From assembly GCF_000312525.1 (NCBI RefSeq), contig NZ_HE997453.1:179483-243482 (forward strand): 64,000 nt of DNA. The letters are read 5' to 3'. A program made the translations under genes and the position numbers. Under the pieces are notes generated by a model. The model searched no databases and was not told where the DNA came from. It saw only the letters and a program-made list of their open reading frames with translations. Positions 1-64,000 of this stretch are shown here, piece after piece (position 1 is the first letter of the stretch; each line of letters begins with the position of its first letter). This DNA comes from Bartonella florencae (lineage in GTDB: Bacteria; Pseudomonadota; Alphaproteobacteria; Rhizobiales; Rhizobiaceae).

Positions 1-500
1 CACAACTCTATGAAACAGAAAATGACTGGTCATTAGGCTATAAAGATAAAGTGGTTTTGCCCTTCAGTATTTCTGCTTTAAACAAAAATGTAAGTGGTAC
101 TTTCACTCTTGGATTATGCCATAAAATCTGTCTTCCATTCACTGTTAACTTTGATTTTCCTCCATCCGGTCAAAAAAACACACATCTCCCTCTCTCCTTG
201 TTAAAAAAAGCTCAAGATGCCTTACCCCGTACAACGCATCATGAATTTAAAATAAGCGCTGAAAAAGAAAAAGATACCCTCTTCATCAAAATACAAAATA
301 ACAACAAGGGTATACCTTCTGCTCTTTTTTTAGATGGAGGAGAAATGCAAATTGGGCCAGCCAAAAAAGTCAGTGAAAACACAGAATACACACTCTTTAG
401 CGCTCCACTTCATTTCATACCACATGAAGGAAACCACACAATTTTTTATACAATTTCTTTTAAAGATCATGCTTTCAGTGGAAAATTTATACTTTTATAG
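1..500 (+). CDS. DsbD N-terminal-like domain protein, C-terminal part (cut by left edge)
   Basis: The reading frame is open from base 3 to the TAG at 498-500, so this is the 3' part of a gene that begins outside the window. The visible 165 residues look like the periplasmic DsbD-type immunoglobulin-like domain found as a stand-alone protein in Rhizobiales. A CxxxC pair (GLCHKICLPF) sits where such domains carry their redox cysteines, followed by beta-rich sequence without membrane segments. A role in periplasmic thiol-disulfide exchange or cytochrome c maturation is an inference from family resemblance only. No start codon can be assigned: the GTG at 51 is internal to the open frame. It converges with rnhA across an AT-rich gap. 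Confidence 0.6.
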   Translation, partial: QLYETENDWSLGYKDKVVLPFSISALNKNVSGTFTLGLCHKICLPFTVNFDFPPSGQKNTHLPLSLLKKAQDALPRTTHHEFKISAEKEKDTLFIKIQNNNKGIPSALFLDGGEMQIGPAKKVSENTEYTLFSAPLHFIPHEGNHTIFYTISFKDHAFSGKFILL

Positions 501-896
501 ACAACATATTGACTTACAATGAGAATTTGTCATCTTGAACTTGCCCCAAATATGCTAAGATTTTCTTCATTTTAACCTTTCTTATATTGAAGCAATCAAA
601 ATCATTTGCTTGCATATCCCACACAAGATTTGCGTATAAACAAAAACGATTGAAGAAAAAATGTCTTTTATGAACCACCTCAAGTGTCAAAGACTATCGC
701 GGCATTTTAAACTAGCAAATAGTATGATGATAGTTTGTGTTTTCATCAACGTAAAGATGGTGCTACACAATAAATTTTACATTATACCATTCAGCAAGAG
801 CATTATGAATAAGTTCAGAAGAATTGAGAAATATTTCTTATCTGCAACAAACTTTTCTTTCTACCCATGATAAAAGTAGCAAAGCTTGTAAAAAAT
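501..896. other. intergenic region, no supported gene
   Basis: AT-rich gap between two convergent genes. It contains only short open frames (the longest, 661-870 on the plus strand, has no good ribosome binding site and no recognisable motif) and many stops in all frames. It could hold a decayed gene, but no frame gives a recognisable protein. Confidence 0.5.
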
Positions 897-1364
897 CTAT
901 TTTGAAAAATATCCATTTTCACGATATTCGGTAATTGCTTTGCGCGCCAAAACGTCTGCACGCTCATTATCTGGGTGTCCTGCGTGTCCTTTCACCCAAT
1001 GCCATCTGACCATATGACGAGAACACGCCTCTTCAAGAGCTTGCCACAACTCCATATTTTTTACAGGTTTCTTAGAGACAGTACGCCAATTATTTTTTTT
1101 CCAACCTTCAAGCCACATAGAAATACCGTTGCGTACATAAACAGAGTCCGTATAAAGATCGACAGAACAGGATTCCTTTAGCGCTTCCAATGCACAAATT
1201 GCTGCCATCAGTTCCATTTGATTGTTGGTGGTGTGCACTTTTCCACCATAAAGCTCACGTTCATGACCTTTCCAGCGTAAAATTGCTCCCCATCCACCAA
1301 TTCCAGGATTACCCGAACAAGCACCATCTGTATAAATTTCAACGACTTTTTGTTGATTTAACAT
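897..1364 (-). CDS. rnhA: ribonuclease HI
   Basis: Cleaves the RNA strand of RNA-DNA hybrids in the cytoplasm, removing R-loops and primers. From the chosen ATG at 1364 the protein is 155 residues, the same length as E. coli RNase HI, and all active-site residues are present: D13 ([11 protein letters not shown]), E51 (NNQMELMAA), D73 (LYTDS), H127 and D137 ([13 protein letters not shown]). An in-frame TTG at 1373 would add three residues and overlap the thrB stop; the ATG is preferred by family length. It is the last gene of the ctaB-ispH-thrB-rnhA minus-strand run and begins 5 bases after thrB, so it is probably co-transcribed. Confidence 0.97.
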
Positions 1365-1369
1365 ACAAT

Positions 1370-2329
1370 TCAAAAACCCAATTCACTCAGTGAACCTATC
1401 TTACTGAAAAAACAAAGCTTGTGCCAATATTCCCATGGATCTTTCTTAATAACAAAGCTCTCTGGCGGTGTATTAAACCAATCATAAAGGCGCGTGAGCA
1501 AAAAACGTAAAGATGCACCACGTGCCAACAAAATCATTGCATTCAATTCTACGAGAAGCAATGGTCTTATTTTTTGATAATTTTCCAATAGTCGACGTGC
1601 TTTGGTAAGACTATAGGAATGGTCCGGTTCAAAACACCAAGCATTCAAGCAGATCGCTAAATCATAAGCCAAAAAATCATTACAAGCAAAATAGAAATCT
1701 ATAATACCACAAAGATGATGGTTCAAAAAAAACACATTATCATTAAATAAATCAGCATGAATAATGCCTGTGGGTAAACTTGACGGCCAATTTTCCTGTA
1801 AAAAAGCCAATTCCATATCAATTTTTTGCCCAAACTCTCTTAACAATGCATCTTTGCTCGTTTGGCAATGTTTCCACAATAACCTCCAATCCATCACAGA
1901 AAGGGTATTTTTACGACTAAGCGTAAAATCCTGTCCTGCTAAGTGCAATTGTGCTAAATGCGTTCCCACTTCACCACAATGATGTATATTAGCCTGGCGA
2001 ACCCACATTCCTTCTAGAAAAGTAATAATAGCAGCAGGACGTCCTGCTAATTCACCGATTATTGTTCCATCATTTTGTGCAACTGGTTGAGGACAAGGAA
2101 TTCCACGCTGGTTTAAATGTTGCATAAGACTGCAAAAAAAAGGCAAATCATCTTTTGCAATACGTTTTTCATAAAGTGTTAGAACAAATCTCCCTTCTGT
2201 TGTATAAAGCATAAAATTAGAATTCTCTATCCCTTCCTCTATGCCTTGATAAGACACAAGTGAACCTATCGAATAACGTGTCAAAAATATCTTCAAATCA
2301 TTTGGTTGAATATCTGTATAAACTGCCAT
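1370..2329 (-). CDS. thrB: homoserine kinase, APH-fold (ThrB type II)
   Basis: Phosphorylates L-homoserine to O-phosphohomoserine for threonine synthesis. The 319-residue protein is the aminoglycoside-phosphotransferase-fold homoserine kinase typical of Rhizobiales, not the GHMP type of enterics. The catalytic loop [14 protein letters not shown] and the metal-binding segment [11 protein letters not shown] are both visible in the second half. Its ATG overlaps the ispH stop in a TAATG junction, implying translational coupling. Threonine synthase is not in the window; aspartate kinase, the first step of the same pathway, lies far away at 46.8-48.0 kb. Confidence 0.95.
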
Positions 2330-3384
2330 TACTTCGCTTTCGTTACAGGCATGATTGTACCCTGATTTTCATTTTTTAGTGTCTCAGCTCCACCATTCAC
2401 AAAAGCCATATCTTGAGGTGTTAAAGCGATATCACGTAATTCGCGACTCACCAAAAATGTTTCTGTTTCTACTGCTGTTTCTGCCAATTCTATTGTAACA
2501 TCATAACGTTTACGAAAAGCTGAAATAATTTCATCAATAATAATCTCAGGAGCAGAAGCTCCCGCTGAAAGACTTATAATGGAAAGAGCACCTAGATGAT
2601 CAAAATCTATTTCATCGGCACGCTGAACTAAAACCGCCCGCTGTGCACCAAACCTTTCAGCAACCTCTACCAAACGTCGCGAATTAGAAGAATTTGGTGC
2701 TCCAACAATCAAAAATAAATCGCTTCCCCTTGCTGCTAATTTAACTGCATCTTGTCGATTTGTGGTAGCGTAACAAATTGATTCGGCAGCTGGAGCCTCC
2801 AATGTAGGAAAACGTCGATATAGTACATCAAGAACTTCTGCCGTATCTTCAACAGAAAGTGTTGTTTGCGTTACAAATCCTAATTTATCTGGATCATCTG
2901 GTTGATAATGTAAAGCATCTTCCATCGTTTCGATTAATGTCACACTCCCCTTTTCAAGCTGTCCCATTGTTCCTATTACCTCAGGATGACCAGAATGGCC
3001 AATCAATATAACATGACGGCCATGACGTTGATGCCGTATCGCTTGTTTATGAACTTTAGAAACCAATGGACATGTTGCATCGAGATAAAACAAATTATAA
3101 TGGCGTGCCTCTTCTAGTACAGATTTCGGCACACCGTGAGCAGAAAATACTACAGGTTGACCACGGTGTTTTTCTGGAATCTCATCAAGTTCTTCAACAA
3201 AAACAGCGCCACGTTGCTGTAATCCTTCAACCACATAGCGGTTGTGTACAATTTCATGACGAACATACACTGGAGCGCCATATTTTTTTAAGGCAAGAAG
3301 AACAATCTGAATAGCACGATCAACCCCTGCACAAAATCCACGCGGACCACAAAGACGGATTGTTAAAGGAGGAAGTATAGACAT
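2329..3384 (-). CDS. ispH: 4-hydroxy-3-methylbut-2-enyl diphosphate reductase
   Basis: Last step of the MEP isoprenoid pathway: reduces HMBPP to IPP and DMAPP with an iron-sulfur cluster. The 351-residue protein has the N-terminal GPRGFCAGVDRAI motif with the first cluster cysteine at C18, the second in LDATCPLVSKVHKQA and the third in SICYATTNRQ. The substrate-binding GHSGHPEVIGTMGQ and TQTTLS motifs are also present. Family length is about 310-350, so it is complete. It overlaps thrB by one base. The pathway's dxs and ispE also lie in this window but in other transcription units. Confidence 0.97.
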   Translation of the reverse strand: MSILPPLTIRLCGPRGFCAGVDRAIQIVLLALKKYGAPVYVRHEIVHNRYVVEGLQQRGAVFVEELDEIPEKHRGQPVVFSAHGVPKSVLEEARHYNLFYLDATCPLVSKVHKQAIRHQRHGRHVILIGHSGHPEVIGTMGQLEKGSVTLIETMEDALHYQPDDPDKLGFVTQTTLSVEDTAEVLDVLYRRFPTLEAPAAESICYATTNRQDAVKLAARGSDLFLIVGAPNSSNSRRLVEVAERFGAQRAVLVQRADEIDFDHLGALSIISLSAGASAPEIIIDEIISAFRKRYDVTIELAETAVETETFLVSRELRDIALTPQDMAFVNGGAETLKNENQGTIMPVTKAK

Positions 3385-3556
3385 AAACCATCCTTAATAT
3401 CTCTAACTTTAAGCATATGTTCAAAAAAATTATTTCTATCTACTACATAAACAGTGAAAAGAAACGATTGGCAATACCATATGCGTCTCATAATGTATCT
3501 CTAGGGTATTTTCTTCAGGAAAAGCTCTTTCAAGTTTTTTCTTTCATCTCGCACTC

Positions 3557-4501
3557 TTAGATAGTGATAAAAGACCAAACAAGGGATTCAATCAAGAGAA
3601 CTCCAAAGAGAGCAGCTAAATAAAATAACGAAAAGAAAAACAATTTTTTTGCCATCAAAATGGTTCCATCATGCGTGTCTGCTTTCCATAAGCGATAGGC
3701 AAAATAAACAAACACAATGCTCAAAATTGTTGAAAAAATACTATAAAAAACTCCTGCAAAACCGGTAACACAGGGGCCGGCAGCACATATTGCCATAAGA
3801 ATGGTATAAAATAAAATCTGTTTTTTTGTTGAATATTCACCTCGTACATTAGGCATCATAGGGATACCCGCTGCTTCATAATCAAGAGATGAAAAAAGAG
3901 AAAGAGACCAAAAATGTGGTGGAGTCCACATAAAAATGATTAAAAATAATAAAAAGCTCTCAATACTCACTGTGCCCGTTGTCGCAGCCCATCCAATCAT
4001 TGGTGGAAAAGCTCCAGACGCACCACCAATAACAATGTTTTGCGGCGTTATACGCTTTAGCAAAATTGTATAGATAACAACATAAAAGAAAATTGTGAAT
4101 GCAAGAAAAAATGCTGCAAACCAATTAATAAAGATCCCCATAGTCAATACCGAAAACATCGATAAAACCATACCAAAAATAAACGCCCTCTTGAGACTGA
4201 TTTTACCCATTGGGATGGGACGATTTTTGGTACGCTCCATCACGGCATCAATGTCAGCATCGTACCACATATTAAGTGCCCCCGCTGCACCTCCACCCAC
4301 AGCAATACAAAAGATTGCTAAAAAACCATAAAACGGATGAATGGAAACAGGCGAGACCACCAAACCAACCAGAGCTGTAAAGACAACAAGCGACATAACC
4401 CGTGGTTTTAATAACGTGATATAATCACCGATAGTGGACTTTGGTGGAATTGATTTACCACTTGCAACCGATAATTCTCCTGAAACAGACATCCCACTCA
4501 A
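3557..4501 (-). CDS. ctaB: heme O synthase (protoheme IX farnesyltransferase)
   Basis: Transfers a farnesyl group to heme b, making heme O for heme-copper terminal oxidases; an integral inner-membrane enzyme. The 314-residue protein is a UbiA-superfamily prenyltransferase with about nine hydrophobic segments, the first Asp-rich motif NMWYDADIDAVMERTKNRP around residues 77-95, and LLKRITPQNIVIGGASGAFP typical of CyoE/CtaB. No oxidase structural gene is adjacent, which is unusual because rhizobial ctaB normally lies inside the coxBA-ctaB-ctaG-ctaE cluster. The neighbours ispH, thrB, rnhA on one side and tldD on the other are those that flank that cluster in rhizobia, as I recall, so ctaB appears to be a survivor of a deletion. 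Confidence 0.95.
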   Translation of the reverse strand: MSGMSVSGELSVASGKSIPPKSTIGDYITLLKPRVMSLVVFTALVGLVVSPVSIHPFYGFLAIFCIAVGGGAAGALNMWYDADIDAVMERTKNRPIPMGKISLKRAFIFGMVLSMFSVLTMGIFINWFAAFFLAFTIFFYVVIYTILLKRITPQNIVIGGASGAFPPMIGWAATTGTVSIESFLLFLIIFMWTPPHFWSLSLFSSLDYEAAGIPMMPNVRGEYSTKKQILFYTILMAICAAGPCVTGFAGVFYSIFSTILSIVFVYFAYRLWKADTHDGTILMAKKLFFFSLFYLAALFGVLLIESLVWSFITI

Positions 4502-4896
4502 AGACCTTTTTCATTTTTGTCATCCACAAACAAATACTGTTTGGCATATGGGAATGACCAATTAATATTATAGCTCTTTTGAGAACTAGAACACCTCTAC
4601 ATATCCCCTAAAAACAAAAAGAAACATTTGCAACAAAAATATGTTTTCTCAGTACATTATTTCTTATAGTGCAAATGTACCATAAAAAAATATTCCACCA
4701 AACATTATAGAGTAACGCTAAAAACCTTATCTGATACGATAGCCTTGTTTTTCTTTCCTTTTTATTGCGTGCGTAGAGATTAATATGTTTGGGTAAAAAA
4801 TGGTTTTGTGTTACAGTGTTGTCATTTCGCTTCGAGTATTTATTTTTATGTAAAGCTATACATTAAGAGTGTATGGTAAGCTAGTTAGGGTTTTCT
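4502..4896. promoter_or_regulatory. divergent control region between ctaB and the IalB-family gene
   Basis: A 395-base AT-rich gap between two divergently read genes must carry both promoters. A perfect 7-base inverted repeat (GTACATT at 4652-4658, AATGTAC at 4674-4680, 15-base spacer) could be an operator for a dimeric regulator. No -35/-10 pair is clear enough to place. Confidence 0.35.
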
Positions 4897-5436
4897 GTGG
4901 TACTTTATAAATTATTTAAAAATTTTTTTTCTTTTGCTGTTATTATTTGCACACTCTGTAGTATTTCCTTCAACCATGCTACTGCACAAACCTCTCATGT
5001 GCAAAATGTGCCTGCCCCACAAACATATGGTGCATGGACAAAAGTTTGTTCTCTGCCACCAGGAACACCTAATATACAATGTGAAATTGTACAAAATGTA
5101 CACACACAAAATCGCCATGATATTACTCTGCGCGTTACATTTTATAAACTTCCTAAAAATCAAGGAGCTTTGATGCGTGTTTTTGTTCCTATTCGCGTGG
5201 AATTGCGCCCTGGTGTTGGACTTAAAATTGATGATAAAAATATGGGAAGGCTAGAATATCGTCGCTGTCTTGGTGATAATTGTGTTGCTGAAGCTGTTCT
5301 TAAAGACGACATATTGCAGCTCTTTTTTAAAGGGAAGATGGCGACTTACTTTATTTTCACAACACCTGAGCAAGCAATTGGAGGACTCGTTGATCTCAAC
5401 GGCCTTAGTGATGCTTATGCAACTCTGCCAACATAA
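4897..5436 (+). CDS. invasion-associated locus B (IalB) family protein
   Basis: Predicted exported protein of the IalB family, found in Rhizobiales and named after the Bartonella erythrocyte-invasion factor IalB. The 179 residues begin with a signal peptide (basic VLYKLFKNFF, hydrophobic core to about residue 25, cleavage likely near NHATAQ). The mature part starts with the family pattern YGAWTKVC followed by a second cysteine (IQCEIVQ), and later has CLGDNC. The start is GTG at 4897: the upstream in-frame ATG at 4873 is followed by a stop. It stands alone upstream of tldD. In rhizobia a gene of this family also neighbours tldD, so a general periplasmic role is as likely as a specific virulence role. 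Confidence 0.85.
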   Translation: MVLYKLFKNFFSFAVIICTLCSISFNHATAQTSHVQNVPAPQTYGAWTKVCSLPPGTPNIQCEIVQNVHTQNRHDITLRVTFYKLPKNQGALMRVFVPIRVELRPGVGLKIDDKNMGRLEYRRCLGDNCVAEAVLKDDILQLFFKGKMATYFIFTTPEQAIGGLVDLNGLSDAYATLPT

Positions 5437-5538
5437 TAAAATTTTTGTATACTCAATGATTTAAACTTTATAGCGCGCTTCACAGCTTCTTAAGCACAAA
5501 AAATCTTTCTCAGCACCTCATGAAATAGGATAATGATT

Positions 5539-6957
5539 ATGAAATCGCTTATTGATCATTTTGATATTGCTTCATCTCAAGTGCAATCACTTGTACAAGA
5601 AACGCTTCGTCATGCTGATGATGGAGAGCTTTATCTAGAATATACAGAAAGCGAAGCTCTTTTATTTGACAATGGACAACTCAAAAATGGCTCATTTCAT
5701 CAAGATATGGGATTTGGTCTGCGCGTTGTTGCTGGAGAAGCTACCGGATATGCGCACTCTAGTGAATTATCAATAGCTGCACTCAAACGTGCTAGTGAAG
5801 CAGCAAAAGCTGTTACCTATCATAATCATGCTGGGCCTTATAGCATAGCACCACAAAAAACAAACAAAAGACTTTACCAACCACATAATCCACTTGGTAG
5901 TCCATCCTTTGAAGAAAAAAGTACACTTTTACAAAAAATTGATGCTTATTTACGGGCTAAAAATGATAAATTGCATCAAGTTACTGTTGCTCTTTCCGGC
6001 TCATTACAACATGTTGAAATTTTACGGGCAGACGGGCATCTGGTTCGTGATGTGCGTCCTCTTGTACGTCTTTCTATATCTGTGGTTGCGGCTGAAGGTA
6101 ATCGGCGTGAAAATGGCTTTTATGGATGTGGCGGGCGACAAGCATTTAGCCGATTCATTGATGAAGAAAATTGGAAACATGCTGCTGATGAAGCTTTGCG
6201 TATGGCTCTTATAAACTTACAAGCAGAAGCAGCTCCAGCAGGGACATTTGATGTTGTCTTAGCGAATGGATGGCCAGGCGTTATGCTTCATGAAGCTGTA
6301 GGTCATGGCTTGGAAGGTGATTTTAATCGTAAAAAAACTTCTGCTTTTTCTGAACTTTTAGGCCAACAGGTTGCCGCAAAAGGTGTTACAGTTGTTGATG
6401 ATGGAACAATTCCCCAGTGTCGTGGTTCACTCACCATTGATGATGAAGGTACTCCATCAGGATATAACGTTCTTATTGAAGATGGAAAGCTTATTGGCTT
6501 TATGCAAGACAGGCTCAATGCTCGGCTTATGGGGATGAAGCCAACAGGAAATGGACGTCGTGAATCCTATGCACATGCGCCAATGCCAAGGATGACCAAT
6601 ACCATGATGCTAGGAGGAGACAAAACGCCTGAAGAAATTTTGTCCTCACTCAAAAATGGTATTTATGCTGTTTCATTCGGCGGAGGACAAGTTGATATCA
6701 CTTCTGGAAAATTCGTCTTTGAATGCACTGAAGCATATCGAGTGGAGCAAGGCAAAATTGTAGCCCCCATAAAAGGTGCAACCCTTATCGGAAATGGACC
6801 CGATGCTATGAAACGTATCACAATGATTGGTAATGATAGCAAACTTGATAATGGTATCGGTATGTGTGGAAAAGCTGGACAAAATGTTCCTGTGGGCGTT
6901 GGACAACCTCATTTGCGAATTAATAATATGACAATTGGTGGAACAGCACTGTCATGA
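5539..6957 (+). CDS. tldD: metalloprotease TldD
   Basis: Zinc-dependent protease of the TldD/TldE (PmbA) pair, which processes peptides such as microcins and CcdA; its housekeeping substrate is unsettled. The active-site motif HEAVGHGLEGDFNRK (HExxxH) lies near residue 255, and the family's N-terminal substrate domain (SEALLFDNGQLK, GFGLRVVAGEATGYAHS) is intact. About 472 residues match the usual length. I chose ATG 5539 because the ribosome binding site AGGA sits 8 bases before it; ATG 5533 is too close to that site. In Rhizobiales tldD usually precedes coxB; here it is followed by a convergent RNA methyltransferase instead. Confidence 0.96.
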   Translation: MKSLIDHFDIASSQVQSLVQETLRHADDGELYLEYTESEALLFDNGQLKNGSFHQDMGFGLRVVAGEATGYAHSSELSIAALKRASEAAKAVTYHNHAGPYSIAPQKTNKRLYQPHNPLGSPSFEEKSTLLQKIDAYLRAKNDKLHQVTVALSGSLQHVEILRADGHLVRDVRPLVRLSISVVAAEGNRRENGFYGCGGRQAFSRFIDEENWKHAADEALRMALINLQAEAAPAGTFDVVLANGWPGVMLHEAVGHGLEGDFNRKKTSAFSELLGQQVAAKGVTVVDDGTIPQCRGSLTIDDEGTPSGYNVLIEDGKLIGFMQDRLNARLMGMKPTGNGRRESYAHAPMPRMTNTMMLGGDKTPEEILSSLKNGIYAVSFGGGQVDITSGKFVFECTEAYRVEQGKIVAPIKGATLIGNGPDAMKRITMIGNDSKLDNGIGMCGKAGQNVPVGVGQPHLRINNMTIGGTALS

Positions 6958-6965
6958 AATATACC

Positions 6966-6984
6966 CCTTTAATCTTGTTAAAGG
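6966..6984. terminator. possible bidirectional terminator between tldD and the RNA methyltransferase
   Basis: Perfect 7-bp inverted repeat CCTTTAA / TTAAAGG with a 5-base loop, 8 bases after the tldD stop and 38 bases past the convergent gene's stop. The stem is AT-rich and there is no long T run, so the call is weak. Confidence 0.35.
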
Positions 6985-7021
6985 ATTCTTAATGGAATTT
7001 TAAAAAGCCTCTTCATTGTGG

Positions 7022-8275
7022 CTAAAGCTTCCAGCCTGATTTTGCTTTTCGCTTACTTAAAAGGGCAACAACTTCAACATGTGGTGTCCATAAAAATTGA
7101 TCTATCGGTATAACTTTTTCTACTGTATAGCCACCGGCGATAAGCAGAGATAAATCACGCGCAAATGTAAGAGGATTACACGAAATTGCCACTATACGGG
7201 GTATTGTTGCCTTAGCCAGTTCACGTACTTGCTCTTCCGCACCAGCACGCGGAGGATCAAAAACAACAGATTCAAAACGTTCAAGTTCCCTCACAGAGAG
7301 TGGACGGCGAAAAAGATCGCGTTTTTCACAAGTTACGGTTTTTAAATCCCTTGCAAAACGTGCGGCTGAACTTAAGTTTTTTAATGCTTTCTCATCATTC
7401 TCTACCGCATGAACATTCATCTTTTTAGCCATACGTAAAGCAAATGTACCCACCCCTGAAAACAAATCAAGAACATTCTTTGCTTTTTTTAAATGAGTCA
7501 AAATAATATTGCCCATCATATTTTCTGCTTCAGATGTTGCTTGGAGAAATCCGCCTGCAGGAAATTCAACACAGACATCTCCGAAGTAAATTAATGGTTT
7601 TTCTCGTTCAACCAAAACTTCATCTTCAACAGATAAACGTGTAATTCCACATGCAAGAGCTGTATGAACCATTTTCTGACGAAGTGATTCATGGCGTATA
7701 ATATAACCACTTAAAGCAACATCTAAACCATTTGCAACATATGTTATCGTTATGTGAAATCGTTTGGCATGATTGCTTAAATGAGCACAGAGCTTCCTGA
7801 TATCACCAAGTTTAGATAGTATTTGTGAACAACTTACTGGACACTCTTTAAGAGAAACAATTTCATGAGAGAGATGACGATTAAATCCGACTTTCTGACC
7901 TTGTGGTGTCATAGATGCCGTGAGAGTGATTCGTCGACGACTATAGGGAGTGGAACCTATTAAAGGTGAAACAGCAAGATCAAGTTTATATTCTTTCAGG
8001 GCATCAACAACCAGTTGTCTCTTCCATTTGTGATAAGAATCGATATGCCAATGTTGCAGTGTACATCCGCCACATTCTCCAAAATGTTGGCAGAGAGCAT
8101 CAATGCGTTCTGGTGATTTTTTCTTTAATGCTACAAGTTTGGCATATTTTCCATGAACGGCGATCTCAGCGCATTCCCCTGGTAAAGTAAAAGGAACATA
8201 AACAAAGTCATGCAATGTTTTGATAACACCATAACCATTTACCCCAATATGGTCGATTATGACATTGTCATTCAC
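7022..8275 (-). CDS. RlmD/TrmA-type 23S rRNA (uracil-5)-methyltransferase
   Basis: SAM-dependent RNA m5U methyltransferase with an iron-sulfur cluster. The 417-residue protein has a TRAM-like N-terminal region, then the cluster cysteines C62, C68 and C71 (CQHFGECGGC) and a fourth in KECPVSC. The SAM motif is VLDLFSGVGTFALRMA, followed by FDPPRAGA and the catalytic AISCNPLTFARDL. Whether it modifies U747, U1939 or tRNA U54 cannot be told from sequence alone. It overlaps tlyA by 4 bases (ATGA) and closes the xseB-dxs-tlyA run, an order I recall from other Rhizobiales. Confidence 0.9.
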   Translation of the reverse strand: MNDNVIIDHIGVNGYGVIKTLHDFVYVPFTLPGECAEIAVHGKYAKLVALKKKSPERIDALCQHFGECGGCTLQHWHIDSYHKWKRQLVVDALKEYKLDLAVSPLIGSTPYSRRRITLTASMTPQGQKVGFNRHLSHEIVSLKECPVSCSQILSKLGDIRKLCAHLSNHAKRFHITITYVANGLDVALSGYIIRHESLRQKMVHTALACGITRLSVEDEVLVEREKPLIYFGDVCVEFPAGGFLQATSEAENMMGNIILTHLKKAKNVLDLFSGVGTFALRMAKKMNVHAVENDEKALKNLSSAARFARDLKTVTCEKRDLFRRPLSVRELERFESVVFDPPRAGAEEQVRELAKATIPRIVAISCNPLTFARDLSLLIAGGYTVEKVIPIDQFLWTPHVEVVALLSKRKAKSGWKL

Positions 8276-9018
8276 TGTTGTTTTTCTCCAAATAACAAAT
8301 ATTCCAAATTGCCATCACCACCTACAATCGGTGAGGGAAGCAAAGCTTTTGCACTCCATCCTCTTTGCGTACTGAGCCAATCAAAAAGCTTTTCAGCAGT
8401 TTCTCTAGCCATTGACGGATCTTTTAATACTCCACCCTTACCAAGATATTGACGACCAACCTCAAATTGAGGCTTTACCAATAAAACAGCTTGAGCACCC
8501 CTTTTGGCTAAAGACAAAACAGGAGGTAATGCAAGTTTGAGGGAAATAAAGCTGACATCTGAAACAATAAGATCTATTTCCCGTCCGCTTAAATGTTCTG
8601 GTTTTAAATCCCTCACATTTAAGCCTTCTAATAAGGTTATCGCACCATTGTTCGATAAACGTGCATCTAATTGATGATGACCGACATCAACAGCAATAAC
8701 ATGCGCTACTCCACGTTCTAAGAGAACTTGTGTAAAACCACCTGTTGATGCACCAATATCAATAGCAGTCACTTTATCCGTTATAATTGGAAATGTATCA
8801 AGTGCACTGATCAATTTTAATGCCGCACGTGAAACATAATTTTGTGCCGGATCGCAAACGATAATCTCTGCATCATCAGAAATGATTTGCCCAGCTTTTA
8901 AAATGATTTCACCATTAACTTTAACGGTTTTACGTATAATCGCATCACGTGCTCGAGAGCGTGTTTTAAAAAAGTTTTTTTCAACTAAAAAAATATCCAG
9001 CCTTTTTCCGGCAATCAT
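8272..9018 (-). CDS. tlyA: TlyA family rRNA (cytidine-2'-O)-methyltransferase
   Basis: Member of the hemolysin A/TlyA family, which 2'-O-methylates cytidines in rRNA; the name hemolysin is historical. The protein has an N-terminal S4 RNA-binding domain (KRLDIFLVEKNFFKTRSRAR) and an FtsJ/RrmJ-like methyltransferase domain with DIGASTGGFTQVLLERG and LIVSDVSFISL. The frame is open upstream to 9099, but that extension would run into dxs. The ATG at 9018 starts right at the S4 domain and gives 248 residues, the family norm. It begins 7 bases after the dxs stop. Confidence 0.93.
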   Translation of the reverse strand: MIAGKRLDIFLVEKNFFKTRSRARDAIIRKTVKVNGEIILKAGQIISDDAEIIVCDPAQNYVSRAALKLISALDTFPIITDKVTAIDIGASTGGFTQVLLERGVAHVIAVDVGHHQLDARLSNNGAITLLEGLNVRDLKPEHLSGREIDLIVSDVSFISLKLALPPVLSLAKRGAQAVLLVKPQFEVGRQYLGKGGVLKDPSMARETAEKLFDWLSTQRGWSAKALLPSPIVGGDGNLEYLLFGEKQQ

Positions 9019-9025
9019 CTTACAC

Positions 9026-10942
9026 TCAAATTTTCTGTTTTGTCTGAATCTTGCGCCCCAAAGCCGTAAAAACTGTGTTGACAATACCAACAGCATCAAG
9101 CCCTATACGCGAAAGAACTTTCTCTGGTGAACCATGATTCAAATATTCATCAGGAAGTTTTAAGGTGCGAACTTTCAAACCCTGTTCTAAGAGTCCTTCT
9201 TGCGCCAAAAATTGTAATAAATGGGCTCCAAATCCGCCTACAGCACCTTCTTCAATTGTCACCAACACTTCATGCTCACGAGCCAAACGACGCATCAAAT
9301 CCTTATCTAAAGGCTTTGCAAACCGTGCATCTGCTACGGTTGTCGATAATCCTTCCGCTGTCAGCGCATCAGCAGCCCTCAACACTTCTGACATTCGCGT
9401 TCCAAAACAAACCAAAGCGACCCTGTTTCCCTCACGCAGAACACGCCCTTTTCCAATCTCTAATAACTCACCACGCTGTGGTAAATCCATGCCAACACCT
9501 TCACCACGCGGATAACGAAAAGAAATTGGCCCTTGATCATAAGCTGCAGCAGTACGCACCATATGCATCAGTTCAACTTCATCAGAAGGCGCCATCACAA
9601 CAAATTCAGGCAGAGTGGCTAAAAAAACAATATCAAAACTGCCAGCATGCGTCGCACCATCTGCTCCTACAAAGCCTGCGCGATCAATTGCAAAACGCAC
9701 AGGCAATTTTTGAATCGATACATCATGGATAATCTGATCATAAGCACGTTGTAAAAAAGTAGAATAAATCGCGACAAAAGGCTTATAGCCTTCACAAGCA
9801 ATGCCTGCTGCAAAAGTTACCGCATGTTGCTCAGCAATACCAACATCAAACATTCTTTCAGGAAATTTTTCCCCAAAAGCATCAAGGCCCGTCCCCGTTG
9901 GCATCGCTGCAGTTATACTTACAATTTTATCATCATGTGTGGCTTCTTCTATTAAAGCCTTAGAAAATACCTTTGTATAGGGTAGGGCATGGCTTGGTGC
10001 TTTAACCTGTTTCCCTGTTGTAATATCAAAACGGTTAACACCATGATATTTATCCGATGATGCTTCAGCAGGTGCATATCCCTTGCCCTTATGTGTCACA
10101 ATATGTACCAAAACAGGACCATGAGGACATTCACGAACATTTTTCAAAACAGGTAATAAATGCTTTAAGTTATGGCCATCTATTGGCCCAACATAGTAAA
10201 AACCAAGCTCTTCAAATAAGGTTCCCCCAACCAAAAGGCCACGTGCAAACTCCTCTGAAAGACGCGCCTTATCTAAAAAGAACTTAGGCAATTTTTCTCC
10301 CAGTAGCTTTACCCGTTCACGCAAACTACGGTAAGCAGGACGGGAAACCAATCGTGCAAGATGTGCACTCATAGCACCTGTTGGTGGTGCAATAGACATA
10401 TCGTTGTCGTTAAGAATAACAATCAAACGTGCATTTAAAGCACCTGCATTATTCATCGCTTCATAAGCCATACCAGCAGACATAGCACCATCACCAATAA
10501 CAGCAATGACGTTGCGTTTTATCTCTGCTTTCAAAGCACTTGCTACTGCCATGCCAAGGCCAGCCGAAATAGAAGTAGAAGAATGGCCGGCACCAAATGG
10601 GTCGTACACACTTTCAGAACGCTTCGTAAAACCTGATAATCCACCCTCTTGACGCAATGTACGTATTCTCTCTCTACGCCCCGTTAAAATTTTATGCGGA
10701 TAAGCTTGATGACCAACATCCCAAATAATTCTATCCTCTGGTGTATTAAAAACATAATGCAATGCAACAGTAAGCTCAACAACACCAAGGCCCGCACCAA
10801 GATGACCTCCGGTTACAGAAACCGCATCAATTGTTTCCGTCCGTAACTCATCAGCTAACCTTACTAAATCAGACTCAGGCAATGCCCGCAAATCATGGGG
10901 GAAACAAATACGATCAAGTAATGGTGTCAATCTTTGAGACAA
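9026..10942 (-). CDS. dxs: 1-deoxy-D-xylulose-5-phosphate synthase
   Basis: Thiamine-diphosphate enzyme that condenses pyruvate and glyceraldehyde-3-phosphate into DXP, the entry step of the MEP isoprenoid pathway. The 638 residues match the family length. Visible motifs are [29 protein letters not shown], the ThDP/Mg motif [18 protein letters not shown] with [11 protein letters not shown], and the transketolase-like [16 protein letters not shown] and [18 protein letters not shown]. It lies 226 bases downstream of xseB, so it may have its own promoter, and is tightly followed by tlyA. Confidence 0.98.
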
Positions 10943-11168
10943 AAAAGGCTCCTTAATATTATCTTATCAGATAAGTGAAATGGTAAGAACATGTTTCTCT
11001 CCCCCCTCTTTTGTTGATAGTTTTGCATATCTTCATTGGAAAATATTTTTTATTGGTAGCATGGTATGTTCTTTTTTTTACGCATTTATTTCATAAAAAA
11101 ACAATAAAATGCCTTTCCTAAAACTCAATTATTAGATCTCCTATCTTGCAATAAATATCCCTAAAGGT

Positions 11169-11429
11169 TCACTGTTCTTCAGAATCAAGAGGCTCTACAC
11201 CTTCTGGATAACCTTCCTTTGAAAGCTGAATTTTTTCAACTTTAGCTTCAGCTACTTTCAAGAGTTTTTCGCAATGTTTTTTAAGAGATTCGCCTCGCTC
11301 ATAAATATCAATTGACTGTTCTAAAGGAACATCCCCACGTTCTAAATTCTCTACAATTGCTTCAAGCTGCTTAAGTGCTTCTTCAAAACTTAACGCCGTA
11401 ATATCCCCCTTATTTGTCTCTTGTTTCAT
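11169..11429 (-). CDS. xseB: exodeoxyribonuclease VII small subunit
   Basis: Small helical subunit of exonuclease VII, which degrades single-stranded DNA together with XseA (not in this window). From the ATG at 11429 the protein is 86 residues with the signature [34 protein letters not shown]. That start has a good GAGG ribosome binding site and lies 7 bases after the ribB stop; the frame is open to 11471 but the extra residues are just overlap with ribB. The neighbourhood (ribB upstream, dxs downstream) suits a rhizobial xseB-dxs arrangement. Confidence 0.94.
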
Positions 11430-11436
11430 GTAATCC

Positions 11437-12543
11437 TCACAAAATCTCTGTTCTGGATATATGAACTCCAAAACCTTCTAAACCTAGATAATGATGCTCT
11501 TGAGAAGCATAAACAATAACAGAATGAATTCCCAAATATTTCAAAATTTGTGATGCTAAACCAACTTGACACCATTCTTTTTCACGTTCAATTGCCTGCA
11601 CATGGTCTTCCAAACTTTTCCTCGTTATCCCCTCAATGCCAACTGTTGATTGTATATCAACAGATTCTTCACGCAAACAAACAAACACACCACATTTTTC
11701 TTTTTTCATTATATGCTGCATAAGAGTGATAATATCTGGAGATTGCCCCAAAACATTGTGCAAAATATTTTCACGATGCAGACACACAGGAATATCTTTA
11801 CCCTCACTGATATCGCCAAAAACAATTGCAATATGTTGTATGGCTTCCCAAGGAAGTTGATAAGTTTTGACAATTGCTGGCCCTATTGATGTTTCAATCG
11901 GCAATTCTCCAACATGCTTGATCAAAATTTCTTTACACTGGCGATAAGCAATCAAATCTGCAACCGTTATAATATGCAACCGATTCTCTCGCGCAAATTC
12001 TGTAATCTCATCTCCATGTTTAACGCTGCCATTATCATTGACCAATTCACCAATAACACCAACGGGGGGCAAACCAACTAATTTACATAAATCAACGGCT
12101 GCTTCCGTATGGCCTGAGCGCATAAGAACCCCCCCTTCATGCGCAATCAACGGAAAAATATGTCCTGGACGAACAAAATCGCTCGCGCCAGCATTTGAAT
12201 TCGCAAGATTACGCACTGCTAATGTACGGTCGCGTGCTGAAATCCCTGTCGTTGTTCCATGTTTAAAATCAACCGTCACAGTAAATTGGGTACGATGCGC
12301 TGAATTATTATCTGGTACCATAGGAGTAAGATGAAACCGTTGTGCTTCTTCTCTTGGCATAGGTGCACAAACAATACCCGTTGTATGGCGAATAATAAAT
12401 GCCATCTTTTCTTCTGTACAATGGACAGCAGCAACAGTCAAATCGCCTTCATTTTCACGATCATTATCATCGGTAACCACAACAATTTCACCGCGTTCAA
12501 AAGCTTGAAGTGCTGAGACAATTTTTTCTTCGTCATACACCAT
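11437..12543 (-). CDS. ribB: 3,4-dihydroxy-2-butanone-4-phosphate synthase with degenerate GTP cyclohydrolase II-like tail
   Basis: Makes the four-carbon riboflavin precursor from ribulose-5-phosphate. Residues 1-205 form a complete RibB domain ([55 protein letters not shown]). Residues 210-368 have the fold pattern of GTP cyclohydrolase II, but the zinc-binding stretch that normally reads about HSECLTGDVFGSLRCDCG is replaced by [17 protein letters not shown], with none of the three zinc cysteines in place. The C-terminal half is therefore unlikely to be a cyclohydrolase and may be structural. A separate functional RibA would be expected elsewhere. It sits 3 bases after aroC and 7 before xseB. 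Confidence 0.93.
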
Positions 12544-12546
12544 TAT

Positions 12547-13647
12547 TTACCTTTCAAATTGTCCAACCTGACCGCGATGTCTTAAATAATGGTCAGCAAT
12601 AGCACAGGCAACCATTGCTTCACCAACAGGAACAGCACGAATCCCAACGCAGGGGTCATGACGCCCTTTCGTTACAATGTTTACTTCATTACCATCAACA
12701 TCAATTGAACGACGTGGTGTTAAAATTGATGAAGTAGGTTTTACAGCAAAACGCGCGATTATTGGCTGCCCACTTGATATTCCGCCTAAAATACCACCGG
12801 CGTGATTGGATAAAAAGTGTGGTTTTCCATCACTTCCCATGCGCATTTCATCTGCATTTTCTTCTCCTCTCAGACGCGCTGCTGCAAAACCATCACCTAT
12901 TTCAACTCCCTTCACTGCATTAATCGACATAAGGTATGAGGCGATGTCTTGATCAAGTTTTGCGTAAATCGGGGCTCCTAAACCTGCTGGAACATTTTCT
13001 GCAACAATTTCAACAACAGCACCAACAGATGAACCATCTTTGCGTACTTTATCTATATAATCACTAAAAATCTGTACTATCTCGGAATCAGGCGTAAAAA
13101 AAGAATTGTTATCAACCTCTGACCAATTCCAACGATCACGATTAATTGTATGGGGACCAATCGCTATCACTGCCCCCCGTACAATCAAGTCAGGAACAAT
13201 TTTACGTGCAAGAGCACCAGCAGCAACACGTGCTGCCGTCTCACGCGCTGAAGCTCGTCCACCACCTCGAAAATCACGAATGCCATATTTAACATCATAT
13301 GTATAATCTGCATGACTAGGGCGATACTGATGAGCAATGGCACCATAGTCTTGAGAGCGCTGATCTGTATTTCGAATCAAGAGAGAAATTGGGGCACCCG
13401 TTGTCACCAAGGTTGTCTCCTCATCTTCAGAAACAACACCTGAAAGAACCTCTACGCGATCCAGTTCTCGACGCTGCGTTGTATATTTGGATTGTCCTGG
13501 TCTGCGTTTATCAAGATAAGCTTGAATTTCTGAAAGCGTAAAAATAATGCCGGGAGGGCAACCATCAATGACACAACCAAGAGCAGCTCCATGGCTTTCC
13601 CCCCATGTTGTGACACGAAACAAATGACCAAATGTATTATGCGACAT
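12547..13647 (-). CDS. aroC: chorismate synthase
   Basis: Last step of the shikimate pathway: converts EPSP to chorismate using reduced FMN. The 366-residue protein carries the three family signatures: [19 protein letters not shown] near the N terminus, [20 protein letters not shown] in the middle, and [18 protein letters not shown] near the C terminus. It is complete. It lies 129 bases downstream of fabI and only 3 bases before ribB, so aroC, ribB and xseB form one tight unit. Chorismate also supplies the 4-hydroxybenzoate used by UbiA. Confidence 0.98.
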
Positions 13648-13745
13648 GAAAAATGACCCGTTTCTTCGTCAAAATATACGTAACTACAGTCTATGTTGTG
13701 CTGTATAAAACAGTTTCTATCCCCAAATGTCATTGGTCGTTTTAA

Positions 13746-13771
13746 ATTCGATCAACTCACTTTTATCGAAT
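13746..13771 (-). terminator. possible terminator after fabI
   Basis: Perfect 7-bp inverted repeat ATTCGAT / ATCGAAT with a 12-base loop, starting about 5 bases past the fabI stop on the minus strand and followed by TTTAAAA. The stem has few GC pairs, so termination may be partial. Confidence 0.4.
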
Positions 13772-13776
13772 CAAGC

Positions 13777-14595
13777 TTACTCTTTAATGACAGAAATATC
13801 TGGCGCATCCACAGCTTTCATACCTATGATATTATAACCTGAATCCACATGATGCACTTCACCTGTAACAGAACGAGACAAATCTGAAAGAAAGTAAAGA
13901 GCAGAATCACCAACGTCTTCAATTGTTACTGTTCGACGTAAGGGAGCATTGTATTCATTCCATTTTAAAATATAACGAAAATCACCAATGCCAGAAGCAG
14001 CTAAGGTCTTGATTGGTCCAGCAGATAAAGCATTAACACGGATATTTTGGGGACCTAAATCCACTGCTAAATATTTCACACTCGCTTCAAGAGCCGCTTT
14101 AGCAACTCCCATCACATTATAATTGGGAACAACTTTTTCTGCACCATAATAACTCAGTGTTAAAATTGAACCGCCATCCGGCATCAATTTCTCTGCACGC
14201 TTTGCTAAAGCTGTTAAGGAATAAACAGAAATATTCATGGTCATCATAAAATTCGACTCGCTAATATCAATATAACGACCACTTAATTCATCTTTATCAG
14301 AAAAACCAATAGCATGAACTAAAAAATCAAGCCTACCCCACTTCTTCTCTATTTCTTTAAAAACCGCATCAATAGATAGATTATCAGAAACATCACAATG
14401 ACCGCAAACTAACCCCTGTACTTCTGAAGCCAAAGGCTCAACACGCTTTTTCATCGCATCACCTTGATAGGTAAAAGCAAGCTCTGCTCCTGCAGCACTT
14501 GCCGCTTTAGCTATCCCCCAAGCGATAGAGCGATTATTGGCTAATCCCAAAATTAAACCACGTTTGCCGTACAATAAACCATTACCCTTAGCCAT
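13777..14595 (-). CDS. fabI: enoyl-[acyl-carrier-protein] reductase (NADH), FabI
   Basis: Reduces trans-2-enoyl-ACP in fatty-acid elongation; target family of triclosan. The protein is a short-chain dehydrogenase relative with the FabI cofactor motif GLANNRSIAWGIAKA and the catalytic YxxxxxxK pair in NYNVMGVAKAALE, preceded by YYGAEKVVP. The frame is open to 14667, but ATG 14595 starts exactly where rhizobial FabI proteins begin (MAKGNGLLYGKRGLILG), giving 272 residues. A GGGG stretch sits upstream of this ATG. It follows the dnaJ-like gene by about 110 bases. Confidence 0.95.
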   Translation of the reverse strand: MAKGNGLLYGKRGLILGLANNRSIAWGIAKAASAAGAELAFTYQGDAMKKRVEPLASEVQGLVCGHCDVSDNLSIDAVFKEIEKKWGRLDFLVHAIGFSDKDELSGRYIDISESNFMMTMNISVYSLTALAKRAEKLMPDGGSILTLSYYGAEKVVPNYNVMGVAKAALEASVKYLAVDLGPQNIRVNALSAGPIKTLAASGIGDFRYILKWNEYNAPLRRTVTIEDVGDSALYFLSDLSRSVTGEVHHVDSGYNIIGMKAVDAPDISVIKE

Positions 14596-14707
14596 TAGCA
14601 CTGCCCCATTGTTACTTAAAATTAATATTACTCCTCTGCCTATGGCATAGGTCAACTTTTTCTTCAAGTAATTGGTTAAAAAACTATGCTTTTATATCAC
14701 TCAAACG

Positions 14708-15610
14708 TTAACCTTCTTGCATTTGCAAAAATTGTTCTAAACCAGCATCCCCACCTTCTGGCAACATAATACGAACATGCACATAAAGATCATCTCTCGT
14801 GCCATTTTTTAAACGAAGCCCTTTTCCTTTCAACCGTAAAACACGATCGGAGCTTGACCAAGCAGGAATCGTTAAAACCACACGGCCTTCTAAAGTCTCA
14901 ACTTCCTCTTTTGCTCCCAAAACAGCGTGTTTAAGGGAAATTGGTAAATCAAGATGGAGAGCTCTTCCTTCAACGCGTAAACGAGAATGTTTTTGAATCT
15001 GAATCTTTATCAGCGCATCTCCTGCTTGCCCATAAGCCACCTCTTCTCCTTGGCCCTTTAAACGAATAGTTTGTCCATCTTCAACATAGTCTGGAAGTTT
15101 AATTTTTAACCTTTTTCCATTAGGAAAGACGGCTTCTACCTTTTCTGCACCAACCATCTGCTCCAATGTTATTGCAAGATTAGCGCGAACATGCGCCCCT
15201 TGTTGAGGCCGATTATATCGTGCTGAATTCGAAAAACTGTCTCCCCTACCAAATAGATCACGAAAAATATCACTTGCATCAAAACCTGCACCACCTGAAG
15301 AAGAAAAATCAAAACCTTTTCTCCCTCCTGAAAAGGGATTGTGGCTATTGCTAAAATTTTCACCAGCACCATAAGTTTGATAGAGTGGCTTTCCTTCTAC
15401 ATCAATTTCACCACGGTCAAACTGTGCCCTCTTGTCTTTATCGCCAATAATTTCATAAGCTTGATTAATTTCAGAAAACTTTTCTTTAGCTTTTGCATCA
15501 TTCACATTGTGATCTGGATGATATTTCTTTGCTAATTTTCTGAACGCTGATTTAATCTCTTGCGGTTTTGCGGTACGTGCCACACCCAAAATCGTGTAGG
15601 GATCACGCAT
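14708..15610 (-). CDS. DnaJ/CbpA-type J-domain co-chaperone without zinc finger
   Basis: Hsp40 co-chaperone that stimulates DnaK-type ATPases. The 300-residue protein has an N-terminal J domain (residues 1-67, HPD at 31-33), a Gly/Phe/Ser-rich linker to about residue 125, and the C-terminal substrate-binding region ([34 protein letters not shown]). No CxxCxGxG repeats are present, so it is a class II, CbpA-like protein and not the canonical DnaJ. A GAGGAC ribosome binding site precedes the ATG. It is the first gene of the run that continues into fabI. Confidence 0.92.
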
Positions 15611-15930
15611 ATTGTCCTCTTTTCAATTTTTCCGTTTTTAAAATATCAATTGGTATGTTGTTCAATATTTCTCATCATTTCATCACTCCCTTTTCAAGAA
15701 TGATTTTTCTCCTCTTTATATGTCTATCAAGAAACTAAAATACCAGATAAAATAGATATTTTATTTCATTTAACTCACTATATCCTATACTTAAGATAAA
15801 AATGATAAAGATACCATAATAGTATATGACGGCATTGTTTTTTACAGTAAGAAAAAATAGCGCTTTATTTCTTGATGACAAAATAAATTAACGAGCTCCT
15901 CACTCATACTCGTAGATATTTGGAGATATT
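15611..15930. promoter_or_regulatory. divergent control region between dnaJ-like gene and pdxH
   Basis: A 320-base AT-rich gap between divergent genes. It contains an 18-base inverted repeat at 15747-15764 (ATAAAATA, GA spacer, TATTTTAT), which could be an operator or simply AT-rich chance. Promoter boxes cannot be assigned with confidence. Confidence 0.3.
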
Positions 15931-16554
15931 ATGAGCAATAAAGTACAAACAGATGACGATTTTATGCAAATGCAAAAACCTTTCACCCTTTTTGCAAAAT
16001 GGTTTGAAGAAGCAAAAATGCGTGAGATAAATGATCCTAATGCTATGGCATTAGCAACCGTCGACGAAACGGGTTTGCCTAATGTCCGTATGGTGCTCCT
16101 CAAAGATTATAGTCCCCAAGGTTTCGTTTTCTATACCAATTATGAAAGCCAAAAGGGAAAAGAAATTTTACAATCGATGAAAGCATCCTTAGGTTTTCAC
16201 TGGAAATCACTGCGCCGTCAGATCAGAATTCGGGGTATTGTTGAAAAAGTCAGTGTTCAAGAAGCAGATGCATATTTTCAATCGCGCCCACGTGGCAGCC
16301 GAATTGGTGCTTGGGCATCAAAACAATCTCGACCATTAGAAAGCCGTTTTGTCCTTGAAAAAGCAATTGCTCAATATACGGCACGTTATGCAATAGGAAA
16401 TATCCCACGTCCTCCCTATTGGTCTGGATTTCGCGTTAAGCCCCTTTCTATCGAATTCTGGCGTGATCGCTCATTTCGTTTACATGACCGCCTCCTCTTT
16501 ACACGCGATTGTGTTGAACAAAATGATTGGCAAAGGCAAAAACTTTATCCCTAA
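15931..16554 (+). CDS. pdxH: pyridoxamine 5'-phosphate oxidase
   Basis: FMN enzyme that oxidises PNP or PMP to pyridoxal 5'-phosphate. The 207-residue protein shows the family segments [40 protein letters not shown], the [17 protein letters not shown]-type motif and the C-terminal signature [17 protein letters not shown] ending in a basic WQRQKLYP tail. The ATG is preceded by GGAG at a suitable distance. It is divergent from the dnaJ-like gene, an arrangement I recall from other Rhizobiales. Confidence 0.97.
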
Positions 16555-17045
16555 TTCTCCAAAATTTCATTGTTATTGAAAACCTTATCCTGATAACGAT
16601 AAAACAATCCTTTGCAAAACGAACAATTAGATCATTGACTTGAAGGAAAACCTCTTTTCTTTCTATGTGAAACTTGGTTGATAACAATCTTTTTCTTACT
16701 GTATCGCTTGAAAAATGATTAAAGTTTAAGGACTTCAACTAAAATTAGTTGGCCTTTTCAACAGTGTTTAAATAAGAGAAAAGTAAAAGTACTTGATACT
16801 GATATCTTCCTGCCTCCTCGCTTTTTTCATTTACCCCAAAGGAAGATCCAATCTGATAAGATTATAATTTTATACCGGAAAGAGACTTTAAGATCAAAAA
16901 AATAAAATTTATCTGTCAAATGTAGATAGACTCTTAAAAAGAGCGAAGAATAATAAATTTAAAAACCAATAAACTCAGGCTTTCATTTTTAATATCCTAT
17001 AAAAGATATCCGTTTCAACATGACGTAATTTTTTTTAACTTGTTA
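16555..17045. other. intergenic region between convergent pdxH and ubiA
   Basis: About 490 AT-rich bases with no supported gene. Only short frames with poor start contexts are seen and no strong terminator hairpin is obvious. Confidence 0.5.
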
Positions 17046-17993
17046 TTAAACCGCAGAGGAAAACATCATCCATATACCACCGCATATTAAACCAGCAAAA
17101 ATTATAAAACCAATAAATGAATTCGATTTGAAAAGCCTTAGACATTGTGAACTGTCATTTATATTAATGACTTTTATTTGAATGAACATATGAATGCTTG
17201 CTACAAAAATCCCCAAAAAGCTAATAAGAGGGACTTTTGCTAAATAAAATGCTAGACTGATGAGCACCACAAAACCACTATACAAAAATACCAAAGCACG
17301 TTTGGTGCCTTGCCCAAAAAGAAGTGCTGTCGAGCGTACGCCAACGGTTGCGTCATCCTCTTTATCTTGATGTGCATAAATTGTATCATAGCCTATCGTC
17401 CATAAGATGGATCCCATATAAAGTAAAATTGGTGACCAACTCAGACTTCCACACACAACTGCCCATCCCATTAATGCGCCCCAATTAAATGCAATACCTA
17501 AAAAGAACTGTGGCCAATATGTTACGCGTTTCATAAAAGGATAAAGTGCAACTGCTGCCAATGACGAAATCCCTAAAAAAAAACTATATCTATTAAACTG
17601 TGATAGGACAGCTAAACCCACCAAACATTGCACCAATATAAAAAGCTTTGCCTGAAACCGACTTACATGACCTGTTGGCAATGGACGAGAACGTGTTCTC
17701 TCTACCTGAGAATCAATTTGGTGATCGATAAGATCATTCCAAGTACAGCCTGCACCGCGCATGGCTATGGAACCTAAAAGAAAAAGCAAGAGATACCAAA
17801 GCCAATGCAATAATACTGATAAAGGAGGCAATGGGTATACTTCATAAGAGAGAAAAGCCATCGTTGTGGACCAAAAACAGGGCCACATCAATAACTGCCA
17901 CCCGATAGGCCGATCCCAACGTGCTAATTGCGCATAAAACCATACAGAAGGGGGCAGAAAACGATAGACCCACTGTTTGGAAGATGCATCCAT
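17046..17993 (-). CDS. ubiA: 4-hydroxybenzoate polyprenyltransferase
   Basis: Inner-membrane enzyme that attaches the polyprenyl chain to 4-hydroxybenzoate in ubiquinone synthesis. Both Asp-rich motifs of the UbiA superfamily are present: NDLIDHQIDSQVERTRSRPL and YAHQDKEDDATVGVRST, among about eight hydrophobic segments. I place the start at ATG 17993 because AAGGA lies 6 bases upstream and the protein then begins like other rhizobial UbiA proteins (315 residues). ATG 18050 and TTG 18053 are in-frame alternatives adding up to 20 residues. The prenyl donor would come from the synthase at 26825-27841. Confidence 0.94.
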   Translation of the reverse strand: MDASSKQWVYRFLPPSVWFYAQLARWDRPIGWQLLMWPCFWSTTMAFLSYEVYPLPPLSVLLHWLWYLLLFLLGSIAMRGAGCTWNDLIDHQIDSQVERTRSRPLPTGHVSRFQAKLFILVQCLVGLAVLSQFNRYSFFLGISSLAAVALYPFMKRVTYWPQFFLGIAFNWGALMGWAVVCGSLSWSPILLYMGSILWTIGYDTIYAHQDKEDDATVGVRSTALLFGQGTKRALVFLYSGFVVLISLAFYLAKVPLISFLGIFVASIHMFIQIKVININDSSQCLRLFKSNSFIGFIIFAGLICGGIWMMFSSAV

Positions 17994-18138
17994 CACGCGT
18001 CCTTGATTTTCGCAGGATTGAATATGTGCAATATTTTTACTTTTTTTCATCAAATAATTTTACCTTTAGTCTTGCGATAGAGGCATTTCATTCTTATGAC
18101 AGGAATCATTTAATCATCTTCTATGATAGGAGCAAGCC

Positions 18139-19413
18139 ATGAACATCCTTCTTATTGGCTCAGGCGGACGAGAACATGCTTTAGCATGGAAAATAGCAAC
18201 TTCACCACTGCTAACAAAATTATATTGTGCTCCTGGAAATCCTGCAACAATAGAACATGGTGAAAATATTGATTTAAACATTGATGACCATTCTCTTGTT
18301 ATTGACTTTTGTAAAACGCATTCTATTGACCTTGTAGTTGTTGGGCCAGAAGCACCACTTGTTGCTGGTATAACAGACTCTCTCAATAAGGCTAATATCT
18401 GTGTATTTGGACCGACTCAAAAGGCTGCTCAGCTAGAAGGTTCAAAAGCTTTTACAAAAGACCTATGCCGTAAAAATAACATCCCTACAGCATCTTACCA
18501 ATGCTTTGATGATTCTGCAAAAGCCAAAGCTTACATTCATCAACAAGGTGTTCCTATTGTTATTAAAGCCGATGGCTTAGCTGCTGGTAAAGGTGTTGTT
18601 GTGGCAACGACTATAGAAGAAGCATTTAATGCCGTTGATGCCTGCTTCAAAAGTGCCTCCTGCGATGCAGAAACAAAAATTGTTGTCGAATCTTTTCTTG
18701 AAGGTGAGGAAGCAAGCTTCTTCTGTCTTTGTGATGGTAAAGTTGCTCTGCCCTTTGGCTCTGCACAAGATCACAAACGTGTAGGTGATGGTGATACTGG
18801 AGCAAATACCGGTGGCATGGGCGCTTATTCACCTGCTCCCATCATGACTGAAGAAATGGTTAATCGTGCCCTCAAAGAAATTGTTGAACCAGCTCTCTGC
18901 AGCATGAATGCACTGGGAGCTCCCTTTAAAGGCGTTCTTTTCGTTGGATTGATGATAACACAAAAAGGACCTGAACTCATTGAATTTAACGTGCGATTCG
19001 GTGATCCTGAATGTCAGGTTTTAATGATGCGTCTTAAAGATGATATTCTCCCCATACTTCTTGCGGCAGCTCAAGGAAATCTTGAACAAAAAAACCTTCA
19101 ATGGTCTGAAAAAACTGCTTTGACTGTTGTTATGGCTGCCAAAGGTTACCCAGGTTCTCCCCAAAAAGGTACTGTTATCCGCAATCTTGATAAGGTAAAT
19201 GCTCTGCCTGATGTGAAAGTTTTTCAAGCCGGCACTCTATTGTGCAATGGAGAACTTATTGCCAATGGTGGACGCGTTTTAAATATAACAGCAACGGGAG
19301 AAACCGTTATGCATGCACAAAAACGCGCCTATGAAGCTGTCGATTGTATTGATTGGCCAGAAGGCTTTGTCCGCCGTGATATTGGATGGAGAGCCATAGC
19401 ACAAAAAAGTTAA
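18139..19413 (+). CDS. purD: phosphoribosylamine-glycine ligase
   Basis: Second step of de novo purine synthesis: ATP-dependent ligation of glycine to phosphoribosylamine (GAR synthetase). The 424 residues match the family. The N-terminal [13 protein letters not shown], the ATP-grasp [11 protein letters not shown] and [10 protein letters not shown] segments, and the signature [14 protein letters not shown] are all visible. A TAGGAG ribosome binding site precedes the ATG by 6 bases. It stands as a single gene, divergent from ubiA, and no other purine gene is near. Confidence 0.98.
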
Positions 19414-19695
19414 ATCCTTTGAGCATTTCTTTTTATGATCTCATAGTTTTACTTAAGATAATATGCAGCATAAATAAGAATCATGTTCTACTATTGCCTT
19501 TGCATCAAGGAAGATATTTCTATATCACCAAAACCAAGAGCTTAACTACCTTAGAAAAAAGGCATTAAGTTACCAAAATAGAAGAAACATCTCATACAGA
19601 TGCCTGCTGAAAATATACTTTTCAACCAAAACTCTCAAAAATGAAAAATACATGCATCTGGTAGTACAATAGCAAAAAACGAATACACAGCAATA

Positions 19696-20223
19696 CTACC
19701 GTAGAGCAATCCGATTCGCGATCACCAAACGTAAACCCAAAGGTTTTCTAAAACGAAGTAAAAAGCGCTTTTGTTTAGAATGTGACGTCGTACAAAAAAA
19801 ACGACGTAAATCAGAACGATCTTTGACAACCATAACGCGATTATCTTCATTGATCATAAGCATAGGAAGATCATAAGTATCTGCCCATAATCGCCAATCT
19901 AGAAGAACATTATTCAAATCTCTCGATACTAAAAGTGGAATGCACGCTTCCTCATCCTTATGCAGCAACTCTAATGCAACGGCTCTCTCCCCCGAATGTG
20001 TTTTTACAGTGCGTGCCGCAATGCCTTCGAAATGATAAGACGGCATTAAACGCGATAAGCTTGAGGGCGTATCCATTTTAAAAAAAACACCGCGATCACT
20101 TAACGAACAAATTATTTTGTTGCCCGTTTTTGATGAAAAATATGTCGTTGTTTGTGGCAAATGGCACGGATCTAACCGAAATTCAAGCACCGCTTTTGCC
20201 TGATTAAAGCATTGATTAGCCAT
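19696..20223 (-). CDS. DUF6101-like conserved protein of unknown function
   Basis: A 175-residue protein with no signal peptide or membrane segment. A region with alternating hydrophobics (ERAVALELLHKDEEACIPLLV) and a segment DWRLWADTYDLPMLMINEDN resemble, from memory, the rhizobial DUF6101 family, in which a similar WxxWxxxLxLPLL segment precedes a very basic tail. The C terminus here is also basic (SKQKRFLLRFRKPLGLRLV). No catalytic motif is evident and no function is proposed. It is read alone, between purD (convergent) and the FAD-linked oxidase. Confidence 0.65.
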   Translation of the reverse strand: MANQCFNQAKAVLEFRLDPCHLPQTTTYFSSKTGNKIICSLSDRGVFFKMDTPSSLSRLMPSYHFEGIAARTVKTHSGERAVALELLHKDEEACIPLLVSRDLNNVLLDWRLWADTYDLPMLMINEDNRVMVVKDRSDLRRFFCTTSHSKQKRFLLRFRKPLGLRLVIANRIALR

Positions 20224-20375
20224 ATACAGTGTCCCAATTTATCTTAACAATATACACACCCTTTAGCAGCTTTTTCTCATTGGATTATTAAAAGATTGAA
20301 TAAAAAACAACTGGTTTCTTTTTTTGGTTATTGAAATCTAAACAAAAATACATAACTCTCTTTATATCTCTTGAA

Positions 20376-21785
20376 TTATAAGACTTTTCTAGGGTTCATA
20401 ATCCCTAAAGGATCGAGTACTTTCTTAATCCCTTGCATAATCTCTAGTGCAACAGGTGATTTGAAAGTACGAAGTTCCTCACGCTTAAGTTGACCAATTC
20501 CATGCTCAGCAGAAAATGCACCTTGATAGTGCATCACTAAACTATGAATGCTCTGGTTCATTCGTGACCATAACTGCAAAAAGGCTTTAGGATCAGCGCC
20601 AATAGGCTGCGTAATGTTATAATGCAAATTTCCATCGCCCATATGGCCAAAACAAACTATCCGCGCGCCTGGAGCAATCTCTTCAACAATATGTGCTGCC
20701 TCAGAGATAAAATCAGGTATAGAGGCAAGGGGCACAGCAATATCATGCTTAATGGATCCTCCCGCTAACTTCTGTGCTGGTGATATGGTTTCACGCAATT
20801 GCCAAAAAAAATCTTGCTGCTTTAATGATTGCGCAACAACTGCATCCTCTATCACAGCATTTTTTAAGGACTCTTCCAAAATAATACTAAGCACTGATAA
20901 TACCTCATCCTCACCCTGTAGTGAAGAAAGATGAATCAATACATACCATTCATGCTCATGCTCAAGAGGGGACCTCTCACACATCTTATAATCCAAAGCC
21001 ATCTTCAAGCTGAGTTTTCCCATCAGCTCAAAACCAGTCAACATTCCCCCTCCATGACATTGTGCAAGAGATAAAAACTCAAGAGCCTTCGTGGGGCTAC
21101 ATAACCCCACCAAAGCAACTGCCTGTCCTTTAGGTCTTGGAAAAAGCTTTAAAGCTGCTGCTGTTATAACACCTAGAGTACCTTCTGCGCCAATAAAAAG
21201 GTTTTTTAGGTCATATCCGCTATTGTCTTTTTTGACAAAACGCAAATCATCCAGAAGGCGACCATCAGGTAAAACAACCTCCAAACCAAGACAAAGCTCA
21301 CGCATATTGCCATAAGCTAAAACAGCCGTTCCTCCAGCATTAGATGAAAGATTTCCACCTATCTGGCAAGAACCTTCTGAGGCCAAAGAAAGAGGAAAAA
21401 AACGATCTAACTCATCTGCTTTTTTCTGTAAATCTTGTAAAATAACTCCAGCTTCCACCACAGCAAAATTACCCTCAAGATTTATAAATCTCACCTTATT
21501 TATTCGTTCCATGGATAAAAGAACGCTGTTTCCACTCTCATCTGGTTGTTGACCACCTACAAGGCCTGTATTTCCCCCCTGAGGTACTATCGGTGTGCGC
21601 GTTTGACTCGCTAACTGCATAATCGACGACACTTCTGCGGTAGAAGAAGGGCGTAAAAGTAAGGGAGTTTTTCCATGAAAAAGTCCACGTTCTTCAAGTA
21701 AATAGGGCATAATTAACGCCTGATCTGTTATAGCATGCCCAACACCAACAATTTTTGTAAATTTCTCAATTAACTCCTGCTCCAT
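20376..21785 (-). CDS. FAD-linked oxidase (D-lactate / D-2-hydroxyacid dehydrogenase type)
   Basis: Flavoprotein of the PCMH-type FAD-binding family that oxidises D-2-hydroxyacids. The N-terminal FAD-binding half shows VPQGGNTGLVGGQ, SSNAGGTAVLAYGNMRELCLG and FIGAEGTLGVIT; the C-terminal FAD-oxidase half shows CFGHMGDGNLHYNI and GAFSAEHGIGQLKRE. This fits D-2-hydroxyglutarate, D-lactate or glycolate oxidoreductases; the exact substrate cannot be read off. ATG 21785 (469 residues) has AGGAGG 7 bases upstream, better placed than ATG 21791. It lies directly after the Sua5 gene, 2 bases past its stop. Confidence 0.9.
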   Translation of the reverse strand: MEQELIEKFTKIVGVGHAITDQALIMPYLLEERGLFHGKTPLLLRPSSTAEVSSIMQLASQTRTPIVPQGGNTGLVGGQQPDESGNSVLLSMERINKVRFINLEGNFAVVEAGVILQDLQKKADELDRFFPLSLASEGSCQIGGNLSSNAGGTAVLAYGNMRELCLGLEVVLPDGRLLDDLRFVKKDNSGYDLKNLFIGAEGTLGVITAAALKLFPRPKGQAVALVGLCSPTKALEFLSLAQCHGGGMLTGFELMGKLSLKMALDYKMCERSPLEHEHEWYVLIHLSSLQGEDEVLSVLSIILEESLKNAVIEDAVVAQSLKQQDFFWQLRETISPAQKLAGGSIKHDIAVPLASIPDFISEAAHIVEEIAPGARIVCFGHMGDGNLHYNITQPIGADPKAFLQLWSRMNQSIHSLVMHYQGAFSAEHGIGQLKREELRTFKSPVALEIMQGIKKVLDPLGIMNPRKVL

Positions 21786-21787
21786 TT

Positions 21788-22750
21788 TCATTCCTCCTTT
21801 GGAGCCGCAGCACGTATGAGACGATCATTAATAGCCTCCCCTAATCCGTATGATGGAATCGGTTCTACTGCTATAGATTTCACCTTTAATGAATCCAATT
21901 CCCTCATATATTGAAATAGATGGGAGGCTGCCTCTTCTAATTGTCCACTCTCGCTAAGATTTAAAACAGAAACAGCATTTTCAACCCCCATAATGCGCTT
22001 CCTACCAAATGCTAAAAGTGCTTCACCACTTTCTACCTTGTTCACATTCAAACGCATCATAGCATTTGGTGCATAATGCGACTTTAACATACCTGGTGCC
22101 TCAATCGCAGTTCGCTGATCTATCCGTTTTAACAATTTTCCAGCGACTTCTTCAATCTTTTGCGCCGCAAGCCCCCCAGGACGCAAAAGATAAATATTTT
22201 CACCACAAACCTTAATAATTGTCGATTCAATTCCTATTTCACAAAATCCTCCGTCAAGTATCAAAGGGACAGATCTCCCTAAAGATGCCAAAACAGCTTC
22301 AGCAGACGTAGGACTAAGACGCCCTGATTGATTTGCACTAGGAGCAGCAAGAGGTCGACCAAAACATTCTACAACTTCTGCAAAAGGACCATTTGGAAAA
22401 CGAACAGCCAACGTATTCAAACCGGCAGTCGTTAAAGGATGGATATTATGCTGTGCTTTTAAAGGGAGAACCAATGTCAAAGGTCCTGGCCAAAATGCCT
22501 CCATTAATCGACGCGAAAAAAAATCAATTTCAACATAGTGCTCCGCCATATCGATACTGCTAACATGCGCAATAAGAGGATTGAATTGTGGACGCCTCTT
22601 TGTAGAAAAAATAGACGATACGGCTCTCCCATTGGTTGCATCACCCGCCAATCCGTAGACCGTTTCTGTTGGCAAAGCTACTAATTTTCCCTGTTCAAGA
22701 AATGCAACGGCCTCCTTTATTGAAGTGCTCTTGAGAGGAAGAATAGTCAT
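21788..22750 (-). CDS. tsaC: L-threonylcarbamoyladenylate synthase (Sua5/TsaC)
   Basis: Makes threonylcarbamoyl-AMP from threonine, bicarbonate and ATP for the t6A37 tRNA modification. The 320-residue protein is the longer Sua5 form: an N-terminal YrdC domain ([36 protein letters not shown]) and a C-terminal Sua5 domain joined by the conserved [12 protein letters not shown] linker. Its start overlaps rnhB by 4 bases (ATGA) and its stop lies 2 bases before the oxidase, so the three genes form one unit. Confidence 0.96.
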
Positions 22751-23388
22751 AAAATATCATTCCTATAGCGCCCTTTGAGTGGCGCAAAACTATAACGATG
22801 TAATCCCACAATTGGCCCATATTTATGAAGAGCCGTACGGTGTGCTAGCGTTGCATAACCTACATGCTTCTCTAAACCATAACCTTGATAAATTTGCCCT
22901 GCATATTCCATCATTCGATCCCTCGTTACTTTGGCAATAATAGATGCTGCTGCAATTGAAACCGAACGCTGATCGCCCTTAATTAAAGCAGTTGCTGGAC
23001 ACGGTAACTCAGAGGGAAGATCACGTCCATCAACCAGTGCATAATGAGCTGGAACTGCTAATCCTATAATACAGCAACGCATTGCTTCTAAAGTTGCTTG
23101 TCTAATATTGGACTGATCAATCGTATGCGCACAAAGACTAGCAATTGAAATCGCTAAGGCATTTTGTAAAATTTCATTGTATAATTTTTCGCGTTGTAGA
23201 AGAGAAAGCTTTTTTGAATCATTCAGTCCGTGAGGAATATGCTCTTTATCCAAAATAACTGCTGCCGTTACCACAGGCCCTGCAAGAGGTCCACGTCCTA
23301 CCTCATCAACGCCGGCTATATGAAAAAAACCTTGGCTTCGCAAATCCAATTCACATGAAAAGTTTGGCTGAAGTGGTAAATTAAACAT
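22747..23388 (-). CDS. rnhB: ribonuclease HII
   Basis: Removes ribonucleotides misincorporated in DNA and degrades RNA-DNA hybrids. The 213-residue protein has the type 2 RNase H motif [17 protein letters not shown] with the first acidic pair, [10 protein letters not shown], the later ALVDGRDLP and the [12 protein letters not shown] segment. It is the first gene of rnhB-tsaC-oxidase, with a 183-base upstream gap before ispE's stop that can hold a promoter. The RNase HI gene is also in this window, about 22 kb away. Confidence 0.97.
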
Positions 23389-23571
23389 CTTTTATCAATC
23401 ACAAATACAAAAAACTCAATGATGGAGTCTTCTGCACTGATACCCAACTCCTCTTCTAAAAGATTACTTTAGCACGCATATATTCAATCTGAAAAACAAA
23501 AAATACGCTTTTCATTACTCCCCATCACATATTGCCACCAAACAAAATCTCTTATCTTCTCTATTTATCTT

Positions 23572-24480
23572 TTAAATTTTTCCTAAAGTCATGATAGGCT
23601 TCACAAACCAATCTGGATGTATCGATTTGATAAGAAGAGCTGCCTGTTGGGCAGCTTGCTGATCTTTAAAAATACCAAAGCAAGTTGCCCCCGACCCAGA
23701 CATACGAGAAAAAAGAGAGCCACACTCATCTAATGTAGATAACACTTGTGTTAATTGAGGAGCAATTTTTAAAGCAGAAGCAAAAAGATCATTACGCGTT
23801 TCTTGTAAAGATTCAACCAATGTATCAACTGTCTTCAAAGCTGCCGGATCAATTTTTAAGGGAGAATTATTACGTTGTTCCAAAGCCTTAAAAACAGTCT
23901 GTGTTGCAATCTGTTGTCCATGATTCACTAAAACCATTGCAAGAGAACAAGCTTCCTTTACTGGAGTAATATCTTGGCCAATCCCTTTCACAAAAAGCGG
24001 CTTTTGATATTCCAATGCAAAAAAACACATTGGCACATCAGCACCAAGCACTAAGCTCATTTCTGCTAATTTTTCACAAGAACAATCAAGATTCCACTGT
24101 TGACGCAATATGCTTATAACACCGGCAGCATTCCCTGAACCACCACCAATACCTGAAGCAACAGGGAGTGTTTTAACAAGTTGAAAAAAAGCCGGTTTAG
24201 CAATTTCAGGAAATGTCTTGCGCATAAAATCACGTGCACGAATAACCAAATTATCTGCATCAAATACCAGATCCTTTGCAAACGGACCGGTTAAAGCAAA
24301 GTTATCACATTCACAAGGCACATAGCTTAGATGATCACCGCTAAGACTAAAATAGACCAAACTTTCTAATAAATGATAACCATCAGTGCGCTGCCCAACC
24401 ACATGTAAAGCCAAATTCAACTTAATAGGTGTCACTACATAAGAATGACCTTTGAATGAAGCTTGCACATCCGATATCAT
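23572..24480 (-). CDS. ispE: 4-diphosphocytidyl-2-C-methyl-D-erythritol kinase
   Basis: GHMP kinase that phosphorylates CDP-ME in the MEP isoprenoid pathway. The 302-residue protein shows [11 protein letters not shown]-like [21 protein letters not shown] at its N terminus, the ATP-binding Gly-rich loop [18 protein letters not shown] near residue 100, and [13 protein letters not shown] near residue 262. Its ATG overlaps the stop of a 59-codon ORF by 4 bases (ATGA), which suggests translational coupling to that small gene. Its distance from dxs and ispH means the pathway is not one operon here. Confidence 0.97.
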
Positions 24481-24656
24481 CTAACGTAATATTCACCTGT
24501 GCTGGAATCCTTTACCAACGTGCCCCGTTGTTTTGTGCTGGGTTTAGATTCTTCAACACCTCCTCCCTGTAATATTTTCCGTAATCGTTTCCTAAAAAAA
24601 CAATAAGCATGAAAAATTATCATACACAACAAACTGAATGCAATCATTCGTATCAT
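24477..24656 (-). CDS. small membrane-anchored protein coupled to ispE (59 aa)
   Basis: A 59-codon ORF from ATG 24656 to the TGA at 24477-24479. Residues 1-21 are hydrophobic ([20 protein letters not shown]), followed by a basic stretch [11 protein letters not shown] and a short soluble tail ending in [17 protein letters not shown] lies about 10 bases upstream. The ATGA overlap with ispE and the compact TM-basic-tail layout argue that it is real. It resembles short rhizobial proteins whose tails contain a VKDPxTGEY-like motif, from memory only; no function is assigned. It lies 79 bases downstream of the S49 peptidase gene. Confidence 0.68.
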
Positions 24657-24735
24657 TTCAAGTGTATTCCTTTTCAGAACTGTTTTTAGGCAAAATTACT
24701 CGCTCTGTTGAGCATCTATCAAATTGCATTTCCTA

Positions 24736-25584
24736 TCATAAACCATAATGTTGCCAAAGTGCACGCTCTTGTAATGCCGTTAATGCATTGTCAACCGCTG
24801 TATAAGTCGCATGAGCAGTAATTCCTGAAGAAATTTTAGGCCCTAACAGGCTTTTTGGAGGTGTAATTAAACGAAGCTTTGTATCATCCCCAAACCGTTC
24901 CTTAATAACAGAACGTATATCATTTAGTCCATCGACAAGGCCAAGTTCAACACCTTTCTTTCCACTCCAAAACATTCCTGTAAAGATATCTGAATCATTT
25001 GATAACTTGCCTGCACGCCGCTCCTTTACCAAATCAATAAAAGTTTGATGCACTTCAAGTTGTAGAGATTTCAAATGGTCAATATCAGCTTTTTTTTCAG
25101 GCTGAAATGGATCTAGTGTAACCTTATTCTTTCCTGCTGTGTAAACGCGCCGCTCCACACCAATTTTCTTCAAAAGCTCAGGAAAACCAAAAGATGCAGA
25201 AACAACCCCTATAGAGCCAACAATCGAAGAAGGATCAGCAAAAATCTCATCCCCCGCACAAGCAATCATATAACCACCCGATGCGGCTATATCTTCAATA
25301 AAGACAAGAACCTGCTTATTTTTTTCTTCTGCCAAATCACGGATACGCTTGAAAATAAAACGTGATTGCACCGGCGAACCACCAGGAGAATTGATAACAA
25401 TTGCAACAGCCGGTGCATTTTTGTACGCAAAAGCCTTGTCTAAAAGATTGGCACACTTACCCAATGAGAGTGTACGCGATATTGATGTTGTAGAATCCAT
25501 AATCGCCCCATGAAGGCGCACCACAGGAATGACAAGTTTATTAGAAAAAAAACGGGATGGAATAAGATTTTTTATAACGTCCAT
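24736..25584 (-). CDS. S49 family signal-peptide-peptidase-like protease (SohB/SppA type)
   Basis: Serine protease of the ClpP-fold S49 family, expected to act on cleaved signal peptides or membrane proteins. The 282-residue protein has the half-size layout of SohB-like members. Substrate-cradle motif VINSPGGSPVQSRFI is followed by EDIAASGGYMIACAGDEIFA, carrying the catalytic Ser of the ASGGY motif, then SIVGSIGVVSASFG. The family's lysine general base is not assigned here. The N-terminal segment is only moderately hydrophobic, so it may be peripheral. ATG 25584 has AAGGAAG about 10 bases upstream; TTG 25587 is a poorer alternative. Confidence 0.92.
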   Translation of the reverse strand: MDVIKNLIPSRFFSNKLVIPVVRLHGAIMDSTTSISRTLSLGKCANLLDKAFAYKNAPAVAIVINSPGGSPVQSRFIFKRIRDLAEEKNKQVLVFIEDIAASGGYMIACAGDEIFADPSSIVGSIGVVSASFGFPELLKKIGVERRVYTAGKNKVTLDPFQPEKKADIDHLKSLQLEVHQTFIDLVKERRAGKLSNDSDIFTGMFWSGKKGVELGLVDGLNDIRSVIKERFGDDTKLRLITPPKSLLGPKISSGITAHATYTAVDNALTALQERALWQHYGL

Positions 25585-25774
25585 CAAAACAAAACTTCCT
25601 TATAAGCTAGGGGAAAAGGCAAGGTAGTAAAAAAGGCAGAGCATAACCAAACACAAAAGTGCCTAAATAACTCCAAAATACAAAGTCAAATCCCAATTCA
25701 TCCAAAATTAAAATATCCTTAAATAGTCAAAAGCTAAATATAAACTTAAATAATAAACTGGAAAATACAAGATA

Positions 25775-26566
25775 TCATTTTAAAAGTTCCCACAAACTTA
25801 TACATCCATTATTGATTGCATCAATCCGCGATGAAAAAGCATGCCCTTCATCCTTATGTATAACCAACGCCGGTAAAATCGATAAAGCTGTTCTACTGCC
25901 TCGTCTTGCATAACATAAAATACGAATTGCCGCCGTTGAGGCACGTGCATGAACAGGAATGATACAGACACCACCAAAGCGACCTTCTAAAGCAAGCAAG
26001 ATGTCATTGAGCGATTGCGGGCGTGCAATGAGCCCTAAATATCCACCTGGCTTAACAATTGCTGCTGCACTTCGAAACCAATGATCAAACATTGCTTCAG
26101 GCATAACATGAGCTTCAAACTTTTGTTCATCAGGTGTTTTGCGATCTGCGGGATTGTTAAAAGGTGGATTCATAATGGCAAAATCAAAAAAATTATCCAC
26201 CAATCCTGCTTTTAAGCGATTTTTTCCTTTCAAAGTAACATCTGCTTTTAAAAAACAAACCCGCTCAGCAACTTTTTCATTTTGTTTTAGCATAAGTGTT
26301 TTTTGTGCATACGATGCCATAAAAGATGAGCGTTCAACCAATGTAACCTCAACGTGCAAACAACGTGAAGCAACCGCTAACCCTGCTGCTCCAGCCCCTG
26401 CCCCTAAATCAACAACCTTGCCTTTTAAATTAGTGGGAACCAAACTGGCTAATAACATAGCGTCCATCCCAGAGCGGTGACCATATCCGCGTGGTTGAAC
26501 CAAATAAAACTTTCCACGATGAAAACTGTCTATTGTTTCATCACTCTGATTCGCCGTTTTATCCAT
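25775..26566 (-). CDS. TrmN6-like N6-adenine tRNA methyltransferase
   Basis: Class I SAM-dependent methyltransferase of the tRNA1(Val) A37 N6-methyltransferase type. The SAM-binding motif VVDLGAGAGAAGLAVASR is followed by the acidic VTLVERSSFM and the N6-adenine catalytic NPPFNNPADRKTPDE. A short N-terminal lead FYLVQPRGYGHRSGMDAMLLAS matches this family. At 263 residues it is complete. The exact substrate is inferred from family likeness. It is divergent from the polyprenyl synthase gene across about 260 bases. Confidence 0.85.
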   Translation of the reverse strand: MDKTANQSDETIDSFHRGKFYLVQPRGYGHRSGMDAMLLASLVPTNLKGKVVDLGAGAGAAGLAVASRCLHVEVTLVERSSFMASYAQKTLMLKQNEKVAERVCFLKADVTLKGKNRLKAGLVDNFFDFAIMNPPFNNPADRKTPDEQKFEAHVMPEAMFDHWFRSAAAIVKPGGYLGLIARPQSLNDILLALEGRFGGVCIIPVHARASTAAIRILCYARRGSRTALSILPALVIHKDEGHAFSSRIDAINNGCISLWELLK

Positions 26567-26824
26567 TTGAAAGCCTAATGTTCATTATCAACTGAACTTT
26601 TCTTATCAATGACCACTTAAATAAAGCTGTTGCAAATTTCTTCCTTAAACCTCATAGAAACAAAATTATACAAGTTTTTCAAATATACTCTTGCAAATAT
26701 CATCCAAAGTTTACACTTCAAAAATAGCATCAAAAGCTTGAGTCAAAACAAAACCCCCTTTATGCTAATGTTTGAGAAAATAGAATTCATAAATGTTCAT
26801 TGCAATACTCTAGGAGTCAACATA

Positions 26825-27841
26825 TTGAGTGTAGCTACAAAACTAGATCAAACAGAAAACAATCAAATGTCCCTCCAATACCTCATTAGTCTTACAAAAA
26901 GTGATATGGAGCATGTAAATCAATTTATCCTCTCTATGGCAAAATCAGAAGTTGAAATGATCCCTGAAATTTCCAATCATCTTATTTCATCAGGTGGGAA
27001 ACGACTACGCCCAATGATCACATTAGCTTCTGCTCACATGTTCGGCTATCAACATGATGGGCATGTAAGACTTGCAACAGCCGTTGAATTTATGCACACG
27101 GCAACCTTATTACACGATGATGTAATTGATGAAAGTGATTTAAGACGTGGAAAATCTACCGCACGAATGATTTGGGGAAATCAAGCAAGCGTACTTGTTG
27201 GTGATTTTTTGTTGGGACAAGCTTTTAAAATGATGGTTGATGTTGGTTCTATAGAAGCACTCTCTGTCCTTGCAAATGCTGCTGCAATTATTGCTGAGGG
27301 GGAAGTTATGCAACTTTCTGCCGCAAAACACATTGAAACTAGTGCTTCAGACTATCTTAAAGTCATCAATGCAAAAACAGCAGCGCTTTTTTCAGCTGCC
27401 GCTGAAGTCGGACCAATTATTGCTGGCTATGGAGAAAAAGAGCGTTCTGCATTGCGTGAATATGGCACATCGTTAGGATTAGCTTTCCAATTGATTGATG
27501 ATGCGCTTGACTATGGTGGTGCAACTCAAAACTTGGGAAAAAACATCGGAGATGATTTTAGAGAGGGAAAAATCACAATGCCTGTTATCCTCGCATATGC
27601 ACGTAGTAATACGGTGGAAAAAGCATTCTGGAAACAAGCTCTTGAAAACGAACATAACGATAATGAAGCCTTCGTACACGCACAGCACTTGATAGAAAAA
27701 TATGATGGCCTTACAGATACAATAGAGCAAGCACGCATCTATGGAATACGTGCAGTCGATGCTCTTGCTCCCATGAATAAAAATCCTGCTCACAAAGCTC
27801 TTGTTGAAGCTGTTGATTTTTGTATAGCACGCGTAAACTGA
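26825..27841 (+). CDS. ispB: polyprenyl (probably octa/decaprenyl) diphosphate synthase
   Basis: Trans-polyprenyl synthase that builds the ubiquinone side chain from IPP. Both Asp-rich motifs are intact: LLHDDVIDESDLRRGKSTAR and FQLIDDALDYGG, plus SGGKRLRPMITLAS upstream. The frame is open from 26630, but the first 65 codons are low-complexity and unlike the family. TTG 26825 has a TAGGAG ribosome binding site 8 bases upstream and gives 338 residues, close to rhizobial homologues; ATG 26867 (324 residues) is an alternative without such a site. Chain length (C40 versus C50) cannot be deduced reliably. Confidence 0.93.
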   Translation: MSVATKLDQTENNQMSLQYLISLTKSDMEHVNQFILSMAKSEVEMIPEISNHLISSGGKRLRPMITLASAHMFGYQHDGHVRLATAVEFMHTATLLHDDVIDESDLRRGKSTARMIWGNQASVLVGDFLLGQAFKMMVDVGSIEALSVLANAAAIIAEGEVMQLSAAKHIETSASDYLKVINAKTAALFSAAAEVGPIIAGYGEKERSALREYGTSLGLAFQLIDDALDYGGATQNLGKNIGDDFREGKITMPVILAYARSNTVEKAFWKQALENEHNDNEAFVHAQHLIEKYDGLTDTIEQARIYGIRAVDALAPMNKNPAHKALVEAVDFCIARVN

Positions 27842-27857
27842 TTCTTTGCAAGAATCA
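27839..27857 (+). terminator. hairpin overlapping the polyprenyl synthase stop codon
   Basis: Perfect 8-bp inverted repeat TGATTCTT / AAGAATCA with a 3-base loop; its 5' arm contains the TGA stop. No strong T run follows, so it may be a partial terminator or a 3'-end stabilising hairpin before the TPR gene. Confidence 0.4.
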
Positions 27858-27935
27858 TGGTATTGTTCAACAAAATAACTGAAAATGATCTATAAATTAT
27901 ACAATCGATTGATCATCTTGAAAAGGATTAACTCT

Positions 27936-29627
27936 ATGTGCAGCGCAACAGTATTCCGCTTTTTGACGTTCTTTACTGCGGGTATCATGCTGATGCCATC
28001 AGCCACTTATAGCAAAATCAACGCTCCTATAAATACAAACTCGTTTACAGGTGCCTATTTAGCTGGAAGAGTGGCCAATCACGAAAATAAAACAGATCTT
28101 GCCATCAATTATTTTAAACAAGCTCTCGTTTATAAGCCTCGTAATATTGAAACTCAAAAAGAGCTCCTTGAAGCAATGCTTTCGCTTGGAAACTTTAAAG
28201 AAGCTGTTCAGCAAGCTCAAAAACTTAAAGAGCAAGGTGTTATAACTCCCTTTGTTTCCTTGACGTTGTCGGTAGAAAGTCTCATTAAAAAAGACTACAA
28301 AAATGCCCAACTTCTTTTGCAATTAAAAGAACCTCCTGCACTCAATAATCCAATACCTGAACTCATCGGTGCATGGATCACATTTGGATCTGGACAAGAA
28401 TCTCAAGCAATTGCTACTCTCGAAAAAGTCAAAGGGCCCATTTGGTATAATCTTTTTATACATTATCATCTCGCGCTTATGAATGACCTTGCAGAGCGTA
28501 CAGAAGAGGCAAAAAAATATTTTATACAAGCGCTCACTAACAAACAAGGAAATCTTATAGCTCCCAACACTTATGAACGTATTGTGATAGCATACGCCTC
28601 ATTCCAATTGCGCCATAATATGCGTAATCAAGCTCTTCAAACTATCAAGCATGGCGAACAAATGCTGTCAGGCCGAGAAGTTCTTAAAAATATCCGAGAA
28701 AAAATTGAAAAAAGTGCTTCCTTAGAAAGGTTGGTTAAAACCCCCCAACAGGGAGCAGGTGAAGTATTGTATAACTTTGGAACAGCTCTCAACCACAGAA
28801 ACTCAGGACAAATTGCACGTATTTTCAAACAATTATCTTTTTCCTTATACCCTCAAAATGACGCGACACTATTCCAGCTCGCACATATTTCTGCCCAATT
28901 AGATAATCCTTATCAAGCAATTAAACTTTATCGTGCTTTATCACCTAAATCTCCTTATTATAGAGATGGGCAGCTTCAACTTGCACTTCTGCTTGCAAAA
29001 AATAATAATTACAAAGAAGCTATTAAATTACTCACCTTATTAAGAAAAAAATTCCCAAATGATCGCCCTATTTTGATAACGTTGGCTGCTTTTTATATAC
29101 AATATAATAAATTTTTAGAAGCTACTCAAACGTTGAATTATGCCATTGCACAGATACAAAATTTTCAACGAGATGACTGGAAGCTTTTTTATCAACGTGG
29201 AATTGCTTTCGAACGTTTAGATCAATGGACGAAAGCAGAGATTGATCTGCGAAAAGCACTTGAATTTTTCCCAGATCAACCGCAAGTTCTTAATTATTTA
29301 GGCTATTCACTTGTTGAGCGTAGTCAAAAGCTTGAAGAATCGCTCCACATGCTGCAGAAAGCTTCTACGTTACAATCAAAAAACAGTTACATCTTGGACT
29401 CTCTAGGGTGGGCCTATTATAAGCTTAAACAGTATGACAAAGCCGTTCAAATATTAGAAAATGCAGTCAAATTGCAACCCGAAGATCCAACATTAAATGA
29501 CCATTTAGGTGATGCCTATTGGCAAATTGGGCGCAAACGTGAAGCAATTTTTCAGTGGAATCATGCAATTGATGGAGAAGCAAAAGACTCCGCAAAAATC
29601 CGAAAAAAATTGAAATTTGGCTTATAA
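27936..29627 (+). CDS. exported tetratricopeptide-repeat protein
   Basis: Predicted periplasmic or membrane-anchored scaffold built of TPR helices. From ATG 27936 (AAAGGA 8 bases upstream) the protein is 563 residues, opening with a signal peptide (CSATVFRFLTFFTAGIMLMP, cleavage near TYSK). TPR-like units are seen at about residues 35-140 (NKTDLAINYFKQALVYKP) and clearly at the C terminus (QVLNYLGYSLVERSQKLEES, DSLGWAYYKLKQYDKAV, NDHLGDAYWQIGRKREA). An in-frame ATG at 27885 would put 17 residues before the signal peptide and is less likely. Partners are unknown; such proteins often assist envelope assembly. Confidence 0.85.
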   Translation: MCSATVFRFLTFFTAGIMLMPSATYSKINAPINTNSFTGAYLAGRVANHENKTDLAINYFKQALVYKPRNIETQKELLEAMLSLGNFKEAVQQAQKLKEQGVITPFVSLTLSVESLIKKDYKNAQLLLQLKEPPALNNPIPELIGAWITFGSGQESQAIATLEKVKGPIWYNLFIHYHLALMNDLAERTEEAKKYFIQALTNKQGNLIAPNTYERIVIAYASFQLRHNMRNQALQTIKHGEQMLSGREVLKNIREKIEKSASLERLVKTPQQGAGEVLYNFGTALNHRNSGQIARIFKQLSFSLYPQNDATLFQLAHISAQLDNPYQAIKLYRALSPKSPYYRDGQLQLALLLAKNNNYKEAIKLLTLLRKKFPNDRPILITLAAFYIQYNKFLEATQTLNYAIAQIQNFQRDDWKLFYQRGIAFERLDQWTKAEIDLRKALEFFPDQPQVLNYLGYSLVERSQKLEESLHMLQKASTLQSKNSYILDSLGWAYYKLKQYDKAVQILENAVKLQPEDPTLNDHLGDAYWQIGRKREAIFQWNHAIDGEAKDSAKIRKKLKFGL

Positions 29628-29636
29628 TAAACAACG

Positions 29637-29654
29637 ATGCTTGACCATAAGCAT
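29637..29654 (+). terminator. small hairpin after the TPR gene
   Basis: Inverted repeat ATGCTT / AAGCAT with a 6-base loop, 9 bases after the stop codon. No T run follows, so it is at best a weak terminator or mRNA-end structure. Confidence 0.25.
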
Positions 29655-29732
29655 ATGAAACAATAGACAAGTATAAAGACTAAATTTCCTTTGGTCGCTG
29701 TCTATGAATTAAAAATCTAAAGAGTATAAAGC

Positions 29733-30677
29733 GTGAAATCACCTGAACATCTCAATCCCAAGCGTTCTTTTCAGGGACTTATCTTAACTTTGCAAAATTA
29801 TTGGGCCCATTATGGATGTGCAATTTTGCAACCTTACGATATGGAAGTGGGAGCTGGAACTTTTCACCCCGCAACAACACTGCGCTCTTTGGGACCACGC
29901 CCTTGGAAAGTCGCTTATGTTCAACCTTCTCGGCGCCCAACAGATGGACGATATGGTAAAAATCCAAATCGTTTACAGCATTATTATCAGTTTCAAGTAC
30001 TCCTCAAACCTTCTCCCCCCAATTTACAAGAACTTTATATCAAGTCGCTACAAGCCATTGGTCTTGATACAAAACTTCATGATATTCGTTTTGTTGAAGA
30101 TGATTGGGAAAGCCCAACACTAGGTGCTTGGGGGCTGGGATGGGAGTGCTGGTGTGATGGAATGGAAATTTCTCAATTCACCTATTTTCAACAGATTTGT
30201 GGCATTGAATGCGCTCCAGTTTCAGGAGAAATCACCTATGGGCTTGAGCGTTTGGCAATGTATATCCAAGGTGTTGATAACGTCTATGATCTTAATTTTA
30301 ATGGTTTAGACGGAGAAGACAAAATAAGTTATAGAGATATTTTTTTACAAACAGAACAGGAATATTCATACTATAATTTTGAATTTGCTGATACCAAACT
30401 TCTACATCAGCATTTTATCGACGCTGAACATGAGTGTATTACACTTCTTGAAGCTGGCAAACCAAATAATGAAAATGATCGACATCTATGTGTTTTTCCA
30501 GCTTATGACCAATGTATTAAAGCCAGCCACATCTTTAATCTTTTACAGGCACGTGGCGTTATTTCTGTGACTGAACGACAGAGTTATATACTTCGCGTTC
30601 GTGATCTTGCTCGTCGCTGTGGAGAAGCCTTTTTGCGTACCGAAGCTGGCCAAATACATACTAAAGGAAAAGCCTGA
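29733..30677 (+). CDS. glyQ: glycine-tRNA ligase alpha subunit
   Basis: Catalytic-core subunit of the alpha2-beta2 bacterial glycyl-tRNA synthetase. The 314-residue protein begins with GTG and carries the family segments [57 protein letters not shown] and [19 protein letters not shown]. The stop codon overlaps the glyS start by one base (TGATG), so the two subunits are translationally coupled, fitting their 1:1 stoichiometry. The region before the GTG has only AAAGAG as a weak ribosome binding site. Confidence 0.98.
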
Positions 30678-32899
30678 TGTCTGATCTTCTCCTTGAACTT
30701 TTCAGTGAAGAAATCCCTGCACGCATGCAACGAAAAGCCGCTGCTGATCTCAAGAAATGTGTGACGGATCAACTTGTAGATGCAGGTTTAACCTATAAAG
30801 CTGCCCGTGAATATTGGACACCGCGTCGACTAACATTGGACATACGAGGGCTCTCTCTAAATTCAAAAGATATCCATGAAGAACGGAGAGGACCCAGTAC
30901 AAAATCACCACAGCATGTGATTGATGGATTTCTACGCTCAACTGGGCTCCGTGATATTTCTGAAGCACATATTGCACATGATCGTAAAAAGGGTGATTTT
31001 TATATCGCTAAAATCATTAAAAAAGGGCGGTGTGCAGAAGAAATTATTGCTGATATTATACCGAATATTATTCGCAATTTCCCATGGCCAAAATCTATGC
31101 GCTGGGGAAAAGATTCAGAAAAAAGCGGAGCGCTAAAATGGATTCGCTCTTTACAGAATATTCTTTGCGTCTTCGGGCCAGAAATTGGCGCAACACACGT
31201 TATTCCCTTTACCATTGGTTCCCTTAAAAGCAATAATTTGACCTATGGCCATCGCTTCTTAAGTGACGGAGAACCACTCGAAATTCGCCGCTTTGAGGAT
31301 TATAACAGCAAACTTGAAGCCCATAAAGTCATCCTTGATGCGGAAAGGCGAAAGAATATTATTTTGGCAGATGCTCAAAATCTTTGTTTTGCAAATGGTT
31401 TAGAGCTGGTGCAAGATAATGCTCTCTTAGAGGAAGTTGCAGGTCTTGTTGAGTGGCCTGTTGTTCTTATGGGAAGTTTTGACAAATCTTTCCTTGATAT
31501 TCCTCCAGAAATTATTCGTTTAACCATTCGGACCAATCAAAAATGTTTTGTAACGAAAAAACAAGGTGAAAAAGTTCAACTTTCTCCTTATTTTGTTCTT
31601 GTTTCTAATATCCTTGCAAGCGATGAAGGTAAGGAAATTTCTAAGGGAAATAGTAAAGTCGTTCATGCCCGTCTTTCCGATGCACTCTATTTTTGGCATA
31701 CAGATCAGCATGATTTGCCCGATCTTAAAAACTTGGAATCTTCTGTAAGAAAATTTGATCTTGATTTAAAGAAACCTCTCGATCAAAGAATGGCACGACT
31801 TGATCATTTAAATGTAACTTTTCATGCCAAATTAGGTACACAAGGTGCAAGAGTAGAGCGCATCGCTGCACTCGCACAAGAAATTGCACCTTTGGTACAA
31901 ACTGATCCTCTTTTAGCAAAACGTGCTGCAATTCTTGCAAAAGCTGATTTACAATCAGAAGTTGTAGGGGAGTTTCCTGAACTGCAAGGAATCATGGGAC
32001 GAAAATATGCCCTTCTTCAAGGAGAAGATCCTCGTATAGCTGAAGCAATAGAAGATCACTATAAACCCGTAGGACCAACAGATCGTATTCCGCAAGAACC
32101 TCTTGCTATAGCAGTTGCACTGGCTGATAAAATCGACATGATTGTCTGTTTTTGGCTCATTGATGAAAAACCTACCAGCTCAAAAGATCCCTATGCATTA
32201 AGACGAGCAGCATTAGGAATCATTAGGCTTGTGCTTTCACGTGACTGGAAAATTAATCTTATACCTTTGTTTCATTTGGCAGCGAATCTTTTCTTACAAC
32301 AAACAAATAAATACAAGATATCTCAAAAAGAAGATACGCAATCGTTAACTCATCTTCTGGAAAAAACAGAATATGTTTTATCAGATCTGTTAGTTTTTTT
32401 TCATGAACGTTTAAAAATCTATCTCAAAGAGGAAGGTGCCCGTTATGATGCCCTTGAAGCAGTCTTAAATAAAGATGCTGATGATTTTTTGCTTGTCGCA
32501 CGTCACGTTGAAGCACTCATCGCTTTCATTAATACAAGTGAGGGGAACAGCTTTTTAACCGCTGTAAAGCGTACTGGAAATATTCTTGAGAATGAATTTC
32601 AAAAAGGTGCTATAATAACAAATAGTATTAACCCTGAATTCTTTATGGAAAAAGAAGAGAAACAACTCTATCAAGCAATCATTGAGACAGAAAGCAAAAT
32701 TGCCAATCACATTACTGCAACAGGCTTATCACAGACACTCAATACACTTGCGCCCCTCGGAAAAGTTATTGATATATTTTTCGAGAAAGTGTTGGTCAAC
32801 GATAAGGATGCTCGTATTCGTACTAATCGTCTTGCTCTTCTTGGACGTATCCATACAATGACACAAACAGTAGCAGACTTCTCAAAACTTGTAATTTAA
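30677..32899 (+). CDS. glyS: glycine-tRNA ligase beta subunit
   Basis: tRNA-binding subunit of glycyl-tRNA synthetase. At 740 residues it is somewhat longer than the enterobacterial protein of about 690. The N-terminal LLLELFSEEIPARMQRKA, the central WPKSMRWGKDSEKSGALKWI and RTNQKCFVTKK motifs, the HD-like segment LAKADLQSEVVGEFPELQG and the C-terminal anticodon-binding-like region are all present. Its ATG overlaps the glyQ stop. Frame is intact throughout. Confidence 0.97.
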   Translation: MSDLLLELFSEEIPARMQRKAAADLKKCVTDQLVDAGLTYKAAREYWTPRRLTLDIRGLSLNSKDIHEERRGPSTKSPQHVIDGFLRSTGLRDISEAHIAHDRKKGDFYIAKIIKKGRCAEEIIADIIPNIIRNFPWPKSMRWGKDSEKSGALKWIRSLQNILCVFGPEIGATHVIPFTIGSLKSNNLTYGHRFLSDGEPLEIRRFEDYNSKLEAHKVILDAERRKNIILADAQNLCFANGLELVQDNALLEEVAGLVEWPVVLMGSFDKSFLDIPPEIIRLTIRTNQKCFVTKKQGEKVQLSPYFVLVSNILASDEGKEISKGNSKVVHARLSDALYFWHTDQHDLPDLKNLESSVRKFDLDLKKPLDQRMARLDHLNVTFHAKLGTQGARVERIAALAQEIAPLVQTDPLLAKRAAILAKADLQSEVVGEFPELQGIMGRKYALLQGEDPRIAEAIEDHYKPVGPTDRIPQEPLAIAVALADKIDMIVCFWLIDEKPTSSKDPYALRRAALGIIRLVLSRDWKINLIPLFHLAANLFLQQTNKYKISQKEDTQSLTHLLEKTEYVLSDLLVFFHERLKIYLKEEGARYDALEAVLNKDADDFLLVARHVEALIAFINTSEGNSFLTAVKRTGNILENEFQKGAIITNSINPEFFMEKEEKQLYQAIIETESKIANHITATGLSQTLNTLAPLGKVIDIFFEKVLVNDKDARIRTNRLALLGRIHTMTQTVADFSKLVI

Positions 32900-33619
32900 A
32901 ATTTATCCCCCCTCAACTAAAAAATAATAAAATAGAACTCTTTTATTTTGGGGCACAGCTCGTTATTAAATATAAAAAACATTATGGGAAAATTTCAGCA
33001 TAAAGTTTAAAAGAATTTTAATTTGCTGTAGAATTATAATGTAAATGGTATGTTTGGGTCCCTTGCTCACTTAAGGGGATAAGATCCCTATAAGTATTAA
33101 TTTGTAAACAGTTCCATTTCTCTTCGGAAGTTGCTGCTTATCTAACCATTTGTAAATTTATCAATATAAAACATATTAATTTTACAATTATAATTTATTA
33201 TTTTATGTATTTGAATGAGAAGCTCTCACTTCAAACTCTCTTCATGGTAAACAAACCTTTTCCTATACCTCACAGAAGAAGTTGATATATAGACAAAAAC
33301 TCTTTGAAAAAAGAGTAAAATAAGTCTCTTATAAAATCACTCAATACAAGAAAAGTTAGCAATGTTTTGCCTTCATCAATAAAATGATAAAGAAAAGCTT
33401 GTATCTTCATAAAGGTAAAGAGTAGCCATTCTAGCAAATCTATCTTATTCCCTTTATGGACAAACAGAAGAGCTTAAGATTTCTCTCTTAATATTTATTT
33501 CTGAATGAAGCGTATAAACTAAATAACCGCAAGATAAATTTGGAATAAATAAAGAATCCAATCACAAAAAAGGAATCTGCTGCAAAAAATCAAACTCTTT
33601 AGCATAGCCCAAGCTATGA
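32900..33619. other. 720-base intergenic region between convergent glyS and atpF
   Basis: Very AT-rich and stop-rich in all frames, with no supported gene. It has a weak AT-only inverted repeat just after glyS (AATAAAA / TTTTATT near 32925-32950) and a short GGGAT / ATCCC hairpin near 33076-33088. It probably contains the glyS transcript end and decayed sequence. Confidence 0.5.
33603..33618 (-). terminator. possible terminator of the ATP synthase F0 operon
   Basis: On the minus strand the inverted repeat CATAGC / GCTATG with a 4-base loop begins one base after the atpF stop. A T run (GATTTTTTG) follows about 12 bases later rather than immediately, which weakens the call. Confidence 0.4.
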
Positions 33620-34114
33620 TTAATTAAGATACGTTTTCATTTTTGTGAGAGTCTCTTCACAAAGCGACTCCTTAATAAGTTCATTTGCTTTGTTAGAATC
33701 TAATTCTTTGGCAATAAGCGCACGAGCAACAGAAACTGCTAAATCAATGGCAGATGCAGAAACCATGCGTATCGCATCGGCTTCCGCTTGAGCAATTTTT
33801 TGCTCTGCCAACCTATTGCGATTCTTTACATATTCTTCTGCTTTTGTACGAGCCTCAGCAATCACAGATGCAACTTCATGCTTAGCTGCTGCGATAATTT
33901 CTTGTGCATCCTTCTCTGCTTCTGCATGTTTACGCTGATATTCAGCCAACAACTCCTGTGCCTCTTCACGAAGACGAAGAGCCTCATCAAGTTCATCTTT
34001 GATACGTTTTGCTCGCGCATCAAGATGGCTCATCGCCATTTGTGGAATTTTAAAATAGACCAAAAGAACCAAAAAAAGAACTAGCCCAACAAAAGCCCAA
34101 AAAGTATCCGTCAT
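33620..34114 (-). CDS. atpF: F0F1 ATP synthase subunit b
   Basis: Peripheral-stalk subunit linking F0 to F1. The 164-residue protein has one N-terminal membrane segment (FWAFVGLVLFLVLLVYF) followed by a long charged coiled coil (DARAKRIKDELDEALRLREE onward). AAAGGA lies 7 bases before the ATG. It is the last gene of atpI-atpB-atpE-atpF'-atpF; the presence of both b and b' is typical of alphaproteobacteria and phototrophs. F1 genes are not in this window. Confidence 0.96.
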   Translation of the reverse strand: MTDTFWAFVGLVLFLVLLVYFKIPQMAMSHLDARAKRIKDELDEALRLREEAQELLAEYQRKHAEAEKDAQEIIAAAKHEVASVIAEARTKAEEYVKNRNRLAEQKIAQAEADAIRMVSASAIDLAVSVARALIAKELDSNKANELIKESLCEETLTKMKTYLN

Positions 34115-34125
34115 TTTTGTATCCT

Positions 34126-34692
34126 TTAGTAATCCGCAGCTTTCACAACAGAATGAACAGTTTCTTTACTCACATCAACATCAATCAATTTTTTTACAAT
34201 TTCAAGAGCGACTTCTTCGGCAATTACACCAACATTTTGCATAGCTTTATCGCGTATTTTTGCGATCTTTTTTTCAGCATCTGTTAGCTTTTTCTCTAAA
34301 CTTGCTTCAATTTCCTTTCGTTCAAGTTCAGCTTTTTCTTTTATTTCCTCACCAGCAGCTTGCGCTATCACATATGCTTGAGAACGCGCTTCTGCTAATT
34401 TGCGCTCATAAGTTTCAACCACAGTATCAGCTTCCTGCTTCATACGCATTGCCTGATCTAAATCAGATGCGATTCGATCCCGACGTGTTTCAATAACACC
34501 ACCAATGCGTGGTACAATCACACGAGAAATGAAAAGATAAAAAAGCCCAAAAGAAATTATCAACCAAAAAAGATGTGAACCAAAATGCACAAAATCAAAC
34601 GGCGGAAATACACGATCTGCATGTCCTGCAGCATTCTTGATATGCCCTATTGATGTTTCAGTGGTCTGTGCATAAGCGTTGGAAACAAACAT
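34126..34692 (-). CDS. F0F1 ATP synthase subunit b'
   Basis: Second, diverged b-type stalk subunit that pairs with b. The 188-residue protein has an N-terminal leader ([14 protein letters not shown]), then a membrane segment ([18 protein letters not shown]) with the family [16 protein letters not shown] just after it, and a coiled coil rich in Glu, Lys and Ala. The longer N terminus compared with b is typical of b'. It lies 11 bases upstream of atpF and about 130 bases after atpE, with a stable hairpin in that gap. Confidence 0.95.
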
Positions 34693-34772
34693 CCTCTTTT
34701 ATCCTTCAAACAACTTAATGAAAAGTCCTTACACTGACGACAAATTACTAACGTCCCTGCTGCTAAAGCCAA

Positions 34773-34812
34773 AAGGGCATGTCTACCTCTCAAAGAAAAT
34801 CGACATACCCTT
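34773..34812 (-). terminator. intercistronic hairpin just downstream of atpE
   Basis: Read on the minus strand, AAGGGTATGTC pairs with GACATGCCCTT over 11 bp (one G-U pair) around an 18-base loop, and is followed by TT then GG. It starts 12 bases after the atpE stop, inside the operon and before atpF'. It is the strongest hairpin I found in the operon. It could act as an attenuator or 3' RNA protector that favours the high-copy c subunit over b and b'. Confidence 0.6.
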
Positions 34813-34824
34813 GCTTAGAAGTGG

Positions 34825-35055
34825 CTAAACCGCAAAAAGAAGCAACAAAGCAATGAGCAATGAAAAAATACCCAAAGCTTCTGTCACAGCAAAACCAAAA
34901 ACTAGGCGACCAAATTGACTATCAGCTGCTGATGGATTGCGTAAAGCACCAGAAAGATAGCTACCAAAAATATTTCCAAGCCCTAAAGCTGTTCCTGCCA
35001 TGCCAAAGCAAGCCAGACCAGCACCAATATATTTTGCTGCAAGCACTAATTCCAT
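34825..35055 (-). CDS. atpE: F0F1 ATP synthase subunit c
   Basis: Proteolipid forming the rotating c ring. From ATG 35055 (AAAGGAG well placed upstream) it is 76 residues, two hydrophobic helices joined by the polar loop RNP at 39-41, and the ion-binding carboxylate E59 in FAVTEALGIF. The absence of an extra sodium-site signature is consistent with proton coupling. The frame is open upstream to 35136, overlapping atpB, but the shorter start is clear. The stoichiometry of c is about ten or more per complex, and a hairpin follows the gene. Confidence 0.97.
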   Translation of the reverse strand: MELVLAAKYIGAGLACFGMAGTALGLGNIFGSYLSGALRNPSAADSQFGRLVFGFAVTEALGIFSLLIALLLLFAV

Positions 35056-35110
35056 ATTATTCTCCTTTAAAAGCGAAATTGTACCATTCGACGGAAAACC
35101 GCCAGTTTTA

Positions 35111-35899
35111 TTAATGTCCTGGATGAACTGCATCATTAAGATACATACAAGTTAAAACCGTAAAGACATAAGCTTGAAGAAATGCAACCAAAAATTCAAG
35201 AGCAGTAATCGCTACGGTCATAATAAGCGGTAAAACTGAACCGCCAATGCCTACGATTCCTACCCCAATCATTGAAACAACAAAACCAGAAAATACTTTG
35301 AGGGTAATATGACCAGCAAGCATATTAGCAAAAAGACGAAGTGAGAGACTGATGGGACGAGAGAGAAAAGAAATGACCTCAATCATCGTCACAAGAGGCA
35401 AAATCATAATAGGCACACCACTGGGGACAAACAGTTTTAAAAAACCAATTCCATGTTTATAGAAACCATAACCAATCACCGTTAAAATAACCAACATTGC
35501 CAGTGAAAAGGTGATCATAATCTGAGAAGTAACCGTATAAAAATAGGGGAAAAGACCTATAAAATTAGCAACCAAAATAAAACTAAACAGAGAAAAAACT
35601 AAAGGAAAAAATCGCATTCCCTGCACCCCAGACGATTCTCGCAAAGTTGATGCTACAAATTCATACGCTATTTCCGAAAGAGACTGCATTCGTGTGGGAA
35701 CCAACCCACGACTCGATGATGAAAGGAAAAGAAAAACTGAAGTTACAACAACTGTGGCCACTATAAAAAATGATACATTTGTAAATGAAAAATCCATATT
35801 CCCTATGGAAATCTTAATCAGTCTTGTAATCTCAAACTGATGAATAGGATCTGGAGCGTGTGATGTCACTTCAACCTCATTTATCGGACCTTTTATCAT
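35111..35899 (-). CDS. atpB: F0F1 ATP synthase subunit a
   Basis: Stator subunit with the proton half-channels. The 262-residue membrane protein contains the essential arginine R188 in [13 protein letters not shown] and the partner helix near the C terminus ([24 protein letters not shown]). The N terminus DPIHQFEI is typical of alphaproteobacterial AtpB; the preceding 17 residues come from a start that overlaps atpI by 23 bases. No better internal start is visible, so the overlap is retained. Confidence 0.97.
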
Positions 35900-36305
35900 T
35901 GGCCCTTTTATCTTGGCGCAATACGCCTTTTTTCTCTAATTGACTGGGAGCAATATACCCCACAGACCGAAGAATACTCAATACACCAGCAGCAAATCCA
36001 AGAAAAAGAAAAAACACCAACCCCCATGGTAATGAACCTGCTATCTTGTCAAACCCCAACCCCAATACAACCCCTACAATGATACTTGCCAGAAACTCAC
36101 TAGAAAGCTTAACTGCACGTGCGATTCCACTTTGTTGCTCTCCTCTCGTATTATTATACTCCCGCTTCTTTAATGCCTGTTTACGCATTAAAGCTAAACC
36201 TAATTTCTGACTACGGCATTCCAAATCCTCTGAATGAAAACACTCTCCCTGCTCTTCTCCTTTAGCCTTATCTTCTGGCACAATGGGTTCTTTGCCCTTT
36301 GCCAT
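35877..36305 (-). CDS. atpI: ATP synthase assembly protein AtpI
   Basis: Small membrane protein that helps c-ring assembly. From ATG 36305 (AAGGAG 6 bases upstream) it is 142 residues. A long charged N-terminal part (residues 1-60, rich in Lys and Glu) is followed by two membrane segments ([20 protein letters not shown] and [20 protein letters not shown]). The family pattern of two helices with a Gly-rich turn matches AtpI. The hydrophilic extension is longer than in most AtpI proteins. It opens the F0 operon. Confidence 0.88.
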
Positions 36306-37065
36306 CAACAGCTCCTTAGTCAAAAAGCTAGAGTGAAAATGTATTTTATCAAATTATGAGCATCATATTGTTCGCGAATTTATTCGTCAAGACGCTAAAA
36401 GGAATCTATCACAATTTATCGCAATAAATAATGTGCCTTCAATTTGATAAACCTCAATCACTCTACATCTTGCAAATAATTATCGCTAAACTTGCAGATA
36501 ATGCGTTGTTGCATCCCTTTAACAAACGATGCCCTATTCTTACTAGCATCACTCTCAAACATGTTGAAAGAACATTTTTTAGAAATAACTGGAATGTTAT
36601 ATGTTATCCATCATTCATGAATAAAAATAGTTCCCATGAGAAATTTCCAATTTAAAAGCACAAAAACAGGACTGCATCAAAACTTTAAACACGAACACTT
36701 CATCACTTTGTATAAATGCAATCAATTTAAAATCCTTCTTTTTATAAGTGAAGATTGATGGATTTTTAAAAATATTTTTGCTTTTATTTGAATAGGTTAT
36801 TTTTAAATTCGTCTTTTTGTTCAACAATTCTAGCTACAGAAAGTTTTTACAAAAATCAGCATTATAATGCGTTTTTCCTGCCTTTGATTATTACACTGGC
36901 TCTACATGAAGAATGCTTTCTTAAAAGAATTATGTCTTTGCTTTTATTCAAAGCTCATAGCTTTAAATCTGTTGAAATGATTAATTTATTTTTGCTATTC
37001 AAGTATCATAATTTATGCAATAAACTTACTTTTTAACGGGCTCTTATCGTTGAAAGAGGGAAGAA
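36306..37065. other. intergenic region of about 760 bases between atpI and der
   Basis: AT-rich gap that must include the promoter of the F0 operon near its left end. The minus strand shows a short frame ending LQDVE around 36466-36570, and the plus strand short frames, but none has a good start or recognisable motif. A small CTCTT / AAGAG inverted repeat at 37041-37058 follows the der stop. Confidence 0.5.
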
Positions 37066-38494
37066 TTATTTCTTTTTGGATCGTGCTGTAAAAGGATTGT
37101 CAGATGTGCGTAACGATATGCGAATGGGTACACCAAGCATATCAAATGTATCACGTAATCCATTGGACAGATAACGCAAATAGGATTGAGGCATGACCTT
37201 TGGTCGCGAACAAGAAAGCATAAATCCAGGAGGACGTGTTTTAACCTGTGTGATATATTTCACCTTAAGACGACGTCCCGAAATTGCAGGTGGTGGATGA
37301 TGTGCTACAACAGTTTCAAGCCATTGATTTAATTTTGCCGTAGAAATGCGACGATTCCATACACGGTGCATCGTCATGACATTTTCCATCAATTTATCAA
37401 TCCCTTGACCATATTGGCCCGATAAAGGAACTGCTCTCAAACCACGAACTTGAGGGAGAAGACGGCTACACTTTTCATGCAAATCAATCAACGTTGGCTG
37501 ACTATTTTCAATAAGATCCCACTTATTAAAAGCAATAAGTGGAACGCGCCCTTCACGAATCACAAGATCAGCAATTTGTAAATCTTGCTTTTCAAAAGGT
37601 GCAGTTGCATCAAGAACAATCACTACCACTTCTGCAAAACGAATAGCACGTAAAGTATCGGCAACAGAAAGTTTTTCTAATTTTTCTTGAATTTTTTGAT
37701 TTTCGACGCAAGCCTGCAGTATCAAAAAGTTTAATATGACGACCATGCCATTCCCAATCTACGGAAATAGAATCACGTGTAAGCCCCGCTTCAGGTCCTG
37801 TTAATAATCGCTCTTGTTTTAACATACTATTGATGAGCGTTGATTTTCCTGTATTTGGACGCCCTGCAATTGCAATCCGAATAGGCTTATGTTCATCATA
37901 AATAAGCCCTTCCTCCTGCAAATCTTCCACATCATCACCAACAGAAGCAGGCTGAACAGCACTATACTTTTCTTCATTGTTGCTTCCAAAAGCGTAATCT
38001 CTGCCAACAGCCTCTACAATTGCATCACGAAGATCGCTCAGCCCCAAACCATGTTCAGCAGATATTGGACAAGGCTCTCCTAAACCTAATGACCATGCTT
38101 CATACTCTCCCCCTTTGGCTGCTTTTGACTCAGTTTTATTAGCAACAAGTATAATTGGTTTGCCTGACTTGCGCACAAGTGAAGCAAAATTTAAATCACT
38201 CGGCGTTATTCCGCTTTTTGCATCAAACATAAATAAAACAAGATCTGCTTCATCAATAGCCGCTTTGGTCTGAGAACGCATACGGCCTTCCAGTGTATGA
38301 TCACCTGCCTCTTCCAACCCAGCCGTATCAATCACATCAAAACGCAAATCTTGAAGTTTGCCCGCATGAATACGTCGATCACGTGTAACGCCTGGCTGAT
38401 CATCAACCAACGCCAATTTTTGCCCAACCAAACGGTTAAAGAGTGTTGATTTCCCAACATTGGGGCGACCAACTATAGCAATGGTAAGGCTCAT
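37066..38494 (-). pseudogene. der: GTPase Der (EngA), reading frame broken by one base
   Basis: Der is an essential double GTPase for 50S ribosome assembly. The first frame (from ATG 38494) encodes the first GTPase domain (GRPNVGKST at residues 9-17) and the start of the second (GRPNTGKST near 210, then [10 protein letters not shown]). It then goes out of frame at a run of six T on the plus strand (37692-37697). The second frame resumes with [17 protein letters not shown] and contains the NKWD motif and the KH-like C-terminal domain to the stop at 37066. Removing one base would give an intact 475-residue protein of normal length. This may be a sequencing error, transcriptional slippage or a recent mutation; total loss of Der is unlikely to be viable. 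Confidence 0.9.
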
Positions 38495-38505
38495 AAATTT
38501 ATCCC

Positions 38506-39177
38506 TTATTTGCTATTTGCCTTGCCTTCGGCTTGCATAAGCTCAAGCATTATTCGTGCTCGATCTATAGCTTTTGATCTCAACACACCTTCTGCAAAAA
38601 TTTTCTGAAAATAATCAACAGCCTCATCAATCTTCCCTGCTTTATAGGCAGCTAAACCTAAAGCTTCCCTTGCAGACAGACGCATAGGATCAATATCATT
38701 TGCTATATCTTTGATGCGCTTTTCCACATCAGCTAAGGTCCCTGTATCAACCAAAATATAAGCAGCCCGAATTTTTGCAACTTTTCGTAAAATTTGCGGA
38801 GCTCCTTTATCAGCGGCAACAGAATCAAAAATCTCCACCGATTTTACAGCATCACCTTGTTCCATGAACAAAGAAGCCTCACGTAAACGAGCAAGAAAAG
38901 GATATCCACCAAAATGAGAGGCTTTAACAGTTTCCAATTGCTTTACGGCCTCATCAAAATGACGTGTGTCCGCAAGATCAAGACTCTTTACAAATATATC
39001 ACCAATATAACCAGCTTTCTTTATTTGCTGATAATGGTAAATTTGATAAGCAACTATCATGAGTATAAAAAGAACAGCTGCTCCAATAATTGAAAAACCA
39101 TAACGTCTCCAAAAAGCAAGAGCCTTTTCTTGACGAAATTCCGCATTCACTTCAGCAATAAAACTATCATACGACAT
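38506..39177 (-). CDS. YfgM-like tetratricopeptide membrane protein
   Basis: Bitopic inner-membrane protein of the YfgM/TPR_21 type, thought to act as a periplasmic chaperone at the Sec translocon. The 223 residues have a short N-terminal part, one membrane segment at about residues 25-45 ([20 protein letters not shown]), then TPR-like helices ([36 protein letters not shown]). It lies 11 bases upstream of der. The E. coli yfgM gene also precedes der, with bamB between them; no bamB is present here. Confidence 0.85.
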
Positions 39178-39658
39178 ATATCATACCTTGAAAAAAGTTA
39201 CTTTATCTGTGCTTTTACGCATAAATGGACAAAGATGGTAGCCCTAATTCACTAAAAAATTTAAAATTTCTAACTCCTTCGTCTTAAATCCATGTGTACC
39301 CAAATCGCTTGGAGTTTTACAAATATACCAACCCCAAACGATGTCACGGCTTTTTGGTTCACATTACAGTTTTTTACCTCTTTAAATTTTAGAAAAATTA
39401 TCATCGCTTTAATGTCTACCATGTCACGCTTAATGATATATAATATTCAAGAGTTATTCTTCATTCTCTCCTCGTAGCTATAGGGGGTACTTTAAAAAAC
39501 TCAAAAGCAATAATTATTAATTGTTGAGTGATAATAAGGAGGCAGTTCATTAAAAAACCAAAAATCAAGCAAAGCTCTTTTCATAAATTCTCTCTTTTCA
39601 ACTTAAACCTTTATCCGATAAAAAAACTTTTGTAACCGAGACAGTTTCTAAAAACATT
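39178..39658. other. intergenic region, 480 bases
   Basis: Gap between the YfgM-like gene and the SLC13 permease, both on the minus strand, so it holds the promoter of the yfgM-der pair. A minus-strand frame around 39290-39370 is free of stops but has no start signal or recognisable motif. An AAACT / AGTTT repeat followed by a T7 run (39616-39646, read on the minus strand) could end the permease transcript. Confidence 0.45.
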
Positions 39659-41440
39659 TTATTGCAAGGGCCAAATCCACATAAGCATTGGAACGGCAAC
39701 AATGACCACCAATACCGCTAGTGGTGCACCAAATCGCGGGTAATCACTAAAACGATATCCGCCTGGTGCCATCACGAGCATATTACTTTGATGTCCAATA
39801 GGGGTGAGAAACTCACACCCCGCACCAATAGCAACAGCCATCAGAAAAGCTTCAGGTTTATAATGAAGAGAATGTGCAAAACTTGATGCGATTGGGGCTA
39901 CCATCATCACTGTCGCGGCATTATTTAAAAATGGCGTTACCAACATGGCTGTCACCAACATAATTGCTAATGCACCAGATGGTGGGAAAAATACCGCCAA
40001 ATGGCTAAGCCATTGACCTATGAGATCCGTACATCCTGTCTTCTCTAGTGCCGCACTAACAGGAATAAGAGTTGCTAATAGGACTAATATTTGGCCATCT
40101 AATGCTTGATATAGATCACGTGCTGGCAAAACGCGAAAAATAACCATTGCAGCGGCAGCAGAAAAAAAAGCAAAGGCAACAGGAACAATATGAAAAGCCG
40201 TAAAAATGATCGCTATAAAGAGAATAGCTAAAGAAATGAAACCATGACGTAAGTTAGCAAATACGATATTACGTTTAGCCAAGGGCAAACATTTCAATTC
40301 CCGTAATAAATTAGGAATAAGCATATCCTGCCCTTGCAAAACAATCACATCTCCAAGATGGAAAATAATATCACTAAGCCTTCCCCGTATCCTTTCATGT
40401 TGGCGACTTAACGCAAGAAAATTTACATCATAGCGATCAAAGAGTGAGAACTCTTTCGCACTGATGCCAATAAGAGGAGAATTATGTGTGATAACGGCCT
40501 CAATAATATCAATGTCGCTGTCCTTATCACCCGCTGGAATCGTTCGACCAGTAGAAAACTCTAAACGAGCAGAATTCATCACACTATCTAGTCCTGTATG
40601 CGAACCTTCCAGCAAAACAATATCGTTTTCAGATAAAACAAAATCTGGCAGTGGTGAAATAGAGACATTGTTTCTGATGATTTGAAGCACCATAACATCA
40701 CCCCCTGATGGCTTAACCAAATCAATAATAGTTTTTCCTATAATTGGTGAATTCGTTGGAATATGTACTTCCGAAACATAGTTACGAATATCAATCGCAT
40801 CATCAAACGATACACCTGAACGTATCCGCTTAGGTAAAAGCCAAGAAAAAAACACCACATATAATACACCAGCAGTAGCAACAGCTGCCCCAACCGGTGT
40901 AAAATCAAACATAGTAAAAGATGTTCCCGTTAAACGCTCTTGCATAGCTGAAATAACAACGTTTGGAGAAGTCCCTATCTGTGTCATAAGACCACCTAAC
41001 AAAGAACCAAATGCCATAGGCATCAAAAAAACAGAAGGTGAAACCTGAGAACGACGAGCAAATTGAAAAGCAATCGGCAGCATGATAGCCAAAGCGCCAA
41101 TATTTTTCACAAACATTGACAGAAATACTACAGAAAGAACCAAAAAAGCCAATTGAAAGCGTACTGATTTCACATCTGGCCATAGCCGTTGGATAATAAA
41201 TTCCATAATACCAGAACGTGATACAGCCGTACTGACAACAAATACACTTCCCACAATAACCACAATATCATTACTAAAACCGCTAAACGCCTCCTTCGGG
41301 CTGACAAGACCAACGGCACAAGCAATCAATAACGTACAAATAGCAACAAGATCATAACGGAACCTATCCCAAATAAAAACAATCATCATGAGACCAATGA
41401 TAGAAAACGCCATTATTTGATCTTCTGTCATGACACCCAT
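39659..41440 (-). CDS. SLC13/DASS-type permease with two TrkA-C domains
   Basis: Inner-membrane anion transporter of the divalent-anion:sodium symporter (SLC13/CitT) group. The 593-residue protein has hydrophobic helices at both ends, with two regulatory RCK_C (TrkA-C) domains between them at about residues 215-295 (IPTNSPIIGKTIIDLV) and 305-375 (ITHNSPLIGISAKEF). Transport-domain motifs include GTSPNVVISAMQ and PFLNNAATVMMVAP plus the C-terminal GCEFLTPIGHQSNMLVM. Substrates in the family include sulfate and dicarboxylates; which applies here is unknown. Two in-frame ATGs (41440, 41431) are close together. It stands alone. Confidence 0.88.
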   Translation of the reverse strand: MGVMTEDQIMAFSIIGLMMIVFIWDRFRYDLVAICTLLIACAVGLVSPKEAFSGFSNDIVVIVGSVFVVSTAVSRSGIMEFIIQRLWPDVKSVRFQLAFLVLSVVFLSMFVKNIGALAIMLPIAFQFARRSQVSPSVFLMPMAFGSLLGGLMTQIGTSPNVVISAMQERLTGTSFTMFDFTPVGAAVATAGVLYVVFFSWLLPKRIRSGVSFDDAIDIRNYVSEVHIPTNSPIIGKTIIDLVKPSGGDVMVLQIIRNNVSISPLPDFVLSENDIVLLEGSHTGLDSVMNSARLEFSTGRTIPAGDKDSDIDIIEAVITHNSPLIGISAKEFSLFDRYDVNFLALSRQHERIRGRLSDIIFHLGDVIVLQGQDMLIPNLLRELKCLPLAKRNIVFANLRHGFISLAILFIAIIFTAFHIVPVAFAFFSAAAAMVIFRVLPARDLYQALDGQILVLLATLIPVSAALEKTGCTDLIGQWLSHLAVFFPPSGALAIMLVTAMLVTPFLNNAATVMMVAPIASSFAHSLHYKPEAFLMAVAIGAGCEFLTPIGHQSNMLVMAPGGYRFSDYPRFGAPLAVLVVIVAVPMLMWIWPLQ

Positions 41441-41785
41441 TTCTCCCCATTAGATTACAATAAACTAAAATATATTTTTAACTGTTCCTATAAATAGCAG
41501 CAAGATAAAAGCTGACATGAGAACACTTTAAAAATAATTGAATGATAAACATAATTGTAATTTACATAGACTTCCCTATTATGAAATGATTTTTATAAAA
41601 TGCTGAAATTAAAGAAAATTGGTGACAGATAATAAAAGCGTATTGCCAAAAAGACGAGAATGATTCTACATGTACAAAGCGGGTGAGATGGATAACTGAT
41701 TGGTGCATGCCATATCTGAGCCTTTATTGTTGCTTAAAAGAACTTGTCTATATTCTCATATCAAGTGAAAGCGGAAGAAGAAAAA
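41441..41785. promoter_or_regulatory. divergent region between the permease and the 563-residue protein
   Basis: AT-rich gap of about 345 bases between divergently read genes; it must hold promoters for both. No boxes can be placed reliably and no repeat stands out. Confidence 0.35.
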
Positions 41786-43477
41786 ATGGTCAATCTTAAT
41801 GGTGCACATCAGGGAAAACTAAAATACTGGTTAACATGCATTATTGGTTTTTTTGCTATTTTGCTCATCGTCTTTGTCGGTGGTTTTTATATGGCGAAAC
41901 CATACCTTAACAGTTTTGTAAAACGGGAAATAGCACGCCGTTCTATAAAAGCAGAAACATCTGATGTTAGCATTATAGGCAAAGTTAATTTGACAAATGT
42001 TACACTCCCCGTCCCTGCCGGTGTATCCCTTAAAATTGGTGCTCTTTCCGCACGCCCCCCTATTTCTTTTATTCCTGGCACTTTTACATTTTACAATGTC
42101 GATTTACAGTATAAAAATATCCATGTGAAAATTCCGCAAATTTCTCTCAATAGTGTCTTTTTAAAAGAAAAAGATAGCACACTCACATCACGCCTTTTGC
42201 AATCAATTATGCGTATTGAACTTGCCTCAATTGTTGCTCCGGATATACAGCTTTCTGTAAAAAATGCGGATAAACAAGTCGAAAAATTAGAGATAAAGAA
42301 TTTTCAGCTTTCTAATTTTAAAAAGGGGCATATTGGTTCTATGAGTATCAAAAACATGAACCTGACAACAATTGCTGCAAATGGTGCTAAACACACGCAT
42401 CTTACTGCTAAAAGTGATGCAATAAAAGCACATGATCTTGATATCAATTACGCATATTCTATCATTTTTGGAAACAATAATTCTATCAATCAAGGGAAAA
42501 CCGTTACTGGCCCCATTTCTCTCAAAAATATCAGAGTTGATCTTTTTGAGAAGACAGAGAAAAATGCTTCTTTTTCTCTCGCCCAGTTTAAAACATCTGG
42601 TCTAAAAATGAAACCGCTTGAACAAACACCTGAAAAATTGATCAAAACTTACCTCAACGCAAGGAAAGAAAATAATCAGGTCGCTGAAAAAACAGCACGA
42701 AATGGTATTCTTCTCAACATACTGCTCGCTATTACTTCTGCTGATGCTAAGGTTGATCATGTTAGCGTTGATATACCACAGTTTAAAGCAACACTTGAAT
42801 CGTTCCGGTTTGAACCAAGCTTGTGGAAACAGCCTATACCGAAAAAACTGCTTCTTTCTGTCGAGAATTTTTCAATTTTACCGAAAAAACTAGAAGAAAA
42901 AGATCGCGACTTGCTCAAAAAAATAAATCTTGAACGCTTTGATATTTCAGGAAAAGTGGATATTTCTTATGATGATAAAAAGCGTATGCTTTTTCTTAAT
43001 ACCATGTCTTTCAATATAAAAGATATTGGTTCTGGAAAAATATCCGCTAAAGTTATTGATGTTGATGAAAAACTCTTCTCTGGTCAGAAAAATGTAATGA
43101 TCACTGCCTCTCAAAATATTGGTATTAATGACATTGATATCCGCTATACAGATGCTGGTTTTATTGATAAGCTTTTTTCTTATCTTGCAAAAAATCTTAA
43201 TGATAACAAACATGATCTCAAAAAAGAACTCTATAGCTATTTTTATCTGATGATGACACAAAGCCCAAAACTGCTGCTGAAAAACCATGATGAAGCAGAA
43301 AAAATTTCAAAATCTTTTGGTGATTTTGCTAACAATCCTCAAACATTGAGCATTAAAATTGAAGCGAAAGACGATAAAGGACTTACGATAACTGATCTTC
43401 AGTCTGCTCTACAAAATGATTTGTCCACAGTTTTGAACAAAGTGCATCTTGTAGTCAAAAATCAAGCATCGCCTTAA
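41786..43477 (+). CDS. membrane-anchored protein of unknown function, AsmA-like in layout
   Basis: I do not recognise this protein. From ATG 41786 (GGAAG about 9 bases upstream) it is 563 residues. A single membrane helix lies at about residues 16-37 (CIIGFFAILLIVFVGGFYMA), and the rest is probably periplasmic. The long soluble part is rich in beta-strand-like segments such as VSIIGKVNLTNVTLPVPAGV and VDLQYKNIHVKIPQIS, recalling AsmA/DUF748-type envelope proteins that shuttle lipids. No AsmA signature is clear. An in-frame TTG at 41744 adds 14 residues. Codon use looks native. It is followed by nhaA after 150 bases. Confidence 0.75.
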   Translation: MVNLNGAHQGKLKYWLTCIIGFFAILLIVFVGGFYMAKPYLNSFVKREIARRSIKAETSDVSIIGKVNLTNVTLPVPAGVSLKIGALSARPPISFIPGTFTFYNVDLQYKNIHVKIPQISLNSVFLKEKDSTLTSRLLQSIMRIELASIVAPDIQLSVKNADKQVEKLEIKNFQLSNFKKGHIGSMSIKNMNLTTIAANGAKHTHLTAKSDAIKAHDLDINYAYSIIFGNNNSINQGKTVTGPISLKNIRVDLFEKTEKNASFSLAQFKTSGLKMKPLEQTPEKLIKTYLNARKENNQVAEKTARNGILLNILLAITSADAKVDHVSVDIPQFKATLESFRFEPSLWKQPIPKKLLLSVENFSILPKKLEEKDRDLLKKINLERFDISGKVDISYDDKKRMLFLNTMSFNIKDIGSGKISAKVIDVDEKLFSGQKNVMITASQNIGINDIDIRYTDAGFIDKLFSYLAKNLNDNKHDLKKELYSYFYLMMTQSPKLLLKNHDEAEKISKSFGDFANNPQTLSIKIEAKDDKGLTITDLQSALQNDLSTVLNKVHLVVKNQASP

Positions 43478-43630
43478 AAAATATATTCCGTTCTAAATAT
43501 GATGATTTTGTCTATAAATTTAATGGCTTTATTCCTCTTTTTGCTTTTGTATGATAAAGAAGAGCAACCTACAAAGTCATTTACATTAAAGAATATATAT
43601 TCGTAAAATTGTCGATAGTTGGAGTTGTTC

Positions 43631-44989
43631 ATGTCTGATTTATCTTCAAATCGCTTGCCTAACCGCGCTTCTCGTGTCACAAATCAAGCACTTTCCGCTA
43701 TCGAGCGTTTTCTCCATATTGAAGCTCTTAGTGGTGTCGTTCTTTTATTGGCTGCTGCTGCTGCACTCATTTTTGCCAATTCTCAATATGCCTCTCTCTA
43801 TGAGTCTTTTTGGCATACACCTTTTGGCTTTAGCTTTGGTCATTTCTCCCTCTCATGGGATTTACATTTCTGGGTTAACGATGCTCTCATGACTGTCTTT
43901 TTTCTCGTAGCAGGAATGGAAATTCGACGTGAAATTCATGAAGGTGCTCTTGCCGATTTTAAACAAGCAATTTTGCCGATTGTTGCTGCAATAGGTGGAG
44001 TATGTCTTCCTGCAATTATTTATCTCAGCTTTAACTTAAACGGAGGACATACACATGGTTGGGCTGTGCCAACAGCAACAGATATTGCCTTTGCACTCGG
44101 TATTTTGGCTCTTCTTGGGAAAAAAATCCCTTCTAACCTTCATATCATTCTTTTGTCTTTAGCAATTATTGATGATATTATCGCTGTTCTCATTATTGCT
44201 TTCTTCTACTCAACGAACATTGATCCTAGTGGTCTTATTATTGCCGCAGCAGGTGTTGCTTTGGTGTTGTTTTTTCAATGGATTGGACTCGCATCGGCAT
44301 GGCTGTACATTCTACCTAGTACAATCATCTGGTGGGGCTTAATGGCAACAGGTATTCATCCATCACTTGCTGGCGTGATTTTAGGTATGATGACTCCTGT
44401 TTACCCTACCCGTACCCTTGTTGCACCACTCACCATGCTCAGCAATGCAATGCAAGTCCTTCAAGAAAAAAATAGCAAAACAGATCTGCATCATATCTCA
44501 ACCGCATTGAAAAAAATGCGTAAAGGGCAACGTGATATGATTGCACCAGTAACACGCGTTCAAAAGGCGTTGCACCCATGGGTTGCGTACGGTGTTATGC
44601 CAATTTTTGCTTTTGCAAATGCTGGTGTTAGTTTTGCAAATTTTGATCTTTCTTCTCATGAATCATTCTTGATTGTGCTCGGTGTTGTTATTGGTCTTTT
44701 TGTCGGAAAACCCTTTGGTATTATTGCCGCCAGTTATCTAGCAGTAAAATCAGGACTCTGTCGTCTGCCACCTCAAATGACATGGGCAGGCATCTTACTC
44801 ATTGGGTTTTTAGCAGGAATTGGCTTTACAATGTCTATCTTTGTTTCAATGCTTGCTTTTAAGGATATTATCCTTCTTGATTCTGCAAAAATTGGTGTCC
44901 TTTGTGGATCTGGTTTATCTGCTCTTGTCGGTCTTGGATATGGTGTCATTTACATCAAGCGCAATAAAAAAGTTCATAGTGCTCAATAA
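43631..44989 (+). CDS. nhaA: sodium/proton antiporter NhaA
   Basis: Exchanges sodium for protons for pH and salt homeostasis. The 452-residue membrane protein carries PTATDIAFALGILALLG and the paired aspartates of the ion site in LAIIDDIIAVLIIAFFYS, plus GFLAGIGFTMSIFVSMLAF near the end. ATG 43631 has GGAG 6 bases upstream; an in-frame TTG at 43619 adds only four residues. It is longer than the E. coli protein of about 390 mainly through a hydrophilic N terminus and an insertion near residue 280-310 (KNSKTDLHHISTALKKMRKG). Single gene with a terminator hairpin after it. Confidence 0.95.
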   Translation: MSDLSSNRLPNRASRVTNQALSAIERFLHIEALSGVVLLLAAAAALIFANSQYASLYESFWHTPFGFSFGHFSLSWDLHFWVNDALMTVFFLVAGMEIRREIHEGALADFKQAILPIVAAIGGVCLPAIIYLSFNLNGGHTHGWAVPTATDIAFALGILALLGKKIPSNLHIILLSLAIIDDIIAVLIIAFFYSTNIDPSGLIIAAAGVALVLFFQWIGLASAWLYILPSTIIWWGLMATGIHPSLAGVILGMMTPVYPTRTLVAPLTMLSNAMQVLQEKNSKTDLHHISTALKKMRKGQRDMIAPVTRVQKALHPWVAYGVMPIFAFANAGVSFANFDLSSHESFLIVLGVVIGLFVGKPFGIIAASYLAVKSGLCRLPPQMTWAGILLIGFLAGIGFTMSIFVSMLAFKDIILLDSAKIGVLCGSGLSALVGLGYGVIYIKRNKKVHSAQ

Positions 44990-45004
44990 ACCAACCCCTC
45001 ATCT

Positions 45005-45039
45005 GCCTTGCTATACTGATCTTTTAGCATAGCCAAGGC
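45005..45039 (+). terminator. terminator hairpin after nhaA
   Basis: GCCTTGCTAT pairs with ATAGCCAAGGC (10 bp with one bulged C) around a 14-base loop, 15 bases after the nhaA stop, followed by TTTACTTACAATTTTT. This is a plausible rho-independent terminator despite an imperfect T tract. Confidence 0.55.
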
Positions 45040-45550
45040 TTTACTTACAATTTTTGAAATGGGTGTATTTTCTTGCCGGAATGTTTTTATCTTATATTAT
45101 CATCGGTTAAATGAATAATCTGAAGATCTTCAACAAAACATTAAGAACCTTTTTGTTGTTTCATCGATCAGAGTAAGAATATTAAACCTCAAAAAGAGTT
45201 GCTTTTATTACCGCCTCTGTTCTTAGCTTATTCTCCGTACTAAAATATATCTTTGCATATGTCTACAGCTCGTTTTTATATCGCTATATTAGTATCTAAG
45301 AGAAAGGAAATATCATTTCACGGCAGAAATTGACCATCTTTTCAAATAGCTTTCCTCTTCCAAACTTTTCAAAAAAGTGCATTGCAGTTTAATGATCATC
45401 AGTCGTTTCATTAAAATATTACGCTATTCAACATAATATTTTTTTAGAGCTCTTAAATTATCGTGATCAGACCTTTAAAACTCCAGATGCAAAATCTAAA
45501 TTAAGTCATAAAGAAGAATAGATCACAGATAATTTTTTTAAATGATATTC
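45040..45550. other. intergenic region between convergent nhaA and kinase gene
   Basis: About 510 AT-rich bases without a supported gene or motif; stops are frequent in all frames. Confidence 0.5.
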
Positions 45551-45570
45551 ATAAAATGGAGGCATTTTAT
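45551..45570 (-). terminator. hairpin at the stop of the thymidylate-kinase-like gene
   Basis: A perfect 8-bp inverted repeat ATAAAATG / CATTTTAT with a 4-base loop overlaps the stop codon of the kinase gene. The stem is mostly A-T pairs and no long T run follows, so it is only a candidate terminator. Confidence 0.4.
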
Positions 45571-46226
45571 TTATCGTCAAAACAAGCCGTCTCTATATGG
45601 TGTCGGATTTGATTATGGATTAAAGAAACAGAAGCAGTTCCATCAATAACGATAAATCGTTCGTCTATTTCTGATAAAAGTTGATATACTTCATAAACTT
45701 TTTTAATAAACGAGCGTTTTTCTTCGTATTTTAAGGTTAAACCATCCCTTTTTTGCAACCGTTCTATAAGAGCAGCAGGCGATACATGAAGGTAAAATGT
45801 GATATGAGGTCTTGGAATAGACGAATTTAATTTAATCACACTTTCAAGAGAGAGACCTCGAGCGTAGAAATAAGCAAGACTAGAATAAACATACCGATCG
45901 CTGATTAATAAGTTTTGCGATAAAGTTAAAGAAGGTTCGATAATTTCAAGCATATGCTTTCGTCTATCTGTTGCTGCTAAAAGCGCTAAAAACAGTGAAT
46001 CAATTGGTTTTCCACTCTCTAAATAATCTCTTACCTCTTTATTATTTCTATACCAATGACTGGGTTGAAAAGTTTGTATTATATGTTTTTCTTGTGAGTA
46101 ATGGCGAGAAATTTCTTTTGTTTGAGTTGTCTTTCCACTCCCATCAAATCCGCATAGAGCAACAAAAGAACCAGAATATTGCTTCAAAGACCACATGGAA
46201 TTATAAATATCTTTACTAAGATACAT
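45567..46226 (-). CDS. thymidylate-kinase-like P-loop kinase
   Basis: Resembles dTMP kinase, which phosphorylates dTMP to dTDP. From ATG 46226 (GGAG 5 bases upstream) it is 219 residues: P-loop GFDGSGKTT at residues 26-34, the DRYVYSSLAYF motif near 113, and a LID-like ERLQKRDGLTLKYEEK segment. The 20 residues before the P-loop are longer than in housekeeping Tmk. Flanking gaps of over 500 bases on both sides and the absence of the usual holB partner suggest an accessory paralogue rather than the main tmk. It could act on another nucleotide. ATG 46241 is an alternative start. Confidence 0.8.
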   Translation of the reverse strand: MYLSKDIYNSMWSLKQYSGSFVALCGFDGSGKTTQTKEISRHYSQEKHIIQTFQPSHWYRNNKEVRDYLESGKPIDSLFLALLAATDRRKHMLEIIEPSLTLSQNLLISDRYVYSSLAYFYARGLSLESVIKLNSSIPRPHITFYLHVSPAALIERLQKRDGLTLKYEEKRSFIKKVYEVYQLLSEIDERFIVIDGTASVSLIHNQIRHHIETACFDDK

Positions 46227-46780
46227 TTTCTCTCCATTCATATAATTTACATCACTTTACACCTAAAATTTTCTTGTTGAGAGAATATATTTTACCTCTC
46301 GGTATCAGAGGTATAATATCAACCAGCATCTTCCCCTTCAGCATGAGAGCTTAAAATTTTTATAACTTATTGATTGCTAGGATAACATTTTTAATTTTTA
46401 GCCAACTAAAAAGCAAATTCTGTAAATTCTATCATATTGAGTTTGAATTATACATCCCCCTTTTATAACATACATATGGTGCTATTCTTCTTCCTCCCAA
46501 TCACCTCTTGTAAGCAATTCTCCTTTCCCTTTACCTTATATCTAAACAATTCATAAGAAGCATCTTGTGTTGTCTCTGAAATAGTTTTTATTCCTATGCC
46601 AATCTTGCTTTTAACACACAAACAAATAGTTTTTTTCTTCACTATAAGAAAATTTTAAATGAAAAAATTTCACTGTATTCATTATTCTTATTTAAACGGA
46701 ATGTATAAATTATGCTTATAAAGCAAAGCATTCATACATATGAAAACTTTATGTTCTTGAAATTGAGAGTTTAAAAATAT
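46227..46780. other. intergenic region upstream of the kinase gene
   Basis: About 550 AT-rich bases between the kinase gene and lysC, both minus strand. It should contain the kinase promoter and the lysC transcript end; a 6-bp AGAGTT / AACTCT repeat overlaps the lysC stop near 46766-46787. No gene is supported. Confidence 0.45.
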
Positions 46781-48037
46781 TTAACTCTTATCAAGTCCAT
46801 AAACAGCATGTAATGTTCTCACCGCAAGTTCAGTATAAGCACTATCAATCAAAACAGAAATCTTAATCTCAGAGGTCGTGATTGCTTGAATATTAATACC
46901 TTTTTCAGCCAAAGCCTTAAAAGCTGTAGCAGCAACACCTGCATGGCTGCGCATTCCAATACCAATAACAGATATTTTGGCAAGATCGCTTTCAAATTGG
47001 ATAACATCAAATCCAATCTCTTTACGATTTTTCTCAAGAAGCGAAACAGCTTTATGAACATCTGCCGATGGGACAGTAAAAGTCATATCGGTCTTTGAAC
47101 CATCTTCAGAAGTATTTTGCACAATCATATCAACATTAATGCGCTCTTCAGCCAAAGGGCCAAAGATTGCTGCAGAGATCCCAGGGCGATCAGCAAGCCG
47201 ACGCAGCGAAATTTGTGCTTCATCCTTAGCAAACGCAATGCCAGTAACATTCTGTTGTTCCACGATTTCATCCTCATCGCAAATAAGTGTTCCAGAAGAG
47301 TTCATTGGATCATCCATGCCTAATGCATCAGGATCTTCAAAACTTGAGCGTACAAAGGTACGGACTTTATGAACCATAGCCAATTCAACAGAACGAACCT
47401 GTAAAACTTTTGCTCCAAGAGAAGCCATTTCTAGCATTTCTTCAAAAGCCACTTTTGGTAAACGGCGTGCCTTAGGCTCTATACGTGGATCAGTTGTATA
47501 AACACCATCCACATCTGTATAAATATCACAGCGATGGGCTTGTACAGCTGCCGCAATTGCAACAGCTGTTGTATCTGACCCACCACGCCCTAAGGTAGAA
47601 ACCCGATTATCTGGAGCTATCCCTTGAAAGCCAGCAATAACTGCAACCTGACCTTCTTGAAAATGTTGTATTAAAAATGATCCATTAATATTTGTAATAC
47701 GTGCACGACTATGTGCATTATCCGTATGAATAGGAATTTGCCAACCAAGCCATGAACGTGCATTCACTCCCATTGCTTGAAGTGTAAGTGCCAATAACCC
47801 CGCCGTTACCTGCTCACCAGAAGCAACAATTACATCATATTCGTAAGCATCTTTATATATTGGTGAAACGTCACAGGTCCACTGAACAAGCTCATTAGTT
47901 TTACCGGCCATCGCAGAGACTACAACGGCAACCTCATTGCCTGCCTCCACTTCCCTTTTAACATGCCGTGCAACATTATGAATACATTCAATATTTGCTA
48001 CCGATGTTCCACCAAATTTCATGACAATACGCGCCAT
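46781..48037 (-). CDS. lysC: aspartate kinase
   Basis: First step of the aspartate family pathway (lysine, threonine, methionine, diaminopimelate). The 418-residue protein has the kinase motif MKFGGTSVANIE at its start, GRGGSDTTAVAIAAAV and TDVDGVYTTDPRI in the catalytic domain, and a C-terminal pair of ACT regulatory domains (RPGISAAIFGPLAEERINVD, GVAATAFKALAEKGINIQAI). I chose ATG 48037 with AAGAG 9 bases upstream over TTG 48043. Feedback regulation by lysine or threonine is likely from the ACT domains. Length matches the family. Confidence 0.97.
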   Translation of the reverse strand: MARIVMKFGGTSVANIECIHNVARHVKREVEAGNEVAVVVSAMAGKTNELVQWTCDVSPIYKDAYEYDVIVASGEQVTAGLLALTLQAMGVNARSWLGWQIPIHTDNAHSRARITNINGSFLIQHFQEGQVAVIAGFQGIAPDNRVSTLGRGGSDTTAVAIAAAVQAHRCDIYTDVDGVYTTDPRIEPKARRLPKVAFEEMLEMASLGAKVLQVRSVELAMVHKVRTFVRSSFEDPDALGMDDPMNSSGTLICDEDEIVEQQNVTGIAFAKDEAQISLRRLADRPGISAAIFGPLAEERINVDMIVQNTSEDGSKTDMTFTVPSADVHKAVSLLEKNRKEIGFDVIQFESDLAKISVIGIGMRSHAGVAATAFKALAEKGINIQAITTSEIKISVLIDSAYTELAVRTLHAVYGLDKS

Positions 48038-48231
48038 CAACAATACTCTTAACTTTTACGTTTCTTATCTCAAATCACAATGAAAATAAGATCATACCAC
48101 CGTATCAATAAATCATCTCTCCACATACAGAATATCTATCATTTGTGCAAGTTTAGTTATGCTTATATTAATTTCTCTTGACTTTAAGATAAAATTCTCT
48201 TGATTTGAGTATTTAAAAAATGGAGAGCGAT

Positions 48232-48978
48232 ATGATACATGAAAAACATACCACTATTGATCAAAATGAAATTGATCATTTTTCACGTATCGCTGCAGAA
48301 TGGTGGGACTCACAAGGAAAATTTCGCCCACTTCATCAATTCAATCCAACACGTCTTACTTATATCAGAGAAAAAATCTGTTTAGAATTTAATCGTGATC
48401 TTGTTTCACTTACGCCTTTTAACAATTTGAGAATTCTTGATATTGGCTGTGGAGGTGGTTTGTTATGTGAACCAATGGCGCGCCTTGGTGCTACGGTCGT
48501 GGGAGCTGATGCGGCACACACAAATATTGAAGTCGCAAAAACCCATGCAGTACAAAGTAACCTTTTAATCGATTATCGCGTCACAACTGCAGAAGAACTT
48601 GCTAGTAACAAAGAACAATTTGATATCATCCTTAATATGGAAGTTGTTGAACATGTAGCTGATGTTAATCTCTTTATAGAAGCCACGGCAAAAATGCTTA
48701 AACCACAAGGATTAATGTTTGTCTCGACCCTCAACCGCACATGGAAATCATGGGGTCTCGCTATTATAGGTGCTGAATACATCCTTCGTTGGCTTCCAAA
48801 AGGAACCCATGATTATAAAAAGTTCCTAAAACCTCAGGAACTTAAAAATTTATTATTCCAAAATACTCTCACTGTCATTGATGAGATTGGCATTACTTAC
48901 AATCCATTAAATGACAGCTGGAATCGTTCAAAAGATATGGATGTTAACTATCTTCTTCTGGCAAAAAACATGCAATGA
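48232..48978 (+). CDS. ubiG: ubiquinone biosynthesis O-methyltransferase
   Basis: Performs both O-methylations in ubiquinone synthesis using SAM. From ATG 48232 (GGAG 7 bases upstream) it is 248 residues, with the UbiG start [20 protein letters not shown], the SAM motif [19 protein letters not shown], and [23 protein letters not shown] 48220 lacks a ribosome binding site of its own and would place GGAG inside the gene. UbiA of the same pathway is about 30 kb away. Its stop lies in the loop of the terminator hairpin of the convergent grxC gene. Confidence 0.96.
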
Positions 48979-48985
48979 GCATGTT
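48967..48985 (-). terminator. rho-independent terminator of grxC, lying inside the 3' end of ubiG
   Basis: AACATGC / GCATGTT, 7 bp with a 5-base loop, begins one base after the grxC stop on the minus strand and runs directly into TTTT before GC. The loop contains the TGA stop of the convergent ubiG. The two genes are only 8 bases apart, so one structure may serve both. Confidence 0.65.
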
Positions 48986-48986
48986 C

Positions 48987-49250
48987 TTACAATTTCTGTA
49001 CATCTTGTAACAAAGAATTGAGTTTTCCCTCATCTTCTAAAGCATACAGATCATCACAGCCACCGACATGATAATCGCCTATAAAAATTTGTGGGAATGT
49101 ATTACGTCCATTCGCTCTCTGCACCATTTCTTGGCGAAGAGAAGTTGATGCATCAATGTCTGTATATTTTACCCCTTTTTTATCAAGTAAATCTCTTGCT
49201 CTCGTGCAGTAAGGACAATGAGGACGTGTATAAAGTATGATCTCTTTCAT
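48987..49250 (-). CDS. grxC: glutaredoxin 3
   Basis: Glutathione-dependent dithiol reductase. From ATG 49250 (GGAG upstream) it is 87 residues: active-site CPYC in TRPHCPYCTRARDLL at residues 11-14, the cis-Pro segment TFPQIFIGDYHVGG and a helical C terminus, the classical GrxC layout. The frame is open to 49286 but the extra residues are not conserved in type. It follows the comF gene by 48 bases and probably shares its transcript. gshA in this window supplies its cofactor. Confidence 0.96.
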   Translation of the reverse strand: MKEIILYTRPHCPYCTRARDLLDKKGVKYTDIDASTSLRQEMVQRANGRNTFPQIFIGDYHVGGCDDLYALEDEGKLNSLLQDVQKL

Positions 49251-49298
49251 TATGTTATTCTCCAATATTTTCAAAATAGTTCCCATTTAAAGCTTCTC

Positions 49299-50084
49299 TT
49301 ACGAATCAGGAAAGATAGAAACTTCTTTTAGTACACGAGAAAATGTTAACACATCAACTTGACGCGCTCCTGCACGCTTTAATGCTGCAGCAGCCGCTGT
49401 AACTGTTGCACCCGTTGTAAATACATCATCAATCAGTAAAATAGAACATCCTTTGAGATATTTTTTAACTTTATGCGAAACCTTAAAGGCATTTTTTACA
49501 TTAAGTTTTCTTTCTCTTGAAGAAAGACTAACCTGCGGGCGCGTATGCCGACAACGAATAAGCCAACCGGGTTTTAAAAGTTTTTTTTGTGATGCTGCAA
49601 TATAACGTGCAAGCTCAGCAGATTGATTATAACGTCTCTCCCAAAAACGACGAAAATGCAATGGAATGGGAATAATAACATCACACTCATCGATAACCTC
49701 ACGTCCAGCAGATATCATCCAATTAGCCATAAAAGATGCCAATTCTATATGATCACCATATTTTAAGCGCGTTACCAAGGTGCGTGCAAGCCCTTTATGA
49801 ACAATGACTGAGCGAACACGTGAAAACGGGTAAGAATTACGCAGTGCTTCACCACTGAGAAAACCATCCCCCATATCACAAACAAAAGGCGTCCCCATAA
49901 CAGGACAATAAGGTTTTGTAATAAATTGGAGATCTTTCCAACATTTAGAGCAAATCGTACCATAAGCAGAAACATTTTGCTTACATCCAAGACAAATTGG
50001 TGGATAAAGCATCGCTTTAAAGTGCCCAATGAATTGACTGAGTATATCCCCGCTATTTAAAGCCGCTTCTCGAAAATAAAACAT
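49299..50084 (-). CDS. ComF family phosphoribosyltransferase-fold protein
   Basis: Member of the ComF/GntX family. In competent bacteria ComF takes part in DNA uptake; in most proteobacteria the role is unclear. The 261-residue protein starts with a zinc-ribbon-like part (CLGCKQNVSAYGTICSKC, two CxxC pairs) and ends in a type I phosphoribosyltransferase domain with the PRPP-binding ILLIDDVFTTGATVTAAAAAL. RYNQSAELARYIA, typical of the family, is in between. It is divergent from the NDUFAF5-like methyltransferase; both arrangements recur in Rhizobiales as I recall. Confidence 0.9.
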   Translation of the reverse strand: MFYFREAALNSGDILSQFIGHFKAMLYPPICLGCKQNVSAYGTICSKCWKDLQFITKPYCPVMGTPFVCDMGDGFLSGEALRNSYPFSRVRSVIVHKGLARTLVTRLKYGDHIELASFMANWMISAGREVIDECDVIIPIPLHFRRFWERRYNQSAELARYIAASQKKLLKPGWLIRCRHTRPQVSLSSRERKLNVKNAFKVSHKVKKYLKGCSILLIDDVFTTGATVTAAAAALKRAGARQVDVLTFSRVLKEVSIFPDS

Positions 50085-50281
50085 TATAAATTTAGGCTTT
50101 TACAAATTCCTCGTAGAACAAAAGTTCCTTTGTATTTCCTCAATTTATAAATTTAATTTCTTTAAAAACTCTTAAGCTTCTATAAACTTATTTTTATTTC
50201 ACATTATAAACTTGACAGAGCGCGCACAAATATGAACCTTTTCAAAATATATTCTTTCATAAATCGAAAGTGTTCCACAAT

Positions 50282-51160
50282 ATGTCACATCCTTTCATTT
50301 TTGATCACGACCGCATTGAACAATTCCGCAAACGGGCTTTCCAAAAAGCAAAAGAAGGACATGACTTTTTACTATCCCATATGGCTGAAGATCTCTACAA
50401 ACGCCTCAGTACTGTTGATCGTCTCTTTACATTAGCTCTGGATTTACACAGCCATACAGATCTTGCTACGCAAGCTCTCCTGAAATCTAGAAAAGTCCAT
50501 TCCATAGAACGCGTCGAAACCGACTTGCTTTATCAAAGTCATGATCAAAAATTTCATTTACGTTCCCGAGAATTTCTTGATTTTCCTCAAAATTATTGTG
50601 ATCTTATTGTTTCACTTCTTTCATTACAGTTGACCAATGATACCCCTGGCGTTCTTAGTCAGATAAAAAATATCCTAAAACCAGATGGCTTATTTCTGGC
50701 TGTTATGGCGGGGGCTGGTACACTCACAGAATTACGCGAATGCCTCCTACAAGCTGAAATTGAAATCTATGGTGGAGCAAGTCCTAGGATCTATCCTTTT
50801 GCGGACATTCGCGATGCGGGGGCTCTTTTACAGCGTATTGGTTTTGCTCTTCCTGTAGTAGATATTGAAGATATCACAATACGCTACAATACAATGTTTG
50901 ATCTCATGCATGATCTTAAAGCTATGGGTATGCAAAATGCGCTTATCAATCGCTCACGACGCCCTGTATCTAAGCGATTTTTTCTTCGTGCTGCTGAAAT
51001 CTACGCACAACGGTTTAGCGATCCTGATAGCCGTATTCGCGCGCATTTTTCTTTCATTTGGCTCTCTGGTTGGGCTCCCCACCCAAACCAGCAAAAACCT
51101 ATACAACCAGGATCAGCACAGATATCCCTTGCAAATGTTCTACAATCGAAAAAAATATAG
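50282..51160 (+). CDS. NDUFAF5/BioC-like methyltransferase-domain protein
   Basis: Resembles the mitochondrial complex I assembly factor NDUFAF5 and related bacterial methyltransferases. Matching stretches are VSLLSLQLTNDTPGVLSQIK, LKPDGLFLAVMAGAGTLTEL and MFDLMHDLKAMGMQNALINR. The SAM-binding glycine loop, normally DLGCGRG, reads DLHSHTD here, so methyltransferase or hydroxylase activity is uncertain. From ATG 50282 the protein is 292 residues; a GTG at 50270 is an alternative. It is divergent from comF and converges on the symporter gene with an 11-base gap. Confidence 0.85.
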   Translation: MSHPFIFDHDRIEQFRKRAFQKAKEGHDFLLSHMAEDLYKRLSTVDRLFTLALDLHSHTDLATQALLKSRKVHSIERVETDLLYQSHDQKFHLRSREFLDFPQNYCDLIVSLLSLQLTNDTPGVLSQIKNILKPDGLFLAVMAGAGTLTELRECLLQAEIEIYGGASPRIYPFADIRDAGALLQRIGFALPVVDIEDITIRYNTMFDLMHDLKAMGMQNALINRSRRPVSKRFFLRAAEIYAQRFSDPDSRIRAHFSFIWLSGWAPHPNQQKPIQPGSAQISLANVLQSKKI

Positions 51161-51171
51161 TTGCATAAAGC

Positions 51172-52526
51172 TTATTTTTCAAAAATACTTTTATCCGTTG
51201 TCCGTAACATTTGGCTGGTTATGGTTCCAGCTAACATTGAATCACTTACATTTAAGGCTGTACGCCCCATATCAATGAGAGGTTCAATAGACATAAGTAC
51301 AGCGACCAAAGAAACAGGAAGCCCCATAATGGGGAGTACTATTAATGCCGCAAAAATAGCACCACCCCCCACACCAGCAACACCAATAGAACTCAATGTT
51401 ACAACACCAACAAGAGTAGCAATCCACATAGGATCAAGAGGATTAATCCCCACGGTTGGTGCTATCATAGTCGCAAGCATTGCTGGATAAAGGCCTGCAC
51501 AACCATTTTGCCCAATTGTGGCTCCAAAAGAAGCTGCAAAACTTGCAATGGATTGTGGTACACCAATCCACCGCGTTTGTGCTTCAATATTCAAAGGGAT
51601 ACTTGCAGCACTTGAACGGCTGCTAAAAGCAAATGTTAAAACCGGTAAAACTTTTTTAAAAAACGAAAAGGATTAATTCCTGATATGCCAAGCAATACCC
51701 CATGAATTCCAAACATAAGAATAATACCAACATAGGAAGCGATAATAAAAACCAATAAATTTAAAATATCGGCAACGTGCGAAGATGCTCCCACCTTAGT
51801 CATAAGTGCGAAAATACCATAAGGCGTCAAAGCAATCACAATACGGACTAACCGCATAATCCAAGCTTGTGCAACTTGAATAAATAAAAGGGCTTTTTCC
51901 CCTTTTTCTGGATCATCTTTCTTTAAAAAAAGAGCCGCAGCCCCTAAAAACGATGCAAAAATAACAATACTGATAATTGATGTGCGCTTAGCGCCACTTA
52001 ACTCAGCAAAGGGATTTTTAGGAATCAAGGACAAAATCATCTTTGGAACATTCATATCTCCAAGTTGAGAAATACGCTCTCCAAGAACAGCAGAAACATT
52101 TTGTCCTTCATGTACCAAACTACTTGCTGTTAATCCAAAGGTATTAACAACCAAAATACCAACCAACGCTGAAAGAGCCGTGGTAAAGAGCAATATTGAA
52201 ATGGTCATGATACTCATTTTGCCAACAGCATAGACAGAATGCAACTGTGCAACCGCTGAGACGATAGAGACAAAAACCAATGGCATAACAATCATTTGGA
52301 GTAATAAGATATAGCCATCACCAACAATGTTAAACCATTCAATGGATTTTAATAAAGTGGCTTCACTTTCTCCATAAATAATCTGCAAAACACTTCCAAA
52401 AATCAAACCAATGATAAGCCCTAACATCACACGTAGTGAGAGGCTCCATTTCATTCTTTTACTTTGGACAAGCCATAACAAAAAAATAACAAATAGAAAT
52501 AAGTTGATAAAAAAATTAAATGTCAT
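51172..52526 (-). pseudogene. tcyP: L-cystine/dicarboxylate:cation symporter (TcyP/YdjN-like), frameshifted
   Basis: DAACS-family secondary transporter most like the TcyP/YdjN cystine importers ([32 protein letters not shown]). The first frame runs from ATG 52526 and ends at a TAA at 51636-51638 after RFLKKFYRF. The second frame continues the family sequence with [17 protein letters not shown] and runs to the stop at 51172. The frames join by a -1 shift at the run T TTT TTA AAA AAG (51651-51663 on the plus strand), giving a protein of about 451 residues, the normal length. It may be a pseudogene, a sequencing error, or read by slippage at this site. Confidence 0.87.
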
Positions 52527-53387
52527 TGTTTATGCTCACTTTTATGCCCACTATTTTTCTGATTGATATTGAATGATTTGCAAAATTAAAGATAAATGCA
52601 TGATATTTGAAACTGAAATATAAAGCTTACAATGCTTTTACGAAATCATTATTTTTTTAATTTATAAGTTAAAAGAGAAATTTTTATCTACTAATCACGG
52701 TTTAAAGAATACAAAATAGGAGCCTACTATTCTGCAAATTTACACGCTTGTTTAAAACAATGCCTGCTCAATACTGCAAAGAACTATCTTACAACAGAAT
52801 CTATAAATAGTACAAAGAAAAAGTCATTATGCATGTATACCATCATCTTTTCACTTATGAAAGATCAAGTCGACAACATCGTAATATTTGCCTGTTCAAA
52901 ATATTACACAACCTCTGGCAACTGAAAGCATTCATAAAAGAATTTTAAAAGCATATTTTTAAAATGCTCTGTAGTGTAATAATAATTTATCAAGATATTT
53001 TATTTATAATATAATGGAGCATTAAAAAATAATTAAATTTTCTTACTAAAAATTTAATTATTATGAAGCATAAAAATTATGTTCTTATACATCATACGTG
53101 GAAAAAGCTATACCGATAAAAAATATTTACGAAATTGCTCATACCTCTTATGAAAGTTCTTAAGAAAAAAACAGATCTATCAATTTTTGATTGAATACAG
53201 ACATGATAAAGATGTTTTGTATTTGAAGAAGCAAAGTTGGCAATATTCAATAAATTTTTATTATTTGCTTTTATGAACGATACTAGGAGATGAGATTGAA
53301 AACAAAGGGAATTTCTCTCTAGAGAGAAATTATGAATGTGCAACAATAATATGCTTTACTTTTTCAAAGCAGTTTTTTGCTGTAAAA
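52527..53387. other. 861-base intergenic region, the longest gap in the window
   Basis: Very AT-rich and stop-rich on both strands. The longest frame (53092-53346, minus strand) lacks a ribosome binding site and recognisable sequence. The region holds the symporter promoter on its left and a perfect 22-base palindrome near its right end, just past the gshA stop. It may be decayed coding sequence but nothing is recognisable. Confidence 0.5.
53310..53331. terminator. perfect 22-bp palindrome downstream of gshA
   Basis: AATTTCTCTCT is followed immediately by its reverse complement AGAGAGAAATT. It begins about 57 bases past the gshA stop. As RNA on the minus strand it folds into a stem of about 9 bp with CCCTTTGTTTTC after it, so it could end gshA; as DNA it could equally be a dimer-binding site. 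Both readings are inferences. Confidence 0.45.
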
Positions 53388-54761
53388 TTAATAGGCACAT
53401 TCTAAAAATATAGGTTCCACAGCACCACTCCAAATGGAATGATAAAGTGATAAAAATTTATCCGCATCTGTTTGCCCCATTGCAACGACCTCTTCTAAGG
53501 GAACTAAAAAATTTGTCTCATCCAAACCATCAGCATCGCATTGTCTGCGATTTTTTAAGCCCTTGCGTGAAATAGCAATAGCCTGACGGGCTATTTCTAA
53601 AATAATGGTCTGACGAAAAGGTGTTCTTAATCCTTCTTTAGGAACACGTTCACGCATCTCTAAAACTTCTTCAAAACACCAATCTTTTGTCAAAGCCTCT
53701 GCTTCATTAAGCGCTTCACTGTCATAAAGAAGTCCAACCCAAAAAGCTGACAAAGCACAGATACGCTTCCAAGAACCACAATCAGCACCTCTCATTTCTA
53801 AAAATCTTTTTAAACGTACCTCGGGAAATAAAGTTGATAAATGATTAATCCAGTCCCCCATATTGGGTACTGAATTGGCAACCTGCCCTTTTAATGCTCC
53901 ATTCATGAATTGACGAAATGTTATATGTGTACAATCATAGTAATGATTATCGCGCACAACAAAATACATTGGTACATCAAGTGCCCATTCAACGTAATCG
54001 GCAAAACCAAAGTGCTCAGAAAAAACAAACGGAAGAACTCCAGATCTCTGATTATCAGTATCGCACCAAATTTCAGAGCGCCAAGATAAAAAACCATTTG
54101 GCCTCCCTTCCGTAAAAGGTGAACTGGCAAATAATGCTGTCGCAATAGACTGTAATTTCATGGATACTTGCATTTTTCGTCGCATATCAACCTCAGATGA
54201 AAAATCAAGATTAACCTGAGTAGTCGATGTGCGATACATCATATCAAGACCACTATGGCCAACTTTGGGCATATAATTGGCCATAATCTGATAACGTGAT
54301 TTAGGCATCCGTGGAGTTTGCGCTAAGGTCCATTTTGGACTAGCACCCATTCCAAGAAAAGCAATACCCAACGGTTTTGAAATTTTCTTGAGAAGCGCTA
54401 AATGCTCCATTACCTCATAGTAAGTATGAGTAATCGTTTTTAGTGGTGCTCCAGATAATTCAAATTGCCCTCCAGGCTCCAAAGAAATGGCACCTTGACC
54501 AACTTCTCCTATAAGTCCAATAATATTTCCCTCATCTACAATAGGTTTCCATCCTAAAGCTTCTTGCATTCCCTCTAGGAGTGCACGAATTCCTCTTGAG
54601 CCTCCATAAGGAACAGGGCGAAAACCGTCTATATAGAATGGAAATTTTTCATGTTCTGTACCAATACGCCAATCATGCTCTACTTTACATCCCCCTTGGA
54701 AATAGTTAACCAAGGAATCTAAGTTATAAATTTCACTTTCATCATTTATATCAAGCGCCAT
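53388..54761 (-). CDS. gshA: glutamate-cysteine ligase, plant/alphaproteobacterial type
   Basis: First step of glutathione synthesis. The 457-residue protein belongs to the GCS2-like family shared by plants and alphaproteobacteria: DWRIGTEHEKFPFYIDGFRP near the N terminus, EPGGQFELSGAPLKTITHTY, SKPLGIAFLGMGASPKW and MYRTSTTQVNLDFSSE are characteristic. No GshB domain is fused. It is read after rsmE with a 68-base gap, an order I recall from other Rhizobiales. The product is used by the glutaredoxin encoded at 49 kb. Confidence 0.96.
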   Translation of the reverse strand: MALDINDESEIYNLDSLVNYFQGGCKVEHDWRIGTEHEKFPFYIDGFRPVPYGGSRGIRALLEGMQEALGWKPIVDEGNIIGLIGEVGQGAISLEPGGQFELSGAPLKTITHTYYEVMEHLALLKKISKPLGIAFLGMGASPKWTLAQTPRMPKSRYQIMANYMPKVGHSGLDMMYRTSTTQVNLDFSSEVDMRRKMQVSMKLQSIATALFASSPFTEGRPNGFLSWRSEIWCDTDNQRSGVLPFVFSEHFGFADYVEWALDVPMYFVVRDNHYYDCTHITFRQFMNGALKGQVANSVPNMGDWINHLSTLFPEVRLKRFLEMRGADCGSWKRICALSAFWVGLLYDSEALNEAEALTKDWCFEEVLEMRERVPKEGLRTPFRQTIILEIARQAIAISRKGLKNRRQCDADGLDETNFLVPLEEVVAMGQTDADKFLSLYHSIWSGAVEPIFLECAY

Positions 54762-54829
54762 AACTTATTGTATCCTATCATCAGTTACATCATTTTAAAT
54801 GAATTATTTAGAATAATTTCACAAGCTTC

Positions 54830-55573
54830 TCAATGAATTGACCAATTCTCCATAGTAACATTAAGAAGAGCCAAAGCAGCAACCGCTGCAGTGTCAGCAC
54901 GTAAAATACGCGGTCCTAAAGATATTGGGATTACAAAAGGGTGCTTTTTTAAAAAGTTCCGCTCTTCTTCACTAAATCCACCTTCTGGTCCAATGAGAAT
55001 GCCTGGCTTTGTATTTTCGTACTTTTTCAAAAGAGGTAATGGATTACATAATTTGTGTGCCTCATCACAAAAAAACAAAGGTTGTATCTCATTCCAACCT
55101 GCTAAAAGTTCTGCTAACGAGATAGCTGCTACACATTTAGGAAGAGATAAAATACCACACTGTTCAGAAGCTTCAATAACATTAGCCTCCATACGTGCCA
55201 TATTGATACGCGTAACCTGTGTATGATGGGTTATAACAGGTTGCAAAATCGATACTCCCATTTCAACAGCCTTCTGCACCATATAATCTAAACGCGCATT
55301 TTTGAGTGGAGCAAAACAATAAATGAGATTTGAAGGCTTCGTTTGCAATCTTTCTTGATGAATAAGCCGAACCACAACAAATTTTTTTCCAACGGTAATA
55401 AGCCTAGCAAGCCATTCACCATCCTGTCCATTAAAAAGTAAAATTTCTGCTCCTTCTTGCATCCGCAAAACACGCACAAGATAAGAAGCTTGTGCTCCCT
55501 CTATTTTTATTTCTTCATTCAAAGCCAATGTCTGTCGGATAAATAATCTTTTAAGTTTATAATTTATGCGCAT
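54830..55573 (-). CDS. rsmE: 16S rRNA (uracil-1498-N3)-methyltransferase
   Basis: SPOUT-class methyltransferase acting on the small ribosomal subunit. The 247-residue protein has an N-terminal PUA-like domain (RLFIRQTLALNEEIKIEGAQ, VLRMQEGAEILLFNGQDGEW) and a trefoil-knot SAM-binding domain with LIGPEGGFSEEERNFLKK and LGPRILRADTAAVAALALLN. It is complete. It directly precedes gshA. Confidence 0.96.
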   Translation of the reverse strand: MRINYKLKRLFIRQTLALNEEIKIEGAQASYLVRVLRMQEGAEILLFNGQDGEWLARLITVGKKFVVVRLIHQERLQTKPSNLIYCFAPLKNARLDYMVQKAVEMGVSILQPVITHHTQVTRINMARMEANVIEASEQCGILSLPKCVAAISLAELLAGWNEIQPLFFCDEAHKLCNPLPLLKKYENTKPGILIGPEGGFSEEERNFLKKHPFVIPISLGPRILRADTAAVAALALLNVTMENWSIH

Positions 55574-55804
55574 AATAAAATCGTGCTAAAACTCACTGTG
55601 ATCCTCAAAAAAATTAAGAAAAATATATAACAAAAAGAAAAAATTATATCTATAGAGCTCTCATACATAAAGAATTATAGGTTTTTTTAAATTTTATGAG
55701 ATAATAATTGGAACCAATGGAATTTTAAGTGATTCTGCTTTCATAAAATTTTATGATAATTCACCATTGCATTCAGTTGTTGATTGCATGATTGGAGAAA
55801 AAAT

Positions 55805-55948
55805 ATGTCTGCTAAAAAAGCTACAATTATTACTATTACTACTTTCTTAGTCTTTATTATGGTCACTGTCGGGATTGGCTCGGTTGGAGCGGACGGAAAG
55901 CACACAATCTCCACAGATGGTTATGGTATTTCTTCTGAGATTCAATAA
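55805..55948 (+). CDS. small single-helix membrane protein (47 aa)
   Basis: ORF from ATG 55805 to TAA 55946-55948, preceded by GGAG with a 7-base spacer, a strong ribosome binding site in an otherwise empty gap. The protein has a short basic start (SAKKA), one hydrophobic helix (TIITITTFLVFIMVTVGIGS) and a short polar tail ending in GYGISSEIQ. Positive-inside charge predicts a cytoplasmic N terminus. No family is recognised. It is isolated between rsmE and the AsmA-family gene. Confidence 0.6.
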   Translation: MSAKKATIITITTFLVFIMVTVGIGSVGADGKHTISTDGYGISSEIQ

Positions 55949-56045
55949 GTACTCATCAATTTATTTTTAGAAACTCCACAATAACATATTATTTTTTAGA
56001 AATTCTATAAAATCCTCAACCAATGCTCATAATGAAGAATGGCGA

Positions 56046-57926
56046 TTAATTTGCATCAGCATCTTTTTTAACCCAGAAATTACCATGATCCTGTCCTTTG
56101 GAGTTGAGAGAAAAAGTAGGAGGTCGCATCAAACTATTAGCAAGGCAGTGAACGTCTCTACATAGAGTTTCTGAGCTATTATTTTTTTGCAGTTTCGCCT
56201 GTAATGTGAGCTTATCTTGCCAATCTTGCATAATAGCAGATGCAATTGTTCCCCACATGGATAAACTCCAATCTGCTGTACGCATTAATGATTCTGTTAT
56301 CTTTGTCGTACCATCTGAAAAGCTTGTTTGAATACTCCAACGCTCAAAAGCTGTTGAAAAGGTATTATCATTCATTAAAAGAAATTGTTCATTTTTTGCA
56401 AGCCTTATCTGTAAATCATTCAAATCATATCCTAACAGGCGGCCAGAAGACATACTCAGTGTTAATTCACCCCGCATTTTTGCAAAAATTTCTGACCAAG
56501 AATTGGCAAGCGTTCGTAATGTCATGGTAAAATTCGCTTTGCTCTGTAAAAACGGAGTAATTCCCAAAACCTCTAAAACAGTCTGCATATCAATAGAAGT
56601 TCCTGAAGCACGCCCTTCAAGCCGCAACTTCTGACCAGCTGGTGTAATTTCAATATTGCTTTGAAGTGATCCACCCAAAATATTTGCATGTCCAAGATCA
56701 AAAATGCCATGACCATTTCTGATTTGTATCGCAACAGCTAAATTTGTAAGTGTAATATTGCTTAATTTTGCTTGTGGTGCAGAAAGCCGTATATCCACCC
56801 CAATACGATCAAAAATTTCCATCTCAAAGAATGGATTTTTCCCTTTAACTGAAAAAAACACTGGTCTAAAGAGATCAAAATCTAGATTGTCAAATGCTAA
56901 AGATCCAATGATGATTGGTACATAGTTGTGAAAGTCAACGTCTAAAGCTCCACGTGCATTGGCTGTTCCCATCGTAAATGTAACATCATTCATTTGAACG
57001 TGCATTGGCTGTGCTAAGAAGCGAGACTCCCATACAATAGGCACTTTTAATCTATGTCCCCAAAACTGATTGCCTCCAATCCAAGAGAGTGTCTGATTCC
57101 ATCCCGGAGAACGCATCGACACTTTCCCATCAAAAATATAATATTCAGATAATCGTGCCTGCCCTACAAAAGTTATACCTCCACGCACTGAATTGAGACT
57201 TGCCTTAACTTGGCTTTTTCCTCCTGCCAAAAGCAGTAAGGCTTGATCAGCATCTATTAATAATTTTGTCAACTCTCCACGCCAACGAGCATCTGCACGA
57301 AACCGTGCTCCTTTCGTCAATTCCGGCCAATCTAAAGTGGCATTTAATCCTGTTATTTTTTCTGCTACACGAGATATACTATCATGATAAACAAGGACAC
57401 CATCCTCAATCGTAATTCGTCCAAAAGGCTGATTCAAAAGACTCTCTATATCTGGATGCTCTGGATTATGCTTCAACATTTCACGAGCATTGCTTATGGC
57501 TAATCCTAATGCGCCTTGGGAGCGTGAAAATCTATCAAAAAAATCCGTTACTGTTTTAACTGGTTTTTCTATAATAAACTGGGGACGCACAATTCGTGTC
57601 TCTAAAAAAGAGATATTTCCCCAAAGCAGATCTATCAAAGAAAGATCAACTTCTATGGATTCAGCTTCCATCAGCGGTACAACATGATTCATTCTTGATG
57701 TTAAAGTAACACCAGAAAGATATGCTTTAGGGTAAGGAAATAGATTCAACCGCGGTGGATCACGCAATTGCACATCATAACCTGTCCACGCACTCAAATC
57801 CTGTGCTAAACGAATGCGAATCGTATCTGTAGACACAAGATACGGTAAAATAAGAATACCAATTCCAAATAAAAAAGTAATTGTAATAAAAATTCCGCTC
57901 AAAAATTTTATTATTCTGGCGTGCAC
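56046..57926 (-). CDS. AsmA family protein
   Basis: Large membrane-anchored periplasmic protein of the AsmA family, linked to lipid transport between membranes and outer-membrane assembly. The 626 residues start with one membrane helix (FLSGIFITITFLFGIGILIL at about 8-28), followed by the N-terminal AsmA motif region (DLSAWTGYDVQLRDPPRLNL, PYPKAYLSGVTLTSR). The C-terminal AsmA-2-like part is beta-rich (LSMSSGRLLGYDLNDLQIRL). The start is GTG 57926 with AGAGGA about 5 bases upstream. It is a monocistronic gene divergent from folD. Confidence 0.88.
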   Translation of the reverse strand: MHARIIKFLSGIFITITFLFGIGILILPYLVSTDTIRIRLAQDLSAWTGYDVQLRDPPRLNLFPYPKAYLSGVTLTSRMNHVVPLMEAESIEVDLSLIDLLWGNISFLETRIVRPQFIIEKPVKTVTDFFDRFSRSQGALGLAISNAREMLKHNPEHPDIESLLNQPFGRITIEDGVLVYHDSISRVAEKITGLNATLDWPELTKGARFRADARWRGELTKLLIDADQALLLLAGGKSQVKASLNSVRGGITFVGQARLSEYYIFDGKVSMRSPGWNQTLSWIGGNQFWGHRLKVPIVWESRFLAQPMHVQMNDVTFTMGTANARGALDVDFHNYVPIIIGSLAFDNLDFDLFRPVFFSVKGKNPFFEMEIFDRIGVDIRLSAPQAKLSNITLTNLAVAIQIRNGHGIFDLGHANILGGSLQSNIEITPAGQKLRLEGRASGTSIDMQTVLEVLGITPFLQSKANFTMTLRTLANSWSEIFAKMRGELTLSMSSGRLLGYDLNDLQIRLAKNEQFLLMNDNTFSTAFERWSIQTSFSDGTTKITESLMRTADWSLSMWGTIASAIMQDWQDKLTLQAKLQKNNSSETLCRDVHCLANSLMRPPTFSLNSKGQDHGNFWVKKDADAN

Positions 57927-58239
57927 AACCTTCCTCTACACTTTCACCCCTATAATAAATTAAGAGATAACATCAATGATTGTAAAAAAACTTCTTATAA
58001 TTTCGCTCTATTTTATTTTATAACTTTCTCACTCTTGTTTTTATCCAAAATTTATTCAAACAGCAATGTTGCTGCTTTTTTACAAAGCAATTATTTTAAA
58101 ATCTTTTAAAAACTATAGAATACATAAACACTATCGAAATACTCTTACCGTTCTTATATGAATATAACCATAAAACTCTGTTGTATTATCAGCAAATGCT
58201 TTACAAAAAAAATAAACAGCCCTATCGAAAGGATCTCTC
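57927..58239. promoter_or_regulatory. divergent control region between the AsmA gene and folD
   Basis: About 310 AT-rich bases between divergent genes. The only clear signal is the folD ribosome binding site AAAGGA just before its ATG. Promoters for both genes are implied but not resolved. Confidence 0.35.
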
Positions 58240-59139
58240 ATGAATCATATTATTGACGGAAAAAAGCTCGCTGAAGAGATTATTGTAAGAGTTAAGGCTG
58301 AAACAACAAAACTTCACAATCACTATAATATACAACCTGGTATTGCTGTTATCATTGTTGGAGACGACCCTGCAAGTCAGGTATATGTTACATCAAAGAG
58401 CAAAAAAGCTGAAGAGTGTGGTTTTTTTTCAATCAAACATATGCTTTCAAAAGAAACACGAGAACAAGAACTCCTCCAACTCATTGCAACCTTAAATTCT
58501 GATCCTAAAATCCATGGTATTTTAGTACAGCTTCCCTTGCCCGCACACATGAATACAAACCGCATCACACAAGCTATCGCTTTCCAAAAAGATGTGGATG
58601 GTTTTCATTATATCAATGTAGGAAAACTGGCAGCTAATGCTCTTGAGGATGCAATCATTCCTTGCACACCAGCTGGCGCCATGATGATGATTGAACGACA
58701 ATGTGGACAAGACTTGTCCGGTCTTGATGCTGTTGTCGTTGGCCGCTCTAATATTGTTGGCAAACCTATGGCCGCCCTTTTAACAGCAGCCAATGCTACT
58801 GTAACAATAGCTCATAGTCGTACCCGTGACCTTGATGATGTATGTCGTAGTGCCGATATTTTAGTGGCAGCTGTAGGACGCCCACAAATGATTAAAAAAG
58901 ACTGGATTAAAAAGGGTTCTATTGTTATTGATGTCGGTATTAATCGTATTCCAGCTCCAGAAAAAGGTGTGGGGGAAACGCGTCTTGTTGGGGATGTTGA
59001 TTTTGAAAAAATAAAAGAAAAAGCTGCGGCCGTTACTCCTGTTCCAGGAGGAGTCGGGCCTATGACGATTGCCATGCTTATGGTTAATACACTCAAGGCG
59101 GCTGCTCGAGCACATAGTCTGCCCGTGCCAAAATTTTAA
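58240..59139 (+). CDS. folD: bifunctional methylenetetrahydrofolate dehydrogenase/cyclohydrolase
   Basis: Interconverts 5,10-methylene-THF and 10-formyl-THF with NADP, feeding purine and formyl-methionine synthesis. The 299 residues show the active-site segment [16 protein letters not shown] with its catalytic lysine, [12 protein letters not shown], the cofactor motif [16 protein letters not shown] and [15 protein letters not shown]. Complete and of family length. It converges with edd, with a 56-base gap. Confidence 0.98.
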
Positions 59140-59195
59140 AAAGTTTTATGCATATTGATTGCGTGAATATTACTTTCGTTCTTTTAACACTTTAC

Positions 59196-61019
59196 TTATG
59201 ACATAAAAACAGATGCCCCCTGATCTGCACGATTAACGGACTGGCGAAAAACATGAAAGAGCTCACGCCCAACACCGTATTCATTCTTTGAGAGATCAGG
59301 AGGTCTCATTATGCGCGCGTTAAATTTTGATAAATCTTCTAAAAGAGTTAATTTGCCAAGATGCGCGTCGAGACAAACAATATCACCATCTTGTAAACGT
59401 GCAAGAGGACCATTATCCAAAGCTTCTGGTGTCACATGAATTGCAGCAGGAACTTTTCCTGAAGCACCTGACATACGACCATCGGTTACCAATGCTACTT
59501 TTTGTCCTTTATCTTGTAAAATGCTTAAAATTGTCGTTAATTTATGGAGCTCTGGCATGCCATTGGCTTTTGGTCCTTGATAACGAATGACAGCAATAAA
59601 GTCTTTGTTATGCAATACCCCAGATTTAAAAGCCTTTTGTAATTCCTCTTGATCATTAAAAATAAGAACTGGAGCTTCAATACGCCAATGCTCAAGTTTG
59701 ACCGATGAAACTTTCATAATAGCTGTTCCCAAATCTCCTGACAAAACACGAATGCCACCATCAGATTGAAACGGTTTTCTCCATCCTGCTAAGATCTTAT
59801 GATTGCCACTTTCCTTGACAGCAGGTTCACGCACTATGCAACCATCAGCATCAAGCTTTACTTCAATTGCATAGGCATTGAGATCTGTTCCTAAAATTGT
59901 ACAGACATCTTCATGCACTAAACCAGCCTCAATAAGTTCGCGAATGACAAATCCCATACCACCGGCTGCATGAAAATGATTTATATCAGCCAAACCATTA
60001 GGATAAATCCGTACTAACAGAGGAACTATTGATGAAATTTCTGCAATATCATGCCATGTCAATTGAATACCGCAAGCAGCTGCCATGGCAATCAAATGAA
60101 TCGCATGATTGGTAGAGCCTCCTGTTGCATTTAATCCTACAATAGCATTCACAAAAGAACGCTCATCAACTATCACACCAATTGGCCTATAATTATCACC
60201 AAGAGTTGTCATTTCAAGTACACGCTTCGTGGCTTCCCTTGTTAAAGCGTCACGTAATGGTGTATTGGCATTGATGAAAGAACTTCCTGGCATCTGTAGC
60301 CCCATCATCTCTAGTATCATCTGATTTGAATTAGCTGTCCCATAAAATGTGCATGTTCCTGGCCCATGATATGAGCGCGCTTCTGATTCCAACAAGGTTT
60401 GGCGATCTACCTTATTTTCCGCATAAAGCTGACGTATTCTTGCTTTTTCATCATTGCCTTGACCACTTGTCATAGGGCCAGCAGAGACAAAAATTCCTGG
60501 TAAATGACCAAATGTTAGCGCTCCAATCATTAAGCCAGGTATAATTTTATCACAAACCCCAAGATACAGTGCGGCATCAAACATATCATGTGATAAGCTT
60601 ATAGCTGTCGCCATTGCAATGACTTCACGTGAAAAAAGAGAAAGCTCCATCCCTGCTTTCCCTTGTGTTACGCCATCACACATCGCGGGAACACCACCTG
60701 CTACTTGTGCTACACCACCAACTAGGCGGGCAGCCTCTTTAATTACGTGAGGAAAAGTTTCAAAAGGTTGATGCGCTGAAAGTATATCGTTATAGGCGGT
60801 AATAATACCAATATTCCCAGCAATATTATCCTTCAAACGCTCTTTGTCTATTGAACCACAAGCCGCAAAACCGTGGGCTTGATTAGCACATCCCAAAAAA
60901 CTCCGCTTGGGACGGTTTTCTTGCATCTTTGCAATACGATTTAAATAAATTTCTCGCGTTAATAGAGAGCGTTCATGAATCCTTCGTGTAACCATAGCAA
61001 TTGTCTTGGAAAGTGCCAT
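59196..61019 (-). CDS. edd: phosphogluconate dehydratase
   Basis: Entner-Doudoroff enzyme that dehydrates 6-phosphogluconate to KDPG with an iron-sulfur cluster. From ATG 61019 (AAAGGGGG upstream) it is 607 residues. The cluster and Mg segments [16 protein letters not shown] and [15 protein letters not shown], and the C-terminal [20 protein letters not shown], are those of the Edd/IlvD family and match Edd better than IlvD. It is the last gene of zwf-pgl-edd. KDPG aldolase is not in the window, so the pathway's last step must be encoded elsewhere. Confidence 0.97.
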
Positions 61020-61057
61020 GTTTATTCCCCCTTTCATTGAAACAATCTCAATATAAG

Positions 61058-61825
61058 TTAAGGAGATTGTATATCTGCTTCACTCGTCTTATGTTCTACT
61101 TCATTTGTTTCATTGTCATTTGGAGACCAATAAACCTGAACAAGATGATGAGCATTACGTAAAACCCCGCGAATAGGCATTTCCATCTCAGGTCCATCCT
61201 GACAAACCTTTTTAAAACAATCGCGTTTCTGAAAACCTTCAATATGGAGAATAATACAACGAGACTGCATTATGACCGGTAGTGTTAGCGTAAGCCTTGG
61301 CTCAATCGCACTTTTTGCATGAAGTGGTAAAACAAGTGCCTGTGTTCGAAGATCAAGCGCTTGTTTCAAACGATCAGCATCAGGAAAAAAGGAAGCCGTA
61401 TGTCCGTCAATCCCCATTCCTAAAACAACAACATCAAAGGGCTTAGGCAAAGTATTAACACGACTTGCTGCTGAAAAAGCTGCAAGCTCAACAGTCAATG
61501 CCTTATGATAAAGTCCTACAAAACGTGCTTTAGTCGCAAAATTTTGTAACAAATAACGCTGTACCATATATTCATTTGAACGTTCATCGTTTGTAGGGAC
61601 AAAGCGTTCATCAACCAAAGTGATGATAATATTTTGCCAATCAATATCAGCCTTTGACAAATAATGAAAAAACAATTCTGGTGTTTTACCACCAGAAACC
61701 GCTAGAATCGCACGCTTGCGCTCCAAAACAGCTATGCTAAGTTCTGCTGCAACACGATCTGCCAACGCTAAAGCAAGAGTTGTGGGGGTTTCAAAATTTA
61801 AATGGTCAATATTCATTCCATGCAT
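61058..61825 (-). CDS. pgl: 6-phosphogluconolactonase
   Basis: Hydrolyses 6-phosphogluconolactone between Zwf and Edd. The 255-residue protein is of the DevB/NagB-fold type, with LAVSGGKTPELFFHYLS near residue 40, ITLVDERFVPTNDERSNEYM and GMGIDGHTASFFPDAD. ATG 61825 is 10 bases after the zwf stop; ATG 61816 is a later alternative. A polar C-terminal tail of about 20 residues (NDNETNEVEHKTSEADIQSP) exceeds most family members. Confidence 0.95.
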   Translation of the reverse strand: MHGMNIDHLNFETPTTLALALADRVAAELSIAVLERKRAILAVSGGKTPELFFHYLSKADIDWQNIIITLVDERFVPTNDERSNEYMVQRYLLQNFATKARFVGLYHKALTVELAAFSAASRVNTLPKPFDVVVLGMGIDGHTASFFPDADRLKQALDLRTQALVLPLHAKSAIEPRLTLTLPVIMQSRCIILHIEGFQKRDCFKKVCQDGPEMEMPIRGVLRNAHHLVQVYWSPNDNETNEVEHKTSEADIQSP

Positions 61826-61835
61826 ACTTATTGCT

Positions 61836-63311
61836 CTAAACTAAGTTATTCCATATACGCCTATCACGTTCCATTAAAACTGTCGAAGCAGTTGGCCCCC
61901 ATGAACCCGCATTATATTTATACATCGGCTGCTTTATTGCTTGCCACCCTTCAAGAATAGGATCAATCCAACGCCAAGCTGCTTCAACTTCGTCACGACG
62001 CATAAAGAGTGTTTGATCTCCGCGAATAACATCCATCAATAAGCGTTCATAAGCATCAGGATTACGCTGAGAAAATGCAGATGCAAAACTCATATCCAAG
62101 GGAATATGACGAAATCGCATACCACCAGGGCCTGTATCCTTAATCATCAACCATTGTTTTACGCCTTCATCAGGCTGGAGACGAATAACAAGCCGATTAG
62201 AAAAAATCTCATCCGAGTCTACATTAAAAATATTATGAGGAATAGGTTTGAAAACAACCACAATTTCAGACATTCGCGTGGGCATGCGCTTACCTGTTCG
62301 TAAATAAAAAGGCGTATCTGCCCAACGCCAATTATTAATCTTAACCTTCAATGCTACAAATGTTTCGCTCCGACTTGCCTTTTTTCCAAGATCATCAAGA
62401 TAAGAGCCTACAGAAACACCATTTAATGTACCAGCAACATACTGCCCACGCACAGTATGTTGTTCTACATTATGAATATCAAGAGGTGTTAAAGAATGTA
62501 AAACTTTCAGTTTTTCATCACGCACAGCATTTGCTTTATTCGTAAATGGTATTTCCATCGCCACCAAACAGAGCAATTGCAACATATGATTTTGCACCAT
62601 ATCGCGTAGCGCACCTGTACTCTCATAATATTCTGCACGCCCTTCTAAACCTAAAGATTCAGCAACCGTTATCTGAACATGATCAATATAGTTGGAATTC
62701 CATAACGGCTCATAAAGCGTATTAACAAACCGTAGAGCCATCAAATTTTGAACCGTTTCTTTGCCAAGATAATGATCAATGCGAAAGATTTGGTCTTCAT
62801 GAAATACTTCTGCAAATATGTCATTGAGTTTAGTCGCTGTTTTGACATCACGTCCAATGGGCTTTTCAATGATAATGCGTGTTTGCTGTGTGATAAAATC
62901 ATTTTGCCCTAATCTCATCGCAATATCAGCAAAAAGGGGGGAACCAACCGCTAAATAAAAAGCGCGAATCTTCGCTGAATCTTTTGACAGCACCAGCGCA
63001 AGATCTCGCCATCCTCGATGTGAGGTAATATCAACAGAAACATAAGTTAAACGTGCAAGAAAACGATTAAGTTCAAGTTGATTGAGATCTTCCTTATGAA
63101 CATGTTTTTCTAAAGAAGCGCGAACAAAGTTTTGATATTCCTCACGACTCCATGCAGAACGTGCAACACCAATAATACGCGTTGGCTCACTAAATTGTCG
63201 AACACACTGACAATGATAGAGAGCAGGTATAAGTTTGCGTGCTGTTAAATCGCCATTACCACCAAAAACAATACAATCAAAGGGAGAGACTGGAATAATT
63301 TTACTTACCAT
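61836..63311 (-). CDS. zwf: glucose-6-phosphate dehydrogenase
   Basis: Oxidises glucose-6-phosphate to the lactone and yields NADPH. The 491-residue protein has the nucleotide-binding motif VFGGNGDLTARKLIPALYH near its N terminus and the active-site signature FRIDHYLGKETVQNLMALRF around residue 190. ATG 63311 begins MVSKIIPVSPFDC, where other rhizobial Zwf proteins start; ATG 63335 adds eight residues. It heads zwf-pgl-edd, which is the usual rhizobial arrangement. The pathway gives NADPH for glutathione and fatty-acid synthesis. Confidence 0.97.
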   Translation of the reverse strand: MVSKIIPVSPFDCIVFGGNGDLTARKLIPALYHCQCVRQFSEPTRIIGVARSAWSREEYQNFVRASLEKHVHKEDLNQLELNRFLARLTYVSVDITSHRGWRDLALVLSKDSAKIRAFYLAVGSPLFADIAMRLGQNDFITQQTRIIIEKPIGRDVKTATKLNDIFAEVFHEDQIFRIDHYLGKETVQNLMALRFVNTLYEPLWNSNYIDHVQITVAESLGLEGRAEYYESTGALRDMVQNHMLQLLCLVAMEIPFTNKANAVRDEKLKVLHSLTPLDIHNVEQHTVRGQYVAGTLNGVSVGSYLDDLGKKASRSETFVALKVKINNWRWADTPFYLRTGKRMPTRMSEIVVVFKPIPHNIFNVDSDEIFSNRLVIRLQPDEGVKQWLMIKDTGPGGMRFRHIPLDMSFASAFSQRNPDAYERLLMDVIRGDQTLFMRRDEVEAAWRWIDPILEGWQAIKQPMYKYNAGSWGPTASTVLMERDRRIWNNLV

Positions 63312-63426
63312 GAACTTATCTATCTTCCCATTCAAGTATAAAACTAAAACAATTTATAGACGCTCCAGTTATTAAAGCAGATAGATATTAAACAAGCCAT
63401 TAATTTTCTTCATTTCAAACACTGTT

Positions 63427-64000
63427 TCAGCAAAAACGATCCATTAAAGAAAACCAGTGCATTGCTAAAAATACAAGTGGATAGCGCAAAATTCTCCCCC
63501 CTGGAAAAGAAGAAATCTTTAAATCTTGAAACCAAGCAAAACGTTCACGTTTTCCAATCAACCATTCTGCATATAATTTTCCCATAAAAGGAGCAAGCAT
63601 AACGCCATGCCCTGAATAACCGCCACAATAAGTCATCCTTGAGAAAAGTTGGCTAACATAAGGCATGCGTTCAACCGTGATGGCGACCGTCGCTCCCCAG
63701 TGATGGGTTAAATTAACAGAATGTAGATGAGGATAAATTTCAGTAATCTGCCGTCGTACTCGTTCCTCTAAATTTGTAGGATATTGATTATCGTAACTTT
63801 CTACTCCACCAAATAATAAGCGATTATCAATGCTTTTGCGAAAATAACGAACCATAAAGCGAGAATCATCAACCGATTCACCACCTCGAAGAATCGAACA
63901 CTCTTTTGGTAACGGTTCTGTTGCTCCAATATAAGAGCGAATAGAAAAAATCTTTTTCTCAATAAACCCTTGAAGTCCAAGCTTATATGCATTGGTCGCA
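63427..64000 (-). CDS. FAD-dependent amine/amino-acid oxidoreductase, C-terminal part (cut by right edge)
   Basis: The minus-strand frame is open from the window's end to a stop at 63427, so only the C-terminal 190 residues are visible. They match the DAO family of FAD oxidoreductases that includes PuuB-like gamma-glutamylputrescine and glycine/D-amino-acid oxidases. Typical features are a Gly-rich RLLFGGVESYD and the C-terminal FAD/substrate loop MTYCGGYSGHGVMLAPFMGKL. An in-frame ATG at 63855 lies inside the protein and is not the real start: residues before it (GATEPLPKECSILRGGESVD) are conserved in type. The substrate is unknown. Confidence 0.85.
   Translation of the reverse strand, partial: ATNAYKLGLQGFIEKKIFSIRSYIGATEPLPKECSILRGGESVDDSRFMVRYFRKSIDNRLLFGGVESYDNQYPTNLEERVRRQITEIYPHLHSVNLTHHWGATVAITVERMPYVSQLFSRMTYCGGYSGHGVMLAPFMGKLYAEWLIGKRERFAWFQDLKISSFPGGRILRYPLVFLAMHWFSLMDRFC

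Follow-up and report, generated by a model that had tools for sequence, protein, structure and literature searches.

The dnaX gene of Escherichia coli uses the heptamer A_AAA_AAG for a programmed -1 frameshift. Slippage at A_AAA_AAG is weakened by a cognate tRNA with the anticodon CUU, and extra tRNA-Lys(CUU) reportedly lowers dnaX frameshifting, as Tsuchihashi and Brown are said to have found in 1992. For E. coli, the sections of PMC4066793 drawn on here report that A_AAA_AAG gives more than 0.10% of -1 product without stimulators, the background without a motif being 0.055%, that shift-prone motifs without a stimulator reach 2.1 to 10 times background, that A_AAA_AAG counts among the most efficient motifs when stimulators are present, and that its shiftiness is tied to lysyl-tRNA(UUU). 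T_TTT_TTA is missing from the list of motifs above 0.10% in those sections, a list that also demanded under-representation. A bypass of indels by transcription slippage has been described in endosymbionts, where the part of that work concerned deals with long poly(A) runs (PMC5009743). Singleton frameshifts validated by BLASTp are, in the relevant part of the account of Antonov et al. (2013; PMC3711429), expected to be sequencing errors, and for Bartonella genomes, Guy et al. (PMC3610622) flagged tandem CDSs as potential artificial frameshifts from homopolymer errors.

The locus described here lies in a stretch of 64,000 nt of the Bartonella florencae genome, analysed as a whole and referred to as the window, in which an L-cystine symporter gene (tcyP-like, SDF family; minus strand, 51172-52526) is split between two frames. 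With E. coli dnaX, it shares the identical heptamer in the identical phase; unlike dnaX, it shows no significant structure at a usable distance and no conservation, the genome has a second lysine tRNA (CTT), and the motif arises only with the break. It resembles TcyP-type L-cystine/sulfocysteine symporters (E. coli TcyP and relatives) in its PF00375 matches and in an identity of 50-54%, whereas the gene here is broken by one base and its substrate is putative. Like the singleton frameshifted genes of Antonov et al. (2013; PMC3711429), the split occurs in one genome (of 71), involves two halves of a known family and sits at A/T runs; we found no feature in which it differs from them.

The split symporter gene

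The first-frame ORF (51636-52526, minus strand) encodes 296 amino acids, of which the last four are out of frame, and the -1 frame continuation (51172-51651, minus strand) runs from VLPVLTFAF... to SIFEK and a stop. The two halves match the PF00375 profile at positions 1-242 and 246-386 of 387, with scores of 170.8 and 139.6 bits, respectively (cut-off 27.9), in agreement with the original prediction that a -1 shift enters the conserved continuation. In a tblastn search of a plasmid collection with the first half, 106 records matched; 11 of the 20 matches listed carry a tcyP or L-cystine transporter annotation, with 50-54% identity over residues 21-294 at the widest, the other matches listed being unannotated beneath the alignment. 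Among NCBIfam models, the symporter matched only DctA, GltP and SstT, all far below the cut-off, and the solved structures (24 sequences, one of them Excitatory amino acid transporter 1 and the others bearing the names of glutamate/aspartate transporters, symport proteins or homologues of these) are uninformative on cystine. By sequence similarity, we assign the gene product to the SDF family PF00375 as a tcyP-like protein, i.e., to the TcyP branch, with L-cystine as its putative substrate. A second symporter copy sought in the same genome was not found: the split gene is the only SDF gene found there. Upstream, at 53388-54761, lies a gene that we take to be similar to glutamate-cysteine ligase; the pair (window 51172-54761) would plausibly constitute a functional neighbourhood for thiol metabolism.

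In the zero frame, the minus strand reads ...NPF-CGT-TTT-TTA-AAA-AAG-TTT-TAC-CGG-TTT-TAA, the stop codon being located at 51638-51636. Two tandem heptamers, T_TTT_TTA (51663-51657) and A_AAA_AAG (51657-51651), had been noticed in the zero-frame phase; direct reading of the minus strand and the computed phase (an offset of 861 bases relative to the ATG, a multiple of 3) agree on this, and the -1 frame runs on to ...SIFEK and its stop. Over a stretch of 51 bases round the site, the B. florencae sequence is one base shorter than all 63 aligned loci, a set in which some genomes are represented more than once. In the alignment, the missing base falls where the T run meets the A run, both six bases long in B. 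florencae; in 45 of the 56 close relatives, the base at this position is part of neither run, and in the other 11 it extends the T run. The affected codon specifies Phe in all 56, each of which has Phe-Phe before Lys/Arg-Lys, and Leu in the zero frame of B. florencae. The split had been put down to a one-base deletion in a homopolymer: a one-base loss fits broadly, given a private break and three more breaks found only in this genome (see below), whereas its placement within a homopolymer has to be amended to the junction between two runs. Both halves of the gene are otherwise intact and carry no further frame damage.

A DNA search of 71 Bartonella genomes, B. florencae included, found the symporter gene in every one. 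In all 70 other genomes, one frame runs through the site (in L117, the part read starts at residue 121), and the break occurs in 0 of the 70; the comparison at the break codon that the original prediction called for thus yielded a split that is not conserved. The break is private to B. florencae among the 71 genomes searched. No second genome of the same species was found in the collections used.

Selection was assessed with the Nei-Gojobori method on the two pieces separately, omitting the junction codons; the alignment comprised the 56 close relatives, to the exclusion of 14 distant ones, and omega was computed against the first 20. The downstream half has an omega of 0.050 (mean dN 0.0244, mean dS 0.4926), which falls inside the span of 0.029-0.076 seen in the relatives themselves, 12 of the 20 being higher. 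For most of its history, this half has therefore evolved under purifying selection. For the upstream half, omega is 0.116, and 19 of the 20 relatives are higher. Strict substitutions found only in B. florencae are too few to use: none non-synonymous and two synonymous in the first half, and none in the second. Loss of purifying selection in the second frame, named beforehand as an observation that would count against a functional downstream half, was looked for and is absent. The low downstream omega fits an assembly error, a recent loss or a bypass equally; it counts only against an old pseudogene.

The heptamers and programmed frameshifting

In-phase heptamers of the form X_XXY_YYZ (Y = A or T) are common in this genome: 496 occur in 156 of its own ORFs (168,834 nt), among them 20 A_AAA_AAG and 45 T_TTT_TTA. 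When one base was removed in silico from coding A/T runs, an in-phase heptamer remained in 109 of 484 runs of at least six bases and in 95 of 168 runs of at least seven. With heptamers this frequent after base loss, the phase fit is often to be expected, given that a base has been lost here, and it is weak evidence for recoding.

The GCAGC/GCTGC stem that had been noticed about 30 bases downstream is present and begins 27 bases past A_AAA_AAG. A stimulatory structure a few bases past the heptamer was not found: besides the distance of the stem, the fold of the 71 downstream bases that include it (51580-51650, minus strand; -13.5 kcal/mol, z-score -0.95) is no better than that of shuffled sequences, 28 of 200 shuffles being at least as stable, and the stretch is not significant as a stimulator. 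The two heptamers are preceded by an AGGA element, at distances of 14 and 20 bases, and this element is altered in some relatives with an intact frame. Among the 30 of 36 tRNA hits that were read, tRNA-Lys(CTT) (L136) occurs beside tRNA-Lys(TTT) (L126); AAG is thus not read solely by tRNA-Lys(UUU), as it would be under dnaX-type conditions, tRNA-Lys(CTT) being its cognate. In the frame of the B. florencae dnaX gene itself (L120; 666 codons between stops), an in-phase A_AAA_AAG is absent, and the only X_XXY_YYZ heptamers (Y = A or T) in phase there are A_AAT_TTC and T_TTA_AAA. Conservation of break and motif among relatives was likewise not seen (0 of 70 genus genomes).

Conservation, downstream fold, tRNA set, the organism's own dnaX and the base rate of the motif all leave a programmed frameshift unsupported; none favoured it. 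A trace of -1 product from A_AAA_AAG is possible by analogy with E. coli. The suggestion that the heptamers could still give some full-length transporter finds no support as far as a useful amount is concerned, the break not being conserved, the fold having a z-score of -0.95, tRNA-Lys(CTT) being present and dnaX lacking the motif.

Other breaks in the assembly and the origin of the split

As an internal control, the window and three other stretches of the same genome (224 kb) were compared with two single-contig relatives, G022 and G001. To be counted, a break had to show up against each of the other two genomes, in an ORF of at least 150 amino acids with 80% coverage. With B. florencae as the focus, four frameshifts were found in this genome only (149 and 132 orthologues tested against G022 and G001, respectively); G022 as the focus gave none (146 and 143 tested) and G001 gave one (130 and 143 tested); the gene affected has three stops as well. 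The excess of breaks in B. florencae is not significant (Fisher test: p 0.12 against G022, 0.37 against G001 and 0.053 pooled). The gene broken in G001 (L113, about 4944-6757) is the orthologue of the window gene at 56046-57926; its frameshift and three in-frame stops suggest a true pseudogene there.

The counts cover frameshifts only, stop-codon rows having been left out by inspection (short ORFs and positions close to ORF starts account for many of them). Among frameshift rows from ORFs of at least 100 amino acids, those set aside in B. florencae were two genes of the C1 region seen only from G001 (one of these genes is broken in G022 too) and a further junction at the der start, seen only from G022. 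For G022, rows in the window and in the C2- and C4-region stretches, seen from B. florencae ORFs, were set aside, the window row coming from the truncated B. florencae der and the C4 row lying near an ORF start; for G001, one frameshift row each was set aside in the C1- and C4-region stretches. A first version of the control also used G011, for which just 15 of 49 ORFs had hits.

Each of the four breaks found only in B. florencae is at an A/T run or next to one; they affect the tcyP-like gene, der/engA and two genes that we take to be RsmG-like and YihY-like. The latter two, which encode 215 and 284 residues, respectively, are located on contig C2 and carry one-base differences beside an A run (RsmG-like) or at a T run (YihY-like), the sites being L159 about 829-895 and L161 about 11152-11185, respectively; in the YihY-like gene, the break is near the start (residues 26-36 of 284). 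Such genes are not known to be generally essential, so these two breaks could be real. In the der/engA gene (37069-38512, minus strand), a difference of one base in length at an A run near 37692-37697 breaks the frame. TIGR03594 (EngA) matches it in two pieces and has no other match above the cut-off in the genome, and der/engA is intact in G011, G022 and G001. EngA/Der is called essential for Bacillus subtilis in the pertinent part of PMC3466195 and is described, in that of PMC4399890, as an essential GTPase.

We consider it probable that the split is an error in the draft assembly, the base call having come out one short where the T run and the A run of an intact tcyP-like gene meet. We infer that the cell has the base and that only the record lacks it. 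A base dropped from the A/T-rich stretch coding for Phe-Phe-Lys-Lys would leave two in-phase heptamers behind, and the slippery motifs at the break are most likely an ordinary by-product of the lost base. The single frame kept in all 70 other genomes, the low omega of the downstream half and the statements of Antonov et al. and Guy et al. on such frameshifts also count for an error. The genome is a draft of 89 contigs, and a break at an A run in its apparently essential, single-copy der points to base-calling errors; this gene, whose essentiality would hold by analogy with other bacteria, speaks more strongly for an error than the excess of breaks, which is not significant (pooled p 0.053) and in that respect counts against it. 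Moreover, the aligned position lies in neither run in 45 of 56 close relatives, so that a plain miscall of run length is not the explanation unless the B. florencae lineage had a longer T run. The opposite view, that the base was truly and recently lost and the transporter inactivated, as a young pseudogene or a strain-level loss, we hold to be possible at somewhat less than an even chance. The first 292 residues and four foreign ones would then be made and presumably degraded. A/T runs are indel-prone, a break unique among 71 genomes with both halves otherwise intact is what a young pseudogene would show, gene decay appears genuine in a relative, in the G001 orthologue of 56046-57926, and the lack of a significant excess over the relatives also favours a real loss. 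However, no SDF gene besides this one was found in the genome, the lack of further frame damage or relaxed selection allows only a recent event, and der, called essential elsewhere, has the same kind of break in the same window.

It is very unlikely that a real one-base loss is usefully bypassed by a -1 slip of the ribosome on the heptamers, or by slippage of RNA polymerase on the T/A runs, giving a full-length symporter with Phe changed to Leu at one site. The in-phase heptamers leading into a conserved continuation, the conservation of the downstream half and the efficiency of A_AAA_AAG in E. coli (high with stimulators and above 0.10% without them, in the sections of PMC4066793 cited above) would suit such a bypass, but the break is absent from all 70 relatives, the stem lies 27 bases off in a fold with a z-score of -0.95, the AGGA at 14 and 20 bases is altered in some relatives, tRNA-Lys(CTT) is present and the organism's own dnaX has no in-phase A_AAA_AAG. 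Slippage in endosymbionts is, in the part of PMC5009743 concerned, a matter of long poly(A) runs, whereas the runs here have six bases. Scarcely credible, and argued by analogy, is an extension of the bypass to all four genes, in which the tcyP and der breaks, like the two others, would be real and would be tolerated because ribosomes or polymerase slip on runs of six to eight bases and so make enough in-frame product; if true, this Bartonella would tolerate indels in short A/T runs even in a gene essential elsewhere, like insect endosymbionts at long poly(A) runs.

On the preferred reading of an assembly error, the locus serves mainly as a warning: when a run in an A/T-rich genome loses a single base, the result is often a textbook-looking slippery heptamer, so that phase fit taken alone is poor evidence for recoding. 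More such breaks may turn up in this assembly, and comparison with relatives should come first.
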